This document shows positions 1 through 64,000 of a DNA stretch of 64,000 bases, piece by piece. How positions within the stretch are numbered: the first letter of the stretch is position 1; each line of letters begins with the position of its first letter. Origin of the DNA: Microbacterium sp. MPKO10 (GTDB lineage: Bacteria > Actinomycetota > Actinomycetes > Actinomycetales > Microbacteriaceae). The notes beneath the pieces were generated by a model. It was not told the origin of the DNA and searched no databases. It was given only the letters and a program-made list of their open reading frames with translations. Location of the stretch: assembly GCF_026107415.2 (NCBI RefSeq), contig NZ_JAPCHX010000006.1, positions 124,001-188,000 on the forward strand. Reading direction: 5' to 3'. The translations under genes were made by a program, and so were the position numbers.

Positions 1-2
1 TT

Positions 3-1202
3 GAACGCTATATGAACTCCTGTCTCAAGTCGCAGAACGGCACCCAGGCGTATCAGCGCGGCAAAGATGGCGTCGCGATTCCGGGGTCAATGGAAACGAC
101 GCAGCCCGCGGAGAACGGTGCAGCCGTCAAACTCACCATCGACGCGGACCTGCAGTGGTACGCCCAGCAGCGCCTCGCCGAACAGGTCGAGGCCACCAAA
201 GGCACCTGGGGCATCGTCACGGTGATGGAGGCCAAGACGGGCAAGCTCAAAGCCGTGGCCGAGTACCCATCCGTGGATCCGACAGACGTGTCGGCCAGTA
301 ATCCGGAGGACCGCGGGGCGCGCGCTTTCACGACGCCGTTCCCTCCCGGATCAACGTTCAAGACGCTCCTTGCCGCGTCGCTTATCGACGCGGGGCTGGC
401 GGACCCCACGACGCAGGTCGTCGCCGATGGCTGGTATTACCCGAGCAACGGCGCTGAGATCAAGGACTCATTCCCGCACGGTCCGATGAACCTCACGCTG
501 ACCGGTGTGCTCGCTGAATCCTCGAACACGGGGATCTCACAGCTCGGTGAGCGCATGTCAGCTGAGGACCGCTACGCGTATCTGCAGAAATTCGGCGTCG
601 GCGAGAAATCAGCCGTTGGGTTCCCCGGGGAATCGTCCGGAGTGCTTCACCCGTGGCAGAAATGGGACAACCAGACGTTCTACGCCACTATGTTCGGACA
701 GGGCCTCACCTCGACGTCCATTCAGGATGTGAGCGCGTACCAGGCGCTGGCCAATGGCGGAGTCCGGCTTCCCGCTCAACTTGTCGAAGGGTGCGTGCAG
801 CCGGACGGAACCGTGACCAACGTGCCGTCCAGCACGGGAACCCGTGTGGTTTCTGAAAACGCCGCAGACCTCACCGTACAGATGCTCGAGAGCGTTCCGA
901 CCGAGGGACACTTCGGGACCACACTGCAGATTCCGGGGTATCGGGTTGCCGCGAAGTCGGGGACAGCTCAGCAGGGTGATGGCTCGGGCGGACTCAAATC
1001 GACATACATCGTGTCAATGACCGGTATGGCACCCGCAGAGAATCCTGAGTATGTCGTTTCTGTCACGATCGCGGATCCGACTACCATTAGGTCGTCTGCG
1101 GCCGCCGCCCCGACCTTCCAGCAGGTTCTGACCCAGGTGTTGAAGTCGTACGACGTCCCGCCGTCGACGGAGCCGGCTCCCAACTGGCCGACGCGATTCT
1201 GA
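3..1202 (+). CDS. ftsI: Peptidoglycan transpeptidase FtsI (PBP2/PBP3 class B), 5' end missing
   Basis: This is the C-terminal part of a class B penicillin-binding protein that cross-links septal peptidoglycan from outside the membrane. The frame is open to the left edge of the window, so the start, membrane anchor and most of the dimerisation domain are lost. The three transpeptidase motifs are visible: SxxK as STFK at bases 351-362, SxN as SSN at about 519-527, and KSGT near 953. Its place directly before murF and the rest of the dcw cluster argues for FtsI rather than the elongation enzyme PbpA. No murE gene lies between it and murF, where many bacteria have one. The internal ATG at base 12 is not the real start. 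Confidence 0.9.
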   Translation, partial: ERYMNSCLKSQNGTQAYQRGKDGVAIPGSMETTQPAENGAAVKLTIDADLQWYAQQRLAEQVEATKGTWGIVTVMEAKTGKLKAVAEYPSVDPTDVSASNPEDRGARAFTTPFPPGSTFKTLLAASLIDAGLADPTTQVVADGWYYPSNGAEIKDSFPHGPMNLTLTGVLAESSNTGISQLGERMSAEDRYAYLQKFGVGEKSAVGFPGESSGVLHPWQKWDNQTFYATMFGQGLTSTSIQDVSAYQALANGGVRLPAQLVEGCVQPDGTVTNVPSSTGTRVVSENAADLTVQMLESVPTEGHFGTTLQIPGYRVAAKSGTAQQGDGSGGLKSTYIVSMTGMAPAENPEYVVSVTIADPTTIRSSAAAAPTFQQVLTQVLKSYDVPPSTEPAPNWPTRF

Positions 1203-1242
1203 CAGAATCGCACGGACCGCGCACAAAGGAGACAATGCACCG

Positions 1243-2655
1243 GTGATCACTCTCACCTTCGGCGAGGTCGCCACCGCCGTTTCAGGGCGATTTGACCCAG
1301 CGGGAACGGACGCCACCGATCTCACAACCATCTCGGGCAATGTCGAGACGGACTCTCGCGAGATCGTCGACGGCGGCATTTTCGTTGCGAAGCCTGGCGA
1401 TGTCACGGACGGTCACCGATTCGTCGACGCTGCCGTCCACAACGGGGCCGCTTTGGCCATCGTCGAACACAACGTCGACGTGGAGGTCCCGCAGATTGTC
1501 GTGCACGACGCCGTTGAAGCTCTGGCCGCTCTGGCAGCCGAGGTCGTCGGTCGGGTCAAAGCCATGGGAAACCTCACAGTGGTCGGCATCACCGGGTCGA
1601 ATGGCAAGACGACGACGAAGAACCTGCTGGGAGCGATCCTCTCTCCGGATGCTGAGACAGTGATGCCCCGCAAATCGTTCAACAACACGGTCGGCGCCCC
1701 CACGACGATGCTGCGGGTCACCGAGAGTACGCGTTATCTCATCTCGGAGATGGGAGCCTCCGGCCCCGGACATATCGCGCACCTCGCGGCGCTTGCGAAG
1801 CCGGACATCGGGATCGAGCTGAAAGTTGGAATGGCACACGCTGGCGGGTTCGGAGGGATCGAGCAGACAGCGGCGGCGAAGACCGAGCTTGTCGCGGCGC
1901 TTCCGAGTGATGGCGTGGCGATCCTGAATCGCGATGACCCGCGTGTCGTTGCCATGGCGACGAAGACGTCGGCACACGTTGTGTGGTTCGGAGAGCACAA
2001 GGACGCCGATGTGCGTGCAGACGATATCGTCGTCACGGCGAGCGGGACCACGTTCACTGTGAGCACACCCGACGGGGACAGCATCCCCGTAGCCTTCAAG
2101 GTTCTGGGGGAGCACCACGTCTGGAACGCCCTCGCCGCGTTGGCCTGCGCCCGCGAAGTCGGGATTCCCCTGGCGACGGCCGTGCGCCGTTTGGAGTCCG
2201 TGACGCGCGCCGAACGCTGGCGGATGGAGGTCATGGGAGGCCGTGACGGCATCACGATCATCAACGACGCCTACAACGCCAGTCCGGACTCAATGGCGGC
2301 AGCGCTCAAGACTCTGGCGCTCGTCACCCCGTCCGAACACCGCACCGTCGCCGTTCTCGGGGCGATGAGCGAGCTGGGAGAGTTCGCGGGTGATGAGCAC
2401 GACCGCATCGGGCTCATGGCCGTGCGTCTCGGCATTGACCAGCTCGTCGTCGTGGGACCGGAAGCACGTCGTTTACACATTTCCGCCATCAATGAGGGCT
2501 CGTGGGCAGGGGAATCAGCGTTCATGCCAACGGCTGAAGAGGCATACGAGTATCTGGCGGCGGAGCTGCGCGCCGGCGACACTGTCCTCGTGAAATCGTC
2601 GAATTCGGTCGGACTGCGCTTTCTGGGCGACCGGTTGGGAGAATTGTTCTCGTGA
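1243..2655 (+). CDS. murF: UDP-MurNAc-tripeptide--D-Ala-D-Ala ligase MurF
   Basis: MurF is the cytoplasmic ATP-dependent ligase that adds D-Ala-D-Ala to the UDP-MurNAc-tripeptide, the last soluble step of peptidoglycan precursor synthesis. The 470-residue protein has the usual three-domain Mur ligase layout. The ATP loop GSNGKTTTK is near residues 118-126, the central substrate domain includes [10 protein letters not shown], and the C-terminal domain is intact. The start is GTG, preceded by AAAGGAGA about 10 bases upstream. Its stop overlaps the mraY start in a GTGA, so the two are probably translationally coupled. Length and motifs are ordinary for the family. Confidence 0.96.
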
Positions 2656-3764
2656 TCGCACTACTCACCGCAGGAGCCCTCTCTGGGGCGTTCTCGCTCT
2701 TTATGACACCGCTGTTCATCCGACTCTTCCGGGCACTCGGCTGGGGGCAGTTCATCAGAGACGACGGCCCGCAGTCGCACCACGCCAAGAAGGGCACGGC
2801 GACGATGGGCGGGATCGTCGTCATCGTCGGCGTTCTCTTCGGATACTTCACGGCGATGCTCATCACCGGTGACCGAATCAGCGTTTCGGCGCTCCTCGTG
2901 TTATTCATGATGATCGGTCTCGGCGTCGTGGGCTTCGTCGACGACTTCCTGAAGACGCGCAAACAGCAGAGCCTCGGCCTCGGTGGCTGGGAGAAGATCG
3001 TCGGCCAGGTCATCGTTGCCGCGGTCTTCGCGGTGCTCGCGATCGGCTTCCCCAACAGCCAGGGAGTCACCCCAGGCTCCACCGCCGTGTCCTTCATCAG
3101 AGACCTGAACATCGACTTCCTGGCGCTCACGCAGTGGGGACTCGCCGGAACGATCATCGGCTTCATCGTCTACTTCATCTGGATCTCCTTCATCGTCACC
3201 GCCACGTCCAACGGCGTGAACGTCACCGATGGCCTGGACGGCCTCGCCACCGGGGCCAGCATCTTCGCGATCGGCTCGTACGTGGTGATCGGCTTTTGGC
3301 AGTACAACCAGTCCTGCTACAGCACGGCCCTGCAGGGAGACCTCGCCTACAAGTGCTACGAGGTCGTGGACCCGCTCGGACTCGCCATCGTCGCTTCCGC
3401 GATCGTCGGCGCGCTCATCGGCTTCCTCTGGTGGAACACGACACCGGCGCAGATCTTCCTCGGCGACACCGGCTCTCTTGCTCTCGGTGGCGCCGTCGCC
3501 GCGCTTGCGATCCTGACACACACAGAGATCCTCCTGATCTTCATCGGCGGCCTTTTCGTCATCGAAGCCGGATCGGTCATTGTGCAACGCGTGTACTTCA
3601 AGCTCACCCATGGCAAGCGGATCTTCCTTATGAGCCCGATTCATCACCACTTCGAGCTCAAAGGCTGGGCTGAGATCACGGTGGTCGTGCGTTTCTGGAT
3701 CATTGGCGGGCTCCTGGTGGCCGCGGGCGTCGGCACGTTCTACCTGGAATGGATCTCCCGGTGA
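2652..3764 (+). CDS. mraY: Phospho-MurNAc-pentapeptide transferase MraY
   Basis: MraY moves phospho-MurNAc-pentapeptide from UDP to undecaprenyl phosphate, making lipid I at the inner face of the membrane. The 370-residue protein is very hydrophobic, with about ten membrane segments. It carries the family signatures VDDFLK near residue 96, [12 protein letters not shown] near 193, [10 protein letters not shown] near 273 and the HHHFE cytoplasmic loop near 332. The GTG start overlaps the murF stop by four bases, and its own stop overlaps the preferred murD start in the same way. Nothing unusual is seen. Confidence 0.96.
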
Positions 3765-5296
3765 GCCCGAGGCACGCTGCGTCAGGGCGCCTCGACGCGC
3801 TGACGAGCTGGCACGCCGACTGGAGTGGACTCCGCGTCGCGGTTCTCGGGCTGGGCGCGACGGGATTCTCCGTCGCCGACACCCTCGCCGAGCTCGGTGC
3901 TGACGTCCTCGTCATTTCGGAGGGCGCGTCGGAAGAGCACGCGAAGCTGATTCCGGTGATCGGGGCCCGTCTGGTGCTGCACGACCTGCAGAATCCGCCG
4001 ACCGAGCTCATTGAGCACGACCCCGAGCTCATCGTGGCATCGCCCGGATTCTCACCGGATCATCCGATCATCCGCTGGGCTGTGGACGAACGGATCCCGC
4101 TGTGGGGCGACATCGAACTCGCCTGGCGGGTGCGTGACAAAGTGGGGGCGCCCGCAGACTGGATACTCGTCACCGGCACGAACGGCAAGACGACAACCAC
4201 GCAGCTGACGGCGACGCTCATCGCCGAGGCCGGACATCGCGTTGCTCCGTGCGGAAATATCGGGGTTCCCGTGCTCGATGCGGTGCGCGATCCCGCGGGA
4301 TTCGACGTTTTCGTCGTCGAGCTGTCGAGCCACCAGCTGCACTACCTCGCGGCGAGCGATGCGGCGGTGACGCCGCATTCCGCGGTGTGCCTCAACCTCT
4401 CCAGCGATCACTTGGAATGGCACGGGTCGTTCGAGGCGTACCGTGACGCCAAAGCGCGCGTCTACCAGCACACGCGGGTGGCGTGCGTCTACAACAAAGC
4501 GGATGCTGCGACGCGCACAATGGTCGAGAACGCTGACGTCACCGAGGGGGCTCGCGCGATTGGCTTCGACCTGGGCGTTCCCGGTCCGAGCGATCTGGGA
4601 ATCGTCGACGGCGTACTCTGCGACCGTGCGTTCCTCGACGACAGGCGGGTCTCAGCGCTCGAGATCATCACTGTCGATGAACTGCGCCCTGTCGGTCTTG
4701 ACGCTCCGCACATTGTGGCCAACATCCTCGCAGCGTCAGCGCTGGCTCGTGCCTATGGCGTCCCTCCGGCGACGATCAAATCGGCACTTCTCGGATTCTC
4801 ACTCGATGCTCATCGGATTCAGCTGATACGCGACGACGACGGTGTGCGCTGGGTCAACGATTCGAAGGCGACAAATCCGCACGCTGCCGACGCGTCGCTT
4901 TCCGCATTCGACTCGGTTGTCTGGGTCGTCGGCGGCCTTCTCAAGGGCGTGGACATCGGCCCCCTCATCGAACGCCACGCCGCTCGGTTGCGCGGTGCTG
5001 TCATCATCGGCACCGAGCAGCAGGCCGTTGCCTCCGCATTGCAGCGACACGCGAGCGACGTACCGGTGATTGCCGTCGACCCGGCCGACACTGAAACTGT
5101 CATGATGCGCGCAGTCGAGGCCGCACGCGGCATCGCCCAGCAGGGGGATGTCGTTCTGCTGGCTCCGGCGGCAGCATCCTATGACCAGTTCACCGGCTAC
5201 GACCAGCGGGGAACACTCTTTGCACGGGCCGTCAGCGAGTTTAAGGGAGGTGGGGCCGATGACGAGCCAGAAGAGCCCCACCGGCTCGGCGACTGA
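3761..5296 (+). CDS. murD: UDP-MurNAc-L-alanine--D-glutamate ligase MurD
   Basis: MurD adds D-glutamate to UDP-MurNAc-L-Ala in the cytoplasm. The protein has an N-terminal Rossmann-like domain ([10 protein letters not shown]), an ATP loop [10 protein letters not shown] near residues 138-147, the central HLEWHGS motif and a C-terminal domain with NDSKATN. I chose the GTG at 3761, which gives a GTGA overlap with the mraY stop, the coupling also used between murF and mraY. An in-frame ATG twelve bases earlier would add four residues, and neither start has a strong ribosome-binding site. The chosen form is 511 residues. Its end overlaps ftsW by 38 bases. Confidence 0.93.
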
Positions 5297-6464
5297 GCGG
5301 AAGGGCTTCACCACTGCCCGGATCTCGCTGGGCGCGATCGAACGATCAGTGCCGTCGAATTTCGTTCTGCTGCTCGGGGTGACGCTCTTTCTCGTGGTCT
5401 TCGGCCTTGTGATGGTCGCGTCATCATCGACGATCGACTCGTACCTCGATTCGGATGGATTCTTCGGCGGATTCTGGAAGCAGGCGACCTACGCCGCAAT
5501 TGGCATCCCCATGATGCTGATCATGAGCCGCCTGCCGATCTCGTTCTGGAAGGTGTGGGCCTGGCCTGCCATCCTTGGGGCGATCGTGTTGCAGACGCTG
5601 GTCTTCACGCCTCTCGGCATCGAAGACGGTGGGAACCGCAACTGGATTGCGATCGGTCCGGTGAGCGGGCAGCCGTCCGAGCTGGTCAAGGTGGCGCTCA
5701 TCATTTGGCTGGCCACCGTTCTCGCCCGCAAACAGCCGCTTCTGCACAAGTGGTACCACGTGCTCATCCCCGTGCTGCCTGTCGCTGGTCTTGCGATCGG
5801 GCTCGTGCTGCTGGGGCATGACCTCGGCACGGTCAGCATCATGGCGGGAATCGTTCTGGGCGCCCTGTTCTTCGCCAACGTCAAATTGCGCTTTCTTGCC
5901 GTCCCCGTCATCGCAGGAGCCGGTGTGCTCGCCGCCTTCGCCCTGACGAGTGAAAACCGGATGCGGCGAATCACCTCGTTCTTGGATGCCCAGTGTCTGG
6001 ACTATGAAGGTCTGTGCTGGCAGCCGCTGCACGGAACATGGGCGTTGGCGGGCGGTGGGATCTTTGGCCGCGGCCTCGGAAACTCGCATGAGAAGTGGGC
6101 GTGGCTGCCCGCAGCATCCAATGACTACATCTTCGCCATCATCGGCGAAGAGCTCGGCTTGATCGGCTGCGTGGTGCTTCTCGGGCTCTTCGTCGTCATG
6201 ACAATCGTGTTCCTGCGCATCATGCGATCATCGACCGACCCGTTTACTCGGATTGCGACGGGTACAGTAATGGTTTGGATCATCGGGCAGGCCTTCGTCA
6301 ACATCGGAGTCGTGCTGCGGGTGTTCCCCGTGCTCGGGGTTCCGCTGCCGTTCATCTCGGCCGGTGGGACAGCGTTGCTGACGGGAATGATGGCGATCGG
6401 TGTCGTGCTTTCATGCGCGCGCCATGACGACGCGAGCCATGCTCGCGTGAAAGCAGGACAATGA
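5259..6464 (+). CDS. ftsW: Lipid II polymerase FtsW (SEDS family)
   Basis: FtsW is the SEDS-family peptidoglycan glycosyltransferase of the divisome and works with FtsI. The 401-residue form starts at the ATG at 5259, which has GGGAGG eight bases upstream; the longer open frame upstream lies inside murD and is not used. The protein has about ten membrane segments after a polar cytoplasmic N-terminus of roughly 35 residues. Family features are the GGNRNWI loop, the HDLGT motif, the AASNDYIFA-IGEELG extracellular region and LPFISAGGTALL near the C-terminus. The stop overlaps the murG start in an ATGA. Confidence 0.95.
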   Translation: MTSQKSPTGSATERKGFTTARISLGAIERSVPSNFVLLLGVTLFLVVFGLVMVASSSTIDSYLDSDGFFGGFWKQATYAAIGIPMMLIMSRLPISFWKVWAWPAILGAIVLQTLVFTPLGIEDGGNRNWIAIGPVSGQPSELVKVALIIWLATVLARKQPLLHKWYHVLIPVLPVAGLAIGLVLLGHDLGTVSIMAGIVLGALFFANVKLRFLAVPVIAGAGVLAAFALTSENRMRRITSFLDAQCLDYEGLCWQPLHGTWALAGGGIFGRGLGNSHEKWAWLPAASNDYIFAIIGEELGLIGCVVLLGLFVVMTIVFLRIMRSSTDPFTRIATGTVMVWIIGQAFVNIGVVLRVFPVLGVPLPFISAGGTALLTGMMAIGVVLSCARHDDASHARVKAGQ

Positions 6465-7534
6465 CTCGATATCTCCTGGCCGGGGGTGGAACAGCGGGGC
6501 ACGTGAATCCGCTGCTCGCCACGGCTGACGCCATTCGCGAACGTGAGCCCGACGCCGAAATTGTCGTCCTCGGCACCCAGGAGGGCCTCGAGGCGCGCCT
6601 GGTGCCCGAGCGCGGCTACGAACTGGTCACCATCCCCAAAGTGCCCTTCCCCCGGCGGGTGAACGGGGCCGCTCTGCGCTTCCCCGGGCTTTTCCGCCGC
6701 GCACGGCACGAGACAGTGCGGCTCATCAGGGACCGCTCCATTGACGTCGTCGTCGGATTCGGCGGCTATGCGGCAACGCCCGCGTATGTGGCGGCCAAGA
6801 AGACCCGCGTTCCGCTCGTCATTCACGAGGCGAACGCGCGCCCCGGGCTCGCCAACCGGCTGGGTGTGCGATACACCTCGTACGTCGGCGTCGCGTTCCA
6901 CGGAACCCGCCTGAAGCACGCGCGCTTCGTGGGAATGCCGCTTCGTCCGGAGATCGAGCGCATTGATCTGGACATCTCGCGCCGAGAGGGCATCGAGCAC
7001 TTCGGTCTTGATGCCGAGCGCCGAACACTCCTGGTGACCGGCGGATCTCAGGGCGCCAAGCGCCTCAACTCGACGGTGATTGAAACAGCTGAGTCGATCA
7101 TCGGAACCGGTTGGCAGATCATCCATCTCGTCGGGGGAAAAGCCGATGTTTCAGACCTGGAGATCGAGCACTACCACATGCTGAGGTACTGCGACCGGAT
7201 GGAGCTCGCTCTCGCCGTCGCAGACTTTGCGGTCTCGCGTGCGGGGGCGGCGACGGTGTCTGAGCTCACAGCCGTGGGAGTGCCCGCCGTCTATGTTCCG
7301 TATCCCGTCGGCAACGGCGAACAGCGGTTGAATGCCTCGGATGTCGTCGGGGCCAATGGCGCGCTTCTCATCGCTGACGCCCTGTTCGTGCCGTCCTGGG
7401 TCTCTGAGACCTTGATCCCACTGTTGAACGACCGTGTCCGCCGGCACGATATGGCTGTTCAGAGCCGTCATATCGGCTCGCGTGAAGGCTCACAGCGTAT
7501 GCTTCAACTCATCGACGACGCCCTGGCCGGCTGA
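6461..7534 (+). CDS. murG: UDP-GlcNAc transferase MurG (lipid II synthesis)
   Basis: MurG adds GlcNAc to lipid I at the inner membrane face, producing lipid II. The N-terminal nucleotide-fold loop GGGTAGH is at residues 8-14. The second domain has GGSQGA near residue 194 and the SRAGAAT UDP-GlcNAc-binding segment near 258, followed by a PYP motif. At 357 residues it is a normal length. The ATG overlaps the ftsW stop by four bases, so expression is likely coupled to the flippase and polymerase genes upstream. Confidence 0.96.
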
Positions 7535-7566
7535 CGCCGACCGAACCCGATCCCGAAAGAACGACA

Positions 7567-8973
7567 GTGATCAAGCCCGACCTCACAACACCCATTCCCG
7601 ACCGAATTGACGCCGTCCATTTCGTCGGCATCGGTGGGTCGGGCATGAGTGGAATCGCACGGCTTTTTCTCGCACGCGGAATCACGGTGTCGGGAACTGA
7701 CCGTGGTGAGTCAGACAACGTGGACCAACTCCGCGCCGCCGGGGCGACCGTGCACGTTGGGCATGATTCAGCGCACCTGGGCAACGTCGACGCCATCGTG
7801 GTGACGAGCGCACTGTGGCCAGACAATCCCGAGCTCGTCGCGGCACGAGAGCGGGGCATTCCCGTTCTTCACCGGTCGCAGGCTCTCGCCTGGCTCGTCG
7901 CCGATTCACGCCTCGTGTCGGTCGCGGGAGCGCACGGCAAGACCACATCGACAGGCATGATCGTGACGGGACTGCTCGGTCTCGGTGCAGACCCGAGCTA
8001 TGTGAACGGCGGCGTCATCGAATCGCTCGGTGTCAGCTCGGCGCCCGGAAGCGATGATCTCTTCGTCGTCGAGGCTGACGAGTCAGACGGCTCGTTTCTG
8101 CTGTACAACACCGCTGTCGCGCTGATCACCAACGTCGACCCGGACCATCTGGATCATTACGGCTCACTGGAGAACTTTGTCTCGGCGTTCGTCGACTTCG
8201 CCGACAACGCGAGCGAGCTTGTCGTGATCTCTGCCGACGATGCCGGAGCGCAGGGCGTCTACGCGCGTCTGAGCCACGAGAACATCGTCACCTTTGGAAC
8301 AGCGCGCGACGCCGACGTGCGCGTGTCGGATATCAGCTCCACCGGGCCCCTCACATTCACGATCGAGTATCGCGGTGCGCGATACGAGGCTTCCCTCGAC
8401 GTGCCTGGTGTGCACAACGCGCTCAACGCAGCCGGTGCTTTTGCCGTGCTGACGGGACTCGGATTTGACCCGGCATCCGCCGTCGCGGCATTGAGCAGTT
8501 TCGGCGGCACCAAACGGCGATTTGAACGTCATGCCGTCGTCGGAGGAGTGAGCGTCTACGACGATTACGCCCACCACCCGACCGAGGTCGCAGCCGCCCT
8601 CTCGGCTGCGCGCAGCGTCATCGGAGACGGCCGGATCATCGCTGTGCACCAGCCTCATCTGTACAGCCGCACGCAGCTCATGGCCGGAGAGTTCGCTGAG
8701 ACCCTCGAGAGGTACGCAGACCACACGATCGTGCTCGACGTGTGCGGGGCCCGCGAGGACCCGATTCCCGGCGTCACCGGCGCGCTCGTCTCCGAGGGCT
8801 TCACCGACCCTGCTCACGTGGACTACATTCCCGACTGGCAGCAGGCAGCAGACCGCACAGCGACGATTGTGCGGGACGGAGACTACGTCATCACCCTCGG
8901 CTGTGGCGATGTGTACCAAATCATTCCGCAGCTGCTGTCGTCGCTCGAACGCGAGCGTGGAGCAGACGCGTGA
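7567..8973 (+). CDS. murC: UDP-MurNAc--L-alanine ligase MurC
   Basis: MurC adds L-alanine to UDP-MurNAc, the first peptide-forming step. The 468-residue protein begins with the characteristic IGGSGMSG loop, then the ATP loop [10 protein letters not shown] near residues 120-129. It also has [20 protein letters not shown] and the C-terminal-domain entry DDYAHHPTE. The start is GTG, with a weak GAAAGAA site upstream and a 32-base gap after murG. The last bases overlap the ftsQ start (GTGA). Confidence 0.95.
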
Positions 8974-9944
8974 AACGTCCCGGGGGATTTTCTCCTCAGA
9001 ACCGGCCGGAGGAGGACGCGCCGGCCGAGGACGCGAGCCCGGCACCCGTATCGTTTCTGGGGCGGTTTCGGCCAACGGATGCTGATGAGGCGACCACGGA
9101 TCCGGATGCTCCGGCACCGGATGACGCCGCTGAACGTGAGACGGCGTCCGCACCACCTGAGGGCAGCCAGTCAGCAGCCGGACGCTGGTCGCTGAGGCAC
9201 GCTGTCAGGGCACGCCGAAAAGTTGAGCGCTCTGAGGTTCGCCGATTCACCGCGCGGCAGCGCAGGCGTCGGCGGAATACGTGGATCGCACTCGGTGCCG
9301 TTGCACTCGTCGCCGTGGCTGCCGTGGTGACGGCGTATTCTCCGGTCATGGCCGTGCGCACGATCACGGTCGAGGGCGCGCGCCTCGTCAACAGCGACGG
9401 CATCGTCGAGGACTTGCAGTCACAGGTCGGCACTCCGCTGCCCCTCGTCGACCAGCGGGCGATCAAGGCGTCACTCGTGAAGTATCCGCTGATCCAGAGC
9501 TACACGGTCGAGGCGGTGCCGCCGTCGACGCTCGTCGTGCGTCTGGTCGAGCGTGAGCCGCTCGGGCTCATCGACTCGGGCTCAGGCTTCTCACTCGTGG
9601 ACGCGGCCGGCGTGACGCTGCGGACATCTGAGAGCCGGATCGAGGGCTTTCCGATCATCGACACGGACGCTGACCCGGAGAGCACGGGATTCGCTGCGGC
9701 GGTGTCCGTGCTCCGGGCGCTTCCCGATGATGTGCGCGCGGCTGTCGATACAGTGACGGCGTCGACGCGGGACGACGTGACGTTGGTCTTTGCGGACAGC
9801 GGAGCGCAGGTGCGCTGGGGGAGTGCTGAGGACTCGGATGAGAAGGCGCGTGTGCTCAGCGCGCTGATGGCGTCGTATCCGCCCGATTCCGTGTCACTCT
9901 ACGACGTCTCCAGCGCGGAGAACGCTGTCGTCAAGCCTCGCTGA
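8970..9944 (+). CDS. ftsQ: Cell division protein FtsQ (DivIB)
   Basis: FtsQ is a bitopic divisome scaffold that connects early and late division proteins through its extracytoplasmic domains. I start it at the GTG at 8970, overlapping the murC stop by four bases, which gives 324 residues. A long charged cytoplasmic region of about 100 residues, rich in Pro, Glu and Ala, precedes one membrane helix near residues 103-125. A POTRA domain follows at about 128-198 ([10 protein letters not shown] through LVEREP), then the FtsQ/DivIB C-terminal domain. The long acidic N-terminus is typical of actinobacterial versions. The position between murC and ftsZ supports the call. Confidence 0.93.
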
Positions 9945-10102
9945 TCGCCTGGTTTCTTGAAATCACCTGACCTCTCTGCGACACGCCCGCGTGTCAGCAG
10001 ACGATGCTGTCCTCGCACGCATAACGTGAAACTCAGGAAATGCATACTGAGCATAACTTTAACCCTTAACTAGAGGTTGAAAGTTCTCATCGGAGGCCGG
10101 AC
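9945..10102 (+). promoter_or_regulatory. ftsQ-ftsZ intergenic leader, probable ftsZ promoter region
   Basis: This 158-base gap interrupts an otherwise tightly packed cluster. Its 3' half is AT-rich for this genome, with short AACC/GGTT inverted arms around 10064-10079, and it ends with GGAGG about eight bases before the GTG of ftsZ. A dedicated ftsZ promoter would fit, since FtsZ is needed in large amounts. I cannot assign -35 and -10 boxes with confidence. Confidence 0.4.
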
Positions 10103-11299
10103 GTGACTACAAACCAGAACTACCTCGCAGTGATCAAGGTGGTCGGCATCGGTGGCGGCGGCGTGAACGCCGTCAACCGCATGATCGAACTCGGATTGCG
10201 GGGCGTTGAATTCATCGCCATCAACACAGACGCGCAAGCGCTGCTCATGAGCGACGCCGACGTCAAGCTCGACGTGGGGCGCGAGATCACTCGCGGCCTC
10301 GGCGCGGGCGCAGATCCCGAGGTCGGACGCCGTGCTGCGGAAGATCACGCGGAAGAGATCGAAGAGGCACTGGCGGGGGCAGACATGGTCTTCGTCACCG
10401 CTGGTGAGGGCGGTGGCACCGGAACCGGGGGGGCGCCCGTCGTCGCGCGCATCGCAAAGTCGATTGGTGCCCTGACGATCGGTGTCGTCACGAAGCCGTT
10501 CAGCTTTGAGGGCCGTCGGCGCCAGCAGCAGGCAGAAGTCGGCGTTGGCACGCTGAAGGAAGAAGTCGACACGCTGATCGTGGTGCCGAACGATCGGCTC
10601 CTCGAGATCAGTGATCGTGGAATCAGCATGCTCGAGGCATTCTCGACAGCTGACCAGGTGCTCCTCGCCGGTGTGCAGGGCATCACCGATCTGATCACCA
10701 CGCCTGGCCTGATCAACCTCGACTTCGCTGACGTGAAGTCGGTCATGCAGGGAGCAGGTTCCGCGCTCATGGGCATCGGCTCGTCCCGGGGCGCTGATCG
10801 CTCGATCAAGGCAGCGGAGCTTGCCGTCGCCTCGCCCTTGCTCGAGGCCAGCATTGAAGGCGCGCACGGCGTGCTGCTCTCTATTCAGGGTGGCTCCAAT
10901 CTGGGCATCTTCGAGATCAATGACGCTGCGCGGCTTGTGCAGGAAGCCGTGCACCCCGAGGCGAACATCATCTTCGGTGCGGTCATCGACGACACGCTCG
11001 GTGACGAGGTGCGTGTCACCGTCATCGCGGCGGGCTTCGACGGTGGCGAGCCTCCGGCGCGGCACATCGAATCGATGACGGATGCTGTCATTACGACGGG
11101 CGGCGTTGTCTCGTCGAGCGAGGCGGAGCCGGAGAGCGGCGGAGACAGCGACGAATCAGCCGATGCCGAGCCCGCGGTCGAGCCCGAGCGTACGCCGTGG
11201 ACTGCTCCGCGTGCACCCCAGCGCATCCCGGCCCCCTCCTCGGCTGACGGGTCGTTCTCGGACGAGGACGAACTTGATATTCCGGATTTCCTGAAGTAG
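10103..11299 (+). CDS. ftsZ: Cell division GTPase FtsZ
   Basis: FtsZ is the tubulin-like GTPase that forms the cytokinetic ring. The 398-residue protein has the nucleotide loop [10 protein letters not shown] near the N-terminus, the tubulin signature GGGTGTG near residue 105 and the T7 catalytic loop NLDFADV near 208. After a variable, acidic, proline-containing linker it ends in [10 protein letters not shown], the conserved tail that binds SepF and other partners. The start is GTG, with GGAGG eight bases upstream. A strong rho-independent terminator follows directly, so transcripts from the dcw cluster probably end here. Confidence 0.97.
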
Positions 11300-11316
11300 A
11301 AATTCCCGCCTCCGAG

Positions 11317-11360
11317 CAGGCGCCCGGGCCCGCATCGCGGACCCGGGCGCCTGTGTTTTT
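11317..11360 (+). terminator. Rho-independent terminator of the dcw/ftsZ transcript
   Basis: Two perfectly complementary 12-base arms, CAGGCGCCCGGG at 11317-11328 and its reverse complement at 11342-11353, enclose a 13-base loop. A TGTTTTT tract ends at 11360. The stem is very GC-rich and lies 17 bases after the ftsZ stop, a textbook terminator position. Confidence 0.88.
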
Positions 11361-11460
11361 CCCCCCCTGCGACACGCGGGCGAGTTCCCTGCGTCAATCA
11401 GCGGAAACCGGGGGTATGGCCATTAACCTCGAGAGTGACGAACCATTATCGGAGGAAGCG

Positions 11461-11946
11461 ATGTCGAACCCCCTGAAAAAGACCATGATGTACCTCGGCC
11501 TCGCCGATGAAGAGCTTGAGTACGAGGAGCAGGCTCAGCAGCCCAGCGCTCCGGCCTCACCCGCACAGGCGACGACATCGGCACAGCAGGCGGCACCGCA
11601 CCGCGCGGCGCCCGTCACTCCGCTGAGACGTCCCGCCGCAGTGAAGCAGGCTGCACCCACGGAGCTCAGCGAGATTCTGACCGTGCATCCGAAGCAGTAC
11701 CGCGATGCTCAGTCGATTGCCGAGAGCTTCCGCGACGGCATCCCCGTGATCATCAACCTGTCGCAGATGAGTGATGGTGATGCACGCCGGCTGATTGACT
11801 TCGCGAGCGGGCTGTCACAGGGTCTGTACGGAAAGATTGAGCGCGTCACCGCGAAGGTGTTCCTGCTGTCGCCGGCGCACGTGTCCATCTCGGGTGAGAA
11901 CGACAGCAAGGCCGAAGCTGACGCCACGTTCTTCGCTCAGCAATAA
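11461..11946 (+). CDS. sepF: FtsZ-anchoring protein SepF
   Basis: SepF is a small cytoplasmic protein that binds the FtsZ tail and membrane and is the main Z-ring anchor in actinobacteria. I take the ATG at 11461, with CGGAGGAAG just upstream; an earlier in-frame ATG would begin inside the ftsZ terminator. The 161-residue product starts with [14 protein letters not shown], an amphipathic membrane-binding helix. A Gln/Ala/Pro linker follows, then the SepF core ([39 protein letters not shown]). Many actinobacteria have two genes (ylmD/pgeF and a YggS-family gene) between ftsZ and sepF; they are absent here. Confidence 0.95.
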
Positions 11947-11953
11947 TTGACGG

Positions 11954-12250
11954 GTGAGTTCTGTCATTTCCTGGATTGGCAGCATCCTCTACCTGGTGCT
12001 GCTCTTGTACTTTTTCGTGATGTGGGGTCGGTTCATTCTCGACCTCATGCGTACGTTCAATCGAGCCTGGAGACCTCGCGGCGCGGGCCTCGTTGCGGCC
12101 GAGGTTGTCTACTCCGTCACGGACCCGCCCGTGAACTTCTTCCGACGTGTGCTCCCTCCGGTTCGTCTGGGAGCCGTCGCACTTGATTTCGGATGGACGA
12201 TCACGATGCTGTGCGTGATCGTGGCAATGTTCTTCGTCGGATTCCTCTAA
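11954..12250 (+). CDS. YggT family membrane protein
   Basis: This is a 98-residue protein with two hydrophobic segments near residues 5-25 and 75-97, the standard layout of the YggT family. Members lie beside sepF and divIVA in Gram-positive bacteria and are thought to help division-site or wall functions; the molecular role is not established. The GTG start is seven bases after the sepF stop, with weak ribosome-binding sequence, so translation probably depends on sepF. The motif VTDPPVNFFRRVLPP between the helices is typical of the family. Confidence 0.85.
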   Translation: MSSVISWIGSILYLVLLLYFFVMWGRFILDLMRTFNRAWRPRGAGLVAAEVVYSVTDPPVNFFRRVLPPVRLGAVALDFGWTITMLCVIVAMFFVGFL

Positions 12251-12420
12251 ACGGAAGACAAGCAGACATTCAGACTCTCCGCATAGAGTGTCGGGCGAAT
12301 GAACGAAACGGGCTGTAAAGTTGGGAATGCCGTCACACGACGTGCGTCCGACAAATTGCCGTCGTGTTTGCTAACGTGGGCACGCTACACATAACTCAGA
12401 ACACATGAAGGTGGTAAGCC

Positions 12421-13071
12421 ATGGCGCTCACTCCGGAAGACGTAGTCAATAAGCAGTTTCAGCAGACCAAGTTTCGCGAGGGGTACGACCAGGACGAGGT
12501 CGACGATTTCCTCGACGAGGTCGTTGTTGAGCTGCGCCGTTTGATCCAGGAGAACGAAAACCTCAAGGAGCAGGTCTCCAAGGCCGAAGCTGGATCGAGC
12601 ACGCCAAGCTCCAGTGAGCCCACGACATCTGAGTTTGTCGCCGAGAAGCCAGCGGCGGCCGCTCCCGCACCGGCACCGGTTCCCGCGGCTCCGGCCGCGG
12701 CCGAAGCTCCGGTCGCGGCAGCCGAGACGTCGGGCGACGAGTCCGAAAGCTCCAACAGCCTCCTTGTGCTTGCCCGCCGTCTGCACGACGAGCACGTGCG
12801 TGAGGGCTCGGAAAAGCGCGACCAGCTGATCGCCGAGGGTCACGCAACGGCCGCTCGCGTCGTCGCTGAGGCCGAGGCCAAGCAGCGCGATGAGCTGGCG
12901 AAGCTCGAAACTGCGAAGTCGGGTCTCGAGAAGAAGATCGACGAGCTCCGTCAGTTCGAGAGCGAGTACCGCCAGAACCTCCGCAGCTACATCGAAGGCC
13001 ACCTGAAGGATCTCGACAAGTCCAGCCCGTCGACTGGCTCATCGCAGCTGTCCGAGTCGACAAGCCACTAG
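12421..13071 (+). CDS. divIVA: Polar growth and division protein DivIVA (Wag31-like)
   Basis: DivIVA is a coiled-coil protein that marks curved membrane at poles and septa and directs wall growth in actinobacteria. The N-terminus MALTPEDVVNKQF followed by FREGYDQDEVDDFLDEV is the lipid-binding DivIVA domain. An Ala/Pro/Glu-rich linker at about residues 58-110 separates it from a second long coiled coil (about 115-198) and a short Ser-rich tail. The start ATG has GAAGGTGG upstream. A 170-base gap before it leaves room for its own promoter, though I could not assign the boxes. At 216 residues it is shorter than mycobacterial Wag31. Confidence 0.93.
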   Translation: MALTPEDVVNKQFQQTKFREGYDQDEVDDFLDEVVVELRRLIQENENLKEQVSKAEAGSSTPSSSEPTTSEFVAEKPAAAAPAPAPVPAAPAAAEAPVAAAETSGDESESSNSLLVLARRLHDEHVREGSEKRDQLIAEGHATAARVVAEAEAKQRDELAKLETAKSGLEKKIDELRQFESEYRQNLRSYIEGHLKDLDKSSPSTGSSQLSESTSH

Positions 13072-13074
13072 GTC

Positions 13075-13716
13075 TTGCCTGATTCACCTTCGCGCACAGC
13101 CACGGTCCGAGCGCTCAGCGTTCTTTTCACCGTGGCTGTGCTGTGGTTGGGGCTAGATCAGCTGACGAAATATCTCGTCGTCTCGAACCTCGAGGCCGGT
13201 GAGCGTATCCCGGTCCTGAACGACGTGCTGCAGTTCATTCTCGTTCGCAATCCGGGTGCCGCTTTCTCGCTCGCCTCCGGTGCCACGTGGATCTTCTCGA
13301 TTCTCGCGGCCGTCGTCGTCGTCGTGATCATCGTGATGGCTCGACGTATTCGCTCAGTCTGGTGGGGCCTGGTGTTCGGCCTCCTGCTGGGCGGTGTCCT
13401 CGGCAACCTGACGGACCGGCTCTTTCGTGAGCCCTCGTTCGGACTCGGCCACGTTGTCGACTTCATCTCCACGCCCTGGATGATCCCCGCGATCTACAAC
13501 GTCGCGGATATCGGCATCTGTGTCGCAATGGGAGTCTTCATCCTGCTGACGCTGCTGGGCGTCGGGCTGGACGGCAAACGTGCGGTCAAGCAGCGTCCTG
13601 GGGCTGACGAGGTGTCAGACAACGAAAGCGACGCGGGCCACGCAGAAGAACCGGGCACAGGTGCCGTCTCGGATGGCCCGGCCACCGACGGCCAGACACC
13701 GCAGAAGGAACTCTGA
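13075..13716 (+). CDS. lspA: Lipoprotein signal peptidase LspA
   Basis: LspA (signal peptidase II) cleaves the signal peptide from diacylglyceryl-modified prolipoproteins in the membrane. Four membrane helices are visible, with the family motifs LDQLTKY near residue 29, [19 protein letters not shown] and YNVADIGI. The last two carry the two catalytic aspartates. The first possible start is a TTG three bases after the divIVA stop, giving 213 residues. An acidic tail of about 45 residues after the last helix is longer than in typical LspA. The stop overlaps the next gene (TGATG). Substrates in this window include CtaC and the FKBP lipoprotein. Confidence 0.93.
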
Positions 13717-14636
13717 TGGAGTCGCGGAGCCTCCCGGTCCCCGACGGACTCGAGGGCACGCGCGCGGATGCCGGCATCGCGAAGCTTCTTGGATTCTCGC
13801 GATCGTTCGCCGCCGAAGTGATCGAAGCCGGGGGAGTGGAGCTCGACGGACGTTCGCTGCAGAAGTCCGACCGACTGCACGCTGACGGGTGGCTCTCTGT
13901 CACATGGACGCCGCGGCATGAGCCCGTCATCGAGCCTCGCGCCGTCGACGACCTCGGCATCGTGCACGACGATGACGACATCGTCGTCGTCGACAAGCCG
14001 ACGGGCGTCGCCGCGCACCCTTCCGTCGGATGGACGGGCCCGACCGTGCTCGGCGCTCTCGCCGCTGCGGGCTACACGATCGCGACGTCCGGTCAAGCAG
14101 AACGTGCAGGCATCGTCCACCGCCTCGACGTCGGAACGAGCGGCCTCATGGTTGTTGCGAAGTCTGAGCGGGCCTATGCAGCGCTCAAACGTGCTTTTCA
14201 CGATCGTGAGGTCGAGAAGATCTATCACGCGGTCGTTCAGGGGCATCCCGATCCGCTGAAGGGCACGATCGACGGGGCCATCGGGCGGCACCCCAAGCAC
14301 GACTGGAAGTTCGCCGTCACTGTCGACGGCAAACCCTCCGTCACGCATTATGAGACGCTCGAGGCCTTCCCCTCCGCAAGTCTCCTCGAGATTCATCTCG
14401 AGACCGGGCGCACGCATCAGATCCGCGTGCACATGGCCGCTGTGCGGCATCCCTGTGTCGGCGATCCCCTTTACGGCGCGGATCCGACGGTGGCCGCGCG
14501 ACTCGGCCTGACGCGGCAATGGCTGCAGGCCGTGCGTCTCTCGTTCGACCACCCCGCGACCGGGGAACGCGTGTCGTTCTCGGCCCCGTACGCACCCGAT
14601 CTGCAGCACGCTCTCGATGTCTTGGGTCGCGACTAG
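13716..14636 (+). CDS. RluD-family pseudouridine synthase
   Basis: This 306-residue protein belongs to the RluA/RluD class of pseudouridine synthases, which isomerise uridines in 23S rRNA. An S4-like RNA-binding domain occupies about residues 1-80. The catalytic domain carries the family motif [10 protein letters not shown] near residue 135, including the catalytic aspartate, then the [10 protein letters not shown] motif near 230. The ATG overlaps the lspA stop, the conserved lspA-rluD pairing of many Gram-positive bacteria. I leave the symbol blank because RluD and RluC targets cannot be separated by eye. Confidence 0.92.
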
Positions 14637-14669
14637 GGTGGAAGCATATCGTCGTCGTCACACGGAGTA

Positions 14670-17600
14670 ATGGTGTCCTCAACTGACTCGTTCGTTCATC
14701 TGCACGTCCACAGCGAGTTCTCGATGCTCGACGGTGCTGCCCGCATCAACGAGGTGGTCAAAGCGGCAGCAGACCAGCAGATGCCGGCCCTCGCGGTCAC
14801 CGACCACGGCAATATGTTCGGTGCCTTCGACTTCTGGAGCACGGCGACATCGGCCGGTATCAAGCCGATCATCGGAACCGAGGCGTACATCACCCCGGGC
14901 ACGCATCGCAGCGACCGCACACGGGTGCGGTGGGGAAACGGCGGCGGCGACGACGTCTCCGGTTCGGGCGCGTATACGCACATGACGATGCTCGCCGAAA
15001 CGACGGAGGGAATGCACAATCTCTTCCGGCTGTCGTCACGTGCATCCATTGAGGGCTACTACTTCAAGCCCCGAATGGATCGCGAACTGCTCGAGCAGTA
15101 TTCGAAGGGCATCATCGCAACGACGGGCTGCCCCAGCGGCGAGGTACAAACGCGACTGCGACTCGGGCAGTACAAAGAGGCACGTGAGGCGGCAGCCGAT
15201 TTCCGTGACATCTTCGGGCCCGAGAACTACTACTGCGAGCTCATGGACCACGGCATCGGCATCGAGAAGCGCGTCGCTACCGAGCTGCTCGATCTGGCGA
15301 AAGACCTCGGCCTGAAGCTTGTGGCGACGAACGACCTCCACTACACGCACGCGTCAGACGCCAAGAGCCACTCAGCGCTGCTCTGCGTTCAGTCGGGGGC
15401 GACGATCGATGACCCCAACCGGTTCAAGTTCGACGCTGACGAGTTCTACCTGAAGTCGGCGGACGAGATGCGCATGCTCTTCCGCGACCACCCTGACGCC
15501 TGCGACAACACGCTCGAAATCGCGGAGCGCTGCAATGTCACGTTTGACACGACGGCGAACTACATGCCGCGCTTCCCCGTTCCAGAGGGGGAGACCGAGC
15601 AGACCTGGTTCGTGAAAGAGACAGAGAAGGGGCTCGAGTACCGCTATCCGCAGGGCATTCCGGATGCTGTGCGCGAACGTGCCGAATACGAAATCGGCAT
15701 CATCTCGCAGATGGGTTTTCCCGGATACTTCCTCGTCGTCGCCGACTTCATCAACTGGTCCAAAGACAACAACATCCGTGTCGGCCCGGGGCGCGGCTCC
15801 GGTGCGGGGTCGATGGTCGCGTATGCGATGCGCATCACCGACCTCGACCCGCTGGAGCACGGGCTGATCTTCGAGCGCTTCCTCAACCCCGATCGCGTGT
15901 CCATGCCCGACTTCGACGTCGACTTCGACGACCGCCGCCGGGGCGAAGTGATCAAGTACGTCACCGAGAAATACGGCGACGAGCGCGTCTCCCAGATCGT
16001 CACCTACGGAACGATCAAGGCGAAGCAGGCGCTCAAAGACTCCGCCCGCGTGCTCGGCTATCCCTTCGGCATGGGCGAGAAGCTCACGAAGGCGATGCCG
16101 CCTCCCGTCATGGGGAAGGACATCCCGCTCACCGGCATCTTTGACAAAGAGCATGCGCGCTACAAAGAAGCCTCCGATATCCGATCCGTTGTCGAGACCG
16201 ATCCAGACGCAAAGAACGTCTTCGACACCGCGCTCGGCATCGAGAATCTGAAGCGCCAGTGGGGCGTGCACGCGGCCGGCGTGATCATGTCGAGTGATCC
16301 GCTCCTCGACATCATCCCCGTGATGAAACGCGAGCAAGATGGTCAGATCGTCACGCAGTTCGACTACCCGTCGTGCGAGTCCCTCGGCCTGATCAAAATG
16401 GACTTCCTCGGCCTGCGCAACCTCACAGTCATCTCAGACGCCCTCGCCAACATTGAGACGAACCGGCAGCAGAGCCTTGACCTCGAGACTCTCGGGCTCG
16501 ACGACCAGCCGGCATACGATCTGCTTGCCCGCGGCGACACGCTCGGCGTTTTCCAGCTCGATGGCGGGCCCATGCGCAGCCTGCTGCGCCTGATGAAGCC
16601 CGACAACTTCGAGGACGTGTCGGCTGTCATCGCGCTGTACCGTCCGGGGCCGATGGGTGCCGATTCTCATACCAACTACGCGTTGCGCAAGAACGGCGCC
16701 CAGAAGATCACGCCGATCCACCCGGAGCTCGAGGAGCCCCTCGCCGACATCCTCGACACCACCTACGGCCTCATCATCTATCAGGAACAGGTGATGGCGA
16801 TCGCGCAGAAGGTCGCCGGGTTCTCGCTTGGCCAAGCAGACATTCTGCGCCGGGCCATGGGTAAGAAGAAGAAGTCCGAGCTCGACAAGCAATACGTGGG
16901 TTTCAGCGAGGGAATGAAAGAGCGCGGATACTCGGACGGAGCGATCAAGGCGCTCTGGGACATCCTGCTGCCGTTCTCGGACTACGCATTCAACAAGGCC
17001 CACTCCGCGGCGTATGGCGTCATCGCGTACTGGACGGCCTACCTCAAAGCACACTATCCGGCTGAGTACATGGCCGCGCTGCTCACGAGCGTCGGCGACT
17101 CGCGCGACAAGCTCGCGATGTACCTCAACGAGTGCCGACGTATGGGCATCAAGGTGCTTCCGCCTGACGTGGACGAGTCCATCAACTTTTTCGCCGCGGT
17201 GGGCGAAGATATCAGGTTCGGCCTCGGCGCCGTGCGCAACGTGGGGACGAACGTCGTCGACGGCATTGTCGCGGCGCGCCGCGAGAAGGGCCGGTTCGAG
17301 AACTTCCACGATTTCCTCCGCAAGGTTCCCGCCCACGTCACGAACAAGCGCACGGTGGAGTCGCTGATCAAATCGGGTGCGTTCGACCGCATGGGCTCGT
17401 CGCGGCGGGCGCTTGTCGAGATCCACGAGGACGCCGTCGAGTCCGCTGTCCGTGAGAAGCGGATGGAGGCGACGGGACAGGTCGGTTTCGACTTCGACAG
17501 CCTCTTCGCCGAGGCTGGGCAGGCCGAGGTCACGCAGGTTCCGGAACGCCCGGAATGGGCGAAGAAAGACAAACTCGCGTTCGAACGAGAGATGCTCGGG

Positions 17601-18191
17601 CTCTATGTCTCCGATCACCCTCTTGCCGGGCTCGAAGTGCAGTTGGCGAAGCTCGCCAGCACGTCGATCACCGATCTGACAACCTCGGAACACACGCAGG
17701 ACGGCGATACCGTCACAATCGCGGGCCTGGTGACCGGCGTGCAGCATCGCGTCGCCAAGACATCGGGTAACCCGTACGGCATGATCACCGTCGAGGACTT
17801 CGGCAGTGAGATGACCGTGATGTTCATGGGCAAGGCGTACCAGGAATACCAGCACACGCTGCAAGGGGACACCATCGTCGTCGTGCGAGGCCGGGTGAGC
17901 ATGCGTGACGATGGAATGAACCTGCATGCGTACTCGATCTTCAGCCCCGACCTGCAGCAGGACGGACCGGCTGGACCGCTCGTGCTCAATGTGCCCGAAC
18001 GGCGGGCCACGACGGAAGCTGTGACCGAGCTCGCCGAGATCCTTGGGCGCCACAAGGGCGAGAATGAGGTGCGGTTACGGTTGCTGCGTGGGGATGTCGC
18101 GCGCGTCTTCGATGTGCCGATGCCCGTGTCTGTCACCGCGGACCTGTTCGGCGAGCTCAAGTCACTTCTCGGGCCGAACTGCCTCGGCTAA
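14670..18191 (+). CDS. dnaE: DNA polymerase III alpha subunit DnaE
   Basis: DnaE is the replicative DNA polymerase catalytic subunit. The 1173-residue protein starts with a PHP domain (HLHVHSEFSMLDG near residue 10). The palm catalytic aspartates lie in MPDFDVDFDDRR near 412-423. The fingers and beta-binding region include KKKKSELDKQYVGF and FNKAHSAAYG. A helix-hairpin-helix region lies around 870-950, and an OB-fold near 1010-1080 (VTIAGLVTGVQHR). Length and order match the main actinobacterial DnaE1 rather than the ImuB-associated DnaE2. Long open frames on the opposite strand are shadows caused by GC-rich codon use. Confidence 0.97.
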   Translation: MVSSTDSFVHLHVHSEFSMLDGAARINEVVKAAADQQMPALAVTDHGNMFGAFDFWSTATSAGIKPIIGTEAYITPGTHRSDRTRVRWGNGGGDDVSGSGAYTHMTMLAETTEGMHNLFRLSSRASIEGYYFKPRMDRELLEQYSKGIIATTGCPSGEVQTRLRLGQYKEAREAAADFRDIFGPENYYCELMDHGIGIEKRVATELLDLAKDLGLKLVATNDLHYTHASDAKSHSALLCVQSGATIDDPNRFKFDADEFYLKSADEMRMLFRDHPDACDNTLEIAERCNVTFDTTANYMPRFPVPEGETEQTWFVKETEKGLEYRYPQGIPDAVRERAEYEIGIISQMGFPGYFLVVADFINWSKDNNIRVGPGRGSGAGSMVAYAMRITDLDPLEHGLIFERFLNPDRVSMPDFDVDFDDRRRGEVIKYVTEKYGDERVSQIVTYGTIKAKQALKDSARVLGYPFGMGEKLTKAMPPPVMGKDIPLTGIFDKEHARYKEASDIRSVVETDPDAKNVFDTALGIENLKRQWGVHAAGVIMSSDPLLDIIPVMKREQDGQIVTQFDYPSCESLGLIKMDFLGLRNLTVISDALANIETNRQQSLDLETLGLDDQPAYDLLARGDTLGVFQLDGGPMRSLLRLMKPDNFEDVSAVIALYRPGPMGADSHTNYALRKNGAQKITPIHPELEEPLADILDTTYGLIIYQEQVMAIAQKVAGFSLGQADILRRAMGKKKKSELDKQYVGFSEGMKERGYSDGAIKALWDILLPFSDYAFNKAHSAAYGVIAYWTAYLKAHYPAEYMAALLTSVGDSRDKLAMYLNECRRMGIKVLPPDVDESINFFAAVGEDIRFGLGAVRNVGTNVVDGIVAARREKGRFENFHDFLRKVPAHVTNKRTVESLIKSGAFDRMGSSRRALVEIHEDAVESAVREKRMEATGQVGFDFDSLFAEAGQAEVTQVPERPEWAKKDKLAFEREMLGLYVSDHPLAGLEVQLAKLASTSITDLTTSEHTQDGDTVTIAGLVTGVQHRVAKTSGNPYGMITVEDFGSEMTVMFMGKAYQEYQHTLQGDTIVVVRGRVSMRDDGMNLHAYSIFSPDLQQDGPAGPLVLNVPERRATTEAVTELAEILGRHKGENEVRLRLLRGDVARVFDVPMPVSVTADLFGELKSLLGPNCLG

Positions 18192-18233
18192 GATGGCCGC
18201 GCCGCTCAATACGATGATGTGGAGTATCACGCT

Positions 18234-19574
18234 ATGACCAACCAGCATCCGGCATCAGGCTGGAATCCCGCTCAACAACCGACGCCGCACCAGGGAGCAC
18301 CCGTGCCGCCGTCGCAGTACGGTGCGCCTCAGCGTCCGCAGGGATACCCGGCTCCGCAGCCGCAGGGATACCCGGCGCCTCAACCGCAGCGGTCGCCGTC
18401 GGACAGCATCCTGGTTGGACCGTTCACGCTGCGTGAGCTGATTCTCTTTATCGCCGTCGTGCTGGTGCTGGTCTCGTCCTTCCTGCCGATGATCGCGAGC
18501 AGCTTCGGAAGCGGAACGAATCTGTGGAACCCCGTCTGGCCGCTCGCCATTCCGGGGGCGCTCCTGCCAGTCGCCGCCGCTGTCCTGGTGCTGATCCGCA
18601 GACTTGCGCCCGGTGTTCGGATGCGCGTCGGTTCATTGTCGGTCGACCAGTTTGCCTCGGTCACCGCGATCGTCTCGGCTGCGACGTACCTCGGCGTTAC
18701 ATTTGTCGTCCTCGGTCTGGGGCAGGCTGTCGGGGGCGGCTTTGGCTTCGTTTCGGTGTCGCTGAGCTTCGGGCCGCTCCTCGGCCTCCTGTTCTCACTC
18801 GTCTTCGTCGCGGTCACCACCTGCGCGACGTTTATCCCGCCGTTCGCCGCAGACTTCCGCGGTCGAGACGTCGTCGACGCACACGTGACGGCGCGTCAGG
18901 CTAAGCCGATCGCCCGTGCGCCTAAGCCCGCACCGATGCCCGGATACCAGGCCCCCATGCCGCAGCCTGGTGGGTACGGACAGGCACCGGGCCCGTATGC
19001 GGCGCCCACCGGTCACACATCTGCCCCCGAGGCGCAGGCACCCCAGTCGCCGTACGCAGCTCCGTCCCCACGTTTCTCTGCGCCGGTGGTCGGAGCACCT
19101 GCAGATGCGCCGCAGGACGAACGCACGGGCAACCCGGCAAACGAACAATCGGGCACCGAGTCGGCCGATGGTCAGCACGGAGCATCAGCAGTGCCGGAAC
19201 CCCAGTCGGTTGCCGAGCCAGTGGCACCGTCGTCAGATCAGACTGACGTGCCCGCAGAGGAACCGGCTGACGCATCGGCGTCTGGGGCTGAGAGCGGTGG
19301 CCACGTCGATGATCACGCGTCGGGCACCGGGTCTGCTCCGGTGAGTGCATCGGGGCACGTCAACGGCGCGTCGTCGCACAGCGCGTCGCCGTTCTGGGTC
19401 TGGTCGCCGCATCCGCGCCCCGTCCTGGACGAGGCAGGCGGAGAGCAGCTGTTCGAGATCGGACCTGATGCCTGGGCGCTGGCCGTCGAAGAACGGGACG
19501 ATGCTCTCGTGATCCGGCACGACGACGGACGTGTGGGCATCCTCACCGATATCGGGGGCCTGACGCGAGGCTGA
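18234..19574 (+). CDS. Four-helix membrane protein with disordered Pro/Ala-rich tail
   Basis: I do not recognise a named family. The chosen ATG has GGAG nine bases upstream; a GTG fifteen bases earlier is the alternative. The 446-residue protein has four parts: a Gln/Pro-rich N-terminus of about 60 residues with two copies of a QGYPAPQP-like unit, four hydrophobic helices at roughly 66-205, a long low-complexity Pro/Ala then acidic region, and a folded-looking C-terminal segment of about 60 residues starting near PFWVWSP and ending DIGGLTRG. The layout resembles envelope-associated actinobacterial proteins of unknown role. It sits between dnaE and hisD, on the same strand. Confidence 0.8.
   Translation: MTNQHPASGWNPAQQPTPHQGAPVPPSQYGAPQRPQGYPAPQPQGYPAPQPQRSPSDSILVGPFTLRELILFIAVVLVLVSSFLPMIASSFGSGTNLWNPVWPLAIPGALLPVAAAVLVLIRRLAPGVRMRVGSLSVDQFASVTAIVSAATYLGVTFVVLGLGQAVGGGFGFVSVSLSFGPLLGLLFSLVFVAVTTCATFIPPFAADFRGRDVVDAHVTARQAKPIARAPKPAPMPGYQAPMPQPGGYGQAPGPYAAPTGHTSAPEAQAPQSPYAAPSPRFSAPVVGAPADAPQDERTGNPANEQSGTESADGQHGASAVPEPQSVAEPVAPSSDQTDVPAEEPADASASGAESGGHVDDHASGTGSAPVSASGHVNGASSHSASPFWVWSPHPRPVLDEAGGEQLFEIGPDAWALAVEERDDALVIRHDDGRVGILTDIGGLTRG
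18336..18383 (+). repeat. Short tandem repeat in the coding region (two copies, 24-base period)
   Basis: The 17-base block CCGCAGGGATACCCGGC occurs at 18336-18352 and again at 18360-18376. It encodes the repeated QGYPAPQP-type unit in the disordered N-terminus of the membrane protein. Such in-frame units can change copy number without breaking the frame. Confidence 0.75.
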
Positions 19575-19604
19575 CGCGTCGGGCACCGGTATGATGATCA
19601 GCAA

Positions 19605-20912
19605 ATGATCTCGCTTATCGACCTGCGCTCGCGCGACCTCAGCCATGCTGACGTGCTCTCCGCGCTTCCGCGCCCGACCGTTGACGTCTCCGTCGCCAGT
19701 GACTCTGCTGAGAAGCTGATCAGCGCCGTGAGATCCGGCGGCTCTGCCGCTCTTCTGGAGCAGGCTGAGCGCTTCGACAGAGTCCGCCCGACAGCGCTGC
19801 GCGTGCCGCAGAAAGACATCGACGGTGCCGTGCTGACTCTCGACCCGTCCGTCCGAGAAGCGCTGACCGAGGCCATCGGTCGTGTTCGCCGTGCGACAGC
19901 GGCGCAGATCCCGCCGCAGCGGCGCACAGAAATGGGTCACGGGGCTTCCATCGTGCAGCGGTGGCAGCCCGTCGAGAGGGTGGGCCTGTACGTGCCCGGA
20001 GGAAAGGCTGTCTATCCCTCGAGCGTCGTGATGAATGTCGTCCCCGCTCAGGTGGCCGGGGTGACGTCGATCGCTCTCGCGTCGCCGGCGCAGCGCGAGT
20101 TCGACGGGGGAGTGCACCCGACGATTCTCGGGGCTGCCGGTCTGCTCGGCATCACCGAGGTCTACGCCATGGGCGGTGCCGGGGCGATCGGCGCGTTCGC
20201 CTATGGCGTTCCCGATCTGGGCCTCGCCCCGGTCGATGTGGTCACCGGCCCCGGCAACATCTATGTGGCCGCCGCGAAACGACTGGTGCGTGGTCAGGTC
20301 GGCATCGACTCCGAGGCGGGGACCACAGAGATCCTCATCATCGCGGACGGCACCGCTGATGCCCGCCACGTCGCAGCCGATCTGGTCAGTCAGGCGGAGC
20401 ACGATGACGCGGCAGCATCCGTGCTCGTCACCGACTCGCCACGCCTCGCCCACGAGGTCACCAGCCGACTTGACGAACTGGTGGAGGCGACAGCGAACGG
20501 TGACCGTGCACGTCGAGCGCTGAGCGGCCCGCAATCCGCCATCGTGCTGGTGTCGGACATCCCGACCGCGGCTGAGGTCAGCAACGCCTATGGCCCGGAG
20601 CACCTGGAGATTCAGACGCACGATCCGCACGGCACCCTGGAGCACATCACGTCAGCCGGGGCGATCTTCTTGGGCAGTTACACCCCGGTGAGCCTCGGTG
20701 ACTATCTGGCGGGATCGAACCACGTGCTCCCGACAGGAGGGCAGGCACGGTTCGCCGCCGGGCTCGGCGCATACACGTTTCTCCGGCCGCAGCAGATCAT
20801 CGAATACGAAAGAGCGGCGCTTCAGTCAGCATCCGCATCGATAGTGGCTCTCGCGAACGCCGAGCGGCTCCCCGCTCACGGCGAAGCCGTCACCGAACGG
20901 TTCGAGGCGTAA
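19605..20912 (+). CDS. hisD: Histidinol dehydrogenase HisD
   Basis: HisD is the cytoplasmic Zn- and NAD-dependent enzyme that oxidises L-histidinol to L-histidine, the last two steps of the pathway. The 435-residue protein has the family signatures [46 protein letters not shown] (zinc and substrate region) and [20 protein letters not shown] follows near the end. No other his genes are nearby, so it is a single outlying member, as in related actinobacteria where it follows dnaE. The ATG start has only a weak ribosome-binding site. Confidence 0.96.
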
Positions 20913-20941
20913 GCCGATCCCGAGAGGGAGTTTGGAAGACC

Positions 20942-21430
20942 ATGCACTGTCCCTTTTGCCGACACCCCGATTCGCGGGTCATTGATTCGCGCACGAGCGA
21001 CGACGGGCTCTCGATTCGGCGCAGACGCCAGTGTCCCGAATGCGGTCGGCGCTTCAGCACGACCGAAACATCGAGTCTGAATGTGATCAAGCGCAGCGGA
21101 GTCGTCGAATCGTTCAGCCGGGACAAGGTCGTCTCCGGAGTTCGAAAGGCCTGCCAGGGACGGCCCGTGACAGACTCAGATCTTGCTGTTCTCGCCCAAC
21201 GGGTCGAAGAGGCGATCAGGCAGACGGGTACGTCGCAGATCGATGCCAATGACATCGGTCTGGCCATTCTGACGCCACTGCGCGAATTGGACGAGGTGGC
21301 CTACCTGAGGTTCGCGAGTGTCTACCAGGCATTCGACTCGCTTGAGGACTTCGAAGAGTCCATCGCGGCGTTGCGCCGCGAGCATTCATCCTCTGCCTCC
21401 CCTGAGGGCGACGAGGGCGAGAATCGGTGA
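20942..21430 (+). CDS. nrdR: Ribonucleotide reductase regulator NrdR
   Basis: NrdR is a Zn-finger/ATP-cone repressor that senses dATP and ATP and binds NrdR boxes upstream of ribonucleotide reductase genes. The 162-residue protein begins MHCPFC and has paired cysteines (CPFC, CPEC) forming the zinc ribbon, with the QCPECGRRF motif. An ATP-cone domain follows from about residue 49 ([15 protein letters not shown]). An acidic, Ser/Glu-rich tail ends the protein. GAGAGGGAG precedes the ATG. The hisD-nrdR neighbourhood is shared with related actinobacteria; no nrd structural gene is in this window. Confidence 0.96.
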
Positions 21431-21474
21431 CCGGATGCTGGACCAGGCGGTCCCGCCCCAGAAAGGCTGACTGA

Positions 21475-22509
21475 ATGTACCGAACGCTGTTCTCGCTATT
21501 CCTGTCCCGACTCGATCCAGAGGTCGCCCATCACCTGGCCTTCATTGCGATCCGGCTTCTCCCGCGTATCGGGATCGGGCCGCTCGTGCGGCGGTTCACT
21601 CGCCCCGACCCATCTCTGCGGGTGAACGCCCTTGGCCTCACGTTCGATTCGCCCTTCGGCGTGGCCGCAGGGTTTGACAAGAACGCCGAAGCGATAGCCG
21701 GGTTGGGGCAGCTGGGATTCGGGCACGTTGAAGTCGGTACGGTGACGGCGCGCCCGCAGCCGGGTAACCCGCGCCCGCGGCTCTTTCGGCTGATACCCGA
21801 TCGCGGAATCATCAACCGGATGGGATTCAACAACCGAGGGGCAGAAGATGCTGCGCCACGTCTTGCCCGCGCTCATCGCCGCAGAGCTCGTCCGGTCATT
21901 GGCGTGAACATCGGCAAGAGCCGGGTCGTCGACGTCGCGGATGCCGACGATGACTACGTCGCCAGCTGCCGCATGGTCGCTCGCCTCGCCGATTACCTGG
22001 TCGTCAACGTGTCATCGCCGAACACCCCGGGACTCCGCGGTCTGCAGGACCGTGACCGTCTGCAGCCGCTTCTCGAGCGGCTCAACTCCGAGTCGGGGGA
22101 GACGCCGCTGCTGGTCAAGATCGCTCCGGACCTCGCGGATGACGAGATCGAGAACATTTGCGACTTGGTCGTGCGTACGGGCCTGGCCGGGATCGTCGCG
22201 ACGAATACGACACTCTCGCGCGAGGGGCTGACGACGGATGCTGGAGTCGTTGAGGCGGCGGGCGCTGGCGGACTCTCCGGCGCACCGCTCGCAGCTCGGT
22301 CACTCGAGGTTCTGCATGTCATCCGAGCTGTCGTTCCCGAGGATCTGTGTGTGATCTCGGTCGGCGGAGTCGAAACCGGAGCCGACGTTGCCGAACGTCT
22401 CGAAGCTGGGGCCACGCTCGTCCAGGGGTACAGCGGTTTCATCTACGAAGGACCGCTGTGGGCACGGGCCATCAATCGTGAGCTTGCGAGACTCACGATC
22501 GCACACTGA
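21475..22509 (+). CDS. pyrD: Dihydroorotate dehydrogenase (quinone), class 2
   Basis: PyrD oxidises dihydroorotate to orotate in pyrimidine synthesis, passing electrons to menaquinone at the membrane. The N-terminal helical segment (MYRTLFSLFLSRLDPEVAHH) marks the membrane-associated class 2 enzyme. The FMN barrel follows, with PFGVAAGFDKN near residue 60, RMGFNNRGA, the catalytic serine region VNVSSPNTPG, VKIAPDL and VATNTTLSR. SVGGVETGADV closes the phosphate-binding site. AGAAAGG is upstream of the ATG. Length (344) is normal. Confidence 0.95.
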   Translation: MYRTLFSLFLSRLDPEVAHHLAFIAIRLLPRIGIGPLVRRFTRPDPSLRVNALGLTFDSPFGVAAGFDKNAEAIAGLGQLGFGHVEVGTVTARPQPGNPRPRLFRLIPDRGIINRMGFNNRGAEDAAPRLARAHRRRARPVIGVNIGKSRVVDVADADDDYVASCRMVARLADYLVVNVSSPNTPGLRGLQDRDRLQPLLERLNSESGETPLLVKIAPDLADDEIENICDLVVRTGLAGIVATNTTLSREGLTTDAGVVEAAGAGGLSGAPLAARSLEVLHVIRAVVPEDLCVISVGGVETGADVAERLEAGATLVQGYSGFIYEGPLWARAINRELARLTIAH

Positions 22510-23091
22510 TCAGCGAGGATACTCTCCGCGTGCCGACTGAGGTTTCGGCAGGCGCAGCTTGCGCAGCTGAATCATGCGCATCGCCGCGTACCAGCGGACA
22601 CCGCGCTCCACGCGCGTCTCTCCGAACTTCTCGCGCAGCAGTTTGCGCACGCGCAAGCCCGCGAAAATGCACTCGATCACCATGATGAAGAAGAACACCC
22701 ACAGGGCGAACATCCCGTACACCTGAATCTGGGGGATCGGGATGAATGTGGCAACGATCACCAAAAACATGAAGGGGAGCATGAACTCGCTGAGGCTCGT
22801 GCGTGCGTCTACCCAGTCGCGCACGTAGCGCTTCTGCGGCCCTCGATCGCGTTCGGGGAGGTATCGCTCGTCGCCATTGGCCATCCCGATGCGTGCGCGC
22901 TCGCGCTGGTCGGCCATCTGGGCACGTGCGCGCTGACGCGCCTCTTTGCGGTCATTGGGCACGAGCGGACGCTTATTCGCCGCTACCTGCTCGCTGCGTT
23001 TTGGCGTCGGAGCGCCCTTCTTGCCACCGCTGGTGACAGCATCCGGACTCTCTGCCGTGTCGGGTATATCGTCTGAAGTCTTCTTGGTCAC
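22510..23091 (-). CDS. DUF3043 domain membrane protein
   Basis: This 193-residue protein matches what I know of DUF3043, a conserved actinobacterial family of unknown function. The N-terminal 90 residues are highly charged, with KRSEQVAANKRPLVPNDRKEARQRAR a typical region (several short blocks), followed by the family's RDWVDAR segment. Two adjacent membrane helices lie near residues 103-145, then a basic tail. The start is GTG. Its stop lies directly after the pyrD stop on the other strand, and it is divergent from the dipeptidase gene. Confidence 0.8.
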   Translation of the reverse strand: MTKKTSDDIPDTAESPDAVTSGGKKGAPTPKRSEQVAANKRPLVPNDRKEARQRARAQMADQRERARIGMANGDERYLPERDRGPQKRYVRDWVDARTSLSEFMLPFMFLVIVATFIPIPQIQVYGMFALWVFFFIMVIECIFAGLRVRKLLREKFGETRVERGVRWYAAMRMIQLRKLRLPKPQSARGEYPR

Positions 23092-23130
23092 GTGATCCTC
23101 GGTTGTTTGCGTGCTCTTAAGATTACCTGC

Positions 23131-24528
23131 ATGACTGTTTCCACAGAGAATGTCCCAGGCAACGGTGACGATCTGGCCAGGCTTGTCACCGAGAGCATGC
23201 CGGAAAGTATCGCCGATTTGAGCAAACTGGTGCGGATCCCATCAGTGTCGTGGTCCGCGTTCGACCCTGCACACGTTCAGCGCAGCGCCGAAGCTGTTGC
23301 CGATCTGGTCCGTGCGACGGGTGTCTTCGAGACCGTCGAGATCTCACGGGCGCCGATCGCCGGGAAGTCCGAGCTTGGTCAGCCTGCCGTGCTGGCCCGT
23401 CGTGAAGCACGAAACGGAAAGCCGACGATCCTTTTGTACGCGCACCATGACGTGCAGCCGCCTGGTCGGGATGAGGACTGGGACACCGCACCGTTCGAAC
23501 CCGTGGTGAAAGGCGACCGTTTGTACGGGCGAGGCGCCGCCGACGATAAGGCGGGCGTGATGACTCATATCGCCGCGATTCGAGCGATTGCGGCTGCGCA
23601 TGGCAATGATCTCGACGTGGGGCTTGCTCTGTTCATCGAAGGGGAGGAAGAGTTCGGCTCCCGATCGTTCTCTGCCTTCCTCGATCAGCATCGTGACACC
23701 CTGGAGGCCGACGCGATCGTCGTTGCCGATTCCGACAACTGGACGACAACGACCCCTTCGCTGACGGTGAGCCTTCGCGGCAACGTGACTTTCCGTCTTG
23801 ACATTCGCACGCTTGACCACGCGTCGCATTCCGGAATGTTCGGCGGAGCCGTCCCTGACGCCATGATGGCGACGATTCGGCTGCTGAACACCCTCTGGAA
23901 CGATGACGGATCCGTGGCCGTGAGCGGCTTGACGAGCAGAGATGCAGAGACCCCTGAATTCGACGAGGCGCAATTACGAGTCGACGCAGGACTGCGACCG
24001 TCGGCATCGCTCACCGGCTCGGGGGAGATCCTCGGGCGGATGTGGAACAAGCCGGCGATCACCGTGACAGGAATGGACGTTCCCGATGTGGGCAGTGCCT
24101 CGAACACCTTGCTGCCGCAGGTCTCCGTGCGCGTCAGCGCCAGGATCGCGCCCGGTCAGAACGCTGAGGACGCATACCGGGCGTTGGAAAAGCATCTTCA
24201 CGACAACATCCCTTTCGGGGCCGAAATCTCGATCGACGACGTCGACACCGGGAGTCCGTTCCTCGTTGACACATCAGGGCCGTTGGTAGCCGCCGCACTC
24301 GACGCTATGCGAGCCGGGTGGGGCGAAGAGCCGGTGAGCACCGGCATCGGTGGTTCGATCCCGTTCGTCGCAGACCTGGTATCGACATTCCCCGACGCAG
24401 AAATTCTCATCACCGGCGTTGAAGACCCGGATACACGCGCGCACAGTCCTAATGAGTCGCTTCATCTCGGCGTGTTCCGTCGGGCGATCCTTACGGAGGC
24501 GATTCTGCTGGAAACATTGAACGGATGA
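23131..24528 (+). CDS. M20 family metallo-dipeptidase
   Basis: This is a 465-residue zinc dipeptidase or carboxypeptidase of the M20A group. The metal-binding motifs are visible: HHDVQPPG near residue 104, GRGAADDKAG near 134 with the bridging aspartate, and EGEEEFGS near 169 with the catalytic glutamate pair. A dimerisation lid follows (about 195-330), then the last metal-ligand region near AHSPNE. I chose the ATG at 23131; the longer frame would run into the divergent DUF3043 gene. Substrate cannot be told from sequence; small peptides are likely. Confidence 0.9.
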   Translation: MTVSTENVPGNGDDLARLVTESMPESIADLSKLVRIPSVSWSAFDPAHVQRSAEAVADLVRATGVFETVEISRAPIAGKSELGQPAVLARREARNGKPTILLYAHHDVQPPGRDEDWDTAPFEPVVKGDRLYGRGAADDKAGVMTHIAAIRAIAAAHGNDLDVGLALFIEGEEEFGSRSFSAFLDQHRDTLEADAIVVADSDNWTTTTPSLTVSLRGNVTFRLDIRTLDHASHSGMFGGAVPDAMMATIRLLNTLWNDDGSVAVSGLTSRDAETPEFDEAQLRVDAGLRPSASLTGSGEILGRMWNKPAITVTGMDVPDVGSASNTLLPQVSVRVSARIAPGQNAEDAYRALEKHLHDNIPFGAEISIDDVDTGSPFLVDTSGPLVAAALDAMRAGWGEEPVSTGIGGSIPFVADLVSTFPDAEILITGVEDPDTRAHSPNESLHLGVFRRAILTEAILLETLNG

Positions 24529-24613
24529 TCACGAGACTCGACACTTTCTCGATCAAGGCGAGTAGCATGGCCGAAGATCCCCATACCGGGGCGCACACAT
24601 CACGAGGAGAGTC

Positions 24614-24976
24614 ATGAGCGACACACTGACCACTCAGAACCCGACGAAGGCACACGGCGTCGAGCTGACAGACACCGCGTCTTCGAAGGTGAAGAGCCTT
24701 CTGGAGCAGGAAGGCAGAGATGACCTTCGCCTGCGGGTGGCAGTACAGCCGGGCGGCTGCTCGGGTCTTATATACCAGCTGTACTTCGACGAGCGGTTGC
24801 TCGATGGCGACGAGACCGTCGATTTCGGCGGCGTCGAGGTGATCGTTGACAAGATGAGCGTTCCGTATCTCGACGGGGCTGTGATCGACTTCGAAGACAC
24901 CATCCAGAAACAGGGATTCACAATCGATAACCCGAATGCGCAAGGAAGCTGCGCGTGCGGGGACAGTTTCGCCTGA
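24614..24976 (+). CDS. erpA: Iron-sulfur cluster insertion protein ErpA (HesB/IscA family)
   Basis: ErpA is an A-type carrier that transfers iron-sulfur clusters to apoproteins. The 120-residue protein has the three conserved cysteines of the family: one in PGGCSG near residue 53 and two in the C-terminal SCACGDSF. The start ATG has GAGGAGAG upstream. It stands just before the cytochrome oxidase operon, separated by a strong terminator. Delivery to the Rieske protein QcrA encoded nearby is possible but not shown. Confidence 0.93.
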   Translation: MSDTLTTQNPTKAHGVELTDTASSKVKSLLEQEGRDDLRLRVAVQPGGCSGLIYQLYFDERLLDGDETVDFGGVEVIVDKMSVPYLDGAVIDFEDTIQKQGFTIDNPNAQGSCACGDSFA

Positions 24977-24994
24977 TTGAGGCGAAAGCATCGC

Positions 24995-25033
24995 AGACGG
25001 GGCAGGCGGATTTGACGCCTGCCCCGTCTTTTT
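24995..25033 (+). terminator. Rho-independent terminator after erpA
   Basis: AGACGGGGCAGGCG at 24995-25008 pairs perfectly with CGCCTGCCCCGTCT at 25016-25029 across a seven-base loop, and five T residues occupy 25029-25033. It lies about 20 bases after the erpA stop and insulates it from the ctaC operon. Confidence 0.9.
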
Positions 25034-25152
25034 CTGTTCCGGCCCCGGAACGTAAGCCGATTTTGTGACCTCGGCCACGGCGTTGGTGACGCGAACCGTT
25101 CGTAATCGGGCTAGACTAGCTGTGATTTACCAGTGTCTTCGAAAGGTCCCAG

Positions 25153-26058
25153 GTGCGCTCGAATAGACGACTCCGCTGGGCTGCACTGCCGATCGGCATC
25201 GCTCTCACAGTGATGCTGGCCGGCTGCACGCAAGCTGAGCTTCACGGTTTCCTCCCCGGCTTCATCGAGGGGGAGAAAGCCGTGACCAACCATGCTGAGA
25301 CCGTCGCCACGTTGTGGACATCCTCGTGGATCGTCCTGCTGGGCGTCGGTCTGCTGACGTGGGGGCTCATCATCTGGGCAATCGTCGTGTATCGGCGGCG
25401 CAAGGGGCAGACGGGCCTGCCTCCGCAGCTCAGATACAACATGCCGATCGAGATCTTCTACACTCTCGTGCCGCTGATCCTCGTGATCGGCATGTTCGCC
25501 TTCACCGCCCGTGACCAGACGGCTATCGAAACGCAGTACACCGACGACGAAGCGGATGTTGTCGTTGAGGTGTACGCGAAGCAGTGGGCTTGGGACTTCG
25601 TTTATGACGACGCTGTCGACGGTCAGCAGGTGTGGAGCGCTGGTGTTCAGGCGGACGAGGCCGAAGACGGCACGATCGACCAGGACAAGCTCCCGACCCT
25701 TTACCTGCCGGTTGATTCCAAGGTCAAGATCGCGCTGAATTCCCGTGATGTCGCTCACTCTTTCTGGGTCGTTGACTTCCTCTACAAGAAGGACATGTAT
25801 CCGGGCAAGACCAACTACATGTCGTTCGAGACACAGCGAGAAGGCACATACGCCGGTAAGTGCGCAGAGCTCTGTGGCGAATACCACTCGCTCATGCTGT
25901 TCAACGTGAAGATCGTGTCCCAGGCCGAGTATGAGGCTCACCTCGATGATCTCGCCGCGAAGGGACAGGTCGGGGATTACGGCGCGGAGTACGACCGGAA
26001 CCAGAACATGCCCGATGACGAGAAGTCGTCGGTAGACAAGAGGGAAGAGGGGGAGTAG
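25153..26058 (+). CDS. ctaC: Cytochrome c oxidase subunit II CtaC
   Basis: CtaC carries the CuA site that accepts electrons from cytochrome c, here probably directly from QcrC in a bcc-aa3 supercomplex. The N-terminus is a lipoprotein signal with lipobox LAGC (Cys about residue 25). Two membrane helices lie near 55-80 and 97-117, followed by an extracytoplasmic cupredoxin domain. The CuA ligands are in DVAHSFW and [14 protein letters not shown]. The start is GTG with GAAAGG upstream. The 301-residue length and extra C-terminal acidic tail are usual for actinobacteria. The next gene starts four bases after its stop. Confidence 0.96.
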
Positions 26059-26062
26059 ACCG

Positions 26063-27784
26063 TTGTCGACAGTAACGGACTTGCCCGAGGGACAGGCGAA
26101 GGTGGTCAACCAGTCACAGGTTGAGCACAAGGGAAACATCCTCGTCAAGTGGATCACCTCAACAGACCACAAGACGATCGGGTACATGTACCTCATCGGA
26201 TCTTTCGTGTTCTTCTGCATCGGCGGCGTGATGGCTCTGATCATCCGCGCCCAGCTGTTCGAGCCTGGTCTCGATCTGGTTCCGACGAAAGAACAGTACA
26301 ACCAGCTGTTCACCATGCACGGCACGATCATGCTCCTCATGTTCGCGACCCCTCTGTTCGCCGGATTCGCAAACGTGCTCATGCCGCTTCAGATCGGTGC
26401 CCCTGACGTCGCATTCCCACGGCTCAATGCCTTCGCGCTCTGGCTCTACCTGTTCGGAAGCATGATCGCTGTCGCGGGTTTCTTGACGCCGCAAGGTGCT
26501 GCCGCGTTTGGTTGGTTCGCGTACACGCCTTTGTCGAGTACCACGTTCTCGCCGGGCGCCGGGGGGAATCTCTGGGTCTTTGGCCTTGGTATGTCTGGAT
26601 TCGGGACGATCCTTGGCGCTGTGAACTTCATCACGACGATTATCACCATGCGTGCGCCCGGCATGACGATGTTCCGCATGTCGATCTTCACCTGGAACAC
26701 GCTCATCACCTCTCTGCTGATCCTGATGGCGTTCCCGGTCCTCGCGGCCGCGTTGTTCGGGCTCGGTGCCGACAGAGTATTTGACGCGCAGATCTTCAAC
26801 CCGGCGAATGGCGGAGTGATCCTCTGGCAACACCTCTTCTGGTTCTTCGGGCATCCCGAGGTGTACATCATCGCGCTGCCATTCTTCGGCATCGTGTCAG
26901 AAGTGTTCCCTGTCTTCAGCCGGAAACCGATCTTCGGATACAAGACACTCGTGTACGCGACTATCTCAATTGCGGCGCTCTCTGTCACCGTGTGGGCGCA
27001 CCACATGTATGTCACTGGGTCCGTCCTGTTGCCGTTCTTCTCCTTGATGACAATGCTGATCGCTGTTCCGACGGGCGTGAAGATCTTCAACTGGATCGGC
27101 ACAATGTGGCGAGGATCGATCACCTTCGAGACGCCAATGCTCTGGGCTATCGGGTTCCTCATCACGTTCACCTTCGGAGGACTGACAGGTGTCATCCTCG
27201 CCTCACCGCCCCTTGACTTCCATGTCTCGGACACATATTTCGTCGTTGCGCACTTCCACTACGTGGTGTTCGGCACCGTTGTGTTCGCGATGTTCTCCGG
27301 GTTCTACTTCTGGTGGCCGAAGTGGACAGGAAAGTTGCTGAACGAGCGACTGGGCTACTGGCACTTCTGGTTGCTGTTCATCGGGTTCCACACCACATTC
27401 CTCGTGCAGCACTGGCTCGGCGTGATGGGCATGCCACGCCGATACGCGACGTACTCGCCTGACGATGGGTTCACCTGGATGAACCAGCTCTCGACATTTG
27501 GCGCGATGATCCTCGCGGTGTCGATGATCCCGTTCTTCTTGAACGTGTACATCACCGCACGACGTTCGCCAAAGGTCACCGTCGACGACCCCTGGGGTTA
27601 TGGAGCATCGCTGGAGTGGGCAACGAGCTGCCCGCCACCACGGCACAACTTCACGTCGATTCCCCGGATCCGCTCCGAGCGACCCGCATTCGACCTCAAC
27701 CATCCCGAGACCATGATGCCGGTGGGGCAGGCGGCCATCAACACGACGCAGTCCAGCTCGGATGCAGACGGAAAGGGAAACTGA
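26063..27784 (+). CDS. ctaD: Cytochrome c oxidase subunit I CtaD
   Basis: CtaD is the catalytic aa3 subunit with heme a, heme a3 and CuB. The 573-residue protein has twelve membrane segments. The heme a ligand region FTMHGTIM is near residue 86, the CuB motif HPEVYI near 263, the HH pair near 313, and the heme region HFHYV near 397. The YIIALP stretch after HPEV supplies the cross-linked tyrosine. The apparent start is TTG four bases after ctaC, with GGGGGA upstream. The C-terminal tail is polar and short. It belongs with ctaC and ctaF in one operon. Confidence 0.96.
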
Positions 27785-27787
27785 CCT

Positions 27788-28210
27788 ATGGTCGCGAATA
27801 TTCGCATCTTTTGGACGATCGCCGTTTTCTTTCTGCTGGTGTGCGGCATGTACGCGGTCTGGGGTGTGCTTGATCCGCTCCAGGCAGGCATTGAGTGGGC
27901 AGGAACAATCGCGCTCGGCCTGGTTGCGATTCTTGCCGGTCTCATCGCGTTCTATCTGGGGCTTGTCCACCGCAGCCAAGGGGGCGTGCTGCCCGAGGAT
28001 CGCGTAGACGCAAATATCGATGATGGTGACCCTGAGCTCGGGCATTTCAGCCCGTGGAGCTGGTGGCCGGTTCTCCTCGCGGGGTCAGCTGGTTTGGTTC
28101 TCCTTGGACTCGCCGTCGGCTTCTGGGTGTCGTACCTCGCCGTGCCGCTTGTCGTGATCGCCCTTGTCGGCTGGGTTTACGAATACTACCGAGGATATTT
28201 CGCCCGCTGA
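27788..28210 (+). CDS. ctaF: Cytochrome c oxidase subunit IV CtaF (actinobacterial type)
   Basis: CtaF is a small accessory membrane subunit of the actinobacterial aa3 oxidase. The 140-residue protein has four predicted helices in two pairs, near residues 5-27, 37-60, 87-107 and 111-128. The short polar loop contains HRSQGGVLPEDRVDANIDDGDPELG-type sequence (the ED and DGDPE parts are typical). It follows ctaD by three bases and ends at a hairpin terminator. Size and position identify it, with little sequence motif to rely on. Confidence 0.9.
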   Translation: MVANIRIFWTIAVFFLLVCGMYAVWGVLDPLQAGIEWAGTIALGLVAILAGLIAFYLGLVHRSQGGVLPEDRVDANIDDGDPELGHFSPWSWWPVLLAGSAGLVLLGLAVGFWVSYLAVPLVVIALVGWVYEYYRGYFAR

Positions 28211-28228
28211 GGCGGCGTACAGCCACGA

Positions 28229-28266
28229 GAAGGGCGGGGACACTTATGTGTCCTCGCCCTTCTTTT
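28229..28266 (+). terminator. Terminator of the ctaC-ctaD-ctaF operon
   Basis: Arms GAAGGGCGGGGACAC at 28229-28243 and GTGTCCTCGCCCTTC at 28248-28262 form a 15-base stem with one G-U pair and a four-base loop. TTTT follows at 28263-28266. It begins 19 bases after the ctaF stop. Confidence 0.85.
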
Positions 28267-28884
28267 GCCGCTACGTGCTCGGTACACGTCACGTCGAGTG
28301 CGGTGCAGCTGGCCCACGGGACGTGACCATTCAACGTGTTCATACGCCATGACCGTTGATATAGGGTGGCCGTTTTCTGCGGTGGCCGTCCACGACGTGC
28401 ATGGCATTCTGGGCAACGCACGTGCAGATGATTCGGAGAGTAGCGCGTCCCCGAGGGCCCTCCTGTATTTGGCAGTGCGGAGAACTTACGCACAACGGAG
28501 GCTTCTCCTTCTGTGTGTTCAGGCCGGTTTCATCTGCCAACGTTCTCCACTGCCACGCACGAAGAGCGATCCCTGGGCAGGACGGGCGCTCATGGGGTTG
28601 CTCCGATGAGCGATGACACCGAGCTCGATCTTCGTGACGGGGAGCTCGGCCGATTGTCTGCGGCCGATGACGGATCCATGCCCGAGGTTGTTTCCGTGAC
28701 CGCTGCCGGATCCCGCGCTCGTGTGCGGACGCGACACTGCCTGTGCGTTCCGGAGAGCCCTGGTCGAGGGGTGGCGCACACGGAGAGCGTACGTGGTCGA
28801 GTGCGAACCAACACGTGCTCGGGGGAGAGGGTTCCCGCAGCAAGCGACCGGCTGGGTCCGCATAAGCGGCGCATACGCACAGAG
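28267..28884. other. Gene-free stretch between two converging operons
   Basis: This 618-base stretch separates the ctaF terminator from the qcrB terminator. Several frames are open on both strands, but none has a convincing start, recognisable motif or protein-like composition. The best candidate is an ATG at 28606 whose frame runs into the antisense of qcrB. A decayed gene or an untranslated RNA is possible. I see no tRNA, insertion sequence ends or long repeat. Confidence 0.5.
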
Positions 28885-28920
28885 AAAAGGGGCCGGGCAA
28901 CAAGTAGTTGCCCGGCCCCT
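28885..28920 (-). terminator. Terminator of the ctaE-qcrCAB operon
   Basis: On the minus strand a perfect 14-base stem (AGGGGCCGGGCAAC at 28888-28901 against 28907-28920 on +) with a five-base loop is followed by TTTT, the complement of 28885-28888. It lies about 13 bases beyond the qcrB stop. Confidence 0.87.
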
Positions 28921-28932
28921 CATGGCTCGCGC

Positions 28933-30552
28933 CTAGTGCTGGTCGTGGGACCTGTCGATCTCCGTCTGGGTGACGGGAGCGATGCGATCCTCGAAGAACC
29001 ATCTGGAGAGTGCGGCACGGAAGCGCTGCCCGGTTGTGATCTTGCCGCGAGAATTCGGACGGATCATGAGGGGCTTGTAACTGTCGTGACTGACGAGCTT
29101 CCAGCGCTCGTACTCGTCAACGGGCTGGTGCACCTCGATGTATTCACCGCCGGGCAACCTGACGATACGACCGGACTCGTACCCGTGCAACGCAATCTCG
29201 CGGTCCTTCTTCTGAAGTGCAAGGCAGATGCGCTTTGTCACGAAGTATGCGATGAACGGCCCGATGACGAGCATCGCCTGAAGGGCGTGGATGACGCCTT
29301 CCATCGTCAGCTGGAAGTGGGTGGCGATCAAGTCCGAGCTCGCTGCCGCCCAGAGAGCGGCGTAGAACGTCACACCAGCAGCACCGATTGCTGTGCGCGT
29401 GGGCGCGTTGCGCGGGCGGTCGAGCAGGTGGTGTTCGCGCTTATCTCCCGTGATCCATCCCTCAATGAACGGATACAGAAGAACGAGCACGATGAACACG
29501 CCGATGACCAGCAACGGCAGAATGATGTTGAACGACCACGTATGGCTCAGCCAGACGAATTCGAGATGCGGCGGAACAAGCCTCAACGCTCCATCGGCAA
29601 ATCCGATGTACCAGTCAGGCTGCGTTCCCGCAGAGACAGGGGATGGGTCGTAGGGACCATAATTCCAAACCGGGTTGATCGTGAAGAGCGACCCGATCAA
29701 CGCGATGATGCCGAAGACGATGAAGAAGAAGCCACCGGCCTTCGCAGCGTAGACGGGAAGGACGGGGAACCCGACGACGTTTCTCTGGGTCTTTCCCGGT
29801 CCGGGATACTGCGTGTGCTTATGGACCACGACAAACATCAGGTGCAAGGCGATGAAGAGCACAACGATGGCCGGAAGCAACAAAATATGCAGGGTATACA
29901 AACGCCCCACGATTTGATCACCCGGGAATTCGCCACCGAAGACCAGATATGACGTCCAGGTCCCAATGAGGGGGATGCCCTTGACCATTCCATCGATAAT
30001 GCGCAATCCGTTACCCGATAGCAGATCATCGGGGAGGGAATAGCCTGTGAACCCTTCAGCCATGGCAAGGATGAACAGCACAAAACCGATCACCCAGTTG
30101 AGCTCGCGTGGCTTCCGGAAGGCACCAGTGAAGTAAATGCGCAACATGTGAAGGCCGATGGATGCGACAAAGAGGAGAGCCGCCCAGTGGTGGATCTGCC
30201 GCATGAGCAGACCGCCGCGGATATCAAACGAGATGTCAAGCGTTGATGCCATGGCGGCCGACATCTCGACGCCCTTGAGAGGTACATACGAGCCGTCGTA
30301 GTGGACCTCAGCCATTGACGCCTGGAAGAAGAACGTCAGGAAGGAGCCCGAGAGGAGAATGACGACGAAGCTGTACAGCGCGACCTCGCCGAGCAGGAAC
30401 GACCAGTGGTCCGGAAAGACCTTGCGGCCGAACTCCTTGACTGCTGCGGAGATACTCGTGCGCTCGTCGATGTAGTTCGACGCTGCGGCGGTGAAACCGC
30501 CGGAGGCTTTCTTCGCCTCAGGGGATGACGTTGTTGCTGTGGTGGTACTCAA
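28933..30552 (-). CDS. qcrB: Cytochrome bc1 complex cytochrome b subunit QcrB
   Basis: QcrB is the menaquinol-oxidising, di-heme b subunit of the actinobacterial cytochrome bcc complex. The 539-residue protein has eight or nine membrane helices. Heme-ligand histidines occur in IHHWAALLF and LHMLR and in the later LPAIVVLFIALH-type helix (HLMFVVVHKHTQ). The quinol-site region contains PVWNYG-PYDP. The extended cytoplasmic C-terminus (about 110 residues) is typical of actinobacteria. The start is TTG, forming a TTGA overlap with the qcrA stop. It is the last gene of the operon. Confidence 0.95.
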   Translation of the reverse strand: MSTTTATTSSPEAKKASGGFTAAASNYIDERTSISAAVKEFGRKVFPDHWSFLLGEVALYSFVVILLSGSFLTFFFQASMAEVHYDGSYVPLKGVEMSAAMASTLDISFDIRGGLLMRQIHHWAALLFVASIGLHMLRIYFTGAFRKPRELNWVIGFVLFILAMAEGFTGYSLPDDLLSGNGLRIIDGMVKGIPLIGTWTSYLVFGGEFPGDQIVGRLYTLHILLLPAIVVLFIALHLMFVVVHKHTQYPGPGKTQRNVVGFPVLPVYAAKAGGFFFIVFGIIALIGSLFTINPVWNYGPYDPSPVSAGTQPDWYIGFADGALRLVPPHLEFVWLSHTWSFNIILPLLVIGVFIVLVLLYPFIEGWITGDKREHHLLDRPRNAPTRTAIGAAGVTFYAALWAAASSDLIATHFQLTMEGVIHALQAMLVIGPFIAYFVTKRICLALQKKDREIALHGYESGRIVRLPGGEYIEVHQPVDEYERWKLVSHDSYKPLMIRPNSRGKITTGQRFRAALSRWFFEDRIAPVTQTEIDRSHDQH

Positions 30553-31637
30553 TGACGCTCCCAGAAGCTCGGTCCGACAGGCTCAGTGAAATCGCTCTGT
30601 GCGACGAGATATCCCTCGTCATCGACGGTGATCGGGAGCTGCGGAAGAGGACGTGCGGCCGGCCCGAAGATGACCGCGCAATGGTTCGTGACATCGAACT
30701 GTGACTGGTGGCAGGGGCAGAGCAGGTGGTGCGTACGCTGCTCGTACAGAGCCACAGGGCATCCGACGTGCGTGCATACCTTCGAGTAGGCGACGATTCC
30801 GTCGTACGACCAGGTTTTGCGCTCTTCAACTTCATGCAGCTGATCGGGCTGCAGCCGCATGAGGAGCACGATAGCCTTAGCCTTCTCCTCCAGCATTCCG
30901 TCGGAATGCGATATGTCAGAGAGGCCGTCTGGAATGACGTGGAAAGCCGACCCGAAGGTGACGTCAGCCGCCTTGATCGGGGCACCGTCTGGGTCACGCG
31001 TCAGACGGGTGCCCTTCTCCCACATCGTCTGGCTCAGCAGTGCGACGGGCTCGGTGTCTTTGCCCTCGGGAGCGAGACCGCGGAACAGCGCGATGGCCGG
31101 CAATGGGAAGGCGATCAGCGCGCCGAAGAGCGAGTTGCGGATCATCGACCGTCGTCCGAAACCAGACTCCTTGTTCGCTGTATCGAAAATCTCCACAGCC
31201 GTCTGACGCGTCTCGTCAGAGCCACGCACAGGATGGCGGATATCAATCGATTCTTCGTCAGCCATGAGCGCCTTGCCCCAGTGGACAGCGCCGATTCCGA
31301 GCGCCAGCAGCGCAAGCGCGATTCCCAGGCCGATGAAGAGGTTGTTGAGCCTGACGGATCCGAGATCGCCCGGTGTGATCGGGAAGGCCATGTACGCGGC
31401 AACTGCCCAGACACTTCCGACGATCGACAGATAGAAGAGCGTGTATACGGTTCGTGCCGCGCGCTTCTCCTTCTTCGGGTCGAGGTCGGTGACGCGCTTC
31501 CGGTGCGCGGGAAGACCGGGGTTCTTCACCGCATCCGGTGCCACGACTGCCGTTCCGGTCGACGCGCCCGGAACGGCGATGTGGGCTGACGAATCGTCAG
31601 CGGCGAGATCCTTGCCGCTGTTGTCGTCCTGTGCCAT
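30549..31637 (-). CDS. qcrA: Rieske iron-sulfur protein QcrA
   Basis: QcrA is the Rieske [2Fe-2S] subunit that passes electrons from menaquinol to the QcrC hemes. I use the ATG at 31637, which has AAGGAG just upstream; the longer open frame is Ser/Arg-rich shadow sequence. The 362-residue protein has three membrane helices (about residues 70-190), the actinobacterial pattern. The cluster motifs CTHVGCP and CPCHQS are near residue 300. The stop overlaps the qcrB TTG start. Neighbours qcrC and ctaE lie upstream on the same strand. Confidence 0.95.
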   Translation of the reverse strand: MAQDDNSGKDLAADDSSAHIAVPGASTGTAVVAPDAVKNPGLPAHRKRVTDLDPKKEKRAARTVYTLFYLSIVGSVWAVAAYMAFPITPGDLGSVRLNNLFIGLGIALALLALGIGAVHWGKALMADEESIDIRHPVRGSDETRQTAVEIFDTANKESGFGRRSMIRNSLFGALIAFPLPAIALFRGLAPEGKDTEPVALLSQTMWEKGTRLTRDPDGAPIKAADVTFGSAFHVIPDGLSDISHSDGMLEEKAKAIVLLMRLQPDQLHEVEERKTWSYDGIVAYSKVCTHVGCPVALYEQRTHHLLCPCHQSQFDVTNHCAVIFGPAARPLPQLPITVDDEGYLVAQSDFTEPVGPSFWERH

Positions 31638-31680
31638 TCTGCTCCTTCTTACAGGTTTTCGAGTCTGTGATCTGCCGGGG

Positions 31681-32496
31681 TCAGTTCGACTTCGCCGTGA
31701 TCCACACGGTGATCGCGACGATGCTGCCGAGTCCGAAGATCCAGATGAAGAGTCCTTCTGAGACCGGGCCGAGAGAGCCGAGTCCGAAACCACCGACGGA
31801 CGGGGTGTTCTCCGCGTACTTGAGCGCCGTGATGATGTCGCGCTTGTCTTCAGGCGACAGATTGGCGTCGTTGAAGACCGGCATGTTCTGCGGGCCGGTG
31901 ATCATCGCCTCGTAAATGTGCGCTTCACTGACTCCCGTGAGTGGCGGGGCGAACTTTCCTTCGGTGAGCGCACCACCGGCACCTGCAACGTTGTGGCACA
32001 TGGCGCAGTTGATCCGAAAGAGCTCGGCACCATTGGCAGCGTCGCCCTGCGCGTCAAGATACTTCTCGTCCGGAATGCCGGGTCCAGGAGCGAACGAAGC
32101 AACGTACGCGGCAAGCGCCGAGGTATCACTCTCGCTGAACTGCTTCGGCTTGACGCGCGCCTGCGGACCCTGCATCTGCAGAGGCATCCGGCCCGTACCG
32201 ACCTGGAAATCGACAGACGCCGCGCCGACACCGATCAAGGTGGGCCCGTTTTCTGTGCCCTCGAGGTTCATCCCATGGCATGTCGCACAGTTTGCGGCGA
32301 AAAGCTTCTCACCATGTTGAAGCTGCTCTTGCGACGAAGGCTCAGCCTCGTCAGCGGATGCAGTGGCAGAACTGAACGCGGCGTAAGCGCCGCCAGAGAA
32401 GAGAAGGCCGATCGCGATGAGAGCAACGTTTGCGAGGGGGTGACGGCGCCCCTTCTTCGACGTTTTCGCCGCTGTGGCCATACTTGTGCGTGACAT
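31681..32496 (-). CDS. qcrC: Di-heme cytochrome c subunit QcrC
   Basis: QcrC carries two c-type hemes and directly links the bcc complex to the aa3 oxidase, replacing a soluble cytochrome c. The 271-residue protein has an N-terminal membrane segment (LANVALIAIGLLF), two CxxCH heme sites (CATCHG near residue 76 and CAMCHN near 174), and a C-terminal helix near 245-265. The start ATG at 32496 has a poor ribosome-binding site; a second ATG five codons later is possible. It follows ctaE by 22 bases. Confidence 0.94.
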   Translation of the reverse strand: MSRTSMATAAKTSKKGRRHPLANVALIAIGLLFSGGAYAAFSSATASADEAEPSSQEQLQHGEKLFAANCATCHGMNLEGTENGPTLIGVGAASVDFQVGTGRMPLQMQGPQARVKPKQFSESDTSALAAYVASFAPGPGIPDEKYLDAQGDAANGAELFRINCAMCHNVAGAGGALTEGKFAPPLTGVSEAHIYEAMITGPQNMPVFNDANLSPEDKRDIITALKYAENTPSVGGFGLGSLGPVSEGLFIWIFGLGSIVAITVWITAKSN

Positions 32497-32518
32497 ACGT
32501 GCTGACTGCTTTCGAAAT

Positions 32519-33148
32519 CTATTGAAGAACGTAAATGACGAGGAAGAGGCCGATCCAGACCACATCGACGAAGTGCCAGTAATACGACACGACAATCGCT
32601 GTGGTCGCCTCTTTGTGCGCGAATGTCTTGACAGCGAACGCGCGACCGATGACGAAGAGGAAGGCAAGGAGACCGCCGGTCACGTGAAGGCCGTGGAACC
32701 CGGTCGTCAGATAGAACGCAGAGCCGTAGGCACTGGACGAGAACGTGATGCCCTCGCTGACGAGCGTCGCGTACTCCCAAACCTGCCCGCCGACGAAGAT
32801 TGCGCCGAGCGCATAGGTGAGGAAGAACCACTCGACCATGCCCCATTGCGTCGGTTTCCAGCCGGTGGCACGCGACTGCATGCGCTCGGCAGCGAAAACT
32901 CCGAACTGGCAGGTGAACGACGAGGATACGAGGATCAACGTGTTCACGGTTGCGAACGGGACGTTGAGAATCTCCGTCGACGACTCCCAGAGGACGGGGG
33001 AGGTGGAGCGCAGGGTGAAGTAGATGGCGAAGAGGCCAGCGAAGAACATGACTTCGCTACCGAGCCAGACGATGGTTCCGACCATCACGGCGTTCGGCCT
33101 CTTCAACGCGGCTGCGCTGGGGGCATAGTTCATTGAGGTGCTCGTCAC
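32519..33148 (-). CDS. ctaE: Cytochrome c oxidase subunit III CtaE
   Basis: CtaE is the non-catalytic subunit III that stabilises the oxidase. I take the GTG at 33148, giving 209 residues and a start like other actinobacterial CtaE ([15 protein letters not shown]). Five membrane helices are visible, with [16 protein letters not shown] and [15 protein letters not shown] as family signatures. It opens the ctaE-qcrC-qcrA-qcrB operon, which faces the ctaC-ctaD-ctaF operon. It is divergent from trpD with a 143-base spacer. Confidence 0.94.
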
Positions 33149-33291
33149 AGTTCCATTATGGCCGATATTCGTCAGGATTTTTCGCACGACGAGCCGGGGT
33201 GCTCCCCAAGACGGCAGGAATCACCCTTAAAACCGCCAGTTAAACACCTCTGAGTTCACCCGGGAGGGGCAGCGCCGATAAGATCGGCCTC

Positions 33292-34383
33292 ATGTCCGAA
33301 CGTATGTCATGGCCGCCTCTTTTCACTCAACTCCTCTCGAATGAGAACCTCAGCGTCTCTGAGGCGACATGGGCGATGCAGCAGATTATGACGGGGGATG
33401 CGACTGAAGCGCAGATTTCCGCATTCCTCATTGCGCTGCAGGCCAAAGGAGAGACTGTCGACGAGATCGTGGGATTCCGCGACGCGATACTTTCTGCGGC
33501 AGTGCCGCTCCCGGCTAATTCGATGGCGCTCGACATCGTCGGGACGGGTGGGGACCGCTTCGGAACATTCAACATCTCGTCGACGGCGTCGATCATCATC
33601 GCCGGTGCTGGAGTGCCGGTGATCAAGCACGGAAACAAGGCGGCGAGCAGCAAGTCAGGCTCCAGCGATGTGTTTGCTGCGCTCGGCATCGACCTCACGC
33701 TGAAGCCTGAAGAAGTCGTGGCAGTCCTTGAGGAGGCCGGGATCACGTTCGCCTTCGCATCGGCGTTTCACCCGGGATTCCGCCATGCGGGAAAAGTGCG
33801 TGCCGACCTCGGCATCCCCACGGTCTTCAACTACCTTGGCCCGCTCTGCAACCCGGCCCGGCCCGAGGCGTCGGCAGTCGGCGTGGCGCAGCTCGATCGC
33901 GTGCCGCTCATCGTCGGCGTATTCCAGACGCGCGGCGCGACAGCGCTGGTCTTCCGCGGAGACGACGGACTCGACGAGCTCACGACCACGGGGCATTCGC
34001 ACATTTGGGAGGTTTCGCGCGGTCTCGTCACCGAACACGATCTGGATCCGCGCGACCTGGGGATCGAACTCGCGTCGATCGATGATCTTCTGGGCGGTGA
34101 CGCCGAGTACAACGCTGATGTTCTGCGCCGTGTTCTCGCGGGAGAGACGGGGCCTGTGCGTGACATCGTGCTGCTGAACGCGGCGGCAGGCATGGTCTCG
34201 TACCGGCTCGAAGAGGATCCCGCGCAGTCGGAACGACGCATGGTCGACCGCTTCGCCGAGCAATTGGAGATCGTTCGGGAAACTGTCGATTCGGGGGCCG
34301 CGGCGGCCAAGCTCGAGGCCTGGGTCGCAGCATCCGCCCGCCACTCGTCGCAAGACCTACCCGAAGCGTCGCCAACAGCGTAG
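33292..34383 (+). CDS. trpD: Anthranilate phosphoribosyltransferase TrpD
   Basis: TrpD joins anthranilate and phosphoribosyl pyrophosphate in tryptophan synthesis. The 363-residue protein has an all-alpha N-terminal domain, then VGTGGDRFGTFNIS near residue 80 binding the pyrophosphate, KHGNKAASSKSGSSD near 110, and NPARPEA near 185. DDGLDE marks the metal site near 223. No other trp genes are present, and the divergent pairing with ctaE recurs in related genomes. A second ATG four codons in is an alternative start; neither has a clear ribosome-binding site. Confidence 0.94.
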   Translation: MSERMSWPPLFTQLLSNENLSVSEATWAMQQIMTGDATEAQISAFLIALQAKGETVDEIVGFRDAILSAAVPLPANSMALDIVGTGGDRFGTFNISSTASIIIAGAGVPVIKHGNKAASSKSGSSDVFAALGIDLTLKPEEVVAVLEEAGITFAFASAFHPGFRHAGKVRADLGIPTVFNYLGPLCNPARPEASAVGVAQLDRVPLIVGVFQTRGATALVFRGDDGLDELTTTGHSHIWEVSRGLVTEHDLDPRDLGIELASIDDLLGGDAEYNADVLRRVLAGETGPVRDIVLLNAAAGMVSYRLEEDPAQSERRMVDRFAEQLEIVRETVDSGAAAAKLEAWVAASARHSSQDLPEASPTA

Positions 34384-34440
34384 TTTGAAGAGTGCAGGCA
34401 TCCCCGAGCCGCACATGATCATCGCTGGAGGAGAGTTCCA

Positions 34441-35442
34441 ATGAAGAAGCTCATCAATGACCCGAAAGACGTCGTTGCGCAGTCTGTGGAGGGGTTCGCG
34501 GGCGCGCACGCCGACCTCGTCCGGGCGGAATTCGACCCGACGTTCGTGGTCCGCGTCGATGCCCCTGTCGCGGGTAAAGTCGGGATCGTCAGCGGCGGAG
34601 GAAGCGGGCATGAGCCGTTGCACGCCGGATTCGTCGGGTTCGGGATGCTGGATGCCGCCGTCCCCGGCCCGGTGTTCACATCGCCGACGCCGGACCCGAT
34701 CGTCGCGGCGACGAAAGCTGTCGATGCCGGTGCCGGAGTTCTGCACATTGTGAAGAACTACACCGGAGACGTTCTTAATTTCGAAACGGCCGCTGACCTT
34801 GCCTCCGCTGACGGGATCGACGTCGAATCGGTTGTTATCGATGATGACGTTGCTGTGCAGGACTCGCTGTTTACCGCAGGCAGGCGCGGCGTCGCCGGTA
34901 CTGTGCTCGTCGAGAAGGCCGCGGGCGCTGCCGCGCAGCGCGGTGATTCGCTCGCCGAGGTCGCCGAGATCGCCCGCCGTGTGAACGCCAACGTCCGTAC
35001 CATGGGCGTTGCGCTCACGCCGTGCGTCGTTCCGCATGCGGGGGAGCCGAGCTTCGCCCTCGAAGATGACGAGATCGAGATCGGGATCGGGATCCACGGA
35101 GAACCCGGGCGCGAGAAGATCGGGCTCGAGACCGCCGACCGCATCGTCGACAGGCTGCTCGAGCCGATTCTGTCTGACCTCGGAATCGAATCAGGCGACA
35201 ATGCCCTTCTCCTGGTCAATGGCATGGGCGGCACACCCCTGATCGAGCTGTACATCGTCTACCGGCATGCGGCGCAGGTGCTTGCCGACCGCGGAATCAC
35301 TGTGGCGCGAAATCACGTCGGCAATGTCACGACGTCGTTGGAGATGCAGGGCGCCTCGCTGAGCGTTTTGAAGCTCGATGACGAGCTCACAGACCTGTGG
35401 GATGCTCCCGTGCAGACATCGGCGCTGCGCTGGGGCCGATAA
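34441..35442 (+). CDS. dhaK: PTS-dependent dihydroxyacetone kinase subunit DhaK
   Basis: DhaK binds dihydroxyacetone covalently and receives the phosphate from DhaL-bound ADP/ATP. The 333-residue protein carries the substrate loop SGGGSGHEP near residue 53 and the histidine that forms the hemiaminal, in GIGIHGEPG near residue 219. It also has MGGTP and [12 protein letters not shown] near the C-terminus. GGAGGAG is upstream of the ATG. It leads a compact operon with dhaL and dhaM, which indicates the phosphotransferase-system-dependent form rather than an ATP-dependent DhaK. Confidence 0.95.
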
Positions 35443-35482
35443 GCCACGCCAGAGAAGACACCGGAAGGCAAGGAGTGTGACG

Positions 35483-36124
35483 ATGACAGTCGACGCATCA
35501 TGGGCGCGGGAATGGCTCGTCCAAAGTGCAGCCGTGATCGCAGAGAACCGGAGCGAACTGGTTCGTCTCGATCGGGAGATCGGAGACGGTGATCACGGGG
35601 AGAACATGGATCGCGGGTTTCAAGCCGTGCTGACGGCGATTCGGGATGCCGATGACGCCGCGACGGTTTCCGGCATTCTGAAGCGCGTGGCGTCGACTTT
35701 GATCTCGACGGTCGGAGGCGCTGCGGGCCCCCTCTACGGAACGGCCTTTCTCAAAGCATCCGGGGCTGTCGCTGGCACTGCAGAACTGGGGTCTGACGAT
35801 ATCGTTGCCCTGCTCACAGCAGCCCGAGACGGAATCGTGCTGCGGGGAAAGGCAGAGTCCGGCGACAAAACGATGATCGATGCGTGGACTCCAGCCGTCG
35901 ACGCTGCGGAGAGAGCGGCGAGCGATGGCGCCAGCACCGCTGACGTTCTCGACGCGGCTGCGCAAGCGGCGGAGGGCGGCGCCGCAGCCACGGAGCCCTT
36001 GGTGGCTCGCAAGGGGCGGGCGAGCTATCTGGGGGAGCGCGCGATCGGGCACCGAGACCCGGGCGCGCAATCCACGGCACTGATTTTGCGGGTTGCCGCA
36101 GACGTGGCGAAGGACGACGCGTGA
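35483..36124 (+). CDS. dhaL: Dihydroxyacetone kinase ADP-binding subunit DhaL
   Basis: DhaL holds ADP as a permanent cofactor and relays phosphate from DhaM to DhaK-bound dihydroxyacetone. The ATG at 35483 with AAGGAG upstream gives 213 residues; the longer frame starts inside dhaK. The Mg-ADP aspartates are in DREIGDGDHGENM near residue 30. Also visible are GGAAGPLYGTAF near 78, SGDKTMIDAW near 131 and GRASYLGERAIGHRDPGAQS near the end. The stop overlaps the dhaM start (GTGA). Confidence 0.95.
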   Translation: MTVDASWAREWLVQSAAVIAENRSELVRLDREIGDGDHGENMDRGFQAVLTAIRDADDAATVSGILKRVASTLISTVGGAAGPLYGTAFLKASGAVAGTAELGSDDIVALLTAARDGIVLRGKAESGDKTMIDAWTPAVDAAERAASDGASTADVLDAAAQAAEGGAAATEPLVARKGRASYLGERAIGHRDPGAQSTALILRVAADVAKDDA

Positions 36125-36810
36125 GCGTCGGCCTGGTGATCGTCTCGCACAGCTCAAAGATCGCCGAGGGGACTGTGGAGCTTGCGGTGCAGATGGCGCC
36201 CTCAGTGACGATGCGCCCCGCGGGTGGCACCGATGAGGACGGAATCGGGACGAGTTTCGACAAAGTCTCGCGGGCCCTCGGCGAGGCTGAGTCGGGCGAT
36301 GGCGCCGTGATTCTGTGCGATCTGGGCTCCGCGGTTCTCACCGCAGAGACCGCACTCGACTTCCTCGATGAGGATGAGCGCAGCAGGGTCACGATTGCGG
36401 ATGCGCCACTTGTTGAGGGAACGGTTGCCGCTGCTGTCGCCGCGGAGACCGGGGGAGACATCGCCGCTGTTGTCGCCGCCGCCGAGCACGCGGGCCGTGG
36501 TGGACCGAGTGGTACAAGCGAGGCGGCCGTGACGGAAACCGCTGAACCAGGTGGTCCAGTGACTCGGACCGTCACACTGGTGAATCGCGATGGCCTGCAC
36601 GCGCGCCCCGCCGCTGACTTCGTCAAGAAGGCGAGTGAGTTCGACGCGCATGTCACAGTGAACGGCGTCGACGCGAAGAGCCTGCTGGGCATCATGTCCC
36701 TGGGGCTGGTGAAGGGGCGTGACGTGGATTTGTCCGCAACCGGTCCCGACGCCAGCACGGCGGTCGCAGACCTGGCAGAGTTGATTGAAACCGGCTTCGG
36801 CGAAAAGTGA
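36121..36810 (+). CDS. dhaM: Dihydroxyacetone kinase phosphodonor DhaM fused to HPr
   Basis: This 229-residue protein joins two phosphotransferase-system modules. Residues 1-123 are a DhaM/EIIA-mannose-type domain with the phospho-histidine at about H10 (VIVSHSSKIAEG) and GDGAVILCDLGSA. A flexible acidic linker of about 25 residues follows. Residues 147-229 are an HPr domain with the active histidine at H160 (NRDGLHARPAADF) and the SLLGIMSLGL helix. E. coli DhaM has EIIA, HPr and a partial EI; the EI part is absent here. Enzyme I is expected elsewhere. Phosphate would flow from EI to H160 to H10 to DhaL. The GTG start overlaps dhaL. Confidence 0.93.
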   Translation: MSVGLVIVSHSSKIAEGTVELAVQMAPSVTMRPAGGTDEDGIGTSFDKVSRALGEAESGDGAVILCDLGSAVLTAETALDFLDEDERSRVTIADAPLVEGTVAAAVAAETGGDIAAVVAAAEHAGRGGPSGTSEAAVTETAEPGGPVTRTVTLVNRDGLHARPAADFVKKASEFDAHVTVNGVDAKSLLGIMSLGLVKGRDVDLSATGPDASTAVADLAELIETGFGEK

Positions 36811-36826
36811 CAGTGGGAGGAATGTC

Positions 36827-37267
36827 ATGATCGATCGCGTCGATGAGGATCAGCTCGGAGGCGTCATTCGTGATGTTCTTCGCCCGCGGGCGGATGTCTG
36901 GCGGCTATGGACGGAGCCCGAGTTCATCCAGCGCTGGTTCTGGGCGTCTCCGGAGGGAACCGAGGCAGAGTTCGTTCCCGAAGTTGGGCAGAGCTGGCGG
37001 GTTGTCTCGCCCAATGTTTCGGTCGGCGGGCAGATCCTCGAGGTTGTTCCCGGGGAGAAACTCGTCTTCACCATGCGCTGGACGGGCGACAACCACACTC
37101 TCGAAGTGGATATTCGGCTGCTCGACGACCCGGCCGGGGGAACCACGATCGAAATCAGCGAATCCGGGTTCACCTCGGCAGCTGAGAAGGCCGAACACGT
37201 TGCCGGGTGGGAGGCAAGCCTCGCCCGGCTCTCACGGTTGCCTCTTGACGGTGGAATGCAGCTCTAG
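36827..37267 (+). CDS. SRPBCC (AHSA1-like) domain protein
   Basis: This is a 146-residue protein of the SRPBCC/START-like superfamily, in the group resembling the C-terminal domain of Hsp90 activator Aha1. Typical pieces are RADVWRLWTEPEFIQRWF, PGEKLVFTMRW and GGTTIEISESGF, with a final amphipathic helix. Members bind hydrophobic ligands; the ligand here is unknown. The ATG has GGGAGG upstream. It follows dhaM by 16 bases on the same strand and could share its transcript, but a link to dihydroxyacetone metabolism is not shown. Confidence 0.85.
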   Translation: MIDRVDEDQLGGVIRDVLRPRADVWRLWTEPEFIQRWFWASPEGTEAEFVPEVGQSWRVVSPNVSVGGQILEVVPGEKLVFTMRWTGDNHTLEVDIRLLDDPAGGTTIEISESGFTSAAEKAEHVAGWEASLARLSRLPLDGGMQL

Positions 37268-37299
37268 CCTTTCCACATGAGCAAACCTAGAATGGGAGC

Positions 37300-37626
37300 A
37301 TGGTCCCTTCAGAGGAGTCTCGTGATGGGGCGGGCCGGTACGACAACTTCTTCCGGCGCGTCGAAGACAGGCTCGTGCCTGCTATGGGTCCCGCCGATGT
37401 CGGCCCCTACGAGGACGATGTGCACGAACTGCGCCCCGAAGATTCGTGTCCGATCTGCGACTACGCGATGTCAAAGCACTCGATAGATCGGTCGACGGAC
37501 AACGCAGTCCTCATCTGCCCGGTCGAGGCCCGGCCTGTCGAGAGCGATACGTCGCCGTTGAACGAGCTGGGCATGCCGACCGAGTCCGCACGCCGTCGCG
37601 CTGAGAGACACGACGACAGCACCTGA
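37300..37626 (+). CDS. Small protein with CPIC putative zinc-binding motif
   Basis: The 108-residue product has no family I can name. A charged N-terminal half (YDNFFRRVEDRLV) leads to SCPICDYAMSKH and, 20 residues later, a third cysteine in LICPVEA. Together these could hold one metal or a disulfide. The C-terminus is polar and acidic-basic mixed. The ATG has GGAG too close upstream, so the start is uncertain. Codon use and clean composition suggest a real gene, and I recall similar short proteins in Microbacteriaceae. It sits between an SRPBCC gene and a Nudix gene on +. Confidence 0.6.
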   Translation: MVPSEESRDGAGRYDNFFRRVEDRLVPAMGPADVGPYEDDVHELRPEDSCPICDYAMSKHSIDRSTDNAVLICPVEARPVESDTSPLNELGMPTESARRRAERHDDST

Positions 37627-37682
37627 TCGGGCGGCTCCACCGTGCCCCCGGTCAGGCGCCTGCGCCGCCGTGCGACATACTG

Positions 37683-38252
37683 GTGGGTGTGGGTGACGTG
37701 ACGAATCCGTGGCGGTCCAGCGAGCTCAGGCGGCACCTGGCTGACTGGACTCCGAACTCGGCCGAACAGGCATATCGACGGCACGAGTACCTCGAATTCC
37801 TCACAGCGCACGGGGACGGCGCTCTCGACCGGGCAGCGGGATCCGATCATGTCACGGCGAGCTGCTTCATCTTCTCGCCATCATTTCGGAGCATTCTGTT
37901 GTGCTTCCACAAGAAGGGCCGGTTCTGGGTTCAGCTTGGCGGCCACATCGAAGCGGGCGATGCCACGGCAGCAGCAGCCGCAGCGCGTGAATCGTACGAA
38001 GAGAGCGGCCTTGAGCACATTCGGATGCTGTCAGATGCACCACAGGATCTGAATCGCCATGAGCTGGCCGCGGCGTTCGGGCGCTGCCGTCGACACTGGG
38101 ATCTCGGTTTTGCGGCCCTGGCGACGGGGGAGCCGCGAGCAAGCGATGAGAGTGAGGACGTCGCCTGGTGGCCCGTGGATGCCCTTCCCGAGAACAGTCC
38201 GTGGGATTTCCGGGTACGCGTGGCGAATGTGCTCTCGGAGATTCGGGGCTGA
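37683..38252 (+). CDS. Nudix hydrolase
   Basis: This 189-residue protein contains a Nudix box of the GGHIEAGD type: GGH near residue 82 followed by RESYEESG near 98-105. Nudix enzymes hydrolyse nucleoside-diphosphate derivatives with Mg. About 60 residues precede the box (WRSSELRRHLADW, YRRHEYLEFL), and FHKKGRFWVQLGGH supports the fold. The position normally held by the first box glutamate is alanine, but this is common in the GGHxxxGD subgroup. Substrate is unknown. The start is one of three nearby GTG codons, so the N-terminus is uncertain by a few residues. Confidence 0.85.
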   Translation: MGVGDVTNPWRSSELRRHLADWTPNSAEQAYRRHEYLEFLTAHGDGALDRAAGSDHVTASCFIFSPSFRSILLCFHKKGRFWVQLGGHIEAGDATAAAAAARESYEESGLEHIRMLSDAPQDLNRHELAAAFGRCRRHWDLGFAALATGEPRASDESEDVAWWPVDALPENSPWDFRVRVANVLSEIRG

Positions 38253-38253
38253 A

Positions 38254-39465
38254 CTACGCGTCGAGCAGCGGCCAGGGCTGAGGTGTGCGGTCATCTGTCG
38301 CGAGGATGCTGCCGACCCAGTCGTCTTCGCGACCGGTGCGGCCCATCGACGCGGAGCGGCGCACGCCTTCGAATCGGAAACCGGTGCGCTGTGCCACACG
38401 TGCTGAGCCGCGGTTTCCCGCATAGCACCGCCATTCAACGCGCTCCAAGTTCAGTGTTCCGAATGCGTAGTCGAGGACGGCGGTGACGGCTTCCGAGAGG
38501 TAACCGTGCCCACGCTGATCGGGCGCCAGCCAGAAGCCGAGGTTCGCCGAGCCGTGTGCGACTGCGTCGAGGCCGACCACTCCTGCAAATGTGCCGTCAG
38601 CATCGAGCGCCCAGGTAAATCTCTCGCCGCTGCGCCAGCCGTCTTCGCAGAAGGACATCACGTAAGCAACGGCATGCTCGCGCCGATAGGGGACAGGCAC
38701 GGGTACCCGCCGCTGGATCTCGGGATCCTGGCAGGCAGCGGTGATCGCGTCGACATCGTCGAGGGCGGGACAACGAAGCAGCAGCCGCGATGTCGTGAGG
38801 GGGTCGTCGGGGACGGCATCCGAGCGTCTGTGTGCTATCGACGCGACGAGGTAGGCCTGGGCTGTGCGCTCGTGCCGTGTCGGCGCCGTCTCGGCGCGCA
38901 GCTCGACGACGAATCCAGCAGCTTCGAGAGCCGAGACGATGACGTCCGGAGAATGGCGGTACGCGACATAGTCGAGGTCCTCGTGCCCGTATGCGCTCGT
39001 GATCGTGACTCTCTGTGCGGCACCGGCTTGAAATGCGATGAGCAAGACGCCGTTGGGCGAGAGCGCGCGGCGGAATTCGGCGACAACATTCGAGAGCTCG
39101 GATTCCGGCGTGTGGATGATCGAGTACCAGGCGACAATGCCACCAAGGGACGCATCGGCGACTCCCAACTCATCGAGCGTACCGACGCGAAAGTCGATGC
39201 TCGGGTGCCGTCGCTGGGCCTCGGCGACCATCGCGGGAGAGAGATCGATGCCGGATGCTGTCACGCCGCGTTCTGCCAGATACTGGGCGACGCGCCCTGG
39301 GCCACAGCCCACGTCGAGCACGGGGCCGCGCACCCGAACAGCGATGTCATCGAGAAGATGACGGTGGAGCGGGCGTTCTGTGAGTTCGTTCTCAAGAAGT
39401 TCCGCGTAATCGATGGCGACGCGATCATAGGCAGCGCGCGTTCGCTCACGGTGCGTTTTCGGCAT
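38254..39465 (-). CDS. Fusion protein: SAM-dependent methyltransferase plus GNAT acetyltransferase
   Basis: One 403-residue frame encodes two enzymes. Residues 1-210 are a class I methyltransferase with SAM motif I VLDVGCGPG (49-57), the acidic loop GIDLSP (72-77) and a SPNGVLLIAFQ post-motif strand. Residues 222-395 are a GNAT domain of the RimJ/RimL type, starting TTSRLLLR and including the acetyl-CoA loop DQRGHGY (316-322) and NRGSARVAQRTGF (351-363). The linker is only about ten residues. Both halves keep their cofactor motifs. Substrates are unknown. The start ATG is clear. The gene is divergent from the next membrane protein. Confidence 0.85.
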   Translation of the reverse strand: MPKTHRERTRAAYDRVAIDYAELLENELTERPLHRHLLDDIAVRVRGPVLDVGCGPGRVAQYLAERGVTASGIDLSPAMVAEAQRRHPSIDFRVGTLDELGVADASLGGIVAWYSIIHTPESELSNVVAEFRRALSPNGVLLIAFQAGAAQRVTITSAYGHEDLDYVAYRHSPDVIVSALEAAGFVVELRAETAPTRHERTAQAYLVASIAHRRSDAVPDDPLTTSRLLLRCPALDDVDAITAACQDPEIQRRVPVPVPYRREHAVAYVMSFCEDGWRSGERFTWALDADGTFAGVVGLDAVAHGSANLGFWLAPDQRGHGYLSEAVTAVLDYAFGTLNLERVEWRCYAGNRGSARVAQRTGFRFEGVRRSASMGRTGREDDWVGSILATDDRTPQPWPLLDA

Positions 39466-39582
39466 CCGTCAAGTTTATCCGTGCGCGAGTACCCGCTCTT
39501 TATTCGTGCACGAGCATCCATTGGACCTCAATTTCGTTATCGAATCGTTGCCGAAAGTGACGCCGTGGGGTATTTTTGGTTA

Positions 39583-39987
39583 ATGGTCAGTAACATTGCT
39601 GGACATCACGTACCCCGGTCGCGAGGCGCCGGAGCGGGGGAGCGCTGGCGAGACTCGCGCGCGTTCGCCTATGTCGCGGCGATCGCTTACGGGTTTGCCG
39701 GCATCGTTCTTCCGGTCGTCGGCTGGGTCATCGGAGTCATCATGGTGGCGACCTCACCCCGGTGGAGTGCCCGTCAGAAGCGCTGGTGCGCGACTGTTCC
39801 ACTGATACTGACACTCGCTGCCGTCGCCGTAACCTCGCTGGCCTCGGCGCTGCACAGCGACACGGAGAGATTCCCTATGGCCGAGAGCCTGCCGAGCGCT
39901 TATGACATCGCCTGGTTCGGCATCGTCGTCGTGCTTGTCATATCGGCGAGCATCGGCGTCTGGCTGATGCACTCGGCACGTGACTGA
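39583..39987 (+). CDS. Small hypothetical membrane protein (three helices)
   Basis: The true gene is the last 134 residues of a longer open frame; the upstream part is antisense to the methyltransferase-GNAT gene. The product has a polar N-terminus of about 30 residues, then helices near 30-52, 66-85 and 108-130 (FGIVVVLVISASIGVWL). No family is recognised. The ATG is preceded by an AT-rich stretch (GTATTTTTGGTTA) without a strong ribosome-binding site. It stands alone. Confidence 0.6.
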   Translation: MVSNIAGHHVPRSRGAGAGERWRDSRAFAYVAAIAYGFAGIVLPVVGWVIGVIMVATSPRWSARQKRWCATVPLILTLAAVAVTSLASALHSDTERFPMAESLPSAYDIAWFGIVVVLVISASIGVWLMHSARD

Positions 39988-40215
39988 GCACCGTGACCCT
40001 GCGTGCGCACAGATCAGCGGCTGCCTGTGTCACTCGGGCGAACATACATTAGCGTCAGCGAATCGCATCACATGAACGCCCAAGACGTGGTCGTAACACC
40101 GGAAAATCGCGGGTGCGAGGGCCAGCGCCCGAGAGGCTGGCACAGAGCGGATGTTCGGCGAACCAGCGGAGTGCAGGGCGTCAGTATCGTGTCCTGATAT
40201 CCGAGGCCGTCTCGT

Positions 40216-41037
40216 CTATTCTCCGTTGGGTCTGAGCACGTCGAGAATGGTGCCCCAGGCTTGGGCGCCAAGTGCACGATCGGCTTCCTCCGTGCCTCCG
40301 CGCGCCATAATTCGCCCTGAAGAGACCGGGGACTCGCCGGGGAGTAAGGTGCGGTGCCCTGCAATGTTGTGGCTCACGAGGGTTGTGGCGAATGGGCATC
40401 CCTGACGCCTGTCACGGATGCGTTCGGCTTGCGCAACGCTCGGCCAGACTCGATCGTCGCCTCCCGCAACGAGAACGAGGTCTCTGATGCGCTCAACGGG
40501 AATCGACGCTGACTCGACCTCATGTGCGTATGTCACACGCGAGGCGGTATACAGCGGAAGAAAACTCGGCTCGTCGCTGGGCACATGCGCATCGAAATCG
40601 AACGGAACGTAGGGGAGGGGCGTGCCATCCAGCGTCCAATGGGAGGTCTCGTGTCCTGTGCCGTCGAATCCAGCCCAGACGACATCTGAGGGGGCGAACG
40701 CGACGACGCCGGACACGGCATCGACGTGGGCGCCGGTCAGAAGCGCGGCCTCAGACCCGAACGAGGTTCCGACGATATAGACACGGTCGCAGGTTCTGGC
40801 GAGATTCTCGACTCGTTCAGCGAATGTCTCGAGAGGAATCTCCCACGGCCCGTCATGTTGCCCGGCCCCGCCAAACCAGCGTATCGACTCGGCGACGCAC
40901 CCCAGCTGCGCGAAGACTCTGGCTCGATCTTCGTCGATACGTCCGCTCGAGCCGGCGAGCACGAGAACGCCTGCGCCGGAATACTGATCCGGCATCCAGC
41001 GCACGCCTTCCGGCGCCTGAAGTGCGATGCGGCGCAT
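40216..41037 (-). CDS. Alpha/beta hydrolase of the BAAT C-terminal type
   Basis: This 273-residue protein resembles the acyl-CoA thioester hydrolase/bile acid-CoA acyltransferase C-terminal domain. It has GVLVLAGSSG near the start, the nucleophile elbow GTSFGS, an acidic residue in LVLVAGGDDRVW and a histidine in NIAGHR that would complete the triad. No signal peptide is seen. The preferred ATG (41037) is four bases after the stop of the Nudix gene; an ATG 15 codons earlier would overlap that gene. It is the third gene of a - strand set with a phosphatase and a Nudix protein. Confidence 0.82.
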   Translation of the reverse strand: MRRIALQAPEGVRWMPDQYSGAGVLVLAGSSGRIDEDRARVFAQLGCVAESIRWFGGAGQHDGPWEIPLETFAERVENLARTCDRVYIVGTSFGSEAALLTGAHVDAVSGVVAFAPSDVVWAGFDGTGHETSHWTLDGTPLPYVPFDFDAHVPSDEPSFLPLYTASRVTYAHEVESASIPVERIRDLVLVAGGDDRVWPSVAQAERIRDRRQGCPFATTLVSHNIAGHRTLLPGESPVSSGRIMARGGTEEADRALGAQAWGTILDVLRPNGE

Positions 41038-41041
41038 GGCG

Positions 41042-41542
41042 TCAGCTCGCCACTGCGTCGAGTGCCCACGCTGCAATGACATCGTCGAGGTGGGAAACAG
41101 GGCTGTCGGATGCTGTCAGGGGCACCCGCCACGCCAGCTCCACAAGCTCGTCGCTTGGCGTCGCAATGGCATCAGTGACCCGTGCGAAGAAGATGGCCCC
41201 GAGTTCCTCTCGCGGGGGAGCTGTCAGCTCAAAGTACGCATATCCCAAGAGCAGCGGTTGCGGAACGGTGATTCCGGTTTCTTCCTGGAGCTCCCGAGAG
41301 GCGGCGCTCTCAAAGGGCTCGTCATCCTCCACCATTCCGCCGGGCAGCTCCAACGATCGCCGCCACCGATTAAGACCGAAGAGAACCCGATCGGAATGCC
41401 CATCGACGACCACCACGAGTGCCAGTGGACACGGCGTGCGTGCGCTTGCCTCGTTCAGCCCGGCCGAATCGGTGCGCACGACTTCGATAAGCGAGTCTCC
41501 GCGAGCATCAGTGGCGATCGGGGCTGTGGGCATGAGAGCCAT
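41042..41542 (-). CDS. Nudix hydrolase with canonical Nudix box
   Basis: The 166-residue protein has a textbook Nudix box, beginning GGMVEDDEP and ending RELQEETG. Preceding LVVVVDGHSDRVLFGLNRWR is the usual first strand region. The start ATG at 41542 is 17 bases after the stop of the histidine phosphatase; a second ATG three codons later is possible. Its pairing with a histidine phosphatase recalls mycobacterial MutT1, in which both domains are in one protein; here they are separate and in the opposite order. Substrate is not known. Confidence 0.87.
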   Translation of the reverse strand: MALMPTAPIATDARGDSLIEVVRTDSAGLNEASARTPCPLALVVVVDGHSDRVLFGLNRWRRSLELPGGMVEDDEPFESAASRELQEETGITVPQPLLLGYAYFELTAPPREELGAIFFARVTDAIATPSDELVELAWRVPLTASDSPVSHLDDVIAAWALDAVAS

Positions 41543-41559
41543 TTTACGGGCGACGAGGG

Positions 41560-42081
41560 TCACGGCACCGGCACCTCGATCAGGTCGGGCATGGAGAGCG
41601 TGCTCCAGAAGCGGCCGGCCTCTTGGCCCGGTCGCACCACGCCAACGGCGACCAGCCATGCCGTCAGCACCATGCCATGGCTCGCGACGACGATCGACTC
41701 GCCATCGATTGCGTCGATACCTGCCTGAAACCGTGACGCTGCGGCTTTTGGGGTTTCCCAATGCTCGTGGATTGGGTGCGGATGGCCAACGATCCACGCG
41801 AACCGTCGATCGTGAAATCCATCGTCAAACGGCTCACCTGGGCGATTCACTTCCGCGAAGCGGGAATCGACAACGATATTTGTATGCCTACCGACTGCCT
41901 GTTCGAGAGTCTGCCGGGCCTTGAGTTCTGGACTTGATGCGAGGACACCGTTAGCGGGAAGTCGCCCGCATAGCTGCGACGCCGCCGTCGCGCCTTCGTC
42001 GCTTAGCGGCCAGGTGTCAGGAGAACTATCGGGTGACGCGTCGGGCATCGCATGTCGAAGGAGCAAAATTCGACGTGTCAT
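41560..42081 (-). CDS. Histidine phosphatase family protein
   Basis: This 173-residue protein is a SixA/phosphoglycerate-mutase-like phosphatase. The phospho-acceptor motif LLLRHAMPD has the histidine at residue 10. Other family features are PLSDEGATAASQLCGRL, SSPELKARQTLE and the second histidine in VVASHGMVL. Such enzymes remove phosphate from phosphohistidine or small molecules. The ATG start is clear though without a strong ribosome-binding site. It heads a - strand set followed closely by a Nudix gene. Confidence 0.88.
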   Translation of the reverse strand: MTRRILLLRHAMPDASPDSSPDTWPLSDEGATAASQLCGRLPANGVLASSPELKARQTLEQAVGRHTNIVVDSRFAEVNRPGEPFDDGFHDRRFAWIVGHPHPIHEHWETPKAAASRFQAGIDAIDGESIVVASHGMVLTAWLVAVGVVRPGQEAGRFWSTLSMPDLIEVPVP

Positions 42082-42406
42082 GGATTCAGACTAACGAGTA
42101 GGGGAGAGCAACGCTCCTCGCTGGGCGAGATCGCTTAGAGAGGTAGCCCATCCGCGTTGCGGTGTCGCAGGGGACATCAGCCAGGAATTCCATAATGTGA
42201 AAACTGGAGTCGTGTACTAGTTCTGGCGAGGCGAGACAAGGATGCGGACGCGGCAGCCCGCGCGCGGGTGAGTCATCCCACGTAGAGCGGAAAAGGCGGC
42301 GGTTCGCGGTGATTCACTGTGGCGGATGGGCAGTGACGATGGTCGACTGGGGTGTGGCAACTTTGAATCGAGCGGGGCAGTGGCTCCGTTGGCCTCTGAA
42401 AAGTTT

Positions 42407-42434
42407 AGTTGACATAATGTACATTATCAGCATG
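42407..42434 (-). other. dif: Probable chromosome dimer resolution site dif (XerC/XerD target)
   Basis: Read on the minus strand, the 28 bases split into an 11-base arm CATGCTGATAA, a six-base centre TGTACA and an 11-base arm TTATGTCAACT. The inner part ATAATGTACATTAT (42414-42427) is a perfect palindrome. This is the arm-centre-arm layout of dif, where XerC and XerD recombinases resolve chromosome dimers under FtsK control. By my count it agrees with the E. coli dif, as I recall it, at 21 of 28 positions, best in the XerD-type arm (9 of 11) and centre (5 of 6). Genes on both sides point toward it. Confidence 0.82.
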
Positions 42435-42840
42435 CAAGAGCGTGCGCGGGATGGGCGCTGAGGTGCGGCGTTGCTCTCGAGAATGCGCTGCGTGAGGGGG
42501 TCGTGTTGTGGCGGCATCTGTGCTCCGCTGTGCGGCCTCGACTCTGACAGGCGTGCTGTCTCGACGCGTTCGATGTTCGTGCAGGTTGCAGGTCTTCGTC
42601 GGATTGTCCGACTGCGTTTCCCGCTGACTCGTCCATGAGCGCCCATGCTCGCAGCAACGCGTTGGTGCCGTGCGTGTGCGTGTGTGACAGCGTCCTGGCG
42701 TGATGTCAGGTTCGCGACGCTGTGTCGCATAGCGACTGCTCTCTGAGGTGCATCCGCTCAGGCTCAACGCGTGCGTGCGCGACGGAATCGCTGGTCATTG
42801 CTGCCTCGTGCAGATGAGTCACCCCTCCCGGCGGATGGTT

Positions 42841-42858
42841 GATTAATGCATGATAATC
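42841..42858. repeat. Short AT-rich inverted repeat beside the second dif-like site
   Basis: The 18-base segment at 42841-42858 begins GATTA and ends TAATC around an ATGCATGA core. It lies immediately left of the dif-like half site and adds to the AT-rich island. It may be a protein-binding site or chance. Confidence 0.45.
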
Positions 42859-42864
42859 GATATT

Positions 42865-42892
42865 ACTTGACATAATGCGAAGGATATCGGTT
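42865..42892 (-). other. Second dif-like site with one good and one degenerate arm
   Basis: Read on the minus strand, the arm TTATGTCAAGT differs from the dif arm at 42407 by one base, and is in the same orientation. The centre TTCGCA and the other arm AACCGATATCC do not match. The shared eleven bases on the plus strand are TTGACATAATG, at 42409 and 42867. It could be a remnant of a XerC/XerD-mobilised element or a weak accessory site. Confidence 0.5.
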
Positions 42893-43023
42893 CCCAATGC
42901 TCACCCTGGTTATCCACGCGCACGCTTCGTAGGCGGTTCTGCTGGCGGACGATCCATCAAATGAGTGCAAATTGTGCAGTTCTGCGCGAAAGTGGAGGTA
43001 AGCGACGAATTCGAGGAGGAATT

Positions 43024-43626
43024 GTGGCCGACAACGGAACCCGGTGGCTTGTGGATCACACCGCCCTCTCCCCTGCCCAGATCAACGGCATCCGGGCAGC
43101 GTTGATCGTCGGCGGCCTCGCGGCCGTCGTTCTGGGAATCGTCATCTGGGCGTGGCCGAGTGTGACGCTTGTCCTCGTTGCCTGGGCATTCGGGCTCTTC
43201 TTCATCGTGAGCGGGATCGTACGCGGCGTCATCGGCCTCACAGCCTTCGGAGAGACGACGGGCGGCAAGATCCTTGCCGTGGTTCTGGGCATTGCGATGG
43301 TCATTGCCGGAATCCTGATCCTGATCAACCCCGGGTTTGGCATCACCGTACTGGCCACAATCGTCGGGCTTGTGTGGATTGTCGAGGGGGTCGCCGCGTT
43401 GGCGTCATTGCCGACGAGTTCGCTGAAATGGCTCGCCGTTGTGTACGGGGTGCTCAGCATTGTCGGCGGCGTCTTCGTGGTCCTGTCCCCGATCTTCGCA
43501 GCCGGCGTTCTGCTGATTCTGGCCGCGACGATGCTCGTGGTCGGCGGGACAGCGCAGACGCTTGAAGGGATCGTCTTTGCGCGCGGTCGCGATAAGCCGG
43601 TCACCGCGGGATCTTACGACGACTGA
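43024..43626 (+). CDS. HdeD family (DUF308) membrane protein
   Basis: This 200-residue protein has six membrane helices in three pairs separated by short polar turns (for example FGETTGGK and LPTSSLKW), the DUF308/HdeD layout. HdeD of E. coli is linked with acid resistance, but many homologues have no known role. I start it at the GTG at 43024 with GAGGAGGA upstream; the longer frame would extend into the gene-free segment. It is the first gene to the right of the dif-like site and is on +. Confidence 0.85.
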   Translation: MADNGTRWLVDHTALSPAQINGIRAALIVGGLAAVVLGIVIWAWPSVTLVLVAWAFGLFFIVSGIVRGVIGLTAFGETTGGKILAVVLGIAMVIAGILILINPGFGITVLATIVGLVWIVEGVAALASLPTSSLKWLAVVYGVLSIVGGVFVVLSPIFAAGVLLILAATMLVVGGTAQTLEGIVFARGRDKPVTAGSYDD

Positions 43627-43725
43627 GTCCGCATCGGCATCCTCCGCGATTCCCGTCAGAGGGAGCGAGACGGACGCCGTCGAGTGACGTTCATCGGGGG
43701 CATCGCGACGGGACGCGTCGTGATG

Positions 43726-44493
43726 TTAACTTTCGGGTGTGAAGTCGGACACATCACCGACGAGGCGCGTATTGTCAGACGGAACCTCGTCAACGGCGGC
43801 CTGGGCAACTTCTGCTGCGAACTCCGCAACGTTGTACAGGCGTCCCGCAGCCTTCTTGCGTTCGTCGAGTGCTCCCGGGTTCATGCGGTTCAGCAGCGTC
43901 GCCGTGATGGTGCCCTCAATCATGTCGCCCGAGACAACGACGAACTCGATCCCCGCGTCACTGAGCGCGGGGATCTTCTCACGCAGTGCATCCTCGCCGG
44001 CACGCTTTGAGCGTGCAACAGCTTCGTACTCAGGCATCGTCGGAGTCGTGCGAATGAAATGCGCCTGATGACTCGTCACGAAGACGACGCGTGAGCCTTT
44101 CCCCATCAGCGGCTCGGCAGCTGTGAGCGCATTCACCTGCGCATCGCGATTGAGGACCATGGCGTAATCCTCTTCCATTCCGGACTCCATGCCGCCCGAG
44201 GCGTTGAGCACGAGGATGTCGAGGCCGCCGAACTCCTTCTTGACCGTGTCGAACATTGATGCCACCGACTCGGGATCGGTCAGGTCGGCACCAATTGTGA
44301 TCGCCGTGCCGCCGCTCTCTCGAATCGCCGTGGCGAGCTTCACCGCACGTGCTTCTTTATTGCGGAAATTGATCGCAACCTGGGCTCCGGCCTCGGCGAA
44401 ATAGCGGACGGTGTCAGCACCGACACCGCGGCTGGAACCGGTGACGAGAACGCGGGTGCCGTCGAGCGAACCAGGCTGAAGGGGGTTGGACAC
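43726..44493 (-). CDS. Short-chain dehydrogenase/reductase with displaced catalytic tyrosine
   Basis: This 255-residue protein has the Rossmann nucleotide loop TGSSRGVG near residue 19, the NAS motif (LVLNASGG) near 96, and a serine in VFVTSHQ. The active-site region reads YEAVARSK: the lysine is present, but the tyrosine is seven residues before it instead of four, and the canonical tyrosine position is valine. Either the tyrosine acts from a shifted loop or the protein is a non-catalytic SDR. The GTG start has AAGGAG upstream. Substrate unknown. Confidence 0.88.
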   Translation of the reverse strand: MSNPLQPGSLDGTRVLVTGSSRGVGADTVRYFAEAGAQVAINFRNKEARAVKLATAIRESGGTAITIGADLTDPESVASMFDTVKKEFGGLDILVLNASGGMESGMEEDYAMVLNRDAQVNALTAAEPLMGKGSRVVFVTSHQAHFIRTTPTMPEYEAVARSKRAGEDALREKIPALSDAGIEFVVVSGDMIEGTITATLLNRMNPGALDERKKAAGRLYNVAEFAAEVAQAAVDEVPSDNTRLVGDVSDFTPES

Positions 44494-44687
44494 GAAATAC
44501 TCCTTGACGATGGGGTGCGGACGGACCGCGCGTACCTCCCGAGACTACCAAGACGAGGCCGCTCACACTGATAGATTCGAGGGCGAAGAAGCATCGCCAA
44601 TCGCGGTCGATGGAGGGCGCAGGTCATGAAACGGGTCACACGTCATGCGGCGGCCGCGCTGACCCTGCCGACGGAGGGCGGACACCC

Positions 44688-45437
44688 GTGACCGTCAGCT
44701 TTCTCGCCCCGCAGAAGAACATCCGCATCTTCGCTCATCGTGGTCTTGCCGCCGGGGTCCCCGAGAACACTCTCGCCGCTTTCAGCGCTGCTGTTGCCGC
44801 CGGTGCCGATTACATCGAAACCGACGTTCATGTGACTCAGGACGGCATCTGCGTCATTCACCACGACCCGGTCGTGCGGTTGGGCGGAACCACCTGGCAG
44901 ATCGCCGATGAGCCCTATGAGACGCTTCGTGCCCTCGATTTAGGTGCGGGTGAGAGCATCCCAAGGCTCGCAGACGCACTTTCCGCATTTCCCGAGGTCC
45001 GGTTCAACATTGATGTGAAGGCCAGGGATGCTGCTGAGCCTGCAGCTCAGGCCGTCATCGATGCCGATGCCATCGATCGTGTGCTCGTCACCTCGTTCGA
45101 CGAAGCGACGCGACGCGCCGTCACGGCGCTGCTTCCCGGCGTGACGACGAGCGCCTCATCGCGTCTGATCATTGCGGCGCTTCCCTGGATGCTGCTTGGA
45201 ATTCCGTCGCGGGTCGCTGCCGTGCTCTCCGGCATCCCTGTCGTTCAAATACCGGAGAAGCGAGGATTTTTGCGGCTGGTTTCCCCACGGATGGTGCGCG
45301 TGATGCACCGTGCAGGAATCGAGGTGCATGTGTGGACGATCAATGACCCTGAGGACATGGCCAGACTGCATCGGTGGGGCGTCGAAGGAATCGTCACTGA
45401 TCGCTGCGATGTCGCCGTGAGAATGACGCGGAGCTGA
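44688..45437 (+). CDS. Glycerophosphodiester phosphodiesterase
   Basis: The 249-residue protein is a GDPD-family TIM barrel that hydrolyses glycerophosphodiesters to glycerol-3-phosphate and an alcohol. The catalytic motifs are FAHRGLAAGVPENTL near residue 15, with the H-R and E-N pairs, and IETDVHVTQDG-HHDP near 40-60, with the metal ligands. A glycine/tryptophan-rich C-terminus (VHVWTIND) is typical. No signal peptide is seen, so the enzyme is probably cytoplasmic. The start is a GTG with GGAGGG upstream; longer frames are shadows. Confidence 0.91.
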   Translation: MTVSFLAPQKNIRIFAHRGLAAGVPENTLAAFSAAVAAGADYIETDVHVTQDGICVIHHDPVVRLGGTTWQIADEPYETLRALDLGAGESIPRLADALSAFPEVRFNIDVKARDAAEPAAQAVIDADAIDRVLVTSFDEATRRAVTALLPGVTTSASSRLIIAALPWMLLGIPSRVAAVLSGIPVVQIPEKRGFLRLVSPRMVRVMHRAGIEVHVWTINDPEDMARLHRWGVEGIVTDRCDVAVRMTRS

Positions 45438-45540
45438 CAGCATCCACGCCCTTCTCGGGCGTCGATTCCGCACCTGCTGGAAGCATTTGCCCAGCTTGTT
45501 GGTTTATACATGATGAGAGCGGCGAGAAGGAGACCACACA

Positions 45541-45903
45541 ATGGCAGATCGCAGTTTGCGCGGAATGCGCCTCGGCGCCCAGAGCTTGCAAAGCGAAGAG
45601 GGCGTCGTATTTTCGGAACGAGTTCAGCGCACTTACCAGTGCACCGAATGCAAGAAGGAGACATCCCTCACTTTTGCAGCGGACGCTGAAGCTCCGGACA
45701 CGTGGGAGTGCAAGGCATGCGGTGCGGAAGCACTGCTCCTTGTCGGCACCGAGACCGTCACGGTCGATCATTCGGACGCCAAGACTCCCCGTTCACATTG
45801 GGACATGCTTCTTGAACGGCGCAGCCGTGAAGAACTCGAAGTGCTCCTTCAGGAGCGGCTCGAGTACCTTCGCAGCCGGAGAGGCGAGCAGAAGAGCGCC
45901 TAA
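45541..45903 (+). CDS. rbpA: RNA polymerase-binding protein RbpA
   Basis: RbpA is an actinobacterial transcription activator that binds the principal sigma factor and RNA polymerase and stabilises the open complex. The 120-residue protein starts MADRSLRGMRLGAQSLQSEEG, split here as the usual N-terminal tail. It has CTECKKE and ECKACG zinc-type cysteine pairs in the core domain, and the sigma-interaction domain with KTPRSHWDMLLERRS and a basic helix at the end. GAAGGAG is upstream. The gene is convergent with lnt. Confidence 0.96.
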   Translation: MADRSLRGMRLGAQSLQSEEGVVFSERVQRTYQCTECKKETSLTFAADAEAPDTWECKACGAEALLLVGTETVTVDHSDAKTPRSHWDMLLERRSREELEVLLQERLEYLRSRRGEQKSA

Positions 45904-45915
45904 TCGCTGACTGAC

Positions 45916-47463
45916 TCAGCGACCCTGACGTGGCCGCCTGGCACCCGTGCCGGCGGCCACGAGTGCACTGAGGCCAGCAAGCACGATGAACAACTCGATC
46001 TGACCGCCCATTTTTACAGCAGGCGTCTCGCCGCGCATCAGCGGGAGAGTCTGCAGAAGATAGCCCGGCTGATAAGCGGGGATCTCCTGGATCGTCGATC
46101 CGTCGGGAGCAATCATCTGGCTCTCGCCGACCGTTGAGATGTTGACGAGCGCGCGCCCGGTCTCGATGGCGCGCATTCGGGCGATGGCCAACTGCTGCTG
46201 GTTCTCATCCGTCTGGCCGAAATCAGCGTTGTTCGTCTGGGCGAGAATGATCTGCGCACCGCGGTCGACGGTGTCTCTCACCAAACCGTCGTCGACGATG
46301 TCGAAGCAGATGGACACCCCGGCGATCATGCCGTTGATGTTCATCACCGCGTCGCGTGTTCCCGGCGTGTATTCGCGCTGAATCAGCCCGATCAAGTCGG
46401 GCGCGAACGGCTCCCAGAACGATCGGTCGGGAACGTATTCTCCGAACGGCACCGGGCGCACCTTGTCGTAGTAGTCGGCGACACGGCCTTCCTGCAGAAG
46501 AAGCGACGAGTTGTAGTACAGCCCATCGCGCTTCGTGATTGTTCCGGTCAGAATCGGCGCTCCCCCGAGCGACTGACTCAGCAGGTTGAGGGCGACGGCG
46601 GCCGAACTGTCACGCGTCGGATCAAGATCCGAGCCGTTCTCCGGCCACACCAGAAGATCGATGCTGTGGCCGATCACGCCCTGAGTGGCTTTCAGCTGCG
46701 AGACCAGAATGTCGCCCGGTTCGCGTTCATCGAAGTACCCGGCCTTGCCGTTACCCTGTACTGCGGCGATCGTCGTGGTGCCATTCTGCTGTGTGGGCCA
46801 GATGGGGATGATCAGGACGCTGGCGATGAGCCCGACGGGCAGGACCGCGGCCGACAGTTTCAGAGGCCCCGGAGCGATGAGTACCTGCACGATGACCGCG
46901 GTGATGAAGACGATCACGAAGCTCACACCTGAGAGCCCGAGCCACGACACCAGGTCGGCGAATGGACTCTGTGACTGGCTGAGGGCGACGCGTCCCCACG
47001 CAAAACCGCCGTACGGCCACGTCCCTGCGACAACTTCGCGGGCGGTCCAGAGCGCTGCGACGACGGCGGGAACGGCGGCGTACCGACCGGCGGCAGAGGT
47101 CCAGACGCGTGGCCCCCACCGGTATGCGAGAGTGATGAGCATCCCGCCCAGCCCGAAGAACAGTGCTTCGAGCGTCGACAGAGCGGCCCACGGGGCCGGT
47201 CCGAGATAGAGAGTCGCCCAAAAGATGTGGGTGAGATAGAACGACAACCCGGCAATGAAACCCACGAGAAAACCCGTTCCGGCCCGGCGCCCGATCAGCG
47301 TGATGAGAACCATGGCGATGCCGACGAAAGCGAGCGGCCAGATGTCCTTGTCCGGGTACGCCGCGTCGAGGACGGGCCCGGATGCTGCGGCGATAACGAT
47401 CGCGGGAATCAGCGAAAGCAGCGGTTTGTCGCGTTCAGGCTTTCGACGTCGAGTTGAAGACAC
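45916..47463 (-). CDS. lnt: Apolipoprotein N-acyltransferase Lnt
   Basis: Lnt adds the third acyl chain to the N-terminal cysteine of lipoproteins in the outer leaflet of the membrane. The 515-residue protein (GTG start with GAAGGG upstream) has an N-terminal multi-helix membrane part, then a nitrilase-like domain. The catalytic triad regions are visible: E in WPENGSDLD, K in VRPVPFGEYVPD and C in GVSICFDI. A final membrane helix follows near 490. The longer open frame starting in the helicase is not used. It follows the helicase gene by 31 bases. Confidence 0.93.
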   Translation of the reverse strand: MSSTRRRKPERDKPLLSLIPAIVIAAASGPVLDAAYPDKDIWPLAFVGIAMVLITLIGRRAGTGFLVGFIAGLSFYLTHIFWATLYLGPAPWAALSTLEALFFGLGGMLITLAYRWGPRVWTSAAGRYAAVPAVVAALWTAREVVAGTWPYGGFAWGRVALSQSQSPFADLVSWLGLSGVSFVIVFITAVIVQVLIAPGPLKLSAAVLPVGLIASVLIIPIWPTQQNGTTTIAAVQGNGKAGYFDEREPGDILVSQLKATQGVIGHSIDLLVWPENGSDLDPTRDSSAAVALNLLSQSLGGAPILTGTITKRDGLYYNSSLLLQEGRVADYYDKVRPVPFGEYVPDRSFWEPFAPDLIGLIQREYTPGTRDAVMNINGMIAGVSICFDIVDDGLVRDTVDRGAQIILAQTNNADFGQTDENQQQLAIARMRAIETGRALVNISTVGESQMIAPDGSTIQEIPAYQPGYLLQTLPLMRGETPAVKMGGQIELFIVLAGLSALVAAGTGARRPRQGR

Positions 47464-47494
47464 GCCCTTCAGCCTACGAGGTTGTTGCTGTGAA

Positions 47495-49876
47495 TCAGAC
47501 GGAGGCGTACCCGACGATGCCTCTCCGAATGGCTTCGATGCCGGCTCGAGCGGTCTTCGACATCGTTGGCGAGGCGATTCCACTGATCTGGTCGAGAAGG
47601 TCGATGATCTGGCGGCACCATCGGACAAAGTCTCCCGCCGCCATATCGGCTTCGATCAACACCCGGTCGAGATCCGCGCCGCGTGCCCACAGGTGCACGG
47701 CCGGTGCGAGGGCTGTCGAGGGCGGCTCGGAACGGGAGAGTCGGTGGCGCTCCTCCAGATCGTCGAGAACGCTCCAGACATTCACCGTCTCGGTGAGCGC
47801 CCGCCGGAACGGACCGCGCGGCAGATACTGCTGCGCATACTCCGCTGAGTCGCGTTTCGGCTCGAAAAGTAAGCAGCTCACCATCGCGGCCAGCGACGCG
47901 CCGTCGAGATCGTCCCACAGGCCGTTCCGCAGGCATTCCGACACCAGAAGATCGCGCTCACCGTACACCCGAGACAGCACATGTCCGTCATCGGTCAGCT
48001 GCGGTTCGCCGTCGGCATCGGATCGCACGTAGTCCAGCGATGCCAGCACGTCAGTGACGCGGTCGAACACGGCAGCGACTGCGCTGGTGCGTGACGAGAT
48101 GCGGCGCCTCAGCTGATCGGTCTCGCGCTTGAGACGCCACCAGCGTTCCGCCCATCGAGCGTGCGATTCGCGGTCGGGGCACCCATGGCACGGATGCTGC
48201 CGCATGCGCCTGTGCAACTCTGCGATGCGCTTCTGGCGCTTGTCGCGCTTCGCCCGGGACATCGACCCGACCTGGTTGCTCTTGCGCTCCAGATCGGTCA
48301 ATTCTCGGCGCACACCGGCATAGTCGGAGAAGTCGCCGCGCTCACACTCCATCGACTCGGCATAGCCAGCGAGGGAAGCTTCCTGCTCACGCACCGTACG
48401 CGCCATCGCGAGCACCGCACGGTCAGCCTGGAACTGCGCGAACGACGATTCGAGGATGTCACGGGTCCTCTGCCGCCCGAACTGGGCGATCAGGTTGACC
48501 GCCATATTGTACGTCGGCCGGAAGCTAGATTTCAGCGGGTAACTGCGCTTTGATGCGAGGGAGCCGACCGTGCCCGGCTCCAGACCGTCATGCCAGCAAA
48601 TGACCGAGTGGCCCTCGACATCGATCCCACGGCGGCCGGCGCGTCCCGTGAGCTGCGTGTACTCCCCGGGGGTGATCTGCACGCGTGACTCGCCATTGAA
48701 CTTCTGCAGCTTCTCGAGAACGACCGTGCGCGCTGGCATATTGATGCCGAGCGACAGCGTCTCGGTGGCGAAGACGACCCGCAGGAGCCGCCGGCGGAAG
48801 AGCTCTTCGACGACCTCTTTGAAGATGGGAAGCATGCCGGCGTGATGAGCAGCAACGCCGCGCTGCAGAGCCTCGAGCCAGGACCAATAGCCGAGGATTG
48901 CCCGATCTCTGTCTGGGATGCTGCGACAACGCTCTTCCGCGAACTCGCGGATTTGCGTGCGTTCGTCTCGATCGGTGAGTCGAAGCCCGGATCGCACCAC
49001 CTGCTCGACGGCGCCATCGCACCCGGCCCGGCTGAAGATGAAGAAGATGGCGGGTAGCAGCTGGTGCGATTCCAACAGGCGCACGACCTCTTCACGGCGC
49101 ACACGGTGCACTCCCCCGCCGCGCTGGCGACCGCGTCTGTCGCGATTGCTCACCGGGGCGCGTCCGCCGTACTTCGCGAGCCGGACAAGCTCCGGATTTA
49201 CACTGTCTGAGGTGCCGGCGTCTGCGAACAGCTCGACGAGATCTCCCTGAATGAGAACGTGCTGTTCAAGGGGTACGGGACGGTCTTCGGAGACGATCAC
49301 CTCGGTGTCCCCGCGCACGGTCTGAATCCAATCGCCGAATTCCTCCGCGTTGGAGACCGTCGCACTGAGCGCGACAAGACGTACACGCTCCGGGAGGTGG
49401 ATGATCACTTCCTCCCACACAGCACCGCGGAACCGGTCGGCGAGGTAGTGCACTTCATCGAGGACGACGAATGCCAGGTTCGGAAGCAGATCGGAGTCGG
49501 CGTACAGCATGTTGCGCAGCACTTCGGTCGTCATGACGACGATGCGAGCACGAGGGTTGATATTGGTGTCTCCGGTGAGGAGGCCGACAGCATCCGCGCC
49601 GTAGCGCTCGGTGAGTTCGATAAATTTCTGATTGCTCAGCGCCTTCATCGGAGCTGTGTAGAAGACCTTAGCGTTCGCCTCGCGCATCGCGGTGTGAATC
49701 GCGTACTCGGCGACGACGGTCTTGCCTGCCCCAGTTGGCGCGGCGACGAGAACACTGTGGTCGGCGTCGATGGCTGCACAGGCTTGCTGCTGAAACTCGT
49801 CGAGAGAGAAGTCAAGGTCAGCGGTGAATGCCGAGTATGTGTCAGTGGGCTGGGATGCGGGAACGGGTGCCGTCAC
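47495..49876 (-). CDS. helY: Ski2/Mtr4-like DEVH-box RNA helicase (HelY)
   Basis: This 793-residue protein is a superfamily 2 helicase. It has Walker A APTGAGKT near residue 46, TAPMKALSNQK, the DEVH box (LDEVHYL) near 141, SATVSN near 174, GINMPARTV and QLTGRAGRRGID near 420. The C-terminal half has a CXXC-containing PCHGC-PDRE insertion and helical bundle typical of actinobacterial HelY. A role in RNA turnover is inferred. The GTG start overlaps the tatC stop by four bases, so it is coupled to tatA-tatC. Confidence 0.92.
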   Translation of the reverse strand: MTAPVPASQPTDTYSAFTADLDFSLDEFQQQACAAIDADHSVLVAAPTGAGKTVVAEYAIHTAMREANAKVFYTAPMKALSNQKFIELTERYGADAVGLLTGDTNINPRARIVVMTTEVLRNMLYADSDLLPNLAFVVLDEVHYLADRFRGAVWEEVIIHLPERVRLVALSATVSNAEEFGDWIQTVRGDTEVIVSEDRPVPLEQHVLIQGDLVELFADAGTSDSVNPELVRLAKYGGRAPVSNRDRRGRQRGGGVHRVRREEVVRLLESHQLLPAIFFIFSRAGCDGAVEQVVRSGLRLTDRDERTQIREFAEERCRSIPDRDRAILGYWSWLEALQRGVAAHHAGMLPIFKEVVEELFRRRLLRVVFATETLSLGINMPARTVVLEKLQKFNGESRVQITPGEYTQLTGRAGRRGIDVEGHSVICWHDGLEPGTVGSLASKRSYPLKSSFRPTYNMAVNLIAQFGRQRTRDILESSFAQFQADRAVLAMARTVREQEASLAGYAESMECERGDFSDYAGVRRELTDLERKSNQVGSMSRAKRDKRQKRIAELHRRMRQHPCHGCPDRESHARWAERWWRLKRETDQLRRRISSRTSAVAAVFDRVTDVLASLDYVRSDADGEPQLTDDGHVLSRVYGERDLLVSECLRNGLWDDLDGASLAAMVSCLLFEPKRDSAEYAQQYLPRGPFRRALTETVNVWSVLDDLEERHRLSRSEPPSTALAPAVHLWARGADLDRVLIEADMAAGDFVRWCRQIIDLLDQISGIASPTMSKTARAGIEAIRRGIVGYASV

Positions 49877-50679
49877 GACTGATACTCAGACTCATTTTTT
49901 GCCGCCTTCTTCGCGCGGCGACGATCGTTGAGGAATGACACGAGGTAGGCGGCGAAGTAGAGCACGATCATGGGAATCGCGAGGAGGAACATCGAGATCA
50001 CATCGGCGGCGGGGGTCGCGATCGCGCAGAACAGCATGATCACGAGAAGTGCGATGCGCCATCCCTTGATGATGGCTTTGGCCGAGAGCACGCCCACGAA
50101 GTTCAGCAGGACAAGGAAGACCGGCAGGACGAACGCGATGCCGACGGCGAGAACGAGCTTCAGAATAAAGTCGTAGTAGTAGCCCGCCTGATACAGGTTT
50201 GATGCGTCTTCGGGGGTGAAGTTGGCCATCAGCTCGACGATGTGCGGCATGACGGTCCAGCCGGCGAAGCAGCCGGCGAAGAACAGCGGAATCGCGGTGA
50301 GGATGAAGCCGAGGATGTACTTGACCTCTGTGCGTCTCAAGCCGGGTACGAGAAACGCCCAGATCTGGTACAGCCAGACCGGTGCGGAGACAACAAAACC
50401 GAGGGTCAGCGCGACCTTCATGTGCAGATCGAAGCCGCTTGTCACCGTGTCGAAGTTGAGGTTCGCGAGCTTTGAGTCGGCAAGCTGACGAATCGGCTCT
50501 GACATGAGTTCGATTGCGTAGTTGGACACGACGAAGCCCAGAATCATTCCAACCACGATTGCGATCGCGGCGATGAAGAGGCGTTTGCGCAACTCAAGCA
50601 GGTGCTCGGCCAGCGTCATGCGGCCGTCAGTGTTCTTCCGCGTCTTCTTCTTGCTGGGGAGTGCGGGCTGTTCAGACAC
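49873..50679 (-). CDS. tatC: Twin-arginine translocase subunit TatC
   Basis: TatC is the multi-spanning receptor of the Tat pathway that recognises twin-arginine signal peptides. The 268-residue protein has six helices, with family motifs MTLAEHLLELRKRL, FVVSAPVWLYQIWAFLVPGL and LVLAVGIAFVLPVF. The C-terminal tail is basic. The GTG start and its four-base overlap with the helicase gene indicate an operon with tatA. The window contains no evident tatB. Confidence 0.95.
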   Translation of the reverse strand: MSEQPALPSKKKTRKNTDGRMTLAEHLLELRKRLFIAAIAIVVGMILGFVVSNYAIELMSEPIRQLADSKLANLNFDTVTSGFDLHMKVALTLGFVVSAPVWLYQIWAFLVPGLRRTEVKYILGFILTAIPLFFAGCFAGWTVMPHIVELMANFTPEDASNLYQAGYYYDFILKLVLAVGIAFVLPVFLVLLNFVGVLSAKAIIKGWRIALLVIMLFCAIATPAADVISMFLLAIPMIVLYFAAYLVSFLNDRRRAKKAAKNESEYQS

Positions 50680-50687
50680 AGCTGTCG

Positions 50688-50960
50688 TCAGGAGTGAGAG
50701 GTCGGATCGTCAGAGGGCTTCTCGGGCGCGGGCGCCGACTCTGACGACGTCGGCGTCGTCTTCTGAGCGCTCTCGCCCTCGGGCTTGGTCTCGCCCGTTG
50801 TTGAGGCTTCTTCGTCGTCGTTGTTCTTGATCTCGCTCTTGAAGATCTTCATCGACTGGCCGACGCTGCGCGCGAGCCCGGGAAGTTTCGGGGCGCCAAA
50901 CAGCAGAAGTACGAGGAAGAGGATGATGACAAGGTGCCATCCATTCAAGTTGCCAAGCAT
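50688..50960 (-). CDS. tatA: Twin-arginine translocase subunit TatA
   Basis: TatA forms the pore component of the Tat pathway. The 90-residue protein has one N-terminal membrane helix ([14 protein letters not shown]) followed by the [21 protein letters not shown] amphipathic helix region, then a long acidic, Thr/Ser-rich tail. The gene lies just before tatC on -. The ATG start is clear. Confidence 0.94.
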
Positions 50961-50985
50961 GAAACACCAATCAGTGGAGGTTGGA

Positions 50986-51999
50986 TTAGTCTACAGCGTG
51001 TCCCGGCGGGACGCTCGCCGAAGGACGGCGATCGTTCTCGTACCGTGATAGGGCACGGGATGCCCAATCTGCAATCTGCTGACGGGCCTCAGGGGGGTCG
51101 ATGACGCGGGCGACCCCGGGCAATCCCACGATCAACCGACCGAGACCGGCGATGTGGGCAAGACGGAGGGACGCAATGACTCGGTCAGGGCTTTCCCCCG
51201 CCTGAGTAGATGCAATGTATTCATCGATCAGGGGGACGGCATCTTTTGCAATGTCGACCGTCACCGTGATGTCAGCATCTGACGCTTGAAAGAGTGTGTC
51301 AGGCAGCGTGACGTCGCTGGCGCGGTGTGTGATCTCGGCATCGATGATCGTGAGATCTGAGATGCGATCGAGCCGAAATGTGCGTACCCCGGAGCGCAGA
51401 TGGCACCAGGCGCGGATGTACCAATTCTGATCAAGCGAATCGATGCGCAAGGGATCGACGCGTCGACGCTCGCGTTCATCGCGCGCATTGATGTAGGTGA
51501 ACTCGATCTGCCGCTCTGACGCGACGGCCTCGCGGATTTCAGAGAGGGTCTCGTCAGCTGCTCCCTGCTCGACGGCCACCTGGAGGGGTGCTTCCGACGC
51601 TCCGCGGGTGAGCTTGGCCATGAGGCCGCCGACGACGTCGCGATCGGCCTGCTCCGGAAGCGCGGAAAGATACTGGAGGCCCGCGATGAGCGCTGCCGCC
51701 TCGCGCGACGAGAACCGTGGAGAGTCATCGATCGCGACCAAGTGCGTGATGATGATCTCGTCATGCTCTTCGAATGCGTCCCAGTCGATGTCGAAGAGAT
51801 CGTTGTGCTGGTACTGCGTGCTCTCGCCCGGGACGCCCGAGACCGCGATGAGACGCACGGATTGGCGGACCTGATCTTCGGGAACGTCGAAATGCGCCGC
51901 GGCTTCGGCGACTGTCGAGTGCCGACGATCGAGCAGATAAGGAACGAGGGAGAGCAGGAACGCGAGCTTATCGCGTGCGCCGGGGGTGCGTGGGTTCAC
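50986..51999 (-). CDS. pafC: WYL-domain transcription regulator PafC
   Basis: PafC is the second subunit of the PafBC heterodimer that activates the RecA-independent DNA-damage response in actinobacteria. The 337-residue protein has an N-terminal winged helix ([18 protein letters not shown]), a WYL domain from about residue 140 to 230 with [11 protein letters not shown], and a C-terminal WCX extension. The start GTG overlaps the pafB stop by four bases. The proteasome ligase gene pafA, its neighbour in mycobacteria, is not present. Confidence 0.9.
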
Positions 52000-53018
52000 T
52001 CGGCCTCCTCCGCATCGGAATGTGCGCTGCGTGTGCGCGTGAGGCGCTGAACGATGGCCGCGCGCAGGCTGGGCGGCGTGAGCGCCTCGGCCTCGGGGCC
52101 GAACGCGGCGATCTCATCCGCGAGAATGTTGATATCGGTGAAATGCAGACGGAAATGGTCGCCATCGATTGCCTCGGAGCCGTGCAGCCGTGACAGCCGG
52201 AACCACGCGTGTGTGTTCGGATCGGCACGCACTGTCGCGACGTTGCCCTCCCAGATGCGATCAAGGTCACGGAGCGCGGTCGCGGAGAAGCTCTCGGCGT
52301 CATCGGGCGCTTCGAATGTGCGGCTTGACGAGCGCGGTGCCTGCAACATGCGCGAGAGCAGAAAGGTGCGGCGTTCGTCGATGTCGACGTCGAGAGCGTA
52401 CAGATGCCAGCGTCCGCTGTGCTGAACCAGGGCCAGCGGTGCAACGGTTCTCGTGCGCGCCGCAGCATCCCCGGGTTTGATGTAGGGGAACGAGACGACG
52501 AGGTGCCGCTCAAGTGCCGTGCGGAGGGGCTCGAAGGCTGCCTCTCGCGTGCGCAGGCGTGGAGCGACCCCGATGACGGGATCAAGCTCGGTGATTCCCA
52601 GTGAGCGCAGCTTCATCAGCGCGCGCTGGGACTCTCCCGAGAGCGTCCCCTCGCGCCACACCGTCGCGGCGAGCCCGAGCAGTGTGATCTCCTCGGCCGT
52701 AAACGTGACGTCCTCCGGCAGATCGTAGTCGCCCTTGGGAATGCGATAACGGGTGTTCTGCGAGTTGCCCTCTTCATCGGGCGGCGTCACCGTCTCGAGC
52801 GGGATGCCGAGGTCACGAATGTCGTCTTTATCTCGCTCGAACTGTCGCTCAAGGCTCGCGTTGTCGCCTCCGGCGGAAAATCGCTGCCGATAACCCTGCA
52901 CTGTGGAGAGGATTGCGTCCTTGGTCAGTCCCGACTCGGTGGCGACGAGCGCGAGAACAAGGCTGAAGAGGCGTTCCTCGACGGGAACGCGCGGGGCAGC
53001 TCGAGTGGAGTCGGACAC
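51996..53018 (-). CDS. pafB: WYL-domain transcription regulator PafB
   Basis: PafB partners with PafC. The 340-residue protein has an N-terminal winged helix (EERLFSLVLALVATESGLTKD), a WYL domain with GRWHLYALDVDIDERRTFLLSR near residue 210 (several short blocks), and a C-terminal WCX segment. A ligand or nucleic-acid signal is thought to bind the WYL pocket. The gene overlaps pafC. Assignment as PafB versus PafC follows order and similarity to actinobacterial pairs. Confidence 0.88.
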   Translation of the reverse strand: MSDSTRAAPRVPVEERLFSLVLALVATESGLTKDAILSTVQGYRQRFSAGGDNASLERQFERDKDDIRDLGIPLETVTPPDEEGNSQNTRYRIPKGDYDLPEDVTFTAEEITLLGLAATVWREGTLSGESQRALMKLRSLGITELDPVIGVAPRLRTREAAFEPLRTALERHLVVSFPYIKPGDAAARTRTVAPLALVQHSGRWHLYALDVDIDERRTFLLSRMLQAPRSSSRTFEAPDDAESFSATALRDLDRIWEGNVATVRADPNTHAWFRLSRLHGSEAIDGDHFRLHFTDINILADEIAAFGPEAEALTPPSLRAAIVQRLTRTRSAHSDAEEAE

Positions 53019-53066
53019 GAGTTCATCCTAGTGTCGGGCCGGCATTGCAGCATCCGACACTCCCGG

Positions 53067-53996
53067 TCAGAGAATGCCGAGAACGTCGATCACGTAGATG
53101 GAGGTGTCGCCGTCCGACGTCGGCACAAGGGCGATCACCTGGGACCCCACAGCGACGCCGTCGAGAGCCGAGGTGAGTTCGTCCGGAGCTTCCTGCATGG
53201 GAATCGTCTTGGGCGACCCGTCGGACCACGTCGATGAGGTAATCGATTCGTTGTTCCACGATGCTTTCTGGATGTGCGCGAGAACGGTGTCTGACTGTGT
53301 CACCTTCTCGCCGCCGCCGAGTTTGAGCAGAGCCGATGTCGGCTCGGTCGGCGCGTCGGTGTTCGGGATCGTGATTCCCGGCGTGCCGTCGGGAGCGACG
53401 GCGACCGAAGGCAGGCCGGGCTGCACGACGGGAACGTTGATGCCGTTCGCCTTGCCGAGATAGGACTTCTCAACGTCGATGACCATCACAAGAGTGTCGT
53501 CTGACTTGACGCCGTACTGGGGATTCCCGGTCTCGCCGAAGCCCTCGTCTGGAGTGATCGTGGCGACGAGACGTGATCCTACGGTGTGGCAGGCCAGGGC
53601 ATCCGCCATGCCGGGGAGCATTCCCGCGGGGCTCGCCGGCTGGAGGTCGTCATACGGCGTCGCGAAGATCTTCTCGCCCGTGCGGCCGTTGTAGAGCGAC
53701 CACGCGAGCTCGACGACTTCGTTGCCCTGGAGCTCTGCCCCGTCGCCTTCGATCACCGTGCTCACCTGCGTTGACGGCGCGTACAGGGGCGACGGGATGG
53801 AGACCTTCGGCTCGGCGCCGAAGTCGCCGCTGACGGACACCTGGCTCGAGGCGTCTCCGGGCTCGACGCACGCGGCCCCGGTTGATGCGCTGGAGCAACC
53901 GCTCAGTGTCGCGGTGACGAGTGCTGCGGACAGGAGCACGGCGGGTGCGTAGCGCACGGTACCTCGTTTCGGTGTCACGGACGTCGTTCTGGTCAA
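53067..53996 (-). CDS. FKBP-type peptidyl-prolyl isomerase lipoprotein
   Basis: This 309-residue secreted lipoprotein has lipobox LSGC with the cysteine near residue 34 (after a hydrophobic signal). Two FKBP-like modules are suggested: one near residues 60-170 (NEVVELAWSLYNGRTGEKIF, ITPDEGFGE) and a more complete one near 220-309 (DTVLAHIQKASWNNE, VGSQVIALVPTSDG). It would fold exported proteins. The start is TTG at 53996 or GTG six codons later. It follows trmI by two bases. Confidence 0.85.
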   Translation of the reverse strand: MTRTTSVTPKRGTVRYAPAVLLSAALVTATLSGCSSASTGAACVEPGDASSQVSVSGDFGAEPKVSIPSPLYAPSTQVSTVIEGDGAELQGNEVVELAWSLYNGRTGEKIFATPYDDLQPASPAGMLPGMADALACHTVGSRLVATITPDEGFGETGNPQYGVKSDDTLVMVIDVEKSYLGKANGINVPVVQPGLPSVAVAPDGTPGITIPNTDAPTEPTSALLKLGGGEKVTQSDTVLAHIQKASWNNESITSSTWSDGSPKTIPMQEAPDELTSALDGVAVGSQVIALVPTSDGDTSIYVIDVLGIL

Positions 53997-53998
53997 GT

Positions 53999-55713
<1,715 letters not shown>

Positions 55714-55793
55714 GTGTCACCATGCTACCGGCTTGCGCTTGCGCCTATTCTGGGATGAGCGCCGGATTCTCGGTGACCGACGAAAAGACATGG

Positions 55794-57098
55794 ATGCGTG
55801 TGACTGACGGACTGGATTTCTTGGGCGGACGACTGCTGGTCGTGGCGTTCGAAGGGTGGAACGACGCGGGCGATGCCGCCACGGGAGCGGTTCGGATGCT
55901 GAAGGACCAACTCGAGCTCGTGCCGCTATTCGACGTCGATCCCGAGCTGTACTTCGACTTCCAGTTCAACAGACCAGTGATCTCTGCCGACGCCGAGGGG
56001 CGGAAGCGACTGACCTGGCCGAGCGCCACCCTGTACGGCCCTGCACACCCGGCGGAGCCTGTCCACGGGCTCGCCGATGATGCCGAGATGCACATCAGCG
56101 GCTCGAACAATGACAATGTCTATCTGCTGGTCGGAACTGAGCCGTCGCGCAGTTGGAAGGCATTCTGCGCTGAGCTTCTCGACGCCGCGCTGACCCACGA
56201 CATCTCGGCGATCATCTGCCTCGGGGCGATGCTCGCCGATGTTCCTCACACTCGCCCGATCAGCGTGTTCACGAGCAGCGAGAGCGCTGAGGTTCGTCAG
56301 GCCCTCGACATCGAGCGCAGCAGCTACGAGGGGCCTGTCGGAGTGCTGAGCGCCCTGTCGGATGCCGCGGACATCCTCGACATCCCGACGCTGTCGATCT
56401 GGGCGTCTGTGCCGCATTACGTGCAGCACTCCCCCTCGCCGAAGGCGATGCTCGCACTGATCGACAAACTGGAGGAACTCGTCGACGTGGTGATCCCTCG
56501 TGGCGAGCTGATGGAGCAGGCCGAGGAGTGGGAGCAGACGATCAACTCGCTCGCGTCCGATGACGAGGAGATGGCGGCGTACATCCAGCAGCTGGAAGCG
56601 GCGCGCGACACGGTCGAAGCGCCCGAAGCGAGCGGGGAGGCGATTGCTCGTGAGTTCGAGCGCTACCTGCGCACCTCTGATGGCCCGAGGGGCGCGGTCA
56701 GTAGCGAAGACCCGAAGAAGGCACCGGGAGCTGTGGCCAGCGAAGACCATCAGTGGGCACCGAGAAGGCCGGCAGACGATGCCGCACAGCGTCGAGATGA
56801 CGCGGCGAACGAGTCGGAGAGTTCTGTTGAGCCCGCCGAAGACGCGTCACCGGCCGATGATCTTGACGCATCTCTTGATCCCGCCTCATCCGCCGATCGG
56901 GATGCTGATTCAGGCGACGAACTTGACAACGTGAATGGGGCCGACACGAGCGAGGCCAGCGCTGACGGGGATCGCGAGGACGAGGCCGACACGAGCGACG
57001 GGACGACCGGCCGAGACGCGGATGCTGACTCCGAGGAGGATGCTGGTCACAAACGGGACACCGGAACAGAGGACGATCCCGACGCGGACAGAGACTGA
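55794..57098 (+). CDS. PAC2 family protein with long acidic tail
   Basis: The first 295 residues form a PAC2 domain, related to the proteasome assembly chaperone and found in most actinobacteria with unknown role. Family blocks are VVAFEGWNDAGDAATGA, LVGTEPSRSWKAF and LGAMLADVPHTRP, with EEWEQTINSLASDDEEMAAYIQ-type helices. The remaining roughly 140 residues are low-complexity, rich in Asp, Glu, Ser and Ala with DADS/EDDPDADRD-like pieces. I chose the ATG at 55794; the longer frame begins in the intergenic region, and ATG 55755 is an alternative. Confidence 0.83.
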   Translation: MRVTDGLDFLGGRLLVVAFEGWNDAGDAATGAVRMLKDQLELVPLFDVDPELYFDFQFNRPVISADAEGRKRLTWPSATLYGPAHPAEPVHGLADDAEMHISGSNNDNVYLLVGTEPSRSWKAFCAELLDAALTHDISAIICLGAMLADVPHTRPISVFTSSESAEVRQALDIERSSYEGPVGVLSALSDAADILDIPTLSIWASVPHYVQHSPSPKAMLALIDKLEELVDVVIPRGELMEQAEEWEQTINSLASDDEEMAAYIQQLEAARDTVEAPEASGEAIAREFERYLRTSDGPRGAVSSEDPKKAPGAVASEDHQWAPRRPADDAAQRRDDAANESESSVEPAEDASPADDLDASLDPASSADRDADSGDELDNVNGADTSEASADGDREDEADTSDGTTGRDADADSEEDAGHKRDTGTEDDPDADRD

Positions 57099-57107
57099 CC
57101 GCGAGCC

Positions 57108-58355
57108 TCAGTCGAGTTTGATGCCCAGCAGTGCGTGAATCGCGGCTCTGACGGCGCCGGCATCGTCGACGCCGGAATGCGCCGCCTCATCCGCGATCGC
57201 GAGGGCGGCGGGCGTGTCGAGGTCATGCCTGAGAGCCGCTCTCAGATCGTGCAGCACGGTTGACGTCGAGGCACCGGACGAGGCGTCAGAGCGAAGCCCG
57301 CGTGACCAGGACGCGATCCGGTCGGCAGCAGTGGGCACAAGATCGTCCGTCCACTCCCAATCGGCGCGGTAGTGGTGCGCGAGGATCGCCAGGCGGATGT
57401 TGCGAGCATCAACGCCCTGCGCGCGGAGGTCGGAGACGCGCACGAGGTTGCCCAGCGACTTCGACATCTTCTCGCCCTGATACGCGACCATGCCCGTGTG
57501 GCTGAAGACTCGAGCGAGCGGTCGGCCGGAAAGTGCCGCGGCATGCGCAGCACTCAATTCGTGATGCGGGAAGACGAGATCGCTTCCGCCTCCCTGAACG
57601 GTGAAGTCTGCTCCCAGCTCGCGGAGGGCGATGACCGAGCATTCGATGTGCCAACCGGGGCGGCCATTACCGAGAGGTGACGGCCATTGTGGCTCTCCGG
57701 GACGGGCCGACCGCCAGACGAGCGGGTCGATCGGGTCGCGTTTGCCCGTGCGGTCGGGGTCTCCCCCACGTTCACGCGACAGGGCCAGCATCGTGTCGCG
57801 GTCGTAGCCGCTCTCGGAGCCCAGCGTCCACACGCCCTGAGCCTCGGCCGCGGCGATATCGAAGTAGACGTCGTCTCCAGCCGGCGAATCCGGGGTGTCG
57901 ACGCGATAAGCCGTGCCATTCTGCAGCATCCGTTCGACGGCAGCACCGATCGGCTCGATGACCTCGGTCACCGCGATGAAGTCATCGGGCGGGATGACCG
58001 CGAGAGCCTCCATGTCATGACGGAAGAGATCGATCTGCTCGTCGGCGAGGTCTCGCCATGAGACGTTCGTCGCCGTCGCACGCTCAAGCAGCGGATCGTC
58101 GATGTCGGTGATGTTCTGCGCGTAGTGCACAGTGAGCCCGGCATCCCGCCAGACACGCTGCAACGTGTCGTAGGCAACGTACGTGGCCGCATGCCCCATG
58201 TGTGTGGCGTCATACGGGGTGATTCCGCAGACATACAAGCGGGCCGTCTCGCCTGTCTGCGCCTCAACGAGCGAGGCAGTTGCGGTGTCCCAGAGACAGG
58301 GCGGCGTCGATTCGCCGGGAACGACAGGGATCTCAGGGGTGGGCCAGGACTGCAT
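57108..58355 (-). CDS. mshC: Cysteine:1D-myo-inosityl glucosamine ligase MshC (mycothiol synthesis)
   Basis: MshC joins L-cysteine to GlcN-inositol with ATP, giving the immediate precursor of mycothiol. It resembles cysteinyl-tRNA synthetase. The 415-residue protein has YVCGITPYDATHMGHA (HIGH-like HMGH and first zinc cysteine), WHIECSV and FPHHELSAAH zinc ligands, and KMSKSLGN. It lacks the tRNA-binding end of CysS, supporting MshC. The short length (CysS is about 460) and lone location fit. It shows this organism makes mycothiol. Confidence 0.93.
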   Translation of the reverse strand: MQSWPTPEIPVVPGESTPPCLWDTATASLVEAQTGETARLYVCGITPYDATHMGHAATYVAYDTLQRVWRDAGLTVHYAQNITDIDDPLLERATATNVSWRDLADEQIDLFRHDMEALAVIPPDDFIAVTEVIEPIGAAVERMLQNGTAYRVDTPDSPAGDDVYFDIAAAEAQGVWTLGSESGYDRDTMLALSRERGGDPDRTGKRDPIDPLVWRSARPGEPQWPSPLGNGRPGWHIECSVIALRELGADFTVQGGGSDLVFPHHELSAAHAAALSGRPLARVFSHTGMVAYQGEKMSKSLGNLVRVSDLRAQGVDARNIRLAILAHHYRADWEWTDDLVPTAADRIASWSRGLRSDASSGASTSTVLHDLRAALRHDLDTPAALAIADEAAHSGVDDAGAVRAAIHALLGIKLD

Positions 58356-58376
58356 GGTCCCAGCCTAATGCTCGGC

Positions 58377-59231
58377 TCAGGGGGCCAGGACTCCGGTGAG
58401 CATCAGCACGATGAGCGCACCGCCCAACAGAATCCGGTAGATCACGAACGGGAGGAAGCTGTGGTTCGAAATCCACTTCATGAAGAAGGCGATCACGACG
58501 ATCGCGACACCGAACGCGACAATCGTGGCGACAAGCGTCTCGACCGGCCCGAAAATGTCGGGCGTGCAACCGGTCATCCCGGGCTCGCAGGGCGAGACGA
58601 TGCCTTTGGCCAACTGATAGAACCCGCTGCCGAGAACGGCGGGGATCGCGAGGAGGAAGGCGTAACGTGCTGCTGACTCGCGTGAGTACCCGAGGAACAA
58701 ACCAGCCGTGATGGTTCCGCCGGAGCGTGAGACTCCGGGGATCAGCGCCATCGCCTGGGCGAATCCGTAGATGATGCCGTGCCCGTAAGTCAGGTCGTTG
58801 AGTTGGCGACGTTTGGCCCCGACCCAGTCAGCGATGCCGAGCAGCACGCCGAAGACGATCAGCGTGGTGGCTGTGAACCACAGGGAGCGAAGAACGGTCT
58901 CGATGGCATCTTGGAAGAGCAGGCCGAGAACGACGATCGGGACGCTGCCAATGATGATGAGCCAGCCCATGCGCGCATCGGGATCATTGCGCGGGATCTT
59001 CCCGCGGAGCGCACGGAACCAGGCGCCGATGATCCGAACAATGTCACGCCAGAAGAAGATGATGACGGCGGTTTCGGTGCCGATTTGGGTGATTGCCGTG
59101 AATTGCGCGCCCGGGTCCTCTCCGGTCCCCAGGAATGCCCCAACGATGCGCAGGTGTGCGCTTGAAGAGACAGGAAGAAACTCGGTGAGCCCCTGGACGA
59201 TGCCGAGAATGATTGCGTTGATGAGATCCAT
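58377..59231 (-). CDS. uppP: Undecaprenyl-diphosphatase UppP (BacA)
   Basis: UppP dephosphorylates undecaprenyl diphosphate outside the membrane, recycling the lipid carrier for MraY. The 284-residue protein has eight membrane helices with the two conserved patches: [14 protein letters not shown] near residue 15 and [13 protein letters not shown] near 165, which carry the catalytic Glu, Ser and Arg. It confers low-level bacitracin tolerance in some species. It follows the M20 peptidase on - with a 35-base gap. Confidence 0.95.
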
Positions 59232-59266
59232 GTACCGGGTTTCCGCGTGAAAAAGTGTTCTGGTCG

Positions 59267-60601
59267 TCAGTAGGTGCTGAGCAGATCCGTCAGAACCTGC
59301 CTGCCAAAGACTAATGCGTCCAGAGGAACTCTTTCATCGACACCATGGAACATTCCTGGGAAGTCCATGTCCGGGGGCAGACGAAGCGGTGCGAACCCGT
59401 AACCGGCGATTCCGAGTGCAGAAAGCGCCTTGTTGTCCGTGCCGGCCGGCATCAGGTAGGGAAGCACCGGTGCGCCGGGATCGAACCTGTGCAGCGAACT
59501 CTTCACCGCGTCGATCAGCGCACCCGAGAACGGATTCTCGAGGCCGACGTCGCGATGGTTGACCTCCACCTCGATATGGTCACCGACAAGTTTTTGAACC
59601 TGGGCGATGACGTCATCTTCCTCCCCCGGCATCGCCCGGATATCGAGGCGTGCCTCCGCCGTGTCTGGAATCACATTGCTCTTGTATCCGGCCTCGAGCA
59701 TCGTCGGGTTTGTCGTCGTGCGCAGGGATGCCTGGAGGAATCCCGCGGCCGTCCCGGTCGACAGCAGCAGTTCGTGTGGAGAGATCGTCTCGACATCAGC
59801 ATCCAGAATGCGTGCGATCTCGCGCAGCAGACGATCCGTTGTCGATGTCAGCCGAACCGGCCATTCCTGTGTACCGACCGCGGCGACAGCGCGAGCAAGA
59901 GTGGTGATCGCGTTATCGTGCATAACCCGTGACCCGTGCGACGCGGTTCCACGCGCCCGCAGCGTGAGCCACACAAGGCACTTCTCCCCCGTCTGCAGCA
60001 AGTACGCACGCTGGCCGCTGACGTCGATCGAATAACCGCCGACCTCGCTGATCGCCTCGGTGGCACCGTCGAAAAGCTCTGGGCGATTCTTCACAAGGTG
60101 GTGAGAGCCGAGCACCCCGCCGTTCTCTTCGTCGGCGAAGAAGGCGACGACAAGATCGCGCTCCGGCTGCCCCGTGGCGAGGATGTCCTTGAGGCTCGTC
60201 AGGATCATGGCATCCATGTCCTTCATGTCGACAGCTCCGCGGCCCCACAGCATCCCGTCTCTTACGACACCGGCGAACGGGTCGACCGACCAGTTTCGCG
60301 GATCAGCGGGAACGACATCGAGATGCCCGTGCACGACAAGCGCCGGCTTGCTCGAGTCGCGACCTTCGATGCGTGTCACGAGGCTTGTGCGTCGCGGTTC
60401 GGAGTCGAAGAGCTGCGAGGAGATCCCCAACGTGCTCAAGTATGCCTCGACGTATTCAGCGGCCTCGGTCTCTCCTTTCGACTTCCCACTGCCATAGTTT
60501 GTGGTGTCGATGCGAATGAGATCGCGGGTGATGCGCGCTGTTTCCTCGAGCTCGTCGGGCTCGCCCGAGACATTGGAACCGTCGTCGATCGTCGTGCTCA
60601 T
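59267..60601 (-). CDS. M20 family peptidase (ArgE/DapE/CPG2-like)
   Basis: The 444-residue protein is a zinc hydrolase with [12 protein letters not shown] near residue 90, the bridging aspartate in GRGAVDMKD near 121, DEENGG (catalytic Glu pair) near 157 and the last histidine in FHGVDERV near 418. A dimerisation lid follows the first domain. It differs from the dipeptidase at 23131 in its [10 protein letters not shown] and is closer to ACY1/carboxypeptidase types. Substrate is unknown. The ATG start is clear. Confidence 0.9.
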
Positions 60602-60641
60602 GATTCAACGGTACCGGTGAGCGCGACGACGAGCCGCTGTG

Positions 60642-60671
60642 TTCAAAGTGGGCTCGATTTCATGCTAGAGT
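60642..60671 (+). promoter_or_regulatory. Probable promoter of tRNA-Leu
   Basis: A -35-like TTCAAA at 60642-60647 is followed by an 18-base spacer and a -10-like TAGAGT at 60666-60671. The tRNA begins 42 bases further. Spacing fits a principal sigma promoter, but the -35 box is weak. Confidence 0.45.
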
Positions 60672-60712
60672 CTTACCTCGGCGCCGGAGACATCTGGAGC
60701 CGAAAATATCTC

Positions 60713-60799
60713 GCGCGGGTGGCGGAATTGGTAGACGCGCTAGCTTGAGGTGCTAGTGCCCACATATAGGGCGTGGGGGTTCAAGTCCCCCCTCGCGCA
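60713..60799 (+). tRNA. tRNA-Leu, anticodon GAG
   Basis: The sequence folds as a class II tRNA. The acceptor arm GCGCGGG (60713-60719) pairs with 60792-60798 with one G-U, then the discriminator A. The anticodon stem CTAGC/GCTAG carries the loop TTGAGGT, with GAG at 60747-60749, reading CUC and CUU codons. A long variable arm (GTGCCC...GGGCG) follows, then the T stem GGGGG/CCCCC with TTCAAGT. CCA is not encoded. A promoter-like region is upstream and a terminator downstream. Confidence 0.95.
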
Positions 60800-60808
60800 C
60801 ACGAGAGA

Positions 60809-60846
60809 AAAAGAGCCGGATCGAAAGATCCGGCTCTTTTATTTTT
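60809..60846 (+). terminator. Terminator of tRNA-Leu transcript
   Basis: AAAAGAGCCGGATC at 60809-60822 pairs with GATCCGGCTCTTTT at 60827-60840 around a GAAA tetraloop, followed by ATTTTT. It begins ten bases after the tRNA end. Confidence 0.9.
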
Positions 60847-60956
60847 GCCTGATCCGTGCGCGGGACGGCTTAAGGGCCAGAAGGTGTGGCCGCACGATCG
60901 GCGAAGATGTACGGCTGTCGGATCGATCGATGCGACACCGGGAGTAAGATCTGCCC

Positions 60957-61850
60957 ATGCCGATTTCGACATTGAGTTGGATGCTGATCGAGGACGATGC
61001 GGATCGGAAGAAACGCATCGGCGACGCGGTGCGGCACGTCGTGGCGCAGCGCTCGTCAGCCGAGCATCGCGCGATCGACGTCCCCGAGCTTTCAGACGGG
61101 GAGATCTGGCTCCTGCGCGACGGCGCGGCAGAGCTCGCATCACTCTGGGTTCTGCACGACGGTACCCGAGTCGTCCTGGGTGACGTCACCGTGCAAGACG
61201 CCTCACTGGTTACCGGTCGCCTTCTGTGGACTGAACTTCGGGCGCTCGCCGGCCGGCGCGGCTGGACAGACAGCATTCACGTGAGCGAGCTCGGACACAA
61301 TCCCGTCATCGCCGAGTGCGCATCGGCCGCCGATGCTGTGCGTGTGGCAACGAAGATGCAGGTAGATGTCGCTCGGGTGCCCCCGGCGCGCGGCATCGTG
61401 CTTGAGCCGATGACCGAGGAGGCCTTCATCGCATACCAATCGGCCACGATCATCGAGTACGCACGGGAGCTTCGCTCAAACGGCTTGGCCGGCAGCACGG
61501 ACGAGGCACAGAAGCGCTCGGCGGAGCAGCATGCCGAGCTTCTTCCCAGAGGTCTGGCGACGCCAGGCGAGAACTTATGGACGGTGAAAGACGGGTCTGA
61601 GGCTGTCGGTATCCTCTGGGTGCACACCGATGAGACACGCGGGTTCATTTACGACATTGAGATGCGCGAAACGGCGCGTGGACGCGGGTACGGCACCCAG
61701 ACGCTGCGCGCTGCGGCCGGCTTCACGCGCGACGCCGGATTACCGATGCTCGCGCTCAACGTCTTCGGCGGTAACGAAGGCGCGCGCCGTTTGTACGCAC
61801 GGGAGGGCTTCGCTGTCACAGAGACTATGTGGTCGATGCCGCTGGGCTGA
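60957..61850 (+). CDS. GNAT family N-acetyltransferase
   Basis: This 297-residue protein ends in a GNAT domain (about residues 140-297). The acetyl-CoA loop is RGRGYGTQTL near 240, followed by LALNVFGGNEGARRLYAREGF, and EQHAELLPRGLATPG lies in the central part. The N-terminal half (about 1-135) looks like a degenerate GNAT or other fold, without a clear acetyl-CoA loop. The ATG has GGGAG about 12 bases upstream. The substrate is unknown. It lies alone between tRNA-Leu and the converging two-component system. Confidence 0.85.
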   Translation: MPISTLSWMLIEDDADRKKRIGDAVRHVVAQRSSAEHRAIDVPELSDGEIWLLRDGAAELASLWVLHDGTRVVLGDVTVQDASLVTGRLLWTELRALAGRRGWTDSIHVSELGHNPVIAECASAADAVRVATKMQVDVARVPPARGIVLEPMTEEAFIAYQSATIIEYARELRSNGLAGSTDEAQKRSAEQHAELLPRGLATPGENLWTVKDGSEAVGILWVHTDETRGFIYDIEMRETARGRGYGTQTLRAAAGFTRDAGLPMLALNVFGGNEGARRLYAREGFAVTETMWSMPLG

Positions 61851-61871
61851 CGGAGGTCACAGAGCAGCACG

Positions 61872-62525
61872 TCAAACAAGTCCTGTTCGATGCGCGAGGA
61901 TCACGGCGCCGATGCGATCGCGCACATCAAGCTTCGCGAGAACGCGTCCGACGTGCGTTTTCACCGTGGACTCGGCCAGAAAGAGTCGCTCTGCGATCTC
62001 GTTGTTGGTGAGTCCCTCACCGATCAGCTCGAGGACGGCGCGCTCACGTTCCGACAGAAGCGCAATCTGATCGGATGCTGCTGAGCCGCCGCTCTCGGGC
62101 AGAGAACCACCGTATAACTCGAGCAGCCGTTTTGTGACGCGCGGTGAAATGGCCGCGTCCCCAACGTGGACGGCGCGCACCGCTGCACTCAGCTGGTCTG
62201 GTGGGGCGTCCTTCACGAGGAACCCACTGGCTCCGGCGTTGAGCCCGCTGAAGGCATACTCGTCAAGATCGAACGTGGTGAGAATGATGACCTTCGTCTC
62301 GGGGCGTTCCGCGATGATTCGACGCGTTGCCTCAATGCCGTCAGCCCCGGGCATCCGCACATCCATGAGAATGACGTCTGGTTTCAGCTCTCGTGCCCTC
62401 GCGACCCCCGACTCGCCGTCCGAAGCCTCGCCGACGATGGCGAAGTCCGGGACGTCGCCGAGCACCATGGCCAGCCCGAGCCGCATGAGATCCTGATCGT
62501 CGACAAGAAGAATCCTGATCGTCAT
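61872..62525 (-). CDS. Response regulator of the NarL/FixJ family
   Basis: The 217-residue protein has a receiver domain at residues 1-120 with the phospho-acceptor aspartate in ILMDVRMPG near 54 and the lysine in FLVKDAPP. A LuxR-type helix-turn-helix lies at about 150-215 ([25 protein letters not shown], split blocks; [11 protein letters not shown]). It is the output of the histidine kinase encoded next to it, which overlaps by four bases. The regulated genes are not known. Confidence 0.94.
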
Positions 62526-63769
62526 TGCGTGCTGCCGTCCTGCCTGGGGATCCTGAACCGCACGGTCCAGCCCGAGTCGGTGGAGTCGGCCTGCGCGTCG
62601 CCCCCGAAGATCTTGGCCCGTTGCTGCATCCCCCTGATTCCCCGCCCGGCGTCCGCGCCTCTCGCAGCATCCTGTTTGCCGTCGTCTGTGACCGTCACTG
62701 TGGTTCCTTCCGCGTAGTCCAACTCGACGCGGACGTCGGTGGGCTGTTCCGCGTGTTTCAGCACATTCGTCAGTGCTTCTTGAACGGTACGGTACACGGC
62801 GAGCTGCACCCCGGCAGAGGCGGGCGGCGTTCCCGACTGCTGAACCGTCACAGGAAGGCCAGCGTGCACGAAATCGTCGATGAGCGTCGGAAGCTGTGCA
62901 AGCGTCGGCTGCGGTGATCGCGCCGCGTCATCGCCCAGGGCGCTGAGCATGCGACGTGTGTCGGCCAGCGATCGTCGGCCGGTGTCGGCGATGTGCTCGA
63001 CCGCGCGGGTGACGTCGGCGTACCCTGTCGCACCGTCTAATCGGGAGTGCGCACCGTCTGCCAGCCGAACCATGACAGTGAGACCGTGAGCGATGACGTC
63101 GTGCATCTCACGGGCGATGTGCTCTCGTTCGTCAGCGACAGCCAGCTGCGCGCTCTGTTCCTGTTCACGCTCGACAGCAGCCGCATGGTCGACAAGGGCA
63201 GAGACATAGAGACGACGCTCGCGAATGCTGATCCCGAGAGCGAGAACAGCGAAGTAGATCGTGATGAGGAAAAGCGCGTTCCCGACGCCAATGTGCGGAA
63301 CAGCGATCCCGATGACCATGAGAATAACGGCGAGCACGGCGAATGCACTCTGCGCCACACGTGACGCACGCTCCGCTGTGTCGGGCTGGTGCGCGCCCAG
63401 AGAGTATGCCGCGATCACCGTCGCGGTGGCCCCAGCCCATCCGAAGGGCAGCGTGATGACCCCGACGAAGGCGACAATGGCGAAGACAAGAACGGGACGC
63501 GCACGTCGGAGGGCGAGAGCGGCGCATGCGGCGACGGCGAGAACGTACCGGGCGATGACGAGCCACAGCTGATACGACCCATCTGCATTCACCCCGGGAT
63601 CTCCCGGCCGCCCAAGCACATCTTGTGCGATCGCGAGCAGCCAGACGGCGAGCAGGACGCTGGCAAGACTGATATCGATGGCGCGCGGATGTGTCGCGAT
63701 GAACCGGCCGAGCCTTCCGGGAGGTCGGGGCGGATTCTGTGTCGCCGAAGCCGTGGTTGCAGTTGTCAC
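62522..63769 (-). CDS. Sensor histidine kinase (HisKA_3 type)
   Basis: This 415-residue membrane kinase has about five hydrophobic helices near residues 35-170. The HisKA_3 dimerisation motif with the phosphorylated histidine is EREHIAREMHDVIAHGLT near 212, and an ATPase domain at the C-terminus includes YRTVQEALTNVLKHA and DAGRGIRGMQQRA-like segments. I chose the GTG at 63769 with GAGAGG upstream; an earlier GTG would add 14 residues. It forms an operon with the response regulator. Confidence 0.9.
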   Translation of the reverse strand: MTTATTASATQNPPRPPGRLGRFIATHPRAIDISLASVLLAVWLLAIAQDVLGRPGDPGVNADGSYQLWLVIARYVLAVAACAALALRRARPVLVFAIVAFVGVITLPFGWAGATATVIAAYSLGAHQPDTAERASRVAQSAFAVLAVILMVIGIAVPHIGVGNALFLITIYFAVLALGISIRERRLYVSALVDHAAAVEREQEQSAQLAVADEREHIAREMHDVIAHGLTVMVRLADGAHSRLDGATGYADVTRAVEHIADTGRRSLADTRRMLSALGDDAARSPQPTLAQLPTLIDDFVHAGLPVTVQQSGTPPASAGVQLAVYRTVQEALTNVLKHAEQPTDVRVELDYAEGTTVTVTDDGKQDAARGADAGRGIRGMQQRAKIFGGDAQADSTDSGWTVRFRIPRQDGSTQ

Positions 63770-63888
63770 GTTCACCTCTCGTTCCTGATCTGAATCGAGA
63801 GTACGCGGCACGCTGCGACTGTGGCATCAGCCCGTGGTACCTCTGGAGAGGGACAGCAGGACGATTTTCGCCGCCCTCGAGCGCCGGG

Positions 63889-64000
63889 TCAGCGGGAGCT
63901 TCCCAGCTTCTTCCGCAGAAAATCGATGCGCGCCTGCAGCTGCGTCACGCTCGCCTGCGGCACCGCGGGTCCGCCGCAGACGCGCCGCAACTCCGCATGC
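63889..64000 (-). CDS. C-terminal end of an unidentified protein (partial)
   Basis: The last bases of the window read on the minus strand as an open frame of 37 codons ending at a TGA at 63889-63891. The peptide ends QLQARIDFLRKKLGSSR and contains a CGGPA stretch, so it has a charged C-terminal helix. The rest lies beyond the window. Only its codon pattern and position after the kinase gene support it. Confidence 0.55.
   Translation of the reverse strand, partial: HAELRRVCGGPAVPQASVTQLQARIDFLRKKLGSSR

Follow-up and report, generated by a model that had tools for sequence, protein, structure and literature searches.

The chromosomal dif site of Microbacterium sp. MPKO10, together with a lone half-site that would be bound by XerD on its XerC side, can be assigned with high probability to one intergenic gap of the 64,000-nucleotide stretch of DNA analysed here (the window). 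As proposed in a preliminary description of this DNA, 28 bases with an arm-centre-arm structure lie on the minus strand around a TGTACA centre. The site, its parts, and the two adjoining genes, which are given as context only, are as follows.

42407..42434, minus strand: dif site, 28 bp (single copy, core in relatives, polarity reversal around it)
42424-42434, minus strand: XerC arm of dif
42418-42423, minus strand: centre of dif
42407-42417, minus strand: XerD arm of dif
41560..42081, minus strand: histidine phosphatase superfamily gene (PF00300), adjoining dif and directed away from it
43024..43626, plus strand: DUF308 protein gene, adjoining dif and directed away from it

The minus strand of dif reads CATGCTGATAA-TGTACA-TTATGTCAACT, an 11-6-11 arrangement with partial dyad symmetry, and a perfect 14-base palindrome, ATAATGTACATTAT, is present within the 28 bases, as had been described. 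The earlier count of 21 of 28 positions identical to E. coli dif was reproduced. The surroundings were also correctly described as gene-free and locally AT-rich: the intergenic gap holding dif is about 0.9 kb long, and the AT content is 68% at 42400-42440 against 41% at 42100-43000. The statement that the flanking genes are directed toward dif was wrong; the adjacent pair is divergent, with the PF00300 gene on the minus strand and the DUF308 gene on the plus strand (we picked the start codon of the latter, whose listed open reading frame starts at 42961).

The interpretation of the 28-mer as the chromosomal dif is supported by its uniqueness, its conservation, its nearly invariable single occurrence, its distance from dnaA in complete relatives, and the reversal of a polar motif around it. 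In the 3.75 Mb draft genome, which was searched as 12 contigs, the 28-mer was found at one place when up to three mismatches were allowed, and its core GATAATNNACATTATGTCAA was likewise found at one place, with no match of the reversed control in either search. A search for an equal or better dif elsewhere in the genome, whose presence had been named as a refutation, thus returned no second place within three mismatches. The core was present in 85 of 99 relatives (at most two mismatches) and occurred exactly once in 81 of these 85, with no control matches, in agreement with the expectation of one copy per chromosome; a slightly different core, with one mismatch allowed, was found in 275 of 299 family genomes. 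Of the 21 single-contig relatives that gave a match, all except G060 and G098, for which an exact length was lacking, were used: in these 19, dif lay at 0.376-0.592 of the chromosome from dnaA. The window genome has dnaA and dif on different contigs, C1 and C6, respectively. The XerD gene was identified at C6:533372 by a TIGR02225 match over the curated cut-off, and the gene at C6:64151, a second full-length TIGR02225 match below the cut-off, presumably encodes XerC.

The strongest evidence for dif is the polarity of the heptamer GGGGGAG, whose copies nearest to dif are the following.

41214..41220, plus strand: nearest GGGGGAG left of dif, pointing to dif
46560..46566, minus strand: nearest GGGGGAG right of dif, pointing to dif

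All 92 copies in the 324 kb around dif (G000:C6:4001-328000) were directed at dif, 54/54 on the plus strand to its left and 38/38 on the minus strand to its right; within the window these numbers were 17/17 and 7/7. The polarity therefore reverses between 41214 and 46560, an interval that contains dif. Within about 2 kb of dif in 174 loci, 566 copies pointed toward dif and one pointed away. The GC-skew switch that had been expected at dif was absent over the approximately 160 kb examined on each side: the skew was slight and predominantly positive to the left and right alike, so that it failed as a dif marker over the same 324 kb in which GGGGGAG reversed without exception. The KOPS sequence of E. 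coli, GGGNAGGG, was also rejected as a polarity marker, being weak on this contig (plus/minus 13/8 on the left and 5/10 on the right). By analogy with KOPS, GGGGGAG would steer FtsK. The polar motif itself is already known from Corynebacterium, since PMC3350403 reports that, in Corynebacterium resistens, the octamer (T/C)GGGGGAG is strand-biased in the neighbourhood of dif. Its near-absolute polarity makes it a simple dif locator for draft genomes of the family where GC skew fails.

That the 28-mer is only a dif-like sequence, with the true dif elsewhere, is hardly conceivable. The lack of a skew switch, the state of the genome as a 12-contig draft, and the occurrence of more than one dif-like site in some relatives would be in line with this idea, but no other place in the genome comes within three mismatches of the 28-mer, and every one of the 92 GGGGGAG copies points at it. 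The site is thus a real dif and, as a dif, an ordinary one. According to PMC13342612, dif is where FtsK and the Xer proteins act, and the meeting point of the replication forks may differ from it.

As a separate observation, some relatives carry two to four dif-like sites. Extra sites were noted in G048 on C2, C3, C4, and C5, at G010:C2:47557, and at G029:C4:51898 (loci L064-L067, L075, and L076). The extra sites are on other contigs, perhaps other replicons, and their centres are unlike that of the main dif.

The second component of the locus lies in the same intergenic gap.

42865..42875, minus strand: lone XerD half-site TTATGTCAAGT (sole exact copy in the genome, present in the genus, with side bias and co-variation)
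42883..42891, minus strand: XerC-like ACCGATATC, 7 bases before the half-site

The half-site is oriented like dif and lies 458 bp away, on the XerC side of dif. The 11-mer TTATGTCAAGT has one exact copy in the whole genome; allowing one mismatch gave three copies (the half-site, dif, and one about 62 kb off) against nine for the reversed control. Four copies of its octamer TTATGTCA are present in the 324 kb: one in dif, one in the half-site, and two at places about 148 kb away, one on each side. The half-site was found in all five genomes of the window genus, 337-458 bp from dif, including G002, whose surrounding sequence does not align with that of the other members. In four of these five genomes, ACCGATATC or ACTGATATC precedes the half-site by 7 bases and, when aligned as an XerC arm, leaves an 8-base centre. 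Outside the window genus, no conservation of this XerC-like part was found among the half-site genera compared. Beyond the XerD arm of the half-site, at 42840-42865, a stretch similar to TTATCATGC is retained in the genus and resembles an inverted XerC arm; TTATCATGC is exact in G000 and G001 and has one change in G004.

The comparison was then extended to 174 dif loci of the order; of these, 148, representing 58 genera, belong to the window's family and were chosen among the matches listed, with no random draw. Six further dif-like sites (L065-L067 and L075-L077), distinct from the main one, had been removed, as had repeats of the same places (L001, L037, L078-L080, L081, L092, L104, L108, and L190). 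Exact octamer matches outside dif were counted within 1450 bp, a distance that the flanks of 4 of the 174 loci did not reach. In the 148 family loci, 43 matches were on the XerC side and one was on the XerD side. The octamer was found in 20 of the 58 genera, and counting by genus gave 20 to 1 for the XerC side; the family loci are related by descent, which one-per-genus counts correct only partly. It was present in 6/6 loci of g16, 5/5 of g1, 5/5 of g5, 4/5 of g106, 4/5 of g88, and 3/5 of g20. The half-site was not found in the other 38 genera sampled, and no octamer was near dif in g4, g11, g13, g31, g34, and g35 (six loci each) or in g49 (five loci). A half-site shifted farther out was rejected as an explanation for such cases: in 20 family loci lacking a near half-site, a search to 10 kb gave no match on the XerC side and one on the XerD side. 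These 20 loci also yield an expectation of 0.53 matches, which rests on loci chosen for having no near match, and permuted octamers are the fairer control. Over the 174 loci, 300 permuted octamers had a mean of 3.2 matches, against 50 for the real octamer, and their matches fell about equally on the two sides (505 to 441). The highest of them, ATTATGTC, with 21 matches, overlaps the half-site itself; the next-highest had 13.

The interval between dif and the half-site ranges from 50 to 983 bp. Orientation is looser than side, with 32 octamers oriented as dif and 5 opposite outside g16. No clear degenerate version of the octamer emerged, the best single-base variant being TGATGTCA (7 to 2). Among 23 genomes, 16 of the 21 copies of TTATGTCAAG outside dif lay within 800 bp of it, a count that was not used as a test because the genomes were chosen partly for having the half-site. 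No clear signal was seen beyond the family: the sides stood at 4 to 2 in the 26 remaining order loci and at 2 to 2 in 31 named actinobacterial loci, several with short flanks. All six g16 loci (L031 and L099-L103) carry, as their second element, a complete, inverted dif-like site on the XerC side, 61-62 bp from dif (for example GCTGATAATGCTTCTTATGTCAG in L100), with a centre unlike that of the main dif.

GGGGGAG is also distributed unequally close to dif. In the 148 family loci, the nearest dif-directed copy on the XerD side is 37 bp away, and none of these loci has one within 344 bp on the XerC side. Between dif and the half-site there was no copy in 14,064 bp, against 17 in an equal length outside. 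A motif-free zone bounded by the half-site would agree with a role in SMC unloading or FtsK arrest but was rejected as not significant, since loci lacking the half-site predict 3.3 copies where none was observed.

Because the octamer was matched exactly by design, its own identity is uninformative, and only the bases after it count. We therefore compared these bases between each half-site and its own dif, leaving out g16 (6 of the 43 matches). The first base after the octamer was identical in 35 of 37 loci (A/A 18, G/G 15, T/T 2) and in 17 of 19 when one locus per genus was used. The match observed over the following three bases was not equalled in any of 5000 permutations, a result that held when each genus contributed a single locus. 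The genera have no sequence in common left of the octamer, and there is thus no general XerC arm; an XerD arm is found near dif across genera without an XerC arm, with an XerC-like part in g1 and g16. Comparison of species within g1, g5, g106, and g88 gave 67-100% identity for the four bases that follow the octamer, against 18-60% for blocks on the left and 24-46% for blocks from base 16 on. The left side is better kept in g16 (86% just before the octamer) because the element there is a whole inverted dif-like site. Such co-variation would be expected if a single DNA-binding protein reads both dif and the half-site, and it suggests that this protein is XerD.

The half-site resembles a -35 box (TTGACA), and its other strand, which reads TTGACATAA, is about 150 bp before the DUF308 gene in the window. 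It is, however, very unlikely to be part of the promoter of a neighbouring gene. A -10-like hexamer (at least 4 matches, spacing 15-19) follows 1 of the 43 half-sites and is rarer there than at random places (5.7%), on which ground we rejected this reading. Moreover, the half-site departs from the -35 consensus by carrying G where dif does, the exact 11-mer occurs once in the genome, and G002 retains the half-site within unalignable surroundings.

We also regard it as rather improbable that the half-site was left behind as a scar by a now decayed phage or other mobile element that had entered dif through Xer recombination. Elements integrating at dif leave partial sites, as described in PMC3025954 and PMC5357621, and the XerC-like left part kept in the window genus and the inverted site of g16 could be remnants of this kind. 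However, an interval of 50-983 bp leaves little room for an element. Dif-like sites of phages tend to degenerate in the XerD arm (PMC3025954), whereas the half-site keeps the XerD arm, and it is the XerC arm that is absent across genera. One-sidedness in 20 genera and a match to the next base of dif would be unexpected for a scar.

A third alternative, also unlikely, is that the half-site, although a real Xer element, serves as a full second recombination site rather than as a platform for XerD only. The 7-base-spaced ACCGATATC or ACTGATATC in four of five genomes of the window genus and the g16 site, present in all six loci, agree with this alternative, but the other genera share nothing to the left of the octamer, and the short interval would be lost or inverted by recombination with dif. 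Because of the XerC-like part in the window genus and the inverted dif-like site in g16, some lineages may use the half-site as a second Xer site.

We infer from the DNA sequences that the half-site is an accessory site to which XerD binds without XerC. At dif itself, the established pathway would apply: XerD would occupy the arm at 42407-42417 and XerC that at 42424-42434. With a dimeric chromosome trapped in the septum, FtsK would follow the polarity of GGGGGAG and pump DNA until the two dif copies meet, and XerCD would then recombine the paired copies. The half-site on the XerC side would belong to the dif module. A machine arriving on that side would otherwise meet XerC first, and a lone XerD site would let XerD come first, so that machinery from the XerC side (SMC for unloading, or FtsK) would meet XerD at the half-site. 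Tentatively, non-recombining XerD at this place might unload SMC or halt FtsK coming from that arm. Equally conjectural is the wider proposal that, in part of the family, the module comprises dif plus an XerD-only site, by which machinery from either arm would meet XerD first. A simple binding platform, rather than an exactly spaced loop with dif, is favoured by the combination of a constant side with a variable distance and two orientations.

In work of 2021, Karaboja reportedly found that XerD unloads SMC at the terminus of B. subtilis. PMC12322038, PMC8357415, and PMC8242196 cite XerD as the factor that unloads SMC at this terminus, and PMC5357621 states that the gamma domain of FtsK activates XerD. 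In PMC13342612, Hi-C data from further bacteria are interpreted as unloading of SMC at dif itself; if so, unloading would need no separate site. The half-site would predict the side of dif on which XerD acts other than by recombination, and its co-variation with dif makes it an 11-base deletion target in an actinobacterium.

As far as our partial coverage of the literature shows, an accessory XerD half-site is undescribed in actinobacteria, and we found no description in it of an XerD half-site beside an actinobacterial dif. The dif/XerCD system of Frankia alni has the same 11-6-11 arrangement and one site per chromosome, and its dif, in the letters quoted in PMC3025954, is identical to that of the window at 24/28 positions; the 28 bases show no notable difference, and the available text of that source makes no mention of a nearby half-site. 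The KOPS/AIMS motifs of C. resistens, as presented in PMC3350403, share the core GGGGGAG and the reversal at dif with the window. Unlike KOPS/AIMS, GGGGGAG in the window has a near-absolute polarity, and its binding by FtsK is putative. The cer site of ColE1 (PMC5357621) also has extra DNA beside the Xer core site, as the window dif does, but that accessory DNA is plasmid-borne and binds ArgR and PepA rather than a lone XerD. Unlike in the B. subtilis case, XerD binding and SMC unloading at the half-site are putative, and the action of XerD apart from recombination at the B. subtilis terminus, as portrayed in the sources cited above, would fit an XerD-only site beside the dif of this family.
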